A stretch of DNA of 43,670 nucleotides. It comes from Candidatus Aminicenantota bacterium. GTDB taxonomy: Bacteria > Acidobacteriota > Aminicenantia > JAMOAD01. Where the stretch lies: assembly GCA_027031485.1 (NCBI GenBank), contig JALVQI010000062.1:1-43670 (forward strand). The letters are read 5' to 3'. Under the pieces are notes generated by a model, which was not told the DNA's origin, ran no database searches, and saw only the letters and a list, made by a program, of their open reading frames with translations. Positions 1 to 43,670 of this stretch are shown piece by piece (within the stretch, counting starts at the first letter, position 1; each line of letters begins with the position of its first letter). The position numbers and the translations under genes were made by a program.

Positions 1-130
1 TTGTGATAACATTGTATCTTGATATCCCATGGGACACCTCCTGTGTGGATTTTTTTGTAAATACTTGTATATTATACATCTTCACGCGGAGGTGTCCCAA
101 TCCTCTGTTTTTTTCCGGACACTACTGTTC
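1..130 (-). mobile_element. Probable 5' end of an insertion sequence, truncated by the window edge (terminal/sub-terminal repeats, promoter and first codons of a minus-strand ORF)
   Basis: 12-bp perfect inverted repeat tgggacacctcc (30-41) / ggaggtgtccca (88-99). Minus strand has a TATAAT box between them, then AGGAGGT and ATG at 30 reading MGYQDTMLSQ into the edge. A further 'AGTGTCCGG' lies at about 114-126. Confidence 0.4.
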
Positions 131-144
131 TATCCCATTTTTGC

Positions 145-172
145 TTGACTGAAAATATTTCTATGTTAAAAT
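145..172 (+). promoter_or_regulatory. Sigma70-like promoter for the NagB-like gene
   Basis: TTGACT (145-150), 16-bp spacer, TAAAAT (167-172); RBS GGAGG before ATG at 197. Confidence 0.55.
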
Positions 173-196
173 AAAAATTTAAAAAAGGAGGTAAAA

Positions 197-1126
197 ATGA
201 GAAGAATTAGTAAAATCGCCCCTCAGTGGTGGGATTATACCACCCTTGATGAAGAAATTTTAAGAGATGCTGCAAAATTAACGGTAAAGGATGTGGAACA
301 GCTTTCAAGACCGGGTTTCACTGTTAAATTCTATGATACAAGAGAATCCTTTTATTTGGCCGAAGCTCTTGAATATATACATGCATGGAAACAGGCAACA
401 GATAGTGAACCGGCAGGAATTGTTGGCCCAATCGGTCCTACGGAACAACTTCCTTTAGTTGCCCAGATAGTTAATGAAATCGGGCTTAATTTAAAGAATG
501 CACATTTCTGGGGCATGGATGAATGGGTTATAGACGGAAAAGAGGTTAGTATTGAGCATCCTTTGAGCTTTGCAAAAGCTGATATGGATCTTTGCTTTAA
601 CAGAATAGATAGAAAGTATGCAATGCCTGAAGAAAACATTCATTTTCCAAGCGTTGATAAAATAGAGGAATATTCAAAAAGCTACGATGAAATAAGAGTT
701 GTCCTGATGCAGGGTGGTCAGGGTGAAGTTAAGCATTGGGCTTTTAATGACCCCTTCAAAAGAGAAGGAAAATATAAGGATAATCCTCCAACTCCCGAGG
801 AATATTTAAAATTAAAAACCAGAGTTGTCGACTTACATCCTATGACACTTATTCAGAATGCCAGAACTTCTGCAGGTGGAGTGGTAAGCGATATACCAAC
901 GCAGGCAATTACAGTGGGACCGGTAGAAACATGGAAAGCTGAAAAGGTTTCAATCTGGCACTATGGAAATCATGATAATCCTTTTGGAATAAGACTTACA
1001 GCATTTATGATTTCAAAGAAAATACCTGATTCTTCAGTCCCAATGTCATTATTAGCTCTCCATCCAAATGTCCAATTCAATATTTACAGACCTGGATTAG
1101 GAGAAGTTGCAGTAGAAATGCATTGA
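197..1126 (+). CDS. Glucosamine-6-phosphate isomerase/deaminase-like protein (NagB family)
   Basis: [19 protein letters not shown] and the [16 protein letters not shown] motif typical of NagB-type sugar-phosphate isomerases; good RBS. Confidence 0.8.
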
Positions 1127-1159
1127 TTCAATAATAATAATTCATTTACGGAGGTTTAG

Positions 1160-1924
1160 ATGATTGTCTTAGCAGCAGGGGCTCATCCAGATGATATTGA
1201 GTTTATGATGGGCGGTACATTCATTAAATTAAAAGAAAAAGGATTGGAATTACACTATTTGAATATAGCAAATGGAAGTTGCGGAACTCAAGAGTATTCA
1301 AGAGAGGAGATAATAAAAATAAGAAGGGAAGAGTCTATTAATGCAGCAAAAATAGCCGGAGCCATTTATCATGATAGCCTCGTTGATGACCTTGAAATAT
1401 TTTATACTCAGGATTTGATTAGAAAGGTGGCAGCAATAGTCAGAGATGTAAAACCGGATATTATATTAATGCAATCACTTGAAGATTATATGGAAGATCA
1501 TATGAATGCCGCAAGGGTTCTTGTAACAGCAGCTTTTGTCAGAGGTATGCCAAATTATGCAACAAATCCTCCCTTTCCCCCTATAAACAAAGATGTTGCT
1601 TTATACCACAGTTTACCTCATGGATTAAAAACTCAGATGAGAGAAACCGTTTACCCTGATTTTTATATAAATGTTGAAAATGTGTTAGAAAAGAAAAAAG
1701 AGATGCTCTCTCAGCACAAAAGTCAGAAAGATTGGCTTGATAAAAGTCAGGGGATGGGATCCTATGTAAAAACAATGGTGGATATGACTGAGGAAATAGG
1801 GAAAATGTCAAAAAAATTCAAATATGCAGAAGGATGGAGACTTCACAATCACCTTGGATACTCATCAAAAGAAATCAACCCTCTTTGTGAAATATTAGAG
1901 GAGGATTGTCTTATCGTAAAATAG
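1160..1924 (+). CDS. PIG-L/LmbE family N-deacetylase
   Basis: N-terminal AAGAHPDDIEFMMGGT zinc-binding motif; EDYMEDHMNAARV motif; RBS GGAGG. Confidence 0.85.
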   Translation: MIVLAAGAHPDDIEFMMGGTFIKLKEKGLELHYLNIANGSCGTQEYSREEIIKIRREESINAAKIAGAIYHDSLVDDLEIFYTQDLIRKVAAIVRDVKPDIILMQSLEDYMEDHMNAARVLVTAAFVRGMPNYATNPPFPPINKDVALYHSLPHGLKTQMRETVYPDFYINVENVLEKKKEMLSQHKSQKDWLDKSQGMGSYVKTMVDMTEEIGKMSKKFKYAEGWRLHNHLGYSSKEINPLCEILEEDCLIVK

Positions 1925-1948
1925 AATAGGTAAAGCCAGGAAATCCAT

Positions 1949-4174
1949 ATGAAAAAAATACTTTTTTTTGTAATCTCAAGTATTATTATTCTGAATTTTT
2001 CTCTTTCAGAAACACAGCTAAATAAAAAACAGTCTTCCGTTGAAAAAAGAATCAATAAAATTCTATCAAAAATGACTCTGGAAGAGAAAGTCGGGCAGCT
2101 TGTTCAATTCAGTCTTAGTGGCTCCGGAAAAGAGTATAAGGAGAAAAAAGAGAAATACTTAACTCTCATTAGAAAAGGGTTAATTGGCTCTTTTATAAAT
2201 GTAAAAGGAGTAAAAGAGAGAAATTCAATACAAAAGGTCGCAGTGGCAGAAAGCAGATTGGGTATTCCCCTTATTTTTGGAATAGATGTTATCCACGGTT
2301 ATAGAACGATATTTCCCATACCCCTTGCGCAAGCAGCTTCATGGGATCTTGAACTGGTTAAAAAATCCGCAAGAATAGCTGCGATAGAGGCTACGGCAGG
2401 CGGTATAGATTGGACCTTTGCCCCAATGATTGATATTACAAGGGATCCAAGGTGGGGAAGAATCGCAGAAGGTTATGGTGAAGATCCATTTTTAGCTTCA
2501 AGGATGAGTTTTGCAGCAGTAAAAGGATTTCAAGATGAAGATATCTCCTCCCCTACCTCCTTAGTGGCGTGCTTAAAACACTATGTTGCCTATGGAGCTG
2601 CAATCGGAGGAAGGGACTACAATAGTGTTGATATATCTGAAAAAACCTTGAGGGAAATTTACCTGCCTCCTTATGAAGCGGGAATTAAGGCAGGTGCACT
2701 AACTGTGATGTCAGCTTTTAACAGCATCAATGGAATCCCAGCTTCAGCAAATTCTTTTACTTTAAGAAAAATCCTGAAGAATGAGTTTTCTTTCAAAGGC
2801 TTTGTTGTGAGTGATTGGGAGTCAATAAAGGAAACGATTAATCACGGTTTTTCAAAAAATGAAAAAGATGCAGCTTTAAAAGGATTAATTGCCGGAGTTG
2901 ATATGGATATGGTAAGCGGAGTTTACTTAAAATATTTACCGAAATTAGTAAGGGAAGGAAAAATTGATGAAAAAATTTTGAATGATTCCGTAAAAAGAGT
3001 TTTAAGAGTTAAAATATTAAAGGGGCTTTTTGAAAATCCTTACAAGAATGAGAAAAGGGCCGATGAAATTTTAACAAACGAAAAGAGAAATTTTGAAAGA
3101 AAGGTTGCTCAAAGGTCAATTATTCTTCTTAAGAATAAGAACAATGTTTTACCATTAAAAAAATTTCCTGAAAAAATAGCAGTTATAGGACCTCTTGCTA
3201 AAGACAAAAAAACTCCTCTCGGTTGTTGGTCTTTATACGGAAGATCGGAGGATGTTATATCTGCTTTTGAGGGAATAAAAAATAAAGTTAAGAATAGGGC
3301 AAAAATTTTCTATTCAAAAGGAAGCGAAATCCGTGGTTTTATAAAAGGTGGAATTGAAGAAGCAGTAAAAATCTCAAAGAACGCAGATATCGTTTTACTC
3401 TTCTTAGGAGACAATATCTCAGGAGAGGATGCCTCTTTAGCTCATCTAAAACTTCCCGAACCTCAATTAAAGTTGATTAGAGAAATTTCAAAAAATACCA
3501 GGTCACCGATCATTACTATTATTATAGATGGTAGACCCCGTCCGATTAATTCTATTATTAAATATTCTGACGCTGTTTTGCTTGCATGGTATCTTGGAAT
3601 AGAGTCAGGGAATGCAATAGCTGATGTCTTGTTTGGAGATTATAATCCTTCCGCAAAATTACCTGTAACAATTCCCAGAGCAATTGGCCAAATTCCGATT
3701 TATTATAATCATGAGAATACCGGAAGACCTTTAATTAAGAATAAACCAGGGAATTTTTCAAGATACAGGGATGAATCCAATGAGCCACTCTTTCCTTTTG
3801 GTTTTGGACTCAGTTATACAAAATTTTCATACAGTAATCTTAAAATAAGCCCTGAAAAGGCTCACTCCAATGGAAAAATAAAAGTCAGTGTTAAAGTTAA
3901 AAACACGGGTAATTATGATGGAGAAGAAATAGTTGAACTTTACATAAGAGATCTTGTATCAAGTATAATAAGACCTGTAAAAGAACTTAAAGGATTTAGA
4001 AAGATCAAACTAAAAGCCGGTGAATCCAGGGTTATCTCTTTCATTCTTGATGAAAAACTATTGGGTTTTCACTATAAAGGTAACAATATAACCGTAGAAC
4101 CCGGAAAATTCAAAGTCTGGGTGGGTCCCAACAGTCAGGAAGGTCTTGAAGGTGAGTTTACTATTTTAGAATAG
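1949..4174 (+). CDS. Glycoside hydrolase family 3 (beta-glucosidase-like), secreted
   Basis: Signal peptide; GIDVIHGYRTIFPIPLAQAASWD, DPRWGRIAEGYGEDP, GFVVSDWES (nucleophile Asp), C-terminal FnIII-like domain. Confidence 0.93.
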   Translation: MKKILFFVISSIIILNFSLSETQLNKKQSSVEKRINKILSKMTLEEKVGQLVQFSLSGSGKEYKEKKEKYLTLIRKGLIGSFINVKGVKERNSIQKVAVAESRLGIPLIFGIDVIHGYRTIFPIPLAQAASWDLELVKKSARIAAIEATAGGIDWTFAPMIDITRDPRWGRIAEGYGEDPFLASRMSFAAVKGFQDEDISSPTSLVACLKHYVAYGAAIGGRDYNSVDISEKTLREIYLPPYEAGIKAGALTVMSAFNSINGIPASANSFTLRKILKNEFSFKGFVVSDWESIKETINHGFSKNEKDAALKGLIAGVDMDMVSGVYLKYLPKLVREGKIDEKILNDSVKRVLRVKILKGLFENPYKNEKRADEILTNEKRNFERKVAQRSIILLKNKNNVLPLKKFPEKIAVIGPLAKDKKTPLGCWSLYGRSEDVISAFEGIKNKVKNRAKIFYSKGSEIRGFIKGGIEEAVKISKNADIVLLFLGDNISGEDASLAHLKLPEPQLKLIREISKNTRSPIITIIIDGRPRPINSIIKYSDAVLLAWYLGIESGNAIADVLFGDYNPSAKLPVTIPRAIGQIPIYYNHENTGRPLIKNKPGNFSRYRDESNEPLFPFGFGLSYTKFSYSNLKISPEKAHSNGKIKVSVKVKNTGNYDGEEIVELYIRDLVSSIIRPVKELKGFRKIKLKAGESRVISFILDEKLLGFHYKGNNITVEPGKFKVWVGPNSQEGLEGEFTILE

Positions 4175-4199
4175 ATATCATAAATATAAGGAGAATGAA

Positions 4200-5831
4200 T
4201 TGCCTAAAAAAAGACTAAAAAAAATTTTATTCTTTGTTTTTATCATTCTTACTTTCACCTCTAATACATTATTTTCTTTAACCACTGAAGAGATAAAAAA
4301 GAGAATTAAAAAAGGTTATGACACTACAGGCATTATTCTGAAAATCGGAAATCAAAAACAGCTTCTTTTTGATAATTATATTATTGAAGATATATGGAAC
4401 ATTGAGAGACATCTTAATAAACCTCAAAGATATCCTGAAAATCCAATCATACATTTTGATAGACCCTGGGAAGAGTGGAATGTTCCGGGAGTTAAAAGTG
4501 GAGGTCCAGCAGTCTCAACTGTTTTTTATGATAAAGAGGATAAACTATTTAAGATGTGGTATACTGTGTTTAGAATTCTCAACAGGAAAAAACCTTATCT
4601 TTACACATACTGGACAGCTTATGCTTATTCAAAGGATGGAATTAACTGGATAAAACCTAATCTTGGAGTTATAGAATTTAATGGTTCCAAAAATAATAAT
4701 CTTGTTTATAAAGGAAGATTCTGGGCTTCCGGAAGAGTAGTTAAAGATTACAATGAAAAAGATCCAAAAAAAAGATATAAGTTCTATTACAGTGATGTTT
4801 ACGGAGTATTACCACTATCTAAGATTAAAGCTGAGGATGAAGGTAAAAAGTGGACAGTGAAATGGTTTCAGGACAACTGGATTGATACGACAAATCTTGC
4901 CTTTTCACCTGATGGAATTCACTGGACTCCATACAAAGATAATCCGGTAGAGGTTTTCGGATTGGCAGATGGCCAGGGAGATGCTTTCTGGGATGACAGG
5001 ATTAAGATGTTTGTCAGTTCAAGAAGGCCACTTGTTTATGCAGGTCCCTGGATGAGAAGAATAGCAATATCTTTTAGCAAAGATTTAATTCACTGGACAT
5101 TTCCCAAAACAGTTATAATTCCGGATGAATTGGATACAATAGAACTTTATGATTTGCGTATTTTCCCTTATGAAAATATTTACTATGGCTTTCTTTCTAT
5201 GTTTGATTCGGATAAAAAACAGAATATAGTTCAACAGCTTGTTTTTAGCAGGGATCTGCTCCACTGGGAACGCCTTGCAAAAAGAGAAGCTTTCATAGGA
5301 CTTGGTAAAGAGGGAGAATTTGATGCAGGTATGGTTTCACCTGCAAAACCTTTAGTTGTAAAAAATAAGATATACATATACTACAGTGGTACTAATAAAT
5401 CCCACAGCAGTTATTCTTCAAAAACAGAAATCGGTCTCTTAACTATTCCATTAGATAGATTTGTTGGAAGAAGGACTAAAATTCAAACAGATAAATTTGT
5501 AGACAGAAACGGAGATTTCAAAGTAGGGAAAAATCCTGAAGTGGGTGTTATTCTTACAAGACCATTTATCTGTGAAGGAGATACTCTTGAGATAAATTGC
5601 AAATGTCCAAAGGGAGTAATAAAAGTTGAAGTATTAAATACAACCGGAGAAGTTTATAAAGGATTTGGTAAAAATTATTCAATACCTTTTCATGGAGACT
5701 CTTTATCTCATAAGATGATGTGGAAAGCTCACTCTTTAAAAGAGCTTAAGGGGAAAGCAATCAGATTAAAATTTTATATGATAAATGCTGAGCTTTACTC
5801 CTTTAAAATCTCCTCAAAAATTAATAAATAG
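4200..5831 (+). CDS. Secreted beta-propeller glycosidase-like protein (GH32/43/130-like fold), TTG start
   Basis: Signal peptide; recurring blade motifs YSKDGINW, FSPDGIHW, FSKDLIHW, FSRDLLHW; RBS AGGAGA before TTG at 4200. Confidence 0.7.
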   Translation: MPKKRLKKILFFVFIILTFTSNTLFSLTTEEIKKRIKKGYDTTGIILKIGNQKQLLFDNYIIEDIWNIERHLNKPQRYPENPIIHFDRPWEEWNVPGVKSGGPAVSTVFYDKEDKLFKMWYTVFRILNRKKPYLYTYWTAYAYSKDGINWIKPNLGVIEFNGSKNNNLVYKGRFWASGRVVKDYNEKDPKKRYKFYYSDVYGVLPLSKIKAEDEGKKWTVKWFQDNWIDTTNLAFSPDGIHWTPYKDNPVEVFGLADGQGDAFWDDRIKMFVSSRRPLVYAGPWMRRIAISFSKDLIHWTFPKTVIIPDELDTIELYDLRIFPYENIYYGFLSMFDSDKKQNIVQQLVFSRDLLHWERLAKREAFIGLGKEGEFDAGMVSPAKPLVVKNKIYIYYSGTNKSHSSYSSKTEIGLLTIPLDRFVGRRTKIQTDKFVDRNGDFKVGKNPEVGVILTRPFICEGDTLEINCKCPKGVIKVEVLNTTGEVYKGFGKNYSIPFHGDSLSHKMMWKAHSLKELKGKAIRLKFYMINAELYSFKISSKINK

Positions 5832-6000
5832 TAATTTTTTAATTTTTAGTCAAAAGTATAGTTTTTATTTTACTTCTCAATACCTTTCTTAAACGTATCT
5901 CGATTTATTGAAAACTTACAGTAAGTATAGTAAAATTTTACTAAGAAATTATGATTGTATTGAATTTTACTTTTTAAATGAATAAAAAAGGAGAAAATAG

Positions 6001-6483
6001 GTGAAAATCAGAATAGGTCTGGGATATGATAAGCATAAATTGGTTAACCCCGGAGAATTTATAATAATCGGCAATGTGAAAATTCCTTACAATAAAAAAT
6101 TCGAGGCGCATTCAGACGGAGATGTCCTAATTCATTCCATAATAGACGCGATTTTAGGTGCAATGGGAAAAAGAGATATAGGTGTTCATTTCCCTGATAC
6201 TGATTCTAAATATAAGAATATAGACTCTCTTATATTATTAAAAGAAACCATAAAACTCATGAAAAAAGAAGATTTCTTCATTGAAAATCTTGATTGTGTT
6301 CTTGTAGCGGAGGAGCCAAAGATTAATCCCTATATAGAAATGATGAAAGAAAAATTATCTCCTGTTCTTGAAATAGATAAATCATTAATCTCCATTAAGG
6401 CAAAAACAGATGAAGGCTTGGGAGATGTCGGAGAAAAAAGGGCTATAAAAGCTTTTTCAATTGTCCTTCTTAAATCCGAATAA
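6001..6483 (+). CDS. ispF: 2-C-methyl-D-erythritol 2,4-cyclodiphosphate synthase, GTG start
   Basis: RIGLGYDKHKL, AHSDGDVLIHSIIDAILGAMGKRDIGVHFPDTD, KAKTDEGLGDVG. Confidence 0.96.
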   Translation: MKIRIGLGYDKHKLVNPGEFIIIGNVKIPYNKKFEAHSDGDVLIHSIIDAILGAMGKRDIGVHFPDTDSKYKNIDSLILLKETIKLMKKEDFFIENLDCVLVAEEPKINPYIEMMKEKLSPVLEIDKSLISIKAKTDEGLGDVGEKRAIKAFSIVLLKSE

Positions 6484-6564
6484 TAAACTTATCCGTTTCG
6501 GTAAGATTATTTTTGACGCAGAGGGCCTCATTCAAAAACCTTGCTTTTTTTGTTATTATAGATT

Positions 6565-8607
6565 ATGAGTATTGAAGATAGTTTAAGGGAGTATTTGAAT
6601 CCTCAGCAGGTGGAGGCTGTGCTTGATATAGAAAATCCTTTGTTGGTTATTGCCGGTGCCGGTTCAGGGAAAACAAGGGTTATAGAGTTTAAGACAGTTT
6701 ATCTGATTGAAAAAGGGTTTCATCCTGAAAACATACTTCTTTTGACCTTTACGAGAAAGGCCGCAAGAGAGATGCTTTCAAGAGCATCCTCACATAATAA
6801 GACAATAAAGAAAATTGAAGGAGGGACCTTTCATTCATTTGCAAACAAAGTTCTCAGAAGATACGGACACTTAATCGGTCTCAATCCATCCTTTACAATA
6901 ATTGATCAGCCTGATCAGGAATCCGTAATCGGAATAATTGTTGAAAAATTAAAATTAAAGGATAAAAAGGAGAGATTCCCCAAAAAAAAGACTATTCAGG
7001 AAATAATATCAAACTCAATAAACAGAAGAATCTCAGTAGAGCAAAAACTAAAAGAGGATTATCCGCAATTTTTACATTTAAAGGATGAGATAAATTCAAT
7101 TAAAAGAGAATATCTTGTTTATAAAAGTGAGCACAATCTTCTTGATTATGATGATCTTCTTGAATTTTTAATCTTTCTTTTAAAAAAAGAGAAAAAGATA
7201 AAGGAGCTTTTATCCGACAGATACAGATACATAATGGTGGATGAATATCAGGACACAAACCTTGCACAGGCTGAGATAATCAAGCTTTTGGCAGAAAAGA
7301 GACAAAAGGTAATGGTTGTGGGTGATGATGCTCAGAGTATTTACAGATTCAGGGGAGCCAATCATGAAAATATTATGAATTTTCCCAAAATCTTTGAAAA
7401 TACGAGAATAATCAAACTTGAATACAACTATAGATCAACACAGGAAATCCTGGACTTATCAAATAAAATAATGAAAACACTTGGTAAAAAATTTGAAAAA
7501 ACCCTTATCTCAGCTGAAAAAAGAAGGGGTGAAATACCTCAACTGATTTTTTTCAGAAATTATGATGAGGAAGATTCATTTATAGCTGACCATATTTTAG
7601 AGCTCTGGAACAATGGGGAGGAGCTAAGAAACATAGCTGTGTTATTCAGAGCCGGTTATTTATCGTTCGGGCTTCAAATGGAGCTTGACAGAAGAAAGAT
7701 TCCCTATGAAATATACGGAGGATTAAAATACTATCAGCTTGCCCATATAAAAGACATACTCTCATATTTAAGGGTTATGCACAACATAAAGGATGGAATA
7801 TCCTGGAACAGACTTCTTGAACTTGAAATAGGTATAGGCGAAAAAATTTCATCAGCTCTGACATTAAACATAGTTAAAATGTCAAATTTGGAAGAGGTTA
7901 CGGAATTTTTAAAAACGGGATGGAAAGAAAAGAGAGCGGACATCTCTTTGAAAAACTTAGCAAAACTTTTTGAAGAGGCAAATAAATTAAAGGATAAATC
8001 TCCGGATAGGCTTATAACATTCTTTTTTGAGAAAATATATTATAATCACATGAAATTCAAGTATGATGATTACCCGAAAAGGGAAAAGGATATTGAGGTT
8101 CTTGCCGTGATTGCGAAAAAATTCAAGGACCTTTCCGAATTTTTGGCTGATATCACAATAAATGAACAACCAATGTTGGGAACCGAAGAGGGAGATAAAG
8201 AGCTCAAGGATGATAAGGTAATCTTATCCACAATACATTCAGCTAAGGGACTTGAATGGAAACATGTGATTATAAAAGGGCTTGTGGATGGGATTTTACC
8301 TTCTTCCTATGCCTTTACAGACAGGGAAGCAATTGAAGAGGAAAAGAGATTATTTTATGTGGCTGTGACCAGAGCAAAAGACAGGCTTATTCTAACCGCA
8401 AGCAATGATCTGAATAAAAACCTTATAAACAATATTTCTCCCTTTCTTACAAAGGATATAATGGAATATCTTCATAAAAGAGCGGTTGTTATTAATCCGG
8501 GAAACAATGTAATGATAGAGGATGTTGAAAGTGTAGCGGATGCTGAGATTTTTTTCAACTCTTCACAAAAGAATATCCACCTTTCAATCTATGATTCTTT
8601 TAATTAG
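6565..8607 (+). CDS. UvrD/PcrA/Rep-family superfamily 1 DNA helicase
   Basis: Walker A AGAGSGKT, VDEYQDTN, GDDAQSIYRFRGA, LEYNYRST, STIHSAKGLEW, RLFYVAVTRAKD. Confidence 0.95.
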   Translation: MSIEDSLREYLNPQQVEAVLDIENPLLVIAGAGSGKTRVIEFKTVYLIEKGFHPENILLLTFTRKAAREMLSRASSHNKTIKKIEGGTFHSFANKVLRRYGHLIGLNPSFTIIDQPDQESVIGIIVEKLKLKDKKERFPKKKTIQEIISNSINRRISVEQKLKEDYPQFLHLKDEINSIKREYLVYKSEHNLLDYDDLLEFLIFLLKKEKKIKELLSDRYRYIMVDEYQDTNLAQAEIIKLLAEKRQKVMVVGDDAQSIYRFRGANHENIMNFPKIFENTRIIKLEYNYRSTQEILDLSNKIMKTLGKKFEKTLISAEKRRGEIPQLIFFRNYDEEDSFIADHILELWNNGEELRNIAVLFRAGYLSFGLQMELDRRKIPYEIYGGLKYYQLAHIKDILSYLRVMHNIKDGISWNRLLELEIGIGEKISSALTLNIVKMSNLEEVTEFLKTGWKEKRADISLKNLAKLFEEANKLKDKSPDRLITFFFEKIYYNHMKFKYDDYPKREKDIEVLAVIAKKFKDLSEFLADITINEQPMLGTEEGDKELKDDKVILSTIHSAKGLEWKHVIIKGLVDGILPSSYAFTDREAIEEEKRLFYVAVTRAKDRLILTASNDLNKNLINNISPFLTKDIMEYLHKRAVVINPGNNVMIEDVESVADAEIFFNSSQKNIHLSIYDSFN

Positions 8608-8610
8608 ATT

Positions 8611-9207
8611 TTAATTAGATTTAAAACTCAAAATCCTCCTTAATACCAGAACATTATCGTTATCAAAAGCTTTGAAAATACCGGTTTTCTTAATAAAGGA
8701 GACTATTTCATCCGAAGAGGATTCAATCAAAATCAAATCATTTTTTATTTTCCCTTTGAGTTTTCCCGAATTTATGGCTTTTTTGAAAAGTTTTTCAACA
8801 GGTAAAAAAACTTCAATCTTATTTTTATTCTTTTTAACCAAAAACCATAAAAATATATTCTGCTCTTCTTTTTTTACCTCTTTTTTATCCTTTTCATCAA
8901 ACTCACTTTTTAATATATTTAAAAAGAGTAATTTATCATCGGTAAAAAAAGAGGCTTTCATATTTGTTGTTTCCCAATCATTTTTATTCGTATTGACTGC
9001 TATAATTCTTATCAAATTCTTTTCCTCATCATCAACCCTTATAAAGAAAAATTGATCAGCTGTTTTTACATCCCTCCAGAGGCCATTCCATTCATCAGTT
9101 TTTAAAATAGAAGCCTTGTTTCCGAGCGGTTTTTCGCTACCGACAAATAAGCAAGAAGAAATAAGAAGGCCAATTAAAATTATCAAAAAATGCTTTCTTT
9201 TTACCAC
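8611..9207 (-). CDS. Hypothetical lipoprotein
   Basis: N-terminus MVKRKHFLIILIGLLISSC matches a lipobox; start abuts the upstream GH20 gene. Confidence 0.65.
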   Translation of the reverse strand: MVKRKHFLIILIGLLISSCLFVGSEKPLGNKASILKTDEWNGLWRDVKTADQFFFIRVDDEEKNLIRIIAVNTNKNDWETTNMKASFFTDDKLLFLNILKSEFDEKDKKEVKKEEQNIFLWFLVKKNKNKIEVFLPVEKLFKKAINSGKLKGKIKNDLILIESSSDEIVSFIKKTGIFKAFDNDNVLVLRRILSFKSN

Positions 9208-11732
9208 TACTCTATTTTATCTTTATAAATTTCAAAAATCGGTACAAAGTTTCCTTTTATCAGATAGGCTTTTTTTATAACAACAGGTTTTACAGGAGTG
9301 TGAAAGGCTATCTTTTTCTCCTTGTCCAGAAACTGTTTTTTTACCTCAACATTCCCGATATTTTCAAGAACATCATAACCTTCTATTAATTGTCCGAAAA
9401 CAGTATATTTGCCATCAAGATGGGGTCTCGGCACAAGGCAGATGTAAAATTCCGTGGAACCACTGTCAGGATTACTATCCCTTGCCATTCCGACGGTTCC
9501 CACAAGATGCCTGTGAAAATTAAACTCAGCCTTTACGGTTTTATAATTGGTTCCCTCACCGTCTCCCGCTTGAATAACATGCCCTTTAACTACCCTGTAA
9601 AATCTCTTTCCATTGTAAAATCCGGTTTTTATCAATTCTTTAAACTGGGCTATATGAAGAGGAGCCTCCTTTTCATAAAATCTCATAACCATCTTTCCCA
9701 TATTTGTTTCAAGAACAGCAAGTTCCTTCTCCCTTTCATTGTAAAAGGCAAGATCTTTTAAAGCCGGATAGATGGCTATTCTAAGCTCGGCGATATGCTT
9801 TGAAGCTTCAGTAAATACTTCATCCCTTTTTCTATCAAGCTCAGGTGAAAATTCCTTACTCATTTCAGCATATTCAAGAGAGCTTAATGCCATTTTTGAT
9901 GTATTAATCAAATTATCCGTAAGAGGCAAAAGCTCCTTTATCGTAGCATTCTGAGCAGCTTTTATTTTCATCTTTTTTGAAATATCTATGATATGATTGA
10001 GCTCCGCTTTAATCTTTTCAAGATCCTCTTTTTTACCCTCTTTTAAAAATCGTTGAACAAGGAATTTGAAATTAACCGAAGCTTCTGGATCCGGGATTGC
10101 CGCATCCACGGTCCTTGTTAATGGCCAGAATATATTGTACTTTGTATACCAGTGTCGTTTGTAAACCATTATGGGTTCAATGTATCCTAAAAATTCTTTT
10201 AAAAGCTTCACATCTTCGGAATTAAGAAGATTTCTCAATAAAGCCTCCTGATTTTTTATATGCAATGTACCAAGATTTTCAAGCATTAATGAGACTTTCC
10301 ATAATCTATTATACATAAAATTCAAATCTTTCACATCAGAAGATGACCAGAGTCTTTCGGCAATCGCAGCAGTTCTCGGCCAGATTCTTGAATCAACAAT
10401 ATTGTTGTTTACAAGCTCAGCCCACATGGTAGCCTCACCACCTAAAATTCTGGACTTTTCTTTCTCCGTTAAGTTTGCAGATTCCGGAATTGGATCATTC
10501 GTATAGTGGTATGAGGTGGGCTGTAATAAATCAATATAATAGCCATTTGATAAAATTGTATAATAACCTTCTTTTGCACCTTTGATGAGAGCCTTTTTCC
10601 CTCTCCATGAGTGTATAACCACATCCTTCGGAAGTCCGGGACCATAGATTTCATCCCATCCTATCATCTTTTTGTGATATTTTTTTAAAATCTTAAGGAT
10701 TTTTCTATTAAAATAAACCTGAAGTTCCTCAAGAGTCTTAATCTTATGTTTTTTCATAAATTTCTTAATCTTTTCACTCTTTTTCCATTGAACACCATCT
10801 ACCTCATCACCACCAATATGAATATATTCATCGGGAAAGAGTTTTGCCATTTCCCTGAAAAATTTTTTTAAAAATTTGTAAACCTTTTTGTTTGACGGAT
10901 CAAGAACAGGGTTAAAGACTCCGTAGTCCCTTCGCATTTTATAATCACCCGGTAATGATGCAAGCTCAGGATATGCCACAATCCAGCTATAAGTGTGCCC
11001 CGGTATGTCAAACTCAGGAACAATTCTTATTCCAAGAAGGTCCGCATATTCAATGATCCTTTTCATCTCTTTCTGGGTATAATAGAGACCGTCCGAAGCT
11101 TTTTGATAGAGTTTCGGAAACTTTTTGCACTCCAATCTGAATCCCTGATCATCACTCAGGTGAAAGTGTAAAACATTCATTTTAACAAGCGCCATACCTT
11201 TCAGATTCCTTAAAATCATATCAACCGGCATAAAATGCCTTGATGTGTCAATTAAAAGTCCGCGCCATGAGAATCTTGGCCAATCATCTATTTTTACAAA
11301 GGGAAAATAGAATCCCACCGAATCCATTGAAAATAGCTGGTAAAGTGTAAAAATTCCTCTGACTATACCAATATCTGTTTTTGCTTTAAGTCTAATTCCA
11401 TTTTTATCAATGCTTAACTTATAAGATTCATCCATCTTGGGAGAAAGCTTTACTGATTTTTCATAAAAAATATCAATCCTTGTTAATTTGCTATCTCCTT
11501 CCTTTACTAAAAATCCTGTTTTATAAGAGAGAAATTTTAAAAATTCATCTTTATTGTAGAAAACTCTTCTGCTGTAAGGGCCTTTGATATTAATTCTAAA
11601 ATCTGTAGTAATATAGTATTTTCCTGATCCCGGTTTTATCTTTTGAGGATATGGCATAAGGTTTAAGGTATTTGAAAATAATGGAAAAACTAAAATAAAA
11701 AATATAAATGTGTAAATTATCCTCTTTTTCAT
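9207..11732 (-). CDS. Secreted GH20 beta-N-acetylhexosaminidase with C-terminal cyclophilin-type peptidyl-prolyl isomerase domain
   Basis: Signal peptide; WRGLLIDTSRHF, VPEFDIPGHTYSW, HIGGDEVDG (GH20). C-terminus FYNGKRFYRVVKGHVIQAGDGEGTNYKT...AEFNFHRHLVGTVGMARDSNPDSGSTEFYICLVPRPHLDGKYTVFGQLIEGYDVLENI is cyclophilin-like. Confidence 0.92.
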   Translation of the reverse strand: MKKRIIYTFIFFILVFPLFSNTLNLMPYPQKIKPGSGKYYITTDFRINIKGPYSRRVFYNKDEFLKFLSYKTGFLVKEGDSKLTRIDIFYEKSVKLSPKMDESYKLSIDKNGIRLKAKTDIGIVRGIFTLYQLFSMDSVGFYFPFVKIDDWPRFSWRGLLIDTSRHFMPVDMILRNLKGMALVKMNVLHFHLSDDQGFRLECKKFPKLYQKASDGLYYTQKEMKRIIEYADLLGIRIVPEFDIPGHTYSWIVAYPELASLPGDYKMRRDYGVFNPVLDPSNKKVYKFLKKFFREMAKLFPDEYIHIGGDEVDGVQWKKSEKIKKFMKKHKIKTLEELQVYFNRKILKILKKYHKKMIGWDEIYGPGLPKDVVIHSWRGKKALIKGAKEGYYTILSNGYYIDLLQPTSYHYTNDPIPESANLTEKEKSRILGGEATMWAELVNNNIVDSRIWPRTAAIAERLWSSSDVKDLNFMYNRLWKVSLMLENLGTLHIKNQEALLRNLLNSEDVKLLKEFLGYIEPIMVYKRHWYTKYNIFWPLTRTVDAAIPDPEASVNFKFLVQRFLKEGKKEDLEKIKAELNHIIDISKKMKIKAAQNATIKELLPLTDNLINTSKMALSSLEYAEMSKEFSPELDRKRDEVFTEASKHIAELRIAIYPALKDLAFYNEREKELAVLETNMGKMVMRFYEKEAPLHIAQFKELIKTGFYNGKRFYRVVKGHVIQAGDGEGTNYKTVKAEFNFHRHLVGTVGMARDSNPDSGSTEFYICLVPRPHLDGKYTVFGQLIEGYDVLENIGNVEVKKQFLDKEKKIAFHTPVKPVVIKKAYLIKGNFVPIFEIYKDKIE

Positions 11733-11767
11733 ATTTGTCTCCTTTTTTAAAAATTATTTAAATAATT

Positions 11768-13000
11768 CTATCCGTTGAGCTCTTTATACTTTCCCAAAAC
11801 ACCTAAAACATAGTCAATATCCGCCGGTGTATGGTCAGCATTAATCTGAAACCTTATCTCTTCATCACCCTTCGGAACAACAGGATAGTTTAAACCTGTC
11901 GCAAGAACGCCATTCTCAAGTAAGAACTTAACAATGTCAGAAGTTCTCCGGGTATCTCTTACCATAAGAGGAACAATCGGATGTTCACTTTCTATGATTT
12001 CATATCCCATCTCCTTCAAACCACTCTCAAATCTTTTAGTAAGCTCTCTTAAATAAACCAATCTTTTCTTCCCCTCATCACTATCAAGATATTCAATTAC
12101 CTTTAAGGCAGTGGCAGCTTCAGCAACAGTTATGGGATTTGAATAAACATAGGTAATTGCCTTCTCCCTTAAATATGTTGTTATGACTTCATCGGAAACC
12201 ACATAACCACCGTTAACTCCGAAAGCCTTACCCAAAGTTCCAATAAGGACATCAACTCTTCCACCAGTATACTCTTCCGTGCCTCTTCCTGTTTCACCGA
12301 AAGCTCCGACTCCGTGGGAATCATCAGCAACAACTATTATATTTTCCTCAAACTTATCATCATACTTTTTAACGATTTCCATAATCTTATCAAGAGGAGC
12401 ATAATCCCCGCGCATGCTGAAAATTCCGTCGGTTACAAGAACAATCCTCTTTCCCTTTCCGACAGATTCTTTTATCTGATTTTCCATCTCTTCCATATCA
12501 AGATGCTTATAAATCTTTTTATCCGCAGGTCTTGAAAGTCTTATTGCATTTATTATACAGTTATGATTTAATTCATCACTTATTACGACTGTATCTTTTG
12601 AAATAAGAGCCGTAAGGGTACCTATCATTGTAGCATATGCCGCACTGAAAATTATCGCATCTTCCCTTCCGTGAAAAGCAGCAAGCTTTTTTTCAAGATC
12701 CCTGTGGGCTTTGTAGGTACCATTTATAAACCTGACAGCACCCGGTCCTACACCAAACTCTCTTGCAGCCTTTTCTTCTTCTTCTATTATATCCTCTCTA
12801 AGAGCCATGCCCAAGTATGAATTTGAATTCATTCTGATAAATTCTTTCTCTCCGAAACCTTTTAAATAGTATCTCGGTCCTCTGTCCCCCTCAGGCTTTT
12901 TAACCTTTGTAATTATTAACTCTTTGCCCTTTGCTGTTCCCTTTGCCTTCAGTTCATCAAGCTCTGATTTTAATACTTTTTTAAATCTTTCCAATGGCAT
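11768..13000 (-). CDS. kbl: Glycine C-acetyltransferase (2-amino-3-ketobutyrate CoA ligase)
   Basis: Alpha-oxoamine synthase family: NSYLGMA, DDSHGVGAFGETGRGTEE, GTLGKAFGVNGGYV; adjacent to tdh. Confidence 0.93.
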   Translation of the reverse strand: MPLERFKKVLKSELDELKAKGTAKGKELIITKVKKPEGDRGPRYYLKGFGEKEFIRMNSNSYLGMALREDIIEEEEKAAREFGVGPGAVRFINGTYKAHRDLEKKLAAFHGREDAIIFSAAYATMIGTLTALISKDTVVISDELNHNCIINAIRLSRPADKKIYKHLDMEEMENQIKESVGKGKRIVLVTDGIFSMRGDYAPLDKIMEIVKKYDDKFEENIIVVADDSHGVGAFGETGRGTEEYTGGRVDVLIGTLGKAFGVNGGYVVSDEVITTYLREKAITYVYSNPITVAEAATALKVIEYLDSDEGKKRLVYLRELTKRFESGLKEMGYEIIESEHPIVPLMVRDTRRTSDIVKFLLENGVLATGLNYPVVPKGDEEIRFQINADHTPADIDYVLGVLGKYKELNG

Positions 13001-13022
13001 TTTAACCTCCTAATTTAATAAT

Positions 13023-14060
13023 TTATAATAAAATAACCTTACCCGCTTTTCCCTCTTCCATAAGTAAAAGTCCTTTTTCTATCTCTTCCATGGGGAATCT
13101 ATGGGTAATAATCGGAGAAAGGTCTATCTTACCCGACCTTAAAAGGCCATCCATTCTATACCATGTATCAAACATTTTTCTCCCGTTTACACCCCTTATT
13201 GTAATTCCCTTAAATATTACAAGTTCATTTAAATCAATTTTCACATCACTATTGAAAATACCAAGAAGGACAAGAATTCCTCCCTTTTTAATGGATTTTA
13301 GCCCGTCTATCAATGCGGGAGCTACTCCCGACATTTCAAGAACATTATCAACCCCCTCTCCCTCTGTTAAATCCATTACAATTTCAACAAGGTTTTCATT
13401 AAAGGGATCAACCACTACATCGGCTCCCATCTTTTTTGCTAAATCTCTTCTGAATTTGTTGGGCTCCGAAACTATTACAAGGGAAGCTCCGGCAGCCTTT
13501 GCTATTCCTGCTGCCATCGCACCTATGGGGCCTGCTCCTGTGATTAAGACTGTTTTTGTCGGTATATCCCCTTCAAAAACCGTGTGAACAGCATTTCCGA
13601 AAGGATCATAGATTGCAAAAAACTCCTCGGGGATATCTTTTTTAACTCTCCACAAATTTAAAGCCGGGACAGCAACATAGTCTGCAAAAGCACCATTTGC
13701 ATCCACTCCCAATATCACTACATTTTCACAAAGATGTGCCTTTCCCGTTCTGCAAAGATAACAGTGATGACAAACAACATGCATTTCAGCGGTAACCAGC
13801 TCTCCCACCCTATACTCTTTCACATTTTTCCCAACCTCAACAATCTCTCCGTAAAACTCATGACCTATAATAACAGGTGGTTTAATCCTATTCTGTGACC
13901 ATTCATTCCATTGATAGATATGAAGATCAGTTCCGCAAATCGCTCTTTTCTTAACCTTTATTAATACTTCATCATCTTTAATAACAGGGATTTCAGCCTC
14001 TCCCACTTCAATTCCTCTTCCCTCCTTCATTTTCCATACAGCCCTCATCTTTTCAGCCAT
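13023..14060 (-). CDS. tdh: L-threonine 3-dehydrogenase
   Basis: Zinc MDR family: CGTDLHIYQWNEWSQ, GHEFYGEIVEVG, CHHCYLCRTGKAHLC, GAGPIGAMAAGIAKAAGA; next to kbl. Confidence 0.95.
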   Translation of the reverse strand: MAEKMRAVWKMKEGRGIEVGEAEIPVIKDDEVLIKVKKRAICGTDLHIYQWNEWSQNRIKPPVIIGHEFYGEIVEVGKNVKEYRVGELVTAEMHVVCHHCYLCRTGKAHLCENVVILGVDANGAFADYVAVPALNLWRVKKDIPEEFFAIYDPFGNAVHTVFEGDIPTKTVLITGAGPIGAMAAGIAKAAGASLVIVSEPNKFRRDLAKKMGADVVVDPFNENLVEIVMDLTEGEGVDNVLEMSGVAPALIDGLKSIKKGGILVLLGIFNSDVKIDLNELVIFKGITIRGVNGRKMFDTWYRMDGLLRSGKIDLSPIITHRFPMEEIEKGLLLMEEGKAGKVILL

Positions 14061-14085
14061 TTCTCACCTCTCTTATTTAGTAAAA

Positions 14086-14114
14086 ATAATAATTCAAGAA
14101 GCATCCTATGTCAA
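14086..14114 (-). promoter_or_regulatory. Promoter of the tdh-kbl run
   Basis: Minus strand TTGACA (14109-14114), 17-bp spacer, TATTAT (14086-14091). Confidence 0.6.
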
Positions 14115-14126
14115 GAGAACCCTTTG

Positions 14127-14144
14127 CCCCTAAAAATCGGATAA
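14127..14144 (-). promoter_or_regulatory. Shared 18-nt upstream element TTATCCGATTTTTAGGGG (tdh copy)
   Basis: Identical to 18377-18394 upstream of the MCP gene; both lie 12-13 nt upstream of a TTGACA box. Confidence 0.5.
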
Positions 14145-14211
14145 GATTAATCAAAAAAATCTTACCGAAAAGAAAGGAGAATTTTATAATTAAAAATTAT
14201 ACTGTTATATG

Positions 14212-15366
14212 TCAATTATTCATACAGCTCAAGACAAGATTTAAAAATTCAGCTTCACGCCATTCATCATTATCCGCATCATTATCATAACCTAACCTTA
14301 CTATTAAGAGTTCTTTTTCCGGAATGACAAATATTTGCTGAGTGTAAAGTCCCCATGCAAGATATGTTTTCGGTGGTATATTGTAGCTTTGATAATTTTC
14401 AAGTGCCGGCAAAAGCCACCACTGATATCCGTAAAAATCTATCATTGAAAGCTCTTCAGGATAGTGTGAAGAAACAGGCAGAAGAGATTCCTCTACCCAC
14501 CTTTTTTTAATAATTTGTTCTCCGTCCCAATAACCGTTTTTCAGATAAAGATATCCGAATCTTGCAAAATTTCTTGCTGTTGTTCTAATTCCCCATGCTG
14601 TTATTGTATGGCCGGCTCCATCCTTTTCCCATGTAATATTCTTTATACCAATTTTATCTAAAATTTTTTCTTTCCCATACTCAAAAGGGTCCTTTCCTGT
14701 TGATTTTTCAATAACTCTTGAAAGGAGCATTGAATCTCCGCTTGAGTAATTCCAATCTGTTCCGGGCCTATATCTCATAGGTTTTGATAATATATAATCA
14801 AAATAGTCATCAGCTTCATCAATCATTATCCAGACATCATTCTCAGGTCTGCTATAATTTTCTTCATTCCATTTTATTCCTGAAGTCATTGTCAAAAGAT
14901 TTCTTATTGTTATCACCTTTTTAAAACCAGTATTATCTCTGTCAAAATATTCTTTATAATCAGGAAAATAATTGTAAATTTTTTCATCGAGGCTTTTAAT
15001 TTTCCTTTCATAATAAGCTATTCCCAAAAGTGCTGAGGAGAAACTCTTAGCAACCGAATAGCTGCAATGAACTGAGTTCTGTGTGAAGTTATTAAAGTAT
15101 GCTTCAAAAAAGATATAACCTTTTCTTATAATTATAAGAGCCTGGGTTGTAATATCAGGATTATTCGCATAATTATAAACCTCCTCTAATTTATTGGAAT
15201 CAAAACCAACAGCCTCAGGCTTGCACTCCCTCCACTCCTCCGTAGGAAAATACTCACCTCTATACTCTCCCTCTTTCAAATAAGGTTTATGAACAGCTTT
15301 TTCCTTTTTACATGATATAAGGAACAAAATTAATAAAATCAGATAAATTAAGGGGATCTTTTTCAT
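14212..15366 (-). CDS. Serine hydrolase, class C beta-lactamase/PBP-like, probable lipoprotein
   Basis: SxxK motif YSVAKSFSSALLG, WNYSSGDSMLLSRVIE; N-terminus ...LILFLISCKK lipobox. Confidence 0.88.
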   Translation of the reverse strand: MKKIPLIYLILLILFLISCKKEKAVHKPYLKEGEYRGEYFPTEEWRECKPEAVGFDSNKLEEVYNYANNPDITTQALIIIRKGYIFFEAYFNNFTQNSVHCSYSVAKSFSSALLGIAYYERKIKSLDEKIYNYFPDYKEYFDRDNTGFKKVITIRNLLTMTSGIKWNEENYSRPENDVWIMIDEADDYFDYILSKPMRYRPGTDWNYSSGDSMLLSRVIEKSTGKDPFEYGKEKILDKIGIKNITWEKDGAGHTITAWGIRTTARNFARFGYLYLKNGYWDGEQIIKKRWVEESLLPVSSHYPEELSMIDFYGYQWWLLPALENYQSYNIPPKTYLAWGLYTQQIFVIPEKELLIVRLGYDNDADNDEWREAEFLNLVLSCMNN

Positions 15367-15451
15367 AATTTTGTTTTAAATCCTAATTAAAATGAGATAA
15401 AATGTCAATGGTTCTTTTAAAAATCTGTTTATGAACAAAAATATTTTTCTT

Positions 15452-15471
15452 TCGTATGTAATTACATACGA
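15452..15471. promoter_or_regulatory. 20-bp perfect palindrome upstream of the S9 peptidase gene (operator candidate)
   Basis: tcgtatgtaattacatacga equals its own reverse complement; ends 21 nt before ATG at 15493. Confidence 0.45.
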
Positions 15472-15492
15472 TTATTTTTCGGAGGATTAAAC

Positions 15493-18369
15493 ATGTCAAA
15501 GAAAAAATTAATTCCCTTTTTAATTGTTTTTATTGTTTTTTCAGGTATTCTACTTTTTTCAGCCGATAAGGTTCAAAAGAAAAAAGAGCTTAAGATTTAT
15601 GATAGCCTCAAATGGAAGAGCATAAGAGGAAGTATTCTTTCAAAAGACGGAAGATGGCTTGGTTACACACTTTCTCCCAATCTTGGAATCAGTGAAACAA
15701 TTATAAAAAACACCTTAAATGGTAAAGAATATAAATTTAAAGTCGGGAAAATAAAATCATACTCTGGAAACACTATTAAATTTAATTCAAATTCCAGCCG
15801 GGTTGCATTTTTTAAATATCCTGACAAAAATAAGAATAAAAGCAAAAAAAATTACAAAAAATTAATTCTCTTAAACCTTTTAACGGGGAAAAGCAAAGAG
15901 TATGATAAAGTGAAATCTTTTTCTTTCTCAAAAGATAATCCTTGGTTTCTTGCAATTCTCAAAGCAAAGGATTCGGATAAAAAAGACAAGAAGAAAGGTA
16001 AGGGCTCTGATCTATTAATTGTTAATCTTAAAAACAGTAAAATCTTTAATATAGGAAATGTTTCAGAGTTTTCATTCAATAAAAAAGGGAATTTTTTAGC
16101 ATACATCATAGATGCGGATGAAATGCAGGGCAATGGTGTTTATTTGAAAAATATGAAATCCGGAATTGTGAAAACCCTTGATTCTGATAAAGCAAAATAT
16201 AAATCACTACAATGGTCAAAGGAGAAGAATTTTTTTACATTGCTTAAAGGAAAAGAGTCAAAAGGATATAAGGATAAAGTTTATTCAATATTAGGATTCA
16301 AATTTAATAAAAAATCAAATGCATTCAAAAAATATGAAATCATTCCGCAAAAAATAAAAGATTTTCCTAAAGAAATGGCAATTTCTCCCCATAGAACCCC
16401 TTATTGGTCCGAAGTATACAATGCCATAATATTTGGAATTTATGAACCTGAGAAAAAAGAAACAAAAGATAATAAACAAAAAAGCGAAAACCCCGGGAAA
16501 AAGATTGCAAAGAAAGATAAAAAAGCTAAAAAGGATAAGGATAAAAAAGAAGAGGATAATCTTATAAAAGAGCTTAAACTTCCCTCTCTTATTATCTGGC
16601 ACTATAAAGACAAAAGACTTCAATCCATGCAAAAACTTCAATTCAGCAAAGATAAGAATTTCAGTTATCTCTGTATCTATAATTTTAAGACAAAAAAATT
16701 TATACAGATTGCCAATGAGAGAATAAAAAACATCTCCATTTCTCCAAAATACAGGTATGCAATAGGATACGACAGAACTGATTATGAGTTGGAAGCTAAT
16801 CTTTCAGGAAAAAGATATTCTGATATTTATTCCATCAATTTGAAAACAGGAGAAAAAAAGCTGCTCTTAAAAAAGATCAGATGGTATTTTTCCCCATCAT
16901 ACGATGGCTCTTCCCTTCTATTTTATAAAGACAAAAACTTCTACAGATTATCATTATTTAATGGAAAACAGTATAATCTCACTTCAAAAATACCCACAAC
17001 ATTTGTTAATCTTGATGATGACCATAATGTTAAAGACCCTCCGGTTCCTCAATATGGCTGGGGCTGGTCAAAGGATGGTAAATTTGTACTTTTATCCGAT
17101 GGATGGGATGTCTGGAAAGTGGATTCATTTGGGAAGAAATTCAAAAATTTAACCCTTGATGGTAAAAAGAATAAGATAAGATACAGATATCCCTTTATTT
17201 TAGACAAAAATTTTAAAGGATTTGATTCTAAAAAGCCTGTTTTTATAAGTATTTTCGGTGAATTAAATAAAAAATCAGGCATAATCAGAATAAATTTGAA
17301 AAATCCTCAAAAAAGAAAAATCCTGCTATGGGATGATGCTTATTTTTCCTCATTAAAAAAAGCTGAAAAAGCAAACATTTATCTTTTTAGAAAAGAAACA
17401 TTTAAAGATTATCCTGATTTTTACTTAACGAAAGATGCTTTTAAATCTTTTAAGAAAATAACTGATGCAAATCCTCAGCAGAAAAACTATCTCTGGAGTT
17501 CAGGAAGAATTCTTATAAATTACAAAAACAGTAGCGGTAAAAGCCTTCAAGGAGCTCTCTTTTTGCCGGCTAACTATGAGAAAGGAAAAAAATATCCGAC
17601 AATAGTTTATATATATGAAAAATTATCCTGGTATTTAAACAGATATATGATGCCGAGAGAATTCGGTTTTAATCCGGCAAGATACACAAGTAGTGGCTAT
17701 GCTGTTCTTATGCCTGATATAGTTTACAAAGTAAACTCCCCGGGAATTTCATCTGTTGACTGTATAACCCATGCAGTAAGAGCAGCAATAAAAACAGGGA
17801 TTGTTGATGAAAAAAACATAGGAATTCACGGCCATTCATGGGGTGGATATCAGACAGCTTTCATTATAACTCAAACGAACATTTTCAGGGCTGCTGTTGC
17901 GGGTGCACCTCTGACAGATCTTATAAGCATGTACAGTTCAATTTACTGGAACACAGGAAGCAGTAATCAACCAATATTTGAAAGCAGTCAGGGAAGATTT
18001 AAAGGCGGTTACTGGGATTATTTAGATGATTACAGGAAAAATTCACCTGTTTTTAATGCAACGAGAGTAAAAACCCCTCTCCTGCTACTTCACAACAACA
18101 AAGACGGTGCGGTGGATTGGAACCAAGGAATTGAATATTATAATACCTTAAGAAGATTATACAAATTTGTGATTATGCTTGAATACCAAGGTGAAAATCA
18201 CGGTCTGAGAAAGAAGGAAAACAGAATAGATTACGGTATAAGGATGAAAGAATTTTTTGATCATTTTCTCAAAGGAAAACCTGCCCCCGCATGGATAAAA
18301 AAAGGTATTCCCTATGTAAAATTAAAAAAATACCTGAAAGAAAGAAAAAAGATAGTAGAAAAAAATTAA
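15493..18369 (+). CDS. S9 family (prolyl oligopeptidase) peptidase, secreted
   Basis: Signal peptide; GIHGHSWGGYQTAF (Ser), LLLLHNNKDGAVDWNQG (Asp), YQGENHGL (His); N-terminal beta-propeller-like region. Confidence 0.88.
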   Translation: MSKKKLIPFLIVFIVFSGILLFSADKVQKKKELKIYDSLKWKSIRGSILSKDGRWLGYTLSPNLGISETIIKNTLNGKEYKFKVGKIKSYSGNTIKFNSNSSRVAFFKYPDKNKNKSKKNYKKLILLNLLTGKSKEYDKVKSFSFSKDNPWFLAILKAKDSDKKDKKKGKGSDLLIVNLKNSKIFNIGNVSEFSFNKKGNFLAYIIDADEMQGNGVYLKNMKSGIVKTLDSDKAKYKSLQWSKEKNFFTLLKGKESKGYKDKVYSILGFKFNKKSNAFKKYEIIPQKIKDFPKEMAISPHRTPYWSEVYNAIIFGIYEPEKKETKDNKQKSENPGKKIAKKDKKAKKDKDKKEEDNLIKELKLPSLIIWHYKDKRLQSMQKLQFSKDKNFSYLCIYNFKTKKFIQIANERIKNISISPKYRYAIGYDRTDYELEANLSGKRYSDIYSINLKTGEKKLLLKKIRWYFSPSYDGSSLLFYKDKNFYRLSLFNGKQYNLTSKIPTTFVNLDDDHNVKDPPVPQYGWGWSKDGKFVLLSDGWDVWKVDSFGKKFKNLTLDGKKNKIRYRYPFILDKNFKGFDSKKPVFISIFGELNKKSGIIRINLKNPQKRKILLWDDAYFSSLKKAEKANIYLFRKETFKDYPDFYLTKDAFKSFKKITDANPQQKNYLWSSGRILINYKNSSGKSLQGALFLPANYEKGKKYPTIVYIYEKLSWYLNRYMMPREFGFNPARYTSSGYAVLMPDIVYKVNSPGISSVDCITHAVRAAIKTGIVDEKNIGIHGHSWGGYQTAFIITQTNIFRAAVAGAPLTDLISMYSSIYWNTGSSNQPIFESSQGRFKGGYWDYLDDYRKNSPVFNATRVKTPLLLLHNNKDGAVDWNQGIEYYNTLRRLYKFVIMLEYQGENHGLRKKENRIDYGIRMKEFFDHFLKGKPAPAWIKKGIPYVKLKKYLKERKKIVEKN

Positions 18370-18376
18370 GCAAAAA

Positions 18377-18394
18377 TTATCCGATTTTTAGGGG
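18377..18394 (+). promoter_or_regulatory. Shared 18-nt upstream element TTATCCGATTTTTAGGGG (MCP copy)
   Basis: Identical to the minus-strand sequence at 14127-14144. Confidence 0.5.
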
Positions 18395-18407
18395 ACAAAA
18401 TGAAGCC

Positions 18408-18435
18408 TTGACAATGGTAAAATACAATGTATAAT
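18408..18435 (+). promoter_or_regulatory. Promoter of the MCP gene
   Basis: TTGACA (18408-18413), 16-bp spacer, TATAAT (18430-18435). Confidence 0.65.
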
Positions 18436-18467
18436 ATTGAACTAATCATAAATTTTAGGAGGAAGAA

Positions 18468-20069
18468 ATGAGGAATATGAGCATAAGAACAAAAATAATA
18501 GGAGCGGTTGCCATTTTCTCTCTAATTCTTATTTTTGATGTTTTTTACATAATTAGCACCTTAAAAGCCCAAAAAGATGATGCTTTAATTATAAATGTTG
18601 CCGGAAGACAGAGAATGCTTACTCAAAAGATGAGCAAAAATGTCTTTCTTCTATTATCCTTAGATAAAATAAAAGGTATAAAAGAAGCATCCGTTTTAAA
18701 AGAGTTAAAAAGCTCCATGAATGTTTATAATAATACAATAAATGTATTTTTAAAAGGCGGAAAAACTCTTAGCCCCTCTGGTAAAAATAAAATTACTATA
18801 AATTCAATAAAAGGAAAAGATAGAAAATCCGTTGAAGAAGCTTTTGTTCTATGGAAAAACTTTAAAAAAGAGATAGAAAATATCATAAAATACAGGGATC
18901 CGAAAGCCGCAAACTATATTGCACAAAACAATTTAAAACTTCTTTCTCTTTCAAATAAGATTGTCACAGCTTTGCAAAAAACAGCCGAAGCCAAAATAGT
19001 AAAAATGAAAAGAGTTCAGTATGTATTAGCTCTTCTTTCAATTGTTTTATTACTTTTCGTAATATTTATCATAAAGCAGGCGATTATTAATCCAATCAAT
19101 GATTTTTTGAAGGCTTTTGACAGAGGGGTTGAAGGAGATCTAACGGTAAGAGTAAAAGTCGTCAACAAAGATGAAATAGGACACCTTTCAAATAAATTTA
19201 ATGAATTCTTATCAAACCTTCAAAAGATAATCCACGCTGTAAAAGAAAACACGGATGCAGTTTCCTCAGCATCAATTGAAATATCAGCAACAACAGAAGA
19301 AATTTCAAAATCAGCTGAAAATCAGGCTTTTCAATCACAGTCCGTAGCATCTGCAATGGAAGAATTAACTGCAACGATTGAAGACAATCATAGAATGACA
19401 GAAGATTCAACAACCAAAGTTGATGAAATGGCCAATGTAACGAAACAAAGTTCCGAAGCTATGGCAAAAACAATAGAATCTATAGTTGTAATCTCCGAAA
19501 AATCAGCAGGCTTGTCCGGTCTCATTAACGAATTCGGGGAATCAGCAAAAGGAATCGGAAAAATTTTGAGTGTTATCATTGAAATTGCAGATCAGACAAA
19601 TCTCCTTGCACTCAATGCAGCGATAGAGGCAGCAAGAGCGGGTGAAGCAGGGAGAGGTTTTGCTGTTGTCGCGGATGAGATAAGAAAACTTGCTGAAAGA
19701 ACAGCGAAGTCCATAAAAGAAATTGAAGGAATCACAAATACTATTCAAAGAAAAGCGGAAAGTGCCGTAAGCGCCATGGATGAATCTTTACAGGCGATTG
19801 AGAATGGTGTTAGGTTAGCAGAACAAAGCAGAGAGCTACTTGACTTAGTTTTAAAGAGCTCTGAAGAAGTTCAGCAGATAACAACAGCAATCTCCACAGC
19901 TACGACAGAACAGGCCGCAACAGTAAAGGAAGTAAATGCAAATATTCAGGCAATAGTTTCAAATATAGAAATGTCCAAACAGGCAAACGTCCAATTAGCA
20001 GAAACAGCAAGAGATCTTGCAGCACAATCAGAAAGATTAAAAGAGTTTGTGGATAAATTTATAATTTAA
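18468..20069 (+). CDS. Methyl-accepting chemotaxis protein with PilJ-type sensory N-terminus
   Basis: [17 protein letters not shown] PilJ-type motif, two TM segments, HAMP, signalling tip [40 protein letters not shown]. Confidence 0.93.
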
Positions 20070-20070
20070 T

Positions 20071-20496
20071 TTGAACAAAAAAGAATCAAAGCCACTCAGA
20101 TTTTTCCATATAACTGTTTTTTATTTGATAATTTTATTAACTATTCTATTTTTCTCAAACATAGCACTGTTTAAACTAAACAATATTTTGTGTTTTAAAA
20201 ACTTTTTCAGTAATACCTTTAACTTCAGTTTAAGAAATCCGTATCCACTCTATATATTGGTTTTTCTTGAATTTTCATCGGTTCTTCTTTTTTTTAAAAG
20301 AATTAGAAAATTTGAAATTTTCTTACTTGTCTCCTTGACAATCATATATATTACAGTTTTCACTTTGATGCTGTTTTCTGTTATTCCCAGATCATCTTTA
20401 TGTCTATTCCATAAACATTACTTTTCAAAAGATATTTTTTCGCTTATTTTTATTTTGATTTTTCTTCTTTACATATTAAAAAATGATAAAAATTGA
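20071..20496 (+). CDS. Small multi-TM membrane protein (possibly DoxX/MauE-like), TTG start
   Basis: Four hydrophobic segments; starts 1 nt after the MCP stop and overlaps the next ORF by 14 nt. Confidence 0.55.
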   Translation: MNKKESKPLRFFHITVFYLIILLTILFFSNIALFKLNNILCFKNFFSNTFNFSLRNPYPLYILVFLEFSSVLLFFKRIRKFEIFLLVSLTIIYITVFTLMLFSVIPRSSLCLFHKHYFSKDIFSLIFILIFLLYILKNDKN

Positions 20497-21118
20497 AAAC
20501 AAACTTGAAAAACATTTGAAAATAGGAATTTTAGAGTTTTACAATATTAAAAGTATAAAATCTGAACTCCTTCAAAATTTTATAAAAGATGAACTTAGTA
20601 GGATAAAATTAGAAGATAAACCACCTACAGGTTTTGTTTATACAAGAAAACTTTATAAAAGTTTCAAAATAGATCCCACAAAATACCGTCCATCTTCGGA
20701 GGCTCTGTGGAGAAGGTTGAAAAGAAAGAGAGATTTTCCGAAAGTAAATCCTTTTGTAGACCTTTTAAATCTTTTATCCTTGAAATATCAAATCTCATGC
20801 GGCCTCTATGATATGGATAAAATCAAAGGAAAAATAGTAATAACATTGGGAGAAGAAAAAGATCACTATCAGGGAATTAGAAAAAACAATGTAAATCTAA
20901 AAGGGAAAATTGTTTTAAGGGATAATCAGGGAGCATTCGGAAATCCTTCAGCTGATTCTTTAAGAACTTCTGTTAATGAAAATAGCAAAAACATTTTAAT
21001 TATTCTTTTTTTCTCCTCAAATGCTCCGCAGGATTTTACAAACAAAACAATAGGATCTTTTAAAGAAGCATATAAGCATTTTTTTGAAATAGAAAAATAC
21101 GGTGAAAATATTTTATAA
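20483..21118 (+). CDS. B3/B4 tRNA-binding-domain protein (PheT-like stand-alone B3/4)
   Basis: YRPSSEALWRRLKRKRDFPKVNPFVDLLNLLSLKYQISCGLYDMDKIKG, typical of B3/4 domain proteins. Confidence 0.82.
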   Translation: MIKIENKLEKHLKIGILEFYNIKSIKSELLQNFIKDELSRIKLEDKPPTGFVYTRKLYKSFKIDPTKYRPSSEALWRRLKRKRDFPKVNPFVDLLNLLSLKYQISCGLYDMDKIKGKIVITLGEEKDHYQGIRKNNVNLKGKIVLRDNQGAFGNPSADSLRTSVNENSKNILIILFFSSNAPQDFTNKTIGSFKEAYKHFFEIEKYGENIL

Positions 21119-21159
21119 ATATATTGCATCCAAGAAAATTTCAAAATTAACTTATACTA

Positions 21160-22377
21160 TTATTTTTTAACTATTTTAAAAAATCTCTTTTTACCAATTT
21201 TCAAGATTATCTCTTTATCAATTATTATATTTTTACCGGGATCCAGAATTTTCTCTCCATTAATTGAAACTGAGCCTGCCTTTATCAGTCTCTTTAATTC
21301 TGAGCTTGAGAGCCCACTTACCGATGATTTTAAAAGATCAAGTAATCTAAATTTATCTTCTTTAACAGAGATTACAGGAGTGTCCTCAGGAATCTCATTT
21401 TTTTTACTGAAAACCCTTTCAAACTCTTCAGCTGCTTTTTCAGCCTCTTTCTCGCCCCAGAAATCTCTAACAATCTCTTTGCCCAATTGGACTTTTAAAT
21501 TTTTGGGATTTATTTCTCCTTTTTCCGCTTTTATTTTCCAACCATTAATTTCTCTTTCCGAATGATCCGTTAATAATAAATAGTATCGATACATCAGCTC
21601 ATCCGTAATTGACATTATCTTTCCAAACATTTCGGAAGGTGGATCATAGACACCAATGTAATTACCCAGAGATTTACTCATTTTATTAACTCCGTCAAGC
21701 CCTTCAAGAATCGGCATGGTTAAAATAGCCTGAGGCTCCTGTCCATACTCCCTCTGAATCTCCCTTCCCACCAAAAGATTAAATTTCTGATCAGTTCCTC
21801 CAAGCTCAACATCAGCTTTAAGAGCGACCGAATCATAAGCCTGACACAAAGGATATAAGAGCTCATGTAAAGATATTGAAATTCCGTTTTTATATCTATT
21901 GGAAAAATCATCTCTTTCAAGTATTCTTGCAACTGTGTATTTTGAGGTTAAATATATTGTATCTTCAAGAGTTAATTCCCCAAGCCATCTTGAATTAAAA
22001 TCCACAACTGTTTTTTCTGGATCAAGAATCTTGAACACCTGTTTTTTATATGTTTCAGTGTTTTTTAAAATCTCCTCCTTTGTGAGAGGTTTTCTTGTCT
22101 TGTTTCTTCCGGTCGGATCTCCTATTAATGCCGTAAAATCACCAATAAGAAAAACAACTTTATGACCAAGGTCCTGAAAATGTTTCATCTTTCTCAAAAG
22201 GACGGTATGGCCCAGATGAATATCCGGAGCTGTCGGATCAAAGCCTGCTTTAATGGTTAAAGGCTTTTTCTTTTTATAAGATCTTTCTAACTTTTTAAAT
22301 AGTTCATCCTCCGGTATTATCTCCTCAGCTCCCTTTTTTATAAGCTCAAACTGCTCTTCAGGCTTTTTGAAATTCAT
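21160..22377 (-). CDS. tyrS: Tyrosyl-tRNA synthetase
   Basis: [41 protein letters not shown]-terminal S4 domain. Confidence 0.96.
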
Positions 22378-23287
22378 TTATCGTATCCTCCAATGTTTTC
22401 ATATCGTATATGTTAAAAACTTTTATATCTTTATTGAGTTCTCTTGCAATTTTTCTTGCCATATTCGTTAATACCCTACCCTCTCCCAATTCTACAAATG
22501 TATCAATGCCAAGCTCTTTCATCATTTTTTCCATAGTCGGATACCACATAACTCCGGAAGCTACCTGTTTTTTTAAACCTTCCTTAGCCCTTTCAGGATT
22601 ATTTACTATTTCAGCATCTATGTTCCTTACAACTGGAAAAGAAGGGGCTTTAAAAACAGTATCATCCAATACCTCCGATAATCTCTCCTGAGCTTTTACC
22701 ATTAAGGAGGAGTGAAAGGGAGCGGATACTTTTAAAATAACATGTCTCTTAGGCTGTAAGATTTCTATTGTTCTGTTTATGGCAGCTATCTCTCCTGATA
22801 TAACAATCTGCTCATGGGTATTCCAGTTTGCTATCTCAACTTTTCCATCCACTTTATCTATTGCCTCCTTTATTTTTTCAATATCCTCCCCTATTATCGC
22901 TGCCATCGTGCCATTCCCCTCAGGAACAGCCTCCTGCATAAACTTACCTCTGAGATTAACTATCCTGACAGCATCTTCAAATTCAAGTGTCCCCGCAGAA
23001 GTATAGGCTGAAAATTCACCTAAACTATGACCGGCTCCATAGTCCGGAACAATTCCCTCAAACAGTCTAAAAGCAATAAAGCTAACCGTCAGAAGAGCAG
23101 GTTGAGTATTTTCTGTTTTTGTAAGCTCTTCTTCAGGACCTTCAAAGCAGATTTTTTTTAAATTAATCTTTATCGTATCTTCAGCTCTTTCAAAAAGCTC
23201 TCTTGCAATCGGGCTATTCTCATAAAAATCCTTTCCCATGCCAACCTTTTGAGAACCCTGTCCGGGAAAAAGAAAAGCTATTTTCAT
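22358..23287 (-). CDS. fabD: Malonyl-CoA:ACP transacylase
   Basis: [41 protein letters not shown]. Confidence 0.95.
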
Positions 23288-23289
23288 TC

Positions 23290-23703
23290 TTATTCTCCTA
23301 TAATTTTTATTATTAATCTTTTTCTTCTCTGTCCGTCAAACTCAAGATAAAACACTCTCTGCCATGGTCCCAAATCAAGCTCCCCTCCGGTTATAGGCAA
23401 TATGACTTCATGATGAACAAGAATTGATTTCAAATGGGCATCTCCATTATCCTCTCCTGTTAAATGATGTTTATATGCAGGCCCGTAAGGTGCTAACTTT
23501 TCAAGCCATTCAAAAATGTCTTCATGAAGACCGGACTCATTGTCATTCACAATTACTCCTGCTGTGATGTGCATTGCAGAAACAAGAGCAAAGCCCTCTT
23601 TTACTCCACTCTCTTCGACCGCCTTTTGGACATCAGAGGTTATGTGGATTATGTCTTTCCTTTTCTCTGTATTAAAAAAGAGGTACTTGGTATAGCTTTT
23701 CAT
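23290..23703 (-). CDS. YjbQ family protein (UPF0047, secondary thiamine-phosphate synthase-like)
   Basis: [80 protein letters not shown]. Confidence 0.9.
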
Positions 23704-23728
23704 TTTATCCTCCTATTATAAATGGTAA

Positions 23729-23757
23729 ATTTTATATACAAGGTTTAAGTTTGTCAA
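23729..23757 (-). promoter_or_regulatory. Promoter for the yjbQ-fabD-tyrS operon
   Basis: Minus strand TTGACA (23752-23757), 17-bp spacer, TAAAAT (23729-23734). Confidence 0.5.
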
Positions 23758-23782
23758 TATAATATTAAGTTTGTCAATATAA
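23745..23782. repeat. 18-bp tandem direct repeat, 20-bp period
   Basis: ttaagtttgtcaatataa at 23745-23762 and again at 23765-23782. Confidence 0.8.
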
Positions 23783-23784
23783 AA

Positions 23785-25083
23785 TCAAGAGCCAAACCTT
23801 GGATTAACTATATTGCTGTAAATGGAGCCAAAGGTAAAATTAAAACCAATGGAAAGTCTATAATAAAAATCTGATTCCACCTCTTTTAGCCTTAAAAGAA
23901 TATCTTCGAGGGAAGCATCACCCCTCGGAAGGTTTATTTGATCATGTATCCTGCTATAGTTACCTGCCAGTTCTATTGAAAGACCCTGTAAAACCCTGAA
24001 GCTCAAGTTTGCACTCACTCCTATATGATGTCTGGAAAAATCATTCAAAAAATTTGATGAAAAAACTCTTAACTCCGTAGTACCCCAGGTTTCCTTTGTT
24101 TCAAGATTTAAAGTAACAACCTGTTTCCATATTGTTTCTTCTGTTTTTCCATAGATAGTTTCTTCATAGTATTTATTTATTCGTGGTCCTATTCTATAAA
24201 GAATCCTTAACTGTCTTCTTGTTGCTTCACTGTATGGAAAAAAATTATATTCAATCGCAGGCTGTGGAGATATATTATAAACATAGTTTTTATATGAGGA
24301 GTTTTCATAAGAAAACCATGCTCCGACAGACCAATGTTCATTGACACTTCTTACATAAATACTTTGAACATTCTTATTTGTAACAGAATTGTTGATTTTA
24401 TCATCCTCAACAAAATAATAGTTATATCTATTATTTAAAGAGATTCCCAATCTGAATTTCGCCTCATCCGTTACCCTGTTAATTGAAAAATTTGACTTTA
24501 AAGATGTGGTGCCTCTCAGAGCTTCACCGTATGTATTAAACCTAAACCCTATGTTAAACACCCAGTAGTTCCACCTATCTTTGGGTTTTGGCAATTTTTT
24601 TATATTTTCCCCATTCAATTTAACATCCAAAATTTTTAAAACCGGTGTTTTTGAAACATAAAATATTAACCCCACTTTTATGTTTCTTACCATTTCCTTT
24701 CTAATATCCTCTTTCGTACTGTCCTTTTGAGTAAAAAAGTTAACTCTATTATTTTTTCCTTTAAATCTTCTTTCACCTATTAAATCTATTGTATAATCTT
24801 TTCCCCCGGTTCCAGTTACAACCTTTGTAATTAAAATATGCACATCAGCGGAGCTTCTGTCCCTTACAAAATTTACAAAATTTATTTCCGTTTTAATGTA
24901 TTCTTTGTCACAAAAAGGGCAATCCAGAAAAACATTAATTGTTTTATCCATGATTTCCCTTAGTTCTTCATTGGAAAATTTGGCATTTAATAGAGAAAAA
25001 CCAAAAACAATAAATATGATAAGAAGCACTAACACATATCTTTTCATCTTTTTTCTCCAAAAAATTTTATAAAAGGATATCAA
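23785..25083 (-). CDS. Secreted/outer-membrane beta-barrel-like protein with N-terminal CPFC domain
   Basis: Signal peptide; DCPFCDKEYIKTEINFVNFVRDRSSADVHILIT; C-terminal half with alternating aromatic/polar strands. Confidence 0.6.
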   Translation of the reverse strand: MISFYKIFWRKKMKRYVLVLLIIFIVFGFSLLNAKFSNEELREIMDKTINVFLDCPFCDKEYIKTEINFVNFVRDRSSADVHILITKVVTGTGGKDYTIDLIGERRFKGKNNRVNFFTQKDSTKEDIRKEMVRNIKVGLIFYVSKTPVLKILDVKLNGENIKKLPKPKDRWNYWVFNIGFRFNTYGEALRGTTSLKSNFSINRVTDEAKFRLGISLNNRYNYYFVEDDKINNSVTNKNVQSIYVRSVNEHWSVGAWFSYENSSYKNYVYNISPQPAIEYNFFPYSEATRRQLRILYRIGPRINKYYEETIYGKTEETIWKQVVTLNLETKETWGTTELRVFSSNFLNDFSRHHIGVSANLSFRVLQGLSIELAGNYSRIHDQINLPRGDASLEDILLRLKEVESDFYYRLSIGFNFTFGSIYSNIVNPRFGS

Positions 25084-25154
25084 AAAAATTTTTAATGTTC
25101 AATTAAAAAATCCATCATAAAAAACTTTTTTCCCTTCTTCAGTTTTTCATTTTT

Positions 25155-25183
25155 TTGACAAAAAAAACTTTTTTTATTAAAAT
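25155..25183 (+). promoter_or_regulatory. Promoter of the kinase fusion gene
   Basis: TTGACA (25155-25160), 17-bp spacer, TAAAAT (25178-25183). Confidence 0.5.
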
Positions 25184-25225
25184 AAAAAATCTATTTAAAT
25201 TTAAATAAATTTAAGAGGTAGAGGA

Positions 25226-28200
25226 GTGAAGAAATTAAAAAAAGTATTAATTGTTGATACGGATCAAAAATTTATAAAAAATCTTGAAAACTTTTTTTCA
25301 TCCTATGGTATAGAAACAATAATAGCAGAGGATGGAAACAAAGCACTGGAAATTGTTGATGAATCTTTTGATGCAGTCATTTCAGAAATCGTAATTCCTA
25401 AAATAGACGGATTAAAATTATCTAAAACAATTTACACAAAATTTGGCTCTGATCTTCCAATTATTATAGTGTCGGGAATTTATAAAGGTTCCTCTATTAA
25501 AAATAAAGCTCTTAAAGTTAACAAGGCTTCCGTCTTCCTTGAAAAACCCTTTTCTATCGAAATACTAAAAAAGGCAATAACAGAAAACCTTAACTTTGAA
25601 CTGAAAATAACTGAAGAGGTTGAAGATGAAGGAGAAACTCAGATTTTTGAAAAAAATGATAGTGAAAAAATAATAGGAAAAGAATTAAGCGAGAAAGATA
25701 AAAAATTACTAAGTTCAAATGAACTTTTCGGAGACATTTTAAATGATATAAACAAACAGGTGGAAAAAGATTTTGAAAAAGTGCATAAAAAACAAGATGC
25801 GAATGAAACAATATTAGAAGAAATAGAAGAAATAGAAGAAATAGAAGAGATAGAAGAGATAAGGGAAATAGATGAAGAACCAGTAGAAGCAAGCGTCAAA
25901 CAGAACAAAGAAATTTCAAAAGAAAAAGAGAAAGAACAAAATTTAAAACAGATTCAAAAAAATTCTCATCATCATAAAATTGAAGACACTCTTGATATAG
26001 ATAAACTTATAACGGATATTGTAAAAGAAAAGGAAAAACCAAAAGAGAACATAGAATCTGAGCGTAAAAAAGAACTAAAAGAAGAAAGAACAAAAAGAAA
26101 TATTGAAACAGATGATATTGATAAATTAATAAGAAAAACGTTAGTTGAGTTGAAAAAAAAGGGAAAAATAAAGTCATCAATGGAGAAAAAAACAGGAGTA
26201 AAAACAGAAACAGCTTTACATGACAATACAACCCAACAATTTAAAGAAGAAAAAATAAAAGAATTAGAACAAAAAAAGGAAGAAATAGAAAAAAACATAG
26301 AAAAGGTTGAAGGGAAATATGAACTTTTAAAAAAAATAGCTACGGGTGGAATGGCGGAAATTTACAAAGCCAAACAAAAAGGGCCATCAGGTTTTGAAAA
26401 AATTGTAACTATAAAAAGAATTCTTCCCCATCTTGCTCAAGACGAGGATTTCATTACCATGTTCATCGATGAAGCAAGGATAGCAGCTTCCCTCTCCCAT
26501 CCGAATATTGTTCAGATTTTTGATCTTGGAAAGATGAACAATCAGTATGTCATTGCTATGGAATATGTTTCCGGAAAAGACCTCGGAGCTATTCTAAAAA
26601 GTTTAAGAAAATTAAAAAAGAGTTTACCAATAGACATCGCCCTTTATATAGCTTTAAAAATAAGCGATGCGATAGATTATGCACATAAGAAAAAAGATTC
26701 TAATGGAGTACCTCTGAAAATTGTTCACAGGGATGTTAATCCTAACAATATCCTTATTTCTTATGAAGGAGAAGTTAAGTTAACAGATTTCGGTATTTCA
26801 AAAGCCAGAATAAAACTTCACCAGACAATAGCAGGAGGTTTAAAAGGTAAACTAATATATATGTCACCGGAACAGGCAAGTGGTAAAGAAGATGTTGACA
26901 ACAGATCAGATATATTTGCAATAGGTGTTCTACTCTATGAAATGCTCACACTTAGAAATCCTTTTATAGCAACTTCCGAAACAGCTATTTTAGAAAAAGT
27001 AAGAAATGTAAGGTATGAACCTCCGAATCTTTTTAATAAAAACATTACACCAAATACTTTAAATATAATTAAAAAATGTTTGATGAAAAATCCGGGAGAC
27101 AGATTCCAGAGTGCGAGAGAGCTCAGAGATGAAATTGAAAAAGAATTGGTAAAAGAGGTAAGTAATATTGCCATTATGAAGGATATACTTGCGAAATTCA
27201 TGGCAAGACTATTTCCGGAAGAGGTGAAAAAAGAAGGTTTCTCAATAGAAGATACAAGTGAAATAATAAAAAAGAAAATGGAAATTGATAAAATAATTAA
27301 AAAGAAAGAATCTAAAGAAGCAAAAGAACAAATAAAAAAGGTCGAAGAAATTAAAGAAGAGGAACCGGTAATCAAAGATAAAAAAATAACAATTGAAAAA
27401 GATAGATCAAAAAATATAGAAGGAGTAAAAAAAGAAAAAGAACCCGGGAAAAACGAACCTGTAAAAAAGGACAAAAGGACTAAAGACGAAATATTAGAGG
27501 AAATGGAAAAAATCTTAAGGGAAGAAAAATCTTCTTCAAAGGCATTTCTCATATTCATTATAATCTTGATACTCCTGGGAGGAGCCGGATACTTTTTTTA
27601 TACCAATTATCTATCAATTAAAGAGTTTCCCCGGAATTATGCATCTAAAAAAAGTAATCCGCAAATAAATCAAAATAAAGTAGCTATTCCAGAAAACACT
27701 CAAGAAAATAAATTAGACCAACAAACTTCTGAGCAAATAGATAATCAAACAACAAACCAGACATCTACTGATAACTCACAGAACCAGGTTAATAATAATC
27801 AAATCCAGACTAATAATCCACCTGTCCCAAAACCTAATCCGAATAATAGTAATACTAAAAATATAAATTCTCAAACCAATCAGAAAAAAGCTACTCAAAC
27901 TCAAACAAAGAAAAAAAACACACCCCAAACAAATAAAAGTTTAAATAATAATAATAATAATAAACCAAAAAAAACCACCGAACAAAAAAATATTCAGAAC
28001 CAGACAACAAAAACTCAAACAAAAACTACTCCGCCAGCTACAGTTACTACAAACAACAAAACCACAACAAATCAATTAAATAATCAACAAACTTCACAAA
28101 AACAAAAAAATCAGACAAAAACTCAAAATTTAAAAGCTCCGGAGAATCAAGAAAAAAAACCTCAACAACAAACTGTTCCTGCCTTTAAAGAGGGAGATGT

Positions 28201-28486
28201 GGTTCCTATCTCAACCCTTGATTCTCCTATTAAAATTTTAAAAAAGGCGGTTCCCACACTAACCTATGAAGAAGCAAGATTGGGAAATGTAAGAGTGATA
28301 ATAAATATGCTTGTAGGTGTTAATGGGAGAGTTGAGAAATTTAGAGTAATAAGAACCATCCCCCCTATTCCGGGTATTGATAAAAAAATTTCGGAAGTGA
28401 TAAAAGGCTGGAAATTTAGTGTACCTAAAAGAGAAGGGAAAAAAGTAAGAGTCTGGAAAATAGTTTCTTTATTAATAAAAAAATAA
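25226..28486 (+). CDS. Receiver domain - charged linker - Ser/Thr protein kinase - TM - Q/N-rich region - TonB C-terminal domain fusion
   Basis: N-terminus KKVLIVDTDQKF...DAVISEIVIPKIDG...LEKPF (REC). Kinase YELLKKIATGGMAEIYKAK, VTIKRI, IVHRDVNPNNILIS, LTDFGISKA, MSPEQASG, RSDIFAIGVLLYEML. TM AFLIFIIILILLGGAGYFFY. TonB_C VPTLTYEEARLGNVRVIINMLVGVNGRVEKFRVIRTIPPIPGIDKKISEVIKGWKFSVPKREGKKV. Confidence 0.92.
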   Translation: MKKLKKVLIVDTDQKFIKNLENFFSSYGIETIIAEDGNKALEIVDESFDAVISEIVIPKIDGLKLSKTIYTKFGSDLPIIIVSGIYKGSSIKNKALKVNKASVFLEKPFSIEILKKAITENLNFELKITEEVEDEGETQIFEKNDSEKIIGKELSEKDKKLLSSNELFGDILNDINKQVEKDFEKVHKKQDANETILEEIEEIEEIEEIEEIREIDEEPVEASVKQNKEISKEKEKEQNLKQIQKNSHHHKIEDTLDIDKLITDIVKEKEKPKENIESERKKELKEERTKRNIETDDIDKLIRKTLVELKKKGKIKSSMEKKTGVKTETALHDNTTQQFKEEKIKELEQKKEEIEKNIEKVEGKYELLKKIATGGMAEIYKAKQKGPSGFEKIVTIKRILPHLAQDEDFITMFIDEARIAASLSHPNIVQIFDLGKMNNQYVIAMEYVSGKDLGAILKSLRKLKKSLPIDIALYIALKISDAIDYAHKKKDSNGVPLKIVHRDVNPNNILISYEGEVKLTDFGISKARIKLHQTIAGGLKGKLIYMSPEQASGKEDVDNRSDIFAIGVLLYEMLTLRNPFIATSETAILEKVRNVRYEPPNLFNKNITPNTLNIIKKCLMKNPGDRFQSARELRDEIEKELVKEVSNIAIMKDILAKFMARLFPEEVKKEGFSIEDTSEIIKKKMEIDKIIKKKESKEAKEQIKKVEEIKEEEPVIKDKKITIEKDRSKNIEGVKKEKEPGKNEPVKKDKRTKDEILEEMEKILREEKSSSKAFLIFIIILILLGGAGYFFYTNYLSIKEFPRNYASKKSNPQINQNKVAIPENTQENKLDQQTSEQIDNQTTNQTSTDNSQNQVNNNQIQTNNPPVPKPNPNNSNTKNINSQTNQKKATQTQTKKKNTPQTNKSLNNNNNNKPKKTTEQKNIQNQTTKTQTKTTPPATVTTNNKTTTNQLNNQQTSQKQKNQTKTQNLKAPENQEKKPQQQTVPAFKEGDVVPISTLDSPIKILKKAVPTLTYEEARLGNVRVIINMLVGVNGRVEKFRVIRTIPPIPGIDKKISEVIKGWKFSVPKREGKKVRVWKIVSLLIKK
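25817..25861 (+). repeat. 9-bp in-frame tandem repeat (5 units, EEI)
   Basis: (gaagaaata)3(gaagagata)2, encoding EEIEEIEEIEEIEEI. Confidence 0.9.
27944..27961 (+). repeat. (AAT)6 microsatellite encoding poly-Asn
   Basis: Six AAT codons in the Q/N-rich region of the kinase fusion. Confidence 0.9.
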
Positions 28487-28501
28487 AAGGAGAGGTGAAA
28501 T

Positions 28502-28738
28502 ATGGCCGAATTAAGCAAAGAACAAAAAGAATTTTACAACAACACATTAAATCAAACAAGAGAGCAGATCAAAGCAATTGATCAACAAATTGAAGAAGAA
28601 ATTGAGAATTTTAAAAAAAAGATGGAAGAATTAAAGAGCAAGAGAAAAGTCATAAAACAGATTTATGATGGAGCTGCAACCCTTCTTGGAGTCCCCGATG
28701 AATTTGCCGATGAAGAGGAGGAAGCAGAAGAAATTTAA
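28502..28738 (+). CDS. Small coiled-coil protein, 78 aa, unknown function
   Basis: RBS AGGAGAGG before ATG; heptad-like E/K-rich sequence; sits between two co-directional genes with the next start immediately after its stop. Confidence 0.7.
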   Translation: MAELSKEQKEFYNNTLNQTREQIKAIDQQIEEEIENFKKKMEELKSKRKVIKQIYDGAATLLGVPDEFADEEEEAEEI

Positions 28739-30016
28739 TTGTCAAAAAAAGTTTTAGAAAATTATTTATTTTCAATTCAAAGAAGTGGATTTAAATTAGA
28801 GTTAGATAGAATTAAATCTTTTTTAAAAAGCATTGGAAATCCGGAAAAAAATATTAAATCTATCTTAATTACGGGCACTAACGGGAAGGGTTCTGTTTCA
28901 ACTTTTCTTTCATCTATCCTTTTCTCTCTTGGATACAAAACAGGCCTTTTTACTTCACCTCACTTAGTTAATGTAAATGAAAGAATAAGAGTTAATAATA
29001 GGAAAATACCTTACAAGGATCTGGAAAGAATTGTTTTTTATATTAAGGATCAGGTAGATAAGGCTTTAAAAACAGGGATATTACCCAATCGTTTAACCTT
29101 TTTTGAAACAATGACTGTCGCCTCCTTTCTGTATTTTAAAGAAAAAAAGGTTGACTTTGGAGTCTTTGAAATAGGTCTCGGCGGAAGACTTGATGCTACG
29201 AATGTTCTTGAATCTTTGGCAAGTGCCATCACTACCATAAGTTATGATCATACAAGAATTTTGGGAAAATCCCTGACAAAAATCGCAAGAGAAAAAGCAG
29301 GAATAATAAAAGAGGAAAAACCTGTAATAATTGGCAGACTACCCAAACATACCCTTCCTGTTATAAAAAATGTTGTTAATCAAAAAAATGCATTTTTAAT
29401 AAAAGCTTTTGATAAAAAAAATAAATTGCTCTTAAAAAAAGATAATTATTTTATATATAAAACAGAAAAAGATTCATATAATTTCAAACCCAAACTTCTG
29501 GGTAAACATCAGGGAGAAAATGCAGCTATTGCAATTAAAATATACGAAAATTTATCGGTATTTGACAAAAAAATGAATAAAAATGTAATTAAAGGGATTG
29601 AAGAAGCTTTTATAGAAGGAAGATTGGAAATACACAAAGATAAAATTATTTTTGATGGTGCTCATAATATTGATGGCATGAAAAGATTAACTGAGTTTTT
29701 AAAAGATCAGGAACTTAAAAATCTATGCTGTCTTTTTGGTGTTTCCCAGGGTAAAAAAATAGATGAGATGGGAAAACTTTTATTTCCATTTTGTAAAAAA
29801 ATAGTTTTAACCAGAGCAAATATTTACAGGGCGGAAGATCCTGAAAAAATCTACAAAAAGTTCAAATCCTCCGAAAAAGTTTTTGAAATCGAGTTAAACC
29901 TGAAAAAAGCTGTTGAAAAGGTTCTGAACAACAGTAAAGACAAAAAAATTCTCATTACGGGTTCTCTTTATCTTGTAGGAGATGTAAAAAAGGTGTTAAA
30001 TGAACTTAATAAATGA
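28739..30016 (+). CDS. folC: Folylpolyglutamate/dihydrofolate synthase, TTG start
   Basis: ITGTNGKGSVSTFLSSIL, GLFTSPHLVNVNERI, FEIGLGGRLDATNV, FDGAHNIDGM. Confidence 0.92.
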   Translation: MSKKVLENYLFSIQRSGFKLELDRIKSFLKSIGNPEKNIKSILITGTNGKGSVSTFLSSILFSLGYKTGLFTSPHLVNVNERIRVNNRKIPYKDLERIVFYIKDQVDKALKTGILPNRLTFFETMTVASFLYFKEKKVDFGVFEIGLGGRLDATNVLESLASAITTISYDHTRILGKSLTKIAREKAGIIKEEKPVIIGRLPKHTLPVIKNVVNQKNAFLIKAFDKKNKLLLKKDNYFIYKTEKDSYNFKPKLLGKHQGENAAIAIKIYENLSVFDKKMNKNVIKGIEEAFIEGRLEIHKDKIIFDGAHNIDGMKRLTEFLKDQELKNLCCLFGVSQGKKIDEMGKLLFPFCKKIVLTRANIYRAEDPEKIYKKFKSSEKVFEIELNLKKAVEKVLNNSKDKKILITGSLYLVGDVKKVLNELNK

Positions 30017-30782
30017 TGTTAAAGTTGCCTCGAGAGAATTTATCTCTATTTTAAAAAGCTCAAGAAATAACTGCATTATAACAGGAGCGGGTGTGAGTAC
30101 AGCTTCCGGAATTCCGGATTTTAGAGGAAAAAATGGGATATACACTCAATCAAATGAAAATGTATTTGACTTAAAAAGTTTTAAAGAAAACCCGGAAAAA
30201 TTTTATCTATTTGCTAAAAATTTCTTAAATATTTTAAAAAATTCTCAACCGAATTCTGCTCATTTGCTTTTAAAAAAACTTGAGGATATGGGTAAGATAA
30301 GCTATATTATTACTCAAAATATAGATGGTCTCCATAAAAAAGCAGGTTCTAAAAATTTAATTGAGATTCACGGAAATTTTAAAACTTTCACCTGTATAAA
30401 ATGCGGGAAAAAAGTTCAACTTGATGAAATCTTTTATAAAATTGAAAATGGAGAAGTACCCTACTGTTTCGAATGCAAGGGAGTTCTTAAGCCCGATCTG
30501 GTGTTTTTCGGTGAAAACATCGATATAAATCTTATAAACAAAATCAAAAACATTGCCTCTCTATCAGAATACTGTTTTATTTTCGGCTCTTCCCTTGTAG
30601 TTCATCCTATTGCCTCTATTCCTGAATGCACTTTAAATAATAATGGAAGATTAATAATAATCAACAGAGGAGCTACCACCTACGATGAATATGCATTCAT
30701 AAAATTTGAAGTTGATATAGAGAAATTTTCCTCAGAGGTATTAAAAAACATAAAAAAGAAATTTTTTCTTTTCAAAGTATGA
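30000..30782 (+). CDS. Sirtuin (SIR2 family NAD-dependent deacylase)
   Basis: ITGAGVSTASGIPDFRG, TQNIDGLHKKAG, EIHGNF, CIKC...CFEC zinc site, KPDLVFFGE. Confidence 0.94.
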   Translation: MNLINDVKVASREFISILKSSRNNCIITGAGVSTASGIPDFRGKNGIYTQSNENVFDLKSFKENPEKFYLFAKNFLNILKNSQPNSAHLLLKKLEDMGKISYIITQNIDGLHKKAGSKNLIEIHGNFKTFTCIKCGKKVQLDEIFYKIENGEVPYCFECKGVLKPDLVFFGENIDINLINKIKNIASLSEYCFIFGSSLVVHPIASIPECTLNNNGRLIIINRGATTYDEYAFIKFEVDIEKFSSEVLKNIKKKFFLFKV

Positions 30783-30794
30783 TAAAATTTGTTT

Positions 30795-31823
30795 ATGAGA
30801 ATAGCAATAGCTTTAAGCGGAGGAGTTGATTCTTCCTTTTCCGCTTTTCATCTTAAAGAAGAAGGAAATAATGTTGAAGCTTTTACCTTTAAAGTTAACA
30901 ACATTTTTGATACATCAAAGGCATCATTCATTGCTGAAATTTTAGGGATAAAACATCATATAATAGATCTTTCCGAAAAATTTACAAAAGAAATAATCAA
31001 TTATTTTGTCAATTCATATTTAAAAGGATACACTCCCAATCCATGCGCCGTATGTAACAGAAAAATCAAATCAGATATCTTTATTAAAGAAATCCAAAAA
31101 TTCGGAAATTTTGATTTTTATGCCTCCGGTCACTATGTCGGGAAAACCACAATTAATTCAAAAGAGGTTTTAAAAGAGCATAGGGATATAAAAAAATCTC
31201 AAACATATTTTCTTTCTCTTATAAATCCAAATTCACTTAAAAAACTTTTATTCCCTCTTGAAAAGTACACTAAAGATTTTGTTAAAAAGATTATGATCGA
31301 AAGATTTTCTGAAATTTTTAAAGAAGAAAAGGAGAGTTTTGAAGTATGCTTTATAAAAGATAAACAATATTATAATTTTATAAGAAAAAGAATAAAGGAA
31401 AAGAGAAGAAAAGGTTTTTTCGTAGATAAAGACGGGAAAATATTGGGAGAGCATTCCGGTTTTTACAAATATACAATAGGACAGAGAAAAGGGTTGAGAA
31501 TCGCAACAGGAAAAAAGATGTATGTTTTTAAAATAGATCCGGAGAAAAATCTTGTTTATCTTTGTGAAGAAAAAGATTTGATGAATGATTCCTTATTCAC
31601 AGGTCAGATAAACTGGTTTTTTAAACCCGAGAATTTAAACAATGTAAAAGTTAGAACAAGGTACAGAGGAGAACTTGCCACAGTTGAATATATAAAAGAA
31701 AAAAAAGGGAAAAACCACATACAACTCAAAACACCTCTGAAATCCATTACTCCCGGTCAATTAGCAAGTTTTTATATTGATGACATATTGATCGCCGGAG
31801 CTTTGATTGAAAGATATGATTAA
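30795..31823 (+). CDS. mnmA: tRNA 2-thiouridine(34) synthase
   Basis: ALSGGVDSSFSAFHL, TPNPCAVCNRKIK, SGHYVGK, KSQTYFLSLI, EVCFI, YTIGQRKGL; ATG at 30795 preferred over the upstream TTG. Confidence 0.9.
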   Translation: MRIAIALSGGVDSSFSAFHLKEEGNNVEAFTFKVNNIFDTSKASFIAEILGIKHHIIDLSEKFTKEIINYFVNSYLKGYTPNPCAVCNRKIKSDIFIKEIQKFGNFDFYASGHYVGKTTINSKEVLKEHRDIKKSQTYFLSLINPNSLKKLLFPLEKYTKDFVKKIMIERFSEIFKEEKESFEVCFIKDKQYYNFIRKRIKEKRRKGFFVDKDGKILGEHSGFYKYTIGQRKGLRIATGKKMYVFKIDPEKNLVYLCEEKDLMNDSLFTGQINWFFKPENLNNVKVRTRYRGELATVEYIKEKKGKNHIQLKTPLKSITPGQLASFYIDDILIAGALIERYD

Positions 31824-31859
31824 TGCCTTAAAACATTTAAATTCAAAGATTTTCAATCC

Positions 31860-31888
31860 TTGTCTAATTAACTCTTTTTATGTAAAAT
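31860..31888 (+). promoter_or_regulatory. Promoter of aspS
   Basis: TTGTCT (31860-31865), 17-bp spacer, TAAAAT (31883-31888). Confidence 0.5.
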
Positions 31889-31915
31889 AGCCATATCATA
31901 ATTTCGGAGGATTAG

Positions 31916-33631
31916 ATGAAAAGAACCGATTATTGCGGAAATATTAATGAAAGCTTTATCGGAAAGGATGTCATTGTAAAAGGCTGGGTTCATAAATTAA
32001 GAGATATTGGTAATTTGATTTTCATAGACCTCAGGGACAGAGAGGGAATAGTTCAAATAGTGGTTGAAAATGACTTCAAGAATTTTGAAGATATTAAAAA
32101 AATAAGGACAGAATTTGTTATTGAAGTTACAGGAAAGGTAAGAGAAAGGGAAAAGATAAATCCCGAATTAAAAACAGGGAAAATAGAGATAGTCGCAAAA
32201 GAAATTAATGTTCTAAATACGGCAGAAGAGCTTCCTTTCTTTCCATCCGAAAAAAAAGATATATCAGAAGAGGTAAGGCTTAAATACAGATATATAGATT
32301 TGAGAAAGGATAGGCTCAAAAAAAATATGGCTCTAAGACATAAAGTGGTATTAAATATTAGAAATTTTCTAAATGATAATGGTTTTTATGAAATAGAAAC
32401 CCCTGTTCTTATAAAATCCACACCCGAAGGAGCAAGAGATTTTTTAGTCCCTTCAAGACTTCACCCGGGTAAATTCTATGCCCTACCCCAATCTCCTCAA
32501 CTCTATAAACAAATATTGATGATTTCAGGCTTTGATAAATATTTCCAGATAGCAAGATGCTTCAGAGATGAGGATTTAAGAGCAGACAGACAACCTGAGT
32601 TTTCTCAAATAGATATAGAAATGAGTTTTGTTGAAGAGGATGATGTATTAACCCTTTCCGAAAATATGCTCTCCTCTGCTTTTAAAACCATAGGACAAAA
32701 TGTTTCAACACCATTTTTACGATTAACATATGAAGAGGCTATAAACAGATTCGGAAGCGACAAACCTGATCTGAGAATAAAAGAGGAGATTGAAGATTTC
32801 ACAGAATTTTTTAAAGATTCTTCAATTAATTTTCTAAAAGATATAATAAAAGAGGGAGGAGTTGTAAAAGGGATACGGTTTAATAATGCTAAAAGTTTTT
32901 CACGAAAGGTTATTGATAGTATAAATCAGGATTTAAGAAATTTGGGAGGCAAGGGAGCTTTCTGGATAAGAAGTTTAAATGGAGAGTTAAAATCCTCTCT
33001 AAAATTCAGTGAGAATGAAATAAACTCCTTTCAAAACAAAACATCCATTGAAGAAAATCAGATTTACTTTTTAATTGCGGGAAAACTTAAAGAAATCGCC
33101 CAGCAGTTAGATTTTTTAAGAAGAAAGTTCGGTGAAAAAGAGGAAGGTTTTAATTTTTTATGGGTTACGGATTTTCCTCTTTTTGAAGAGGATGAAGATG
33201 GTAATCTAACATCTTCCCATCATCCTTTCACATCTCCAAAGTATGAAGATATTGACAAACTTGAAAATGAACCTCTGAAAGTCAGATCAAATGCATACGA
33301 TATTGTTTTAAACGGTTATGAGATAGGTGGCGGAAGCATAAGAATCCATGACTTTAAGCTTCAGCAAAGAATCTTTAAACTTCTAAGAATAAGTGAGGAG
33401 GAGATTGAAAAAAAATTCGGATTTTTCATAAAAGCCCTGAAATCTGGCACCCCTCCCCATGGGGGAATTGCTTTTGGTCTTGACAGACTAATTATGATTA
33501 TGGCCGGAGAAAACTCAATAAGAGATGTTATTGCCTTTCCAAAAACAACCTCGGGAATGGATCTGATGAGTGAAACACCTTCATCTGTTTCAAAAGAACA
33601 GTTGGATGAATTAAAGATTAAGATAATATAA
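31916..33631 (+). CDS. aspS: Aspartyl-tRNA synthetase (bacterial type with GAD insertion)
   Basis: GWVHKLRDIGNLIFIDLRDREGIVQIV, RYRYIDLR-type motif, QSPQLYKQILMISGFDKYFQIARCFRDEDLRADRQPEFSQID, GIAFGLDRLIMI. Confidence 0.96.
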   Translation: MKRTDYCGNINESFIGKDVIVKGWVHKLRDIGNLIFIDLRDREGIVQIVVENDFKNFEDIKKIRTEFVIEVTGKVREREKINPELKTGKIEIVAKEINVLNTAEELPFFPSEKKDISEEVRLKYRYIDLRKDRLKKNMALRHKVVLNIRNFLNDNGFYEIETPVLIKSTPEGARDFLVPSRLHPGKFYALPQSPQLYKQILMISGFDKYFQIARCFRDEDLRADRQPEFSQIDIEMSFVEEDDVLTLSENMLSSAFKTIGQNVSTPFLRLTYEEAINRFGSDKPDLRIKEEIEDFTEFFKDSSINFLKDIIKEGGVVKGIRFNNAKSFSRKVIDSINQDLRNLGGKGAFWIRSLNGELKSSLKFSENEINSFQNKTSIEENQIYFLIAGKLKEIAQQLDFLRRKFGEKEEGFNFLWVTDFPLFEEDEDGNLTSSHHPFTSPKYEDIDKLENEPLKVRSNAYDIVLNGYEIGGGSIRIHDFKLQQRIFKLLRISEEEIEKKFGFFIKALKSGTPPHGGIAFGLDRLIMIMAGENSIRDVIAFPKTTSGMDLMSETPSSVSKEQLDELKIKII

Positions 33632-33634
33632 CAG

Positions 33635-34312
33635 TTATAATTCTTCTATCAGGCCATCTCTGATATGAATTATTCTATCTGTTTCTTCCGCAACTTCAGG
33701 GTCATGGGTTACTATTATAATAGTATTTCCCTCTTCATGTAATTTTTTAAATAATGCCATAATTTCCTTTCCTGTTTTCGTATCAAGATTTCCTGTAGGC
33801 TCATCAGCGAGAATTAAGGAGGGATTATTTGCCAGAGCCCTTGCAATTGCCACCCTCTGCTGCTGCCCCCCCGAAAGTTCTGTCGGTTTATGATACATCC
33901 TATCACCAAGTCCCATAGCTGCCAATAGTTCCTCAACTCTTTTTTTTCTCTCGTTTTTTCCTATACCTGAATATATCAAAGGAAGCTCAGCATTATGAAA
34001 AGCTGTTGCTCTCGGAAGTAAATTATATGTTTGAAAAACAAAACCGATCTCTCTGTTTCTTATGTATGCAGCTTTATCTTCAGGTATAGAGCTTACATCT
34101 TCACCTTTAAAATAGTATTTCCCGGAAGTCGGGGTATCAAGAAGTCCTATTATATTCATTAAAGTTGATTTTCCGGAACCTGAAGGCCCCATAATGGAGA
34201 GAAATTCATTATACCTTATTTCAAAACTCACACCTCTTAACGCGTGAACTTCAGTCGAGCCCATTTTGTATGTTTTTGTGAGGTTTTCAACTTTTATCAA
34301 AGAATCAATCAT
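33635..34312 (-). CDS. ABC transporter ATP-binding protein (MacB/LolD type)
   Basis: [54 protein letters not shown]. Confidence 0.95.
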
Positions 34313-34315
34313 CCT

Positions 34316-35536
34316 TTAACTCTTAAATTTAAATTTGGCCTTATCATTATTTTCTGAGGTTATTATTTTAACTGCATCACCATCCTGTAAATTTCTTAAT
34401 ACCTTAAAGGGGCCTATAACCACTTCATCACCTAATTTGACTCCTTCCTTTATTTCAATATTCATATCCCCCATAATTCCCTTTTTAATAATTATAAATT
34501 TTGCCTTACCATTCTTCACTACAAATAAACCCTCCTTTTCAACCTTTTTATTTTTCTCATCCACTTCCCTTATAACAAGTGAGGATATGGGTACAGAGAG
34601 GGCATCCTTTCTTTTATTGATGATTATATCAGCAGAAGCTGAAAGACCCGGTTTTATCTCCTTCGGAGGATTTACAAGGGTTATAACAGTCTTGAATGTT
34701 TTTGCCTGATCATTGGCCTGCTGCAATGAATTTTTCTGGATTGCCGAGCTCCCCACTTCACTAACTTTTCCTTTTATCTTTATATCGGGAAAAGCATCAA
34801 CATTAACTTCCGCTTCCTGTCCAACTTTGACCTTAACAATATCTGTCTCATCAATCTCTACCTCAACTTCCATAACAGACAAATCCGCAACAGTCATCAA
34901 GACCGTACCCGGATTATTCATAGTACCTACAATTGCAACCTCTCCTTCTTCAACATTCAAAGAACTAACAACTCCATCTATTGGAGAGAGAATAACACTC
35001 TTTTTGATTCTCTCCTCTGCACTTTTTAAAGAAGCTTTTGCCTCCTCTATTCTATGAAGATAAGATTGATAAGCATGAATAGCATTTTCATATCCTAACT
35101 TTACATTTTCATACTGCTCCTGTGAAATAAGCTTTTCTTCCCAGAGAGATTTGTATCTTTTAAACTCTCTCTCCTTTGATTTAAGATTTAATTCTTGAAT
35201 CTTTAACTGAACTTTCAAATCATCCAGATTGGCTTTAGCTCTCTGAGCTTCCCACTCATTGTATGTTGAATCTATCTTTAACAAAAATTTACCTTTTTTA
35301 ACAAAATCTCCTTCTTTTACTGCTATTTTTATTATTCTTCCCGATATATCCGAAGAGAGATCTACAAATTTTTTGGGCCTGACCTCTCCTGTTGCATTCA
35401 CTTTCTCTACAAGCAGCATTCTTTTTACCTTTTGCACCTTTACTCTTTTAACAATTCCTCTATTACCTTTTAAATTTAAGAAAATCACCATTAATATGAC
35501 TAAAAGAATAGCTCCAATTAATATTTTTTTCTTCAT
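34316..35536 (-). CDS. Periplasmic adaptor subunit (HlyD/MacA family)
   Basis: N-terminal TM anchor; barrel-sandwich GRIIKIAVKEGDFVKKGKFLLKID; SPIDGVVSSLNVEEGEVA; long coiled coil. Confidence 0.92.
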   Translation of the reverse strand: MKKKILIGAILLVILMVIFLNLKGNRGIVKRVKVQKVKRMLLVEKVNATGEVRPKKFVDLSSDISGRIIKIAVKEGDFVKKGKFLLKIDSTYNEWEAQRAKANLDDLKVQLKIQELNLKSKEREFKRYKSLWEEKLISQEQYENVKLGYENAIHAYQSYLHRIEEAKASLKSAEERIKKSVILSPIDGVVSSLNVEEGEVAIVGTMNNPGTVLMTVADLSVMEVEVEIDETDIVKVKVGQEAEVNVDAFPDIKIKGKVSEVGSSAIQKNSLQQANDQAKTFKTVITLVNPPKEIKPGLSASADIIINKRKDALSVPISSLVIREVDEKNKKVEKEGLFVVKNGKAKFIIIKKGIMGDMNIEIKEGVKLGDEVVIGPFKVLRNLQDGDAVKIITSENNDKAKFKFKS

Positions 35537-35624
35537 CTTAAAACCTCACACTAAACATATAAATTATACGACAAAGTTTTTTTTATGTTGCATCCCACAT
35601 TTATTTTTATTATAATTCACACTA

Positions 35625-37871
35625 ATGAAAATTAAAAAAAGTTTAATTATTATTTTTGCTTCCTTTATTTTATTAGGAAATTTCCCTAAGCCTTATTATC
35701 CTATAAACATTGAAATAAGAATCAAATCTATATTTGCGTCATTCAGGGGAAATCATTTTCATGGCGGTCTTGATTTTTCAACTTTCAATAGAATAGGAAT
35801 TCCGGTGAGGTCTATAGCGGACGGCTATATATTCAGACTTTCAAATAAATTTTACGGTTTTGGAAAAGCTGTCTATATAAGACACAAAAACTTTATTTCC
35901 GTCTGCGGTCATCTTGATAGATTTGAAAACAAAAAGCTGAAACTTGAGGATCTATCAAAAGAACTCGCAAAAAAATTCGACGGAAGATATTTTGGAGATT
36001 ATTTTTTCAAAGGAAAGGGAATATTTGTAAAAAAGGGGCAAATAGTGGCTTATACAGGCGAGACAGGGGCCGGTCCACCCCATCTCCATTTTGAAACAAG
36101 AGATCTTAACAATAACCCTATAAATACTTTTAATTTTATAAAAATATACGATAATATCCAGCCAAGAATTGGTAAATTTATAATCAAACCATTAACTCCC
36201 CGCAGTTTTATTAATGGAGAATTAAAACCATTTACAATTAAGGTAAATAATGGTTCAAAACATAAAAAACTTTTTATTTCAGGCCCATTTTCCATAGCCG
36301 TTACCTCGTGGGACAAATACTATAAATTTGATAGAACAGGAATTTACGGATGGAAGGCTTATATTGATGACAAATTAATTTCAGAAATAAAATTTGACAG
36401 AATTCCTTTTTCAGAATCACATCAGATTGCTCTCATCTATGACATAAACAGGTCATCCTATAAAAAAGATTACTTTTATTACAATATTTATCCTTACTAT
36501 GGGAAGACAATCGGCAAAAACCACATGGAGGCTTCGGAACTTTTCAAAAGCTTAGAAGATGGAAATCATACTTTAAAGTTAAAGGTTTTTGATTTCTGGG
36601 GTAATTCAGTGGTAAAATCAATAAAATTCACAAAAATTCCATTAAAAAAATTAGAAATTATAAACATAAGAAAGATTGCGCCAGATAAAATTAAAGTAAA
36701 ATTAAAAGAAAATTTTCAAAAAATTTATGCTGAAGTAAAAGGATGCGAAGAGGCTTTCTTTTATAAGCCTGAAGTTCTTAAAAAAGGTAATATTCTAATA
36801 ATAAATATTCCTCGACCATTTTACGGGGATAAATACATAGTGAGAATAAAAAGATGTAAGTTTTGCCGATGGACACTAAAAGAATTTCAAATTACCTCAA
36901 AATTACTTGATGGTTTTCAGTTGAAAAAAGGTAAAAATTGGATAGAAATAGATTCGGAAATAAAAGGGAAATGGAGCTTCGGAACAAAAACAGGAAAAAT
37001 CGAAAGCGGCAAAAATATCATTCCAACATATAACGGGAGCTTAAAGCTTTTCTTCAAAAATATAAATTACCCCTTTGTTTTTAAAAGGAATGAAAAACAT
37101 TTGGTAAGAAAAAGGATTTTGCTTCCAAATGGAATAGCGCTTTATTCAAATAAGTTAAAAGAAGGATTTTTCTCTATTCAAAATGGCTATTACAAAGAGA
37201 TTGAGCCGGATTTTAAAGAATTCTTTTTTATTAAAAAAGGTGATGAAAAAGAATTTTCTTTCGGGCAATATTCGCTTAAATTTTTCAAAAATTCACTTTA
37301 CAAGGATTTCTACTTTAATATCGATAAAAACGGTAGACTGTATGATCCGGAACTTCCCCCTTTAAAATCAGCAATAAGTATTTTCCCGGACAACTTTCCT
37401 TTTAAGAAAAGCTTAATAATAAAAATAGATTTTCCAAACTATGAAATTAAGAAAAGAGTCGGTTTTTTTAGATTTAACAAGGCCACAGGTAGATGGGTCA
37501 ATTTAAAATCATATGTTAATAAAAATAAAATTTTTGCAAAAATATGGCTTGGAGGAACCTATGCTGTTTTAGCAGATGAATCCCCGCCAGAACTAAAAAT
37601 ATACTCTCCTGAAAATGGGAAGATATATAAAAATGTAAGAAGAGCTGTTGCAATTGTCAGAGATAAAGGGAAAGGAGTAGACTACCGTAAAACATTTTTT
37701 ATTATAAATGGGAAAAAGGTATGGGCATACTATGACCCTGATAAAGACTCAATGTATTATCCCATTTCAAAATATATTAAGAAGGGGAAAAACAATCTTA
37801 TTGCCATTGTCTATGATTATGCGGGAAATAAGAGCGTAGAAAGTATCCATTTTTTTAAAAAACAGTCATAA
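35625..37871 (+). CDS. M23 family metallopeptidase with long C-terminal extension, secreted
   Basis: HGGLDFSTFNRIGIPVRSIADGYI, GHLDRF, GETGAGPPHLHFETRD; signal peptide. Confidence 0.88.
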   Translation: MKIKKSLIIIFASFILLGNFPKPYYPINIEIRIKSIFASFRGNHFHGGLDFSTFNRIGIPVRSIADGYIFRLSNKFYGFGKAVYIRHKNFISVCGHLDRFENKKLKLEDLSKELAKKFDGRYFGDYFFKGKGIFVKKGQIVAYTGETGAGPPHLHFETRDLNNNPINTFNFIKIYDNIQPRIGKFIIKPLTPRSFINGELKPFTIKVNNGSKHKKLFISGPFSIAVTSWDKYYKFDRTGIYGWKAYIDDKLISEIKFDRIPFSESHQIALIYDINRSSYKKDYFYYNIYPYYGKTIGKNHMEASELFKSLEDGNHTLKLKVFDFWGNSVVKSIKFTKIPLKKLEIINIRKIAPDKIKVKLKENFQKIYAEVKGCEEAFFYKPEVLKKGNILIINIPRPFYGDKYIVRIKRCKFCRWTLKEFQITSKLLDGFQLKKGKNWIEIDSEIKGKWSFGTKTGKIESGKNIIPTYNGSLKLFFKNINYPFVFKRNEKHLVRKRILLPNGIALYSNKLKEGFFSIQNGYYKEIEPDFKEFFFIKKGDEKEFSFGQYSLKFFKNSLYKDFYFNIDKNGRLYDPELPPLKSAISIFPDNFPFKKSLIIKIDFPNYEIKKRVGFFRFNKATGRWVNLKSYVNKNKIFAKIWLGGTYAVLADESPPELKIYSPENGKIYKNVRRAVAIVRDKGKGVDYRKTFFIINGKKVWAYYDPDKDSMYYPISKYIKKGKNNLIAIVYDYAGNKSVESIHFFKKQS

Positions 37872-37876
37872 ATATT

Positions 37877-39517
37877 TTATTCCAAATAGTTTTTTATCAA
37901 TACTACAGATGGTTTGGGACTTTGTTTCTTAAAAAAATAAGGGACATAAAAATTCAACTCTTTTTTTGCTTCAGACCGATTTTTATACAGTCCCCAAAAA
38001 ACAGCATAACAAGATCTCCCTTTAATCTTTCTCTTTACTATAAATAACTTTTTGCTAAACCCCCCTTTTATAAAAGCATTCTTAACCGAATCAAGCAAAC
38101 AATCTACTTCAAGAAGGATAGAATAATCAGCATTAATCTGCTTTAAAGCCAATTGATATTTTTTGGCAGCAAGACTAAACCTTTTATTTCTAATCAAAGA
38201 AGTGTAATCAGGAAGAATATTTCCCTTTACGATACCTCGGCTTGGGGAAATGAAATTTTTTTCCTCTTTTTTGGAAGGAGTTTTAACTTCCGACTTTTTC
38301 TCTTTGTCTGTTTTTCTTTCAAGATTCTGGATTTTTTTCAATTTTCTTTCCTTCGGGTTTTCTTCTGTTTTCTCTTCCACTTTCGGAATACTCTTCATTT
38401 TAACCTTATTGTCCTTGTAATTATCAACAACAGGTTTTACAGGTTTTTTCTTTACTTTTATTATTTTAGGCTCATTTATCTGTAATACTTTTTCCCGGGT
38501 TAAAAGTTTATTTTTCAAATAAAATATAGCCCCTACAATTATTACAATAAATACAATACCAATTAGAATCAACCATTTTTTAAATTTTAATTCTTTTTCT
38601 TCATCGGCAAACTCATTATTTTTATTGAAAATTTTTTCTTTTTCCCTATCTTTTGTTACCTCTTCACCGCTATCAACTTCCCCGCTCTCCACGAAAATTT
38701 CACTCTTACTCTCCTTTTCAATTTTTTCAAAGGCTTTATCCGTCTCTACATCATCTGTTGAGAAGATGGATGAAAAATCTACTTCAGCCTCTTCTTCTTC
38801 GGAAATAATTTCTTCTTCAAAGAGTGAGTTCTTCTCATTATACTCCTTTATCGCCCCGATAACTTTTAAAAATAGAAGAATTTTTAATGCTTCAAACTCT
38901 TCATAGGGAGACTTTCTTATTAATTCAAAAAGGGAAGTTTTATCCTCCAATTTGTCCAAAATGGAATTTTCTTTTTCTCCGATATAATCACTGTATTCAC
39001 TATCTCCCCTCTCATACAATGTTTCTAAACTCCCGATAAGGGTTGCTATTAAGACTCTATCATTAGATTGATAAATTCCCTCTTTTATCAGCCGGGGAAT
39101 CTCTATATTTAAAGGTGTGATATTAGATGGAAGTTCTTCTTCAAAAAATCTGAATTCTCCATCTTTAATAAACAAAACAGAAAAAAAAATCATCTTCTGC
39201 TGTTTTTCCACAAGTTTTGTAAGCTGCATCGGGGTAAGGTATCCTCTATTAACAAATATTTTTCCCAAAGATTCTCCCGGCACAAGATTATTCACGACAT
39301 CTTCTATATATTCCGGGGAAAGGGTCCCAGAAGAGGATATTACATCAAGAAGACGTTCTCCTTTTAAATTTGAATGGCCATAGGCGAATTTTCCCTGTAA
39401 AAAATACAATATCCTTAAAGTTTCACCTTTTTTTACATACAGTGAACCGGTCTTTTTATTTTTCTCTATAAGAAAAAAAGTATAAAAATTATTAAGCGTA
39501 GTATTATTTTCCATCAT
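37877..39517 (-). CDS. DUF4388/PATAN-like N-terminus - TM - charged linker - SPOR-like C-terminus protein
   Basis: GSLYVKKGETLRILYFLQGKFAYGHSNLKGERLLDV; TM WLILIGIVFIVIIVGAIFYL; C-terminal CYAVFWGLYKNRSEAKKELNFYVP; start overlaps the previous stop (ATGA). Confidence 0.68.
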   Translation of the reverse strand: MMENNTTLNNFYTFFLIEKNKKTGSLYVKKGETLRILYFLQGKFAYGHSNLKGERLLDVISSSGTLSPEYIEDVVNNLVPGESLGKIFVNRGYLTPMQLTKLVEKQQKMIFFSVLFIKDGEFRFFEEELPSNITPLNIEIPRLIKEGIYQSNDRVLIATLIGSLETLYERGDSEYSDYIGEKENSILDKLEDKTSLFELIRKSPYEEFEALKILLFLKVIGAIKEYNEKNSLFEEEIISEEEEAEVDFSSIFSTDDVETDKAFEKIEKESKSEIFVESGEVDSGEEVTKDREKEKIFNKNNEFADEEKELKFKKWLILIGIVFIVIIVGAIFYLKNKLLTREKVLQINEPKIIKVKKKPVKPVVDNYKDNKVKMKSIPKVEEKTEENPKERKLKKIQNLERKTDKEKKSEVKTPSKKEEKNFISPSRGIVKGNILPDYTSLIRNKRFSLAAKKYQLALKQINADYSILLEVDCLLDSVKNAFIKGGFSKKLFIVKRKIKGRSCYAVFWGLYKNRSEAKKELNFYVPYFFKKQSPKPSVVLIKNYLE

Positions 39518-40788
39518 AGATTCCTTGTTAATGTTGCTCCCCCACCCGTTGAGAATAATCTAAGAGTTTTAACTTCACAATTAACAGAGTTATTGTTATA
39601 AATAAAAAATGGTGAAGAGCTGTTTTTTATCATAGGAGTGGGCCCTAATACTCTCACACCATTTGAGTCAAAACCTTCAAGATAAAGATCAAACTTCGGG
39701 TTTTCTCCATTAACATTTAAATTAGAATCCACTTTAAGATCCAAGGTACAAGTTCCTCCTCCACTTCCTCCGCAGCACAAAGGATAACAACCTGTCATTA
39801 TACAAAACCACATCCATACAGGACTTGTTCTGCATTTTTTCATGTTGGGAAGACAACATATTTGAGCACATAAGCCAGTGCATGTATTTACAGGGCAAAC
39901 AGAGGCTGAGCTGAAATTTATTTCCTTTATATTCAAACTCTCAAAAGTTGAATTAAGCTTTATAAACTCATTTTCTGCAATACCTGAATTAAATGTTGAA
40001 ACAAAACTCTTAACAACACCTAAAACTGCACCGGTATCATTTTCAAGCTCAACCACAATAATCCTTTTTCCAACAGGCACTGTAAAACTTGCCGGATTTG
40101 TGAAATCAGATTCAAGAAAGGAAACATTTCCAGAGGCGGGATAATAAACAGTATATTTTATATTAACGATCAGTTTTTCATCAGATCTTACAGATAATGT
40201 CCTAAAATCCTTTGTTGAAAATATAGTATTAATGGAATTAGCTCTATCAACAATTAGTGGAATTTGAGGATAATAGATGTTATCTCTGTTTTCGATGATA
40301 CTTTTGTCTAAAGGATTGGTGGAATTGTATGCTCCATCTTTCCCTGAAGACATTAAAAACCAGCGACACTTTGCATCTGAATTATCGCAGGGAGAATTAG
40401 AATTAACTTTTAAAAAAAATTGTAAATAATAGTTTCCATATGGGTCTATAATTCCCGAGGAATCACTGTTTCTAACAGAAATATAGGGACCTCGCCATCC
40501 ATAATAAACTCCGCTCCCCACAAGTGCTTCCAGAGGAGATGGCTGAGAGCCTTGAATATAAAGGTCTTTCAAATTTTGTGGGAACACTCCCATATCCCCT
40601 ATATAACCAAAGTCCTGCTTTAAATCTCCTAATATAGCATCATAAATTAATCTTAACTCTTTTTTAGCATAAGCTTCCCTTTTAAAATCTTCTGACTTAA
40701 ATACGAGAGGTGCCATTATAGCGGCCAAAATTGAAATAACAGCTACTACTATGATTATTTCAATTAATGCTAAACCTTTATTTTTAAT
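39514..40788 (-). CDS. GspG-like pseudopilin with Cys-rich insertion; start extended to a probable ATT at 40788 (or CTG at 40809)
   Basis: In-frame upstream of the track ORF: (I/M)KNKG|LALIEIIIVVAVISILAAIMAPLVFK prepilin signal; WRGPYISVRNSDSSGIIDPYGNYYLQ; MSSGKDGAYNS. Confidence 0.8.
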   Translation of the reverse strand: MKNKGLALIEIIIVVAVISILAAIMAPLVFKSEDFKREAYAKKELRLIYDAILGDLKQDFGYIGDMGVFPQNLKDLYIQGSQPSPLEALVGSGVYYGWRGPYISVRNSDSSGIIDPYGNYYLQFFLKVNSNSPCDNSDAKCRWFLMSSGKDGAYNSTNPLDKSIIENRDNIYYPQIPLIVDRANSINTIFSTKDFRTLSVRSDEKLIVNIKYTVYYPASGNVSFLESDFTNPASFTVPVGKRIIVVELENDTGAVLGVVKSFVSTFNSGIAENEFIKLNSTFESLNIKEINFSSASVCPVNTCTGLCAQICCLPNMKKCRTSPVWMWFCIMTGCYPLCCGGSGGGTCTLDLKVDSNLNVNGENPKFDLYLEGFDSNGVRVLGPTPMIKNSSSPFFIYNNNSVNCEVKTLRLFSTGGGATLTRNL

Positions 40789-41915
40789 TAAAGGTTTCTT
40801 AGGATCCAGGCGCCACCTCCCGTTGAATAAAATCTAATAGTTTTAATTCCACAAGGACTTTTTGTTATACTATATCTAAAATGGGGAGCTGAGCTATACT
40901 TATTCATTCTTTCAGGTCCCCAAATCTTTTCTCCACTTGAATTATAACCTTCAAAATAGACTTCAAAACCCGGAGTCTGATTAATATTTCCTCCGCTACA
41001 ACTATTTGAATTCTTATTGAAAGAAGAATTAAGCGAAAAAGATGAAGGAAGATCGCATCCTCCATAGTTAATGTTCAAATTGCAAAAACTCTCATAAACA
41101 GCAGGAAAACTAATTTTTTGAGATTTCGGTGTAAATGGAAGTAGCTTAACTGTATTTCTTACAGCAGAACCTGTAATTTCAGTCCCATCATCAAGAATAA
41201 ATAAAGAATCGATCACCCTTTGTCCTACTGTGGCACTATAGAAGAGTCCTCCATTCCCGATTCCCGTTCTAATATAAGAAGAACCATTTCTCACATCATA
41301 AAATATAAATTTAACCCTTGTCGGCGAAATATCAGAACCGGAAATCTCAGCCTTTAAGTTCAATGTAGTCATTATTGTGTAATAGGTATTTCCTGATACC
41401 GTATATGTATTCAAAGAGAGTGGTTGAGCGGGATAGTATAGATTATCCCGGTTAACAGTTGCATTCGGATTTGAATTATCAAATTGTCCATCTTTACCGG
41501 TACAAACAAGCATCCATTTGTTAGATTGTCCCCATGCATTAAAAACCTGAATATAATAATTCCCCCAAGGATCAATAATTCCGGATGTATCACTGTTTGT
41601 AACAGAAACATAGGGGCCATCCCATCCTGCAAAAACGCCGGAACCCGAAGGATTTTCGGTTTTTACCGGTTGTGAGGATTGTATGTAAAGTTCAGAGAGA
41701 GGATCAGGGAATCTTCCCATATCCCCAACATATCCGAAATACTCCTTCCCATCTCCTAATATTGCATTGTATATTGTTTCAAGCTCTCTTTCAGCTCTTT
41801 TGTATCTGGAAGCCTCTGTTGTTTTGTAGATAAGAGGACTCATTAAACCTGCTAAAATCGCAAGTATGGCAATTATTATAATTACCTCAATTAAACTCAT
41901 TCCTTTTTTCATCAT
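40788..41915 (-). CDS. GspG-like pseudopilin with large C-terminal domain
   Basis: MMKKG|MSLIEVIIIIAILAILAG; WDGPYVSVTNSDTSGIIDPWGNYYIQ; CTGKDGQFDNSNP. Confidence 0.88.
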   Translation of the reverse strand: MMKKGMSLIEVIIIIAILAILAGLMSPLIYKTTEASRYKRAERELETIYNAILGDGKEYFGYVGDMGRFPDPLSELYIQSSQPVKTENPSGSGVFAGWDGPYVSVTNSDTSGIIDPWGNYYIQVFNAWGQSNKWMLVCTGKDGQFDNSNPNATVNRDNLYYPAQPLSLNTYTVSGNTYYTIMTTLNLKAEISGSDISPTRVKFIFYDVRNGSSYIRTGIGNGGLFYSATVGQRVIDSLFILDDGTEITGSAVRNTVKLLPFTPKSQKISFPAVYESFCNLNINYGGCDLPSSFSLNSSFNKNSNSCSGGNINQTPGFEVYFEGYNSSGEKIWGPERMNKYSSAPHFRYSITKSPCGIKTIRFYSTGGGAWILRNL

Positions 41916-41916
41916 T

Positions 41917-42510
41917 TCACTGTATTGAATATCCTATATCATCTTCAGCAGGGTGAAGACTTGTCCCTTCAAAATTAGTGTCCATTAATTTATTTGTTCC
42001 GGCTGAAATTACCCATACCTTCTTAGTATTGTCCGGTGAAGCTGCACCTTGAAGATATTCAGCATTAATCAAATAGGGCATTCCCCAGGGATCAAGTTTA
42101 ATCTCAGTAAGATACGGACCTCTCCAGCTTGGTAGATTATGAGGGTTGGGATCTCTTTTTGTGTATGAATTATTAACATTTACCAGCTCCCACCATAAAC
42201 TCTCATTTGGTGTCCTATTCCAACTACTAATTCCATTGTTCGAAGGAGGAATAATAGAAGTGTCAGGGTCAGGGCTTGTCCCTATTAACAACCTAACCCT
42301 ATTACCGTTTCTATCCACCACAGGCCAATATCCCATATCCTCTCTGCACTGTATCATTACCTTTCCAATTGCACTTGTATCATTTTTTGCTTTTGCTATT
42401 TTAGAATCATTAATGTTTTTTATAATCGACGGAACAAGCACCACTCCCAGAATTGCTATTATTGATAGCACAACCATTACTTCTATGAGGGTAAAACCTC
42501 TCTTGTCCAT
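41917..42510 (-). CDS. GspG-like pseudopilin
   Basis: MDKRG|FTLIEVMVVLSIIAILGVVLVP; WRGPYLTEIKLDPWGMPYL; SAGTNKLMDT...EDDIGYSI. Confidence 0.92.
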   Translation of the reverse strand: MDKRGFTLIEVMVVLSIIAILGVVLVPSIIKNINDSKIAKAKNDTSAIGKVMIQCREDMGYWPVVDRNGNRVRLLIGTSPDPDTSIIPPSNNGISSWNRTPNESLWWELVNVNNSYTKRDPNPHNLPSWRGPYLTEIKLDPWGMPYLINAEYLQGAASPDNTKKVWVISAGTNKLMDTNFEGTSLHPAEDDIGYSIQ

Positions 42511-42515
42511 TTTAT

Positions 42516-43148
42516 TTACTTAATTCTCACTCCAATGTCATCACCTGCGGTAGCCGGTGTGGTCGTTCTATAATCCTGCCTAAATGATGTTTGAGCTACC
42601 TTGTTAGGACCAGCTGATAACACAAAAACCGCATAGTATTCATAATTTCCGCCAGTATACCAGAGGCTAATAACATTGGAGGAATAAACCACTCCCCATG
42701 GATCCGCTTTAAGATCCGTAAGATAAGGACCATTCCATTTTAACTCACCTGTAGTTTGATAAGCTGTTCCTCCCGGTGTTCCATTTGTTCCGGGCTGGTT
42801 TCTCATCAAATGATTTTCAAATATATCCTTTCTTCCGCTCCAAACAGCTGTGCTTTTCCCCCAAAATCTGGAATAACCGCCCGAATTCATGTCATTAGCT
42901 GTCGTTGGGCCATATAAGATATAAAGATAATCCGGATTTCCCGAAGTCCCGTTCGAAGTGGGCCACCTTCCGGTATCTTTGAAAAACGATGCCATAGCCG
43001 CACCCATAACCTGAACTTCATTTTTTGCTCTTGCGACTTTAGAATCATTGATATTTTTCATTATAGTTGGTGTCAGAATTGCGGCTAATATAGCAACCAC
43101 AGAAAGAACAACCACCATCTCAATAAGAGTAAAACCTTTTTTATTCAT
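42516..43148 (-). CDS. GspG-like pseudopilin
   Basis: MNKKG|FTLIEMVVVLSVVAILAAILTP; WNGPYLTDLKADPWGVVY; SAGPNKVAQT...GDDIGVRI; SD GGAGGTG before ATG at 43148. Confidence 0.92.
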   Translation of the reverse strand: MNKKGFTLIEMVVVLSVVAILAAILTPTIMKNINDSKVARAKNEVQVMGAAMASFFKDTGRWPTSNGTSGNPDYLYILYGPTTANDMNSGGYSRFWGKSTAVWSGRKDIFENHLMRNQPGTNGTPGGTAYQTTGELKWNGPYLTDLKADPWGVVYSSNVISLWYTGGNYEYYAVFVLSAGPNKVAQTSFRQDYRTTTPATAGDDIGVRIK

Positions 43149-43165
43149 TTTCACCTCCACCTTGA

Positions 43166-43194
43166 ATTATAGTGCTTTTTTGCTTATTTTTCAA
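43166..43194 (-). promoter_or_regulatory. Promoter of the pseudopilin operon
   Basis: Minus strand TTGAAA (43189-43194), 17-bp spacer, TATAAT (43166-43171). Confidence 0.6.
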
Positions 43195-43345
43195 GCTTAC
43201 CTTTTTGCTTGAAGTTACAATTTGTTTCAAATAATCTAAAACCTCTCACAAATTTATTTTTTTCACTTACGATAATTAAAATTTGAGTTTGCTAAAGTTA
43301 GCGGAAATGAAATTCAGTTTTATCTCAGTTTTTATCCGAGGATCA

Positions 43346-43371
43346 GTGTGCCAATTCGAAAATTGGCACAC
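43346..43371 (-). terminator. Perfect 11-bp hairpin with UUCG-type loop downstream of the outer-membrane protein gene
   Basis: gtgtgccaatt-cgaa-aattggcacac; loop reads TTCG on the minus strand; no long T-run follows, so the terminator role is tentative. Confidence 0.45.
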
Positions 43372-43389
43372 CTTGAATCAAAGACGGGA

Positions 43390-43670
43390 CTAAAAGCTAT
43401 ATTTTATCTTCACATAGACCATATCATTTTTGTTGAATCGTCCGAACATTCCCTTGTCACCGTAGAAAATATTAGCACCTAAAAGAATATTCACACCATC
43501 TGTAAGGTCATAGGAAATCTTAGGCCTGATCAAACCATCATTGTCAGTTAACCCTATGTATGAAAAAAACTCAAGATGAAGAGTATCTCCTTCAAGAAGG
43601 TCCTTTCTTGCAAGAAATGTCATGAGGTTGTTAACTTCATTGTTAACAATAAAATCATCATAATCAATTA
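43390..43670 (-). CDS. C-terminal part of an outer-membrane beta-barrel protein (5'-truncated by the window edge)
   Basis: Frame stays open past the track ATG to the edge (...DYDDFIVNNEVNNLMTFLARKD); ends LGANIFYGDKGMFGRFNKNDMVYVKIKYSF with terminal Phe. Confidence 0.7.
   Translation of the reverse strand, partial: IDYDDFIVNNEVNNLMTFLARKDLLEGDTLHLEFFSYIGLTDNDGLIRPKISYDLTDGVNILLGANIFYGDKGMFGRFNKNDMVYVKIKYSF

Follow-up and report, generated by a model that had tools for sequence, protein, structure and literature searches.

In the window (the whole stretch of 43,670 nucleotides analysed here), a single gene encodes a 1086-amino-acid (aa) protein that, judging from profile searches, relatives and structure models, joins five parts in one chain: a receiver fold, a Hanks-type kinase, a transmembrane (TM) helix, a disordered spacer and a TonB C-terminal (TonB_C) fold. 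We tentatively favour reading it as a receptor-like transmembrane Ser/Thr kinase of Acidobacteriota that carries TonB_C on the outside and would act within an envelope-coupled complex laid out like a PASTA kinase. The gene, its parts and the small gene behind it are as follows:

25226..28486, + strand: kinase-TonB_C gene, 1086 aa (pseudo-receiver, Ser/Thr kinase, TM, TonB_C); open frame with class orthologues at 29-64% identity
25244..25579, + strand: aspartate-less receiver, residues 7-118; Pfam Response_reg 1.4e-16, modelled as (beta-alpha)5 at pLDDT about 90
25385..25387, + strand: Glu54, at the phospho-acceptor position of the family alignment
25724..25741, + strand: linker motif LFGDIL, residues 167-172, in a predicted helix (164-183); class alignment and phylum survey
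26138..26152, + strand: linker motif TLVEL (TLSGL in most relatives), residues 305-309, with T305 nearly invariant in the alignments
26318..27112, + strand: Hanks-type kinase, residues 365-629, with K397, H501-R502-D503, N508 and D521-F522-G523 intact; Pfam 4.9e-41 and invariant columns
27536..27610, + strand: single TM helix without His, residues 771-795, as a helix in the model
27611..28180, + strand: disordered N/Q/T-rich spacer, presumably periplasmic, residues 796-985; pLDDT <50 over most of its length, composition following G+C
28181..28483, + strand: TonB C-terminal domain with the preceding EGDxVP motif, residues 986-1086; Pfam, orthologues, profile, AlphaFold2 and Foldseek
28502..28738, + strand: predicted coiled-coil partner, 78 aa, 15 bp 3' of the kinase stop, with a strong ribosome site (AGGAGAGG) and conserved linkage

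The frame opens with a GTG codon, with an AGAGGT-like ribosome site just 5' of it. A Pfam search of the protein placed Response_reg at residues 7-118 (E = 1.4e-16) and Pkinase at residues 365-629 (E = 4.9e-41), both over cut-off, and TonB_C at residues 1023-1077 under cut-off (E = 0.0069; 17.3 bits against 24.6). In the full-length model the receiver fold is confident and the kinase partly so, with a patchy N-lobe; the TM helix (771-795) and the TonB_C domain are also modelled, and the regions between domains are disordered. This model agrees with the topology proposed in the original prediction, which put the kinase on the N-terminal side of a single TM helix and TonB_C beyond it. We rejected an assembly join of two genes because a genome of the same genus (G002) carries, on one 63-kb contig, a 65%-identical ORF that is collinear over residues 1-1086.

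The TonB_C-like C-terminus, sub-threshold on its own, was settled by the agreement of four other lines of evidence. All 23 aligned class orthologues matched TonB_C (best 9.3e-19); a profile built from 45 family domains found TonB among PDB structures (best 1xx3, 6e-13); AlphaFold2 modelled the domain on the family alignment at pLDDT 91.9; and the best Foldseek matches of that model were TonB C-terminal domains, for example FoxA-bound 6i97_D (TMt 0.78). On these sequence comparisons and models a TonB C-terminal fold is present, and with it the claim that all three domains share one chain was borne out. The spacer in front of the domain varies from 53 to 362 residues (median 152) in 53 relatives. 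Its richness in Q, N and T had been singled out and is present, but it is not a special feature: N+Q content drops as locus G+C rises (r = -0.61 in 53 relatives) and so reflects the AT-rich genome (locus G+C here 0.30).

In TonB energy transducers, an N-terminal TM helix with an SxxxH-type His couples to ExbB. Here the helix is internal, lying behind 770 cytoplasmic residues, and carries a His in 0 of 53 relatives, whereas in the control, a TonB/TolA-like protein that the same genome encodes beside ExbD and TolB-like genes, the TM contains SIIFH. No ExbB or ExbD gene was found adjoining the 25226-28486 gene; a canonical TonB, three ExbD and six Plug-domain receptors are encoded elsewhere in the genome. 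While the protein shares the TonB_C fold, a disordered spacer and a single TM with TonB/TolA energy transducers, it departs from them in the place of the helix, its missing SxxxH-type His and its neighbours. Identity as a canonical TonB was therefore rejected on the TM test, and the missing His together with a canonical TonB set elsewhere makes ExbB-driven motion of the kinase-TonB_C protein unlikely.

The N-terminal domain had been taken for a two-component receiver. It has the (beta-alpha)5 fold of a response regulator, and its phospho-acceptor Asp is replaced by Glu54. Among relatives this position holds E, A, S, T, R or N, with Asp in only 2 of about 53. Most retain the first acidic residue along with the Thr/Ser and pocket Lys, and 48/51 share a conserved loop of Y-K-G type following strand 4. 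A receiver fold without the Asp defines an aspartate-less receiver (ALR), a class that is frequent in Acidobacteria and in which Glu is the commonest substitute (PMC4395418). Because the phospho-acceptor is missing, we rejected a working receiver; by alignment and model, the domain is an ALR and not a two-component input. A Glu at the phospho-site can mimic phosphate and often does not, so constitutive receiver activity should not be assumed. Like FrzS, RitR and ChxR, the domain combines a receiver fold with loss of the phospho-Asp (to E, S, A, N or T in such proteins) and mostly keeps the acidic triad-1 and pocket Lys; unlike them, it is joined in one chain with a Ser/Thr kinase and TonB_C arm and has the conserved YKG loop after beta-4.

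The kinase is probably active and of the HRDx[S/T/N]P type. It has the catalytic Lys, HRD Asp, Asn and DFG Asp of a Hanks-type Ser/Thr kinase, and these residues (K397, D503, N508 and D521) are invariant in an alignment of 34 relatives. The catalytic loop does read HRDVNPNN, as first described, but a lysine-less loop proved no rarity, since Ser, Thr or Asn takes the Lys place in 70/74 related kinases. Outside the phylum, the kinase domains of named genomes that come closest are HRDxSP-type kinases of Myxococcota. These dominated our named-genome scan, which returned the Holophagaceae relative L107 and nothing from the window's own class; they differ in that the family profile detected TonB_C at 0 of that scan's 80 best loci.

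Two linker motifs, (I/L)FGD(I/L) and TLSGL, are conserved in kinase-bearing members. Kinase-less members lack the TLSG motif and, in all except L266, the FGD motif, from which we infer that the linker motifs serve the kinase. The full-length model does not place them against any domain (pLDDT about 35-53 there; pTM 0.43). Thr305 might, at a guess, be a phosphosite and a candidate for autophosphorylation; the genome encodes seven FHA proteins that could read phospho-Thr.

The coiled-coil ORF is the next gene after the kinase in every class orthologue with enough sequence. Across the phylum it was found in 139/396 genomes, nearly always as a single copy. Its product has no Pfam family above cut-off and, against the PDB, resembles only generic coiled coils. 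It persists where the kinase, receiver or TonB_C has been lost.

We compared 60 related genomes for the class and 396 for the phylum. Orthologues occur in class families f1, f2, f4 and f5, and the full receiver-kinase-TM-TonB_C order stands upstream of the coiled-coil ORF in 16 further phylum families. The expectation that few homologues would share the full architecture was therefore wrong: by these comparisons at least 20 families of the phylum carry it, and modules appear to have been gained or lost between lineages. Among 40 loci centred on the coiled-coil ORF, the upstream gene belongs to the kinase-TonB_C family in 36. These comprise receiver-kinase-TM-TonB_C (16), receiver-TM-TonB_C without kinase (7), kinase-TM-TonB_C (4), kinase without TonB_C (4, Holophagaceae-like included), receiver-kinase without TonB_C (3) and TonB_C without a front domain (2, one cut by a contig end). 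The Holophagaceae record L107, from the named collection, has the kinase and no TonB_C; between its kinase and the one of L242, in phylum-set family f31, identity is 80%, which makes Acidobacteriota the most likely phylum, and the class may be Aminicenantia. At L266 (4309-7590), some 600 residues of low-complexity, very acidic sequence stand in place of the kinase, with the receiver, LFGDIL, TM and TonB_C kept.

The genome also encodes a pseudokinase paralogue of 627 aa, on contig C50 and unlinked to the main gene. It aligns with the kinase-TonB_C family over its whole length (E = 3.6e-64) and keeps the TM, TonB_C and a TFNL motif; HRD and DFG are lost, or appear as HNL/HGF and NFG/NYG in relatives. 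Sisters of this kind occur in class families f1, f4 and f5 and phylum-wide, and none was found in class families f3 and f8, in which the kinase domain is lost. Outside the class, TM, TonB_C and TFNL were present in 16/16 sister loci examined, all in genomes positive for the coiled-coil ORF, and in the three loci read over their full length neither HRD nor an intact DFG motif is left. Co-occurrence of sister, coiled-coil ORF and kinase may come partly from shared descent. A search for conserved neighbours of the pseudokinase across the phylum found none except mltG (YceG, E about 1e-79), which adjoins the gene in four families (4/20 loci) and is not adjacent to it in the window's genome; the adjacency is a hint toward peptidoglycan. 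At L038 (3-4467, contig C50 of G000), a Ser/Thr kinase-TPR gene immediately precedes the pseudokinase-TM-TonB_C gene, an order that recurs in G004 (L302), and at L320 (1543-5600, contig C60 of G239) two tandem pseudokinase-TonB_C genes directly follow mltG.

As a receptor-like kinase, the protein would extend across the periplasm by means of its spacer of about 190 residues, so that TonB_C could dock, with no need of ExbB/ExbD energy, on a partner associated with peptidoglycan or the outer membrane. Such contact would alter the pairing of the kinase, either with another copy of itself or with its pseudokinase sister, and thereby change its activity, as in PASTA kinases. Inside the cell, the ALR and the coiled-coil protein would be phosphorylation-independent regulatory or scaffold parts, and the linker Thr a candidate autophosphorylation site. 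The idea of coupling the cytoplasm to the envelope, put forward in the original prediction, is upheld. Signalling could run outside-in or inside-out, and outside-in would fit at least as well; inside-out control of an envelope machine, the direction first suggested, is possible. Counting against the receptor-like kinase reading, the neighbours of the main gene are housekeeping genes (accD, folC) with no named envelope machine among them. A broader and more doubtful proposal is that the Acidobacteriota have an envelope-spanning complex of their own, in which an active kinase and a pseudokinase share TonB-type periplasmic arms, with the ALR and the 78-aa coiled-coil protein as scaffold. Such a complex would be a diderm counterpart of the PASTA kinases, with the TonB fold serving as a probe or grip and not as an energy transducer.

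The main rival of the sensor-kinase mechanism, which we consider unlikely, is an inside-out tether in which the cytoplasmic pseudo-receiver, coiled coil and kinase direct where and when the TonB_C arm grips an envelope partner, the kinase being an optional local regulator. GltG (PglI) and GltJ (AgmX) of Myxococcus xanthus gliding would be its likeness: they too have a cytoplasmic signalling domain, one TM, a flexible spacer and a TonB_C-like periplasmic end, and GltG, built as FHA-TM-TonB_C, interacts with the motor protein AglR and is required for gliding (PMC3169522). A TonB-like pulling mechanism has been proposed for both (PMC9389320), and the receiver-TM-TonB_C forms without kinase retain the coiled-coil partner, as a tether might. 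However, the catalytic residues are strictly retained wherever the kinase is present, Holophagaceae retain the kinase and not the TonB_C arm, the TM lacks the SxxxH-type His, and we recognised neither gliding genes nor AglRQS-like or ExbB genes near the main gene. The cytoplasmic part also differs, being FHA in GltG and receiver plus kinase here, where Pfam found no FHA domain in the 1086-aa protein. GltG and GltJ lie in gliding clusters, whereas a glt/agl neighbourhood is absent here, with the 78-aa partner and the pseudokinase sister found instead. Since some lineages do without the kinase and Holophagaceae do without TonB_C, either module can be spared, and a scaffold or tether accounts for this as well as a sensor kinase does: the kinase-less lineages favour the tether, and the TonB_C-less lineages, along with the strictly kept catalytic residues, favour the kinase.

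The receptor-like kinase reading takes its layout from the PASTA kinases PknB, StkP and PrkC, which likewise combine a Hanks kinase, a juxtamembrane segment, one TM and an extracytoplasmic ligand-type domain. The NCBIfam PASTA-kinase model was the best match by score, at 246.9 bits under a cut-off of 450. The differences are that Pfam found no PASTA repeats in the 1086-aa protein, which has TonB_C instead, and that there is an extra pseudo-receiver, a diderm host and a pseudokinase sister. A more specific version, in which the kinase and pseudokinase complex governs peptidoglycan synthesis through MltG and partners, much as StkP and PknB do in monoderms, would draw on this layout and on the mltG neighbour of the sister gene in four families; we judge it improbable, as that adjacency may be a single inherited event and is absent from the window's genome, and the PASTA domain is missing.

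Lastly, a TonB paralogue energised by one of the ExbB/ExbD sets to open TonB-dependent receptors, with kinase input modulating uptake, would suit the true TonB_C fold and the three ExbD and six Plug receptors of the genome, but is very improbable given the His-free TM helices, the lack of ExbB/ExbD beside the gene and the dispensability of TonB_C in some lineages.

Kinases of the receptor-like kind, TonB_C proteins that bear cytoplasmic domains, and ALRs all have precedents; what appears new is their fusion, together with the small partner and the pseudokinase twin. The literature searched, from whose coverage most subscription papers fall outside, yielded no kinase-TonB fusion in Acidobacteria, and neither that literature nor the 80 kinase loci that came closest in the named-genome scan contained a receiver-kinase-TonB_C fusion with such a partner and twin. 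TonB_C is usually read as the energy-coupling part of nutrient uptake, and here it caps a Ser/Thr kinase, and likewise its dead sister, on the outer side. The TonB_C-ended kinase is found across a phylum that is large and little studied, and its conserved partner gene could easily escape annotation. It offers a concrete three-gene system for testing how diderms couple cytoplasmic Ser/Thr phosphorylation to the cell envelope, and the gain and loss of its modules, in which kinase or TonB_C may go and the partner stays, provide natural experiments. Genes of this kind should not be annotated as TonB or as response regulators.

Several other genes of the window were recorded in passing. The gene at 37877-39517 (- strand) encodes a DUF4388 protein (2.5e-14) with what looks like one TM and a C-terminus that may be SPOR-like, a further arrangement of cytoplasmic signal, TM and periplasmic binding; type II secretion or pilus pseudopilin genes lie beside it at 39514-43160. 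At 9207-11732 (- strand), an 841-aa protein appears to be an unusual fusion of a family-20 beta-hexosaminidase (Glyco_hydro_20, 4.3e-96) and a cyclophilin-type peptidyl-prolyl isomerase (8.3e-37). A putative glucosamine-phosphate isomerase, a PIG-L-type deacetylase and a family-3 glycosidase, as read from the sequence, stand together at 197-4174, which suggests amino-sugar breakdown.
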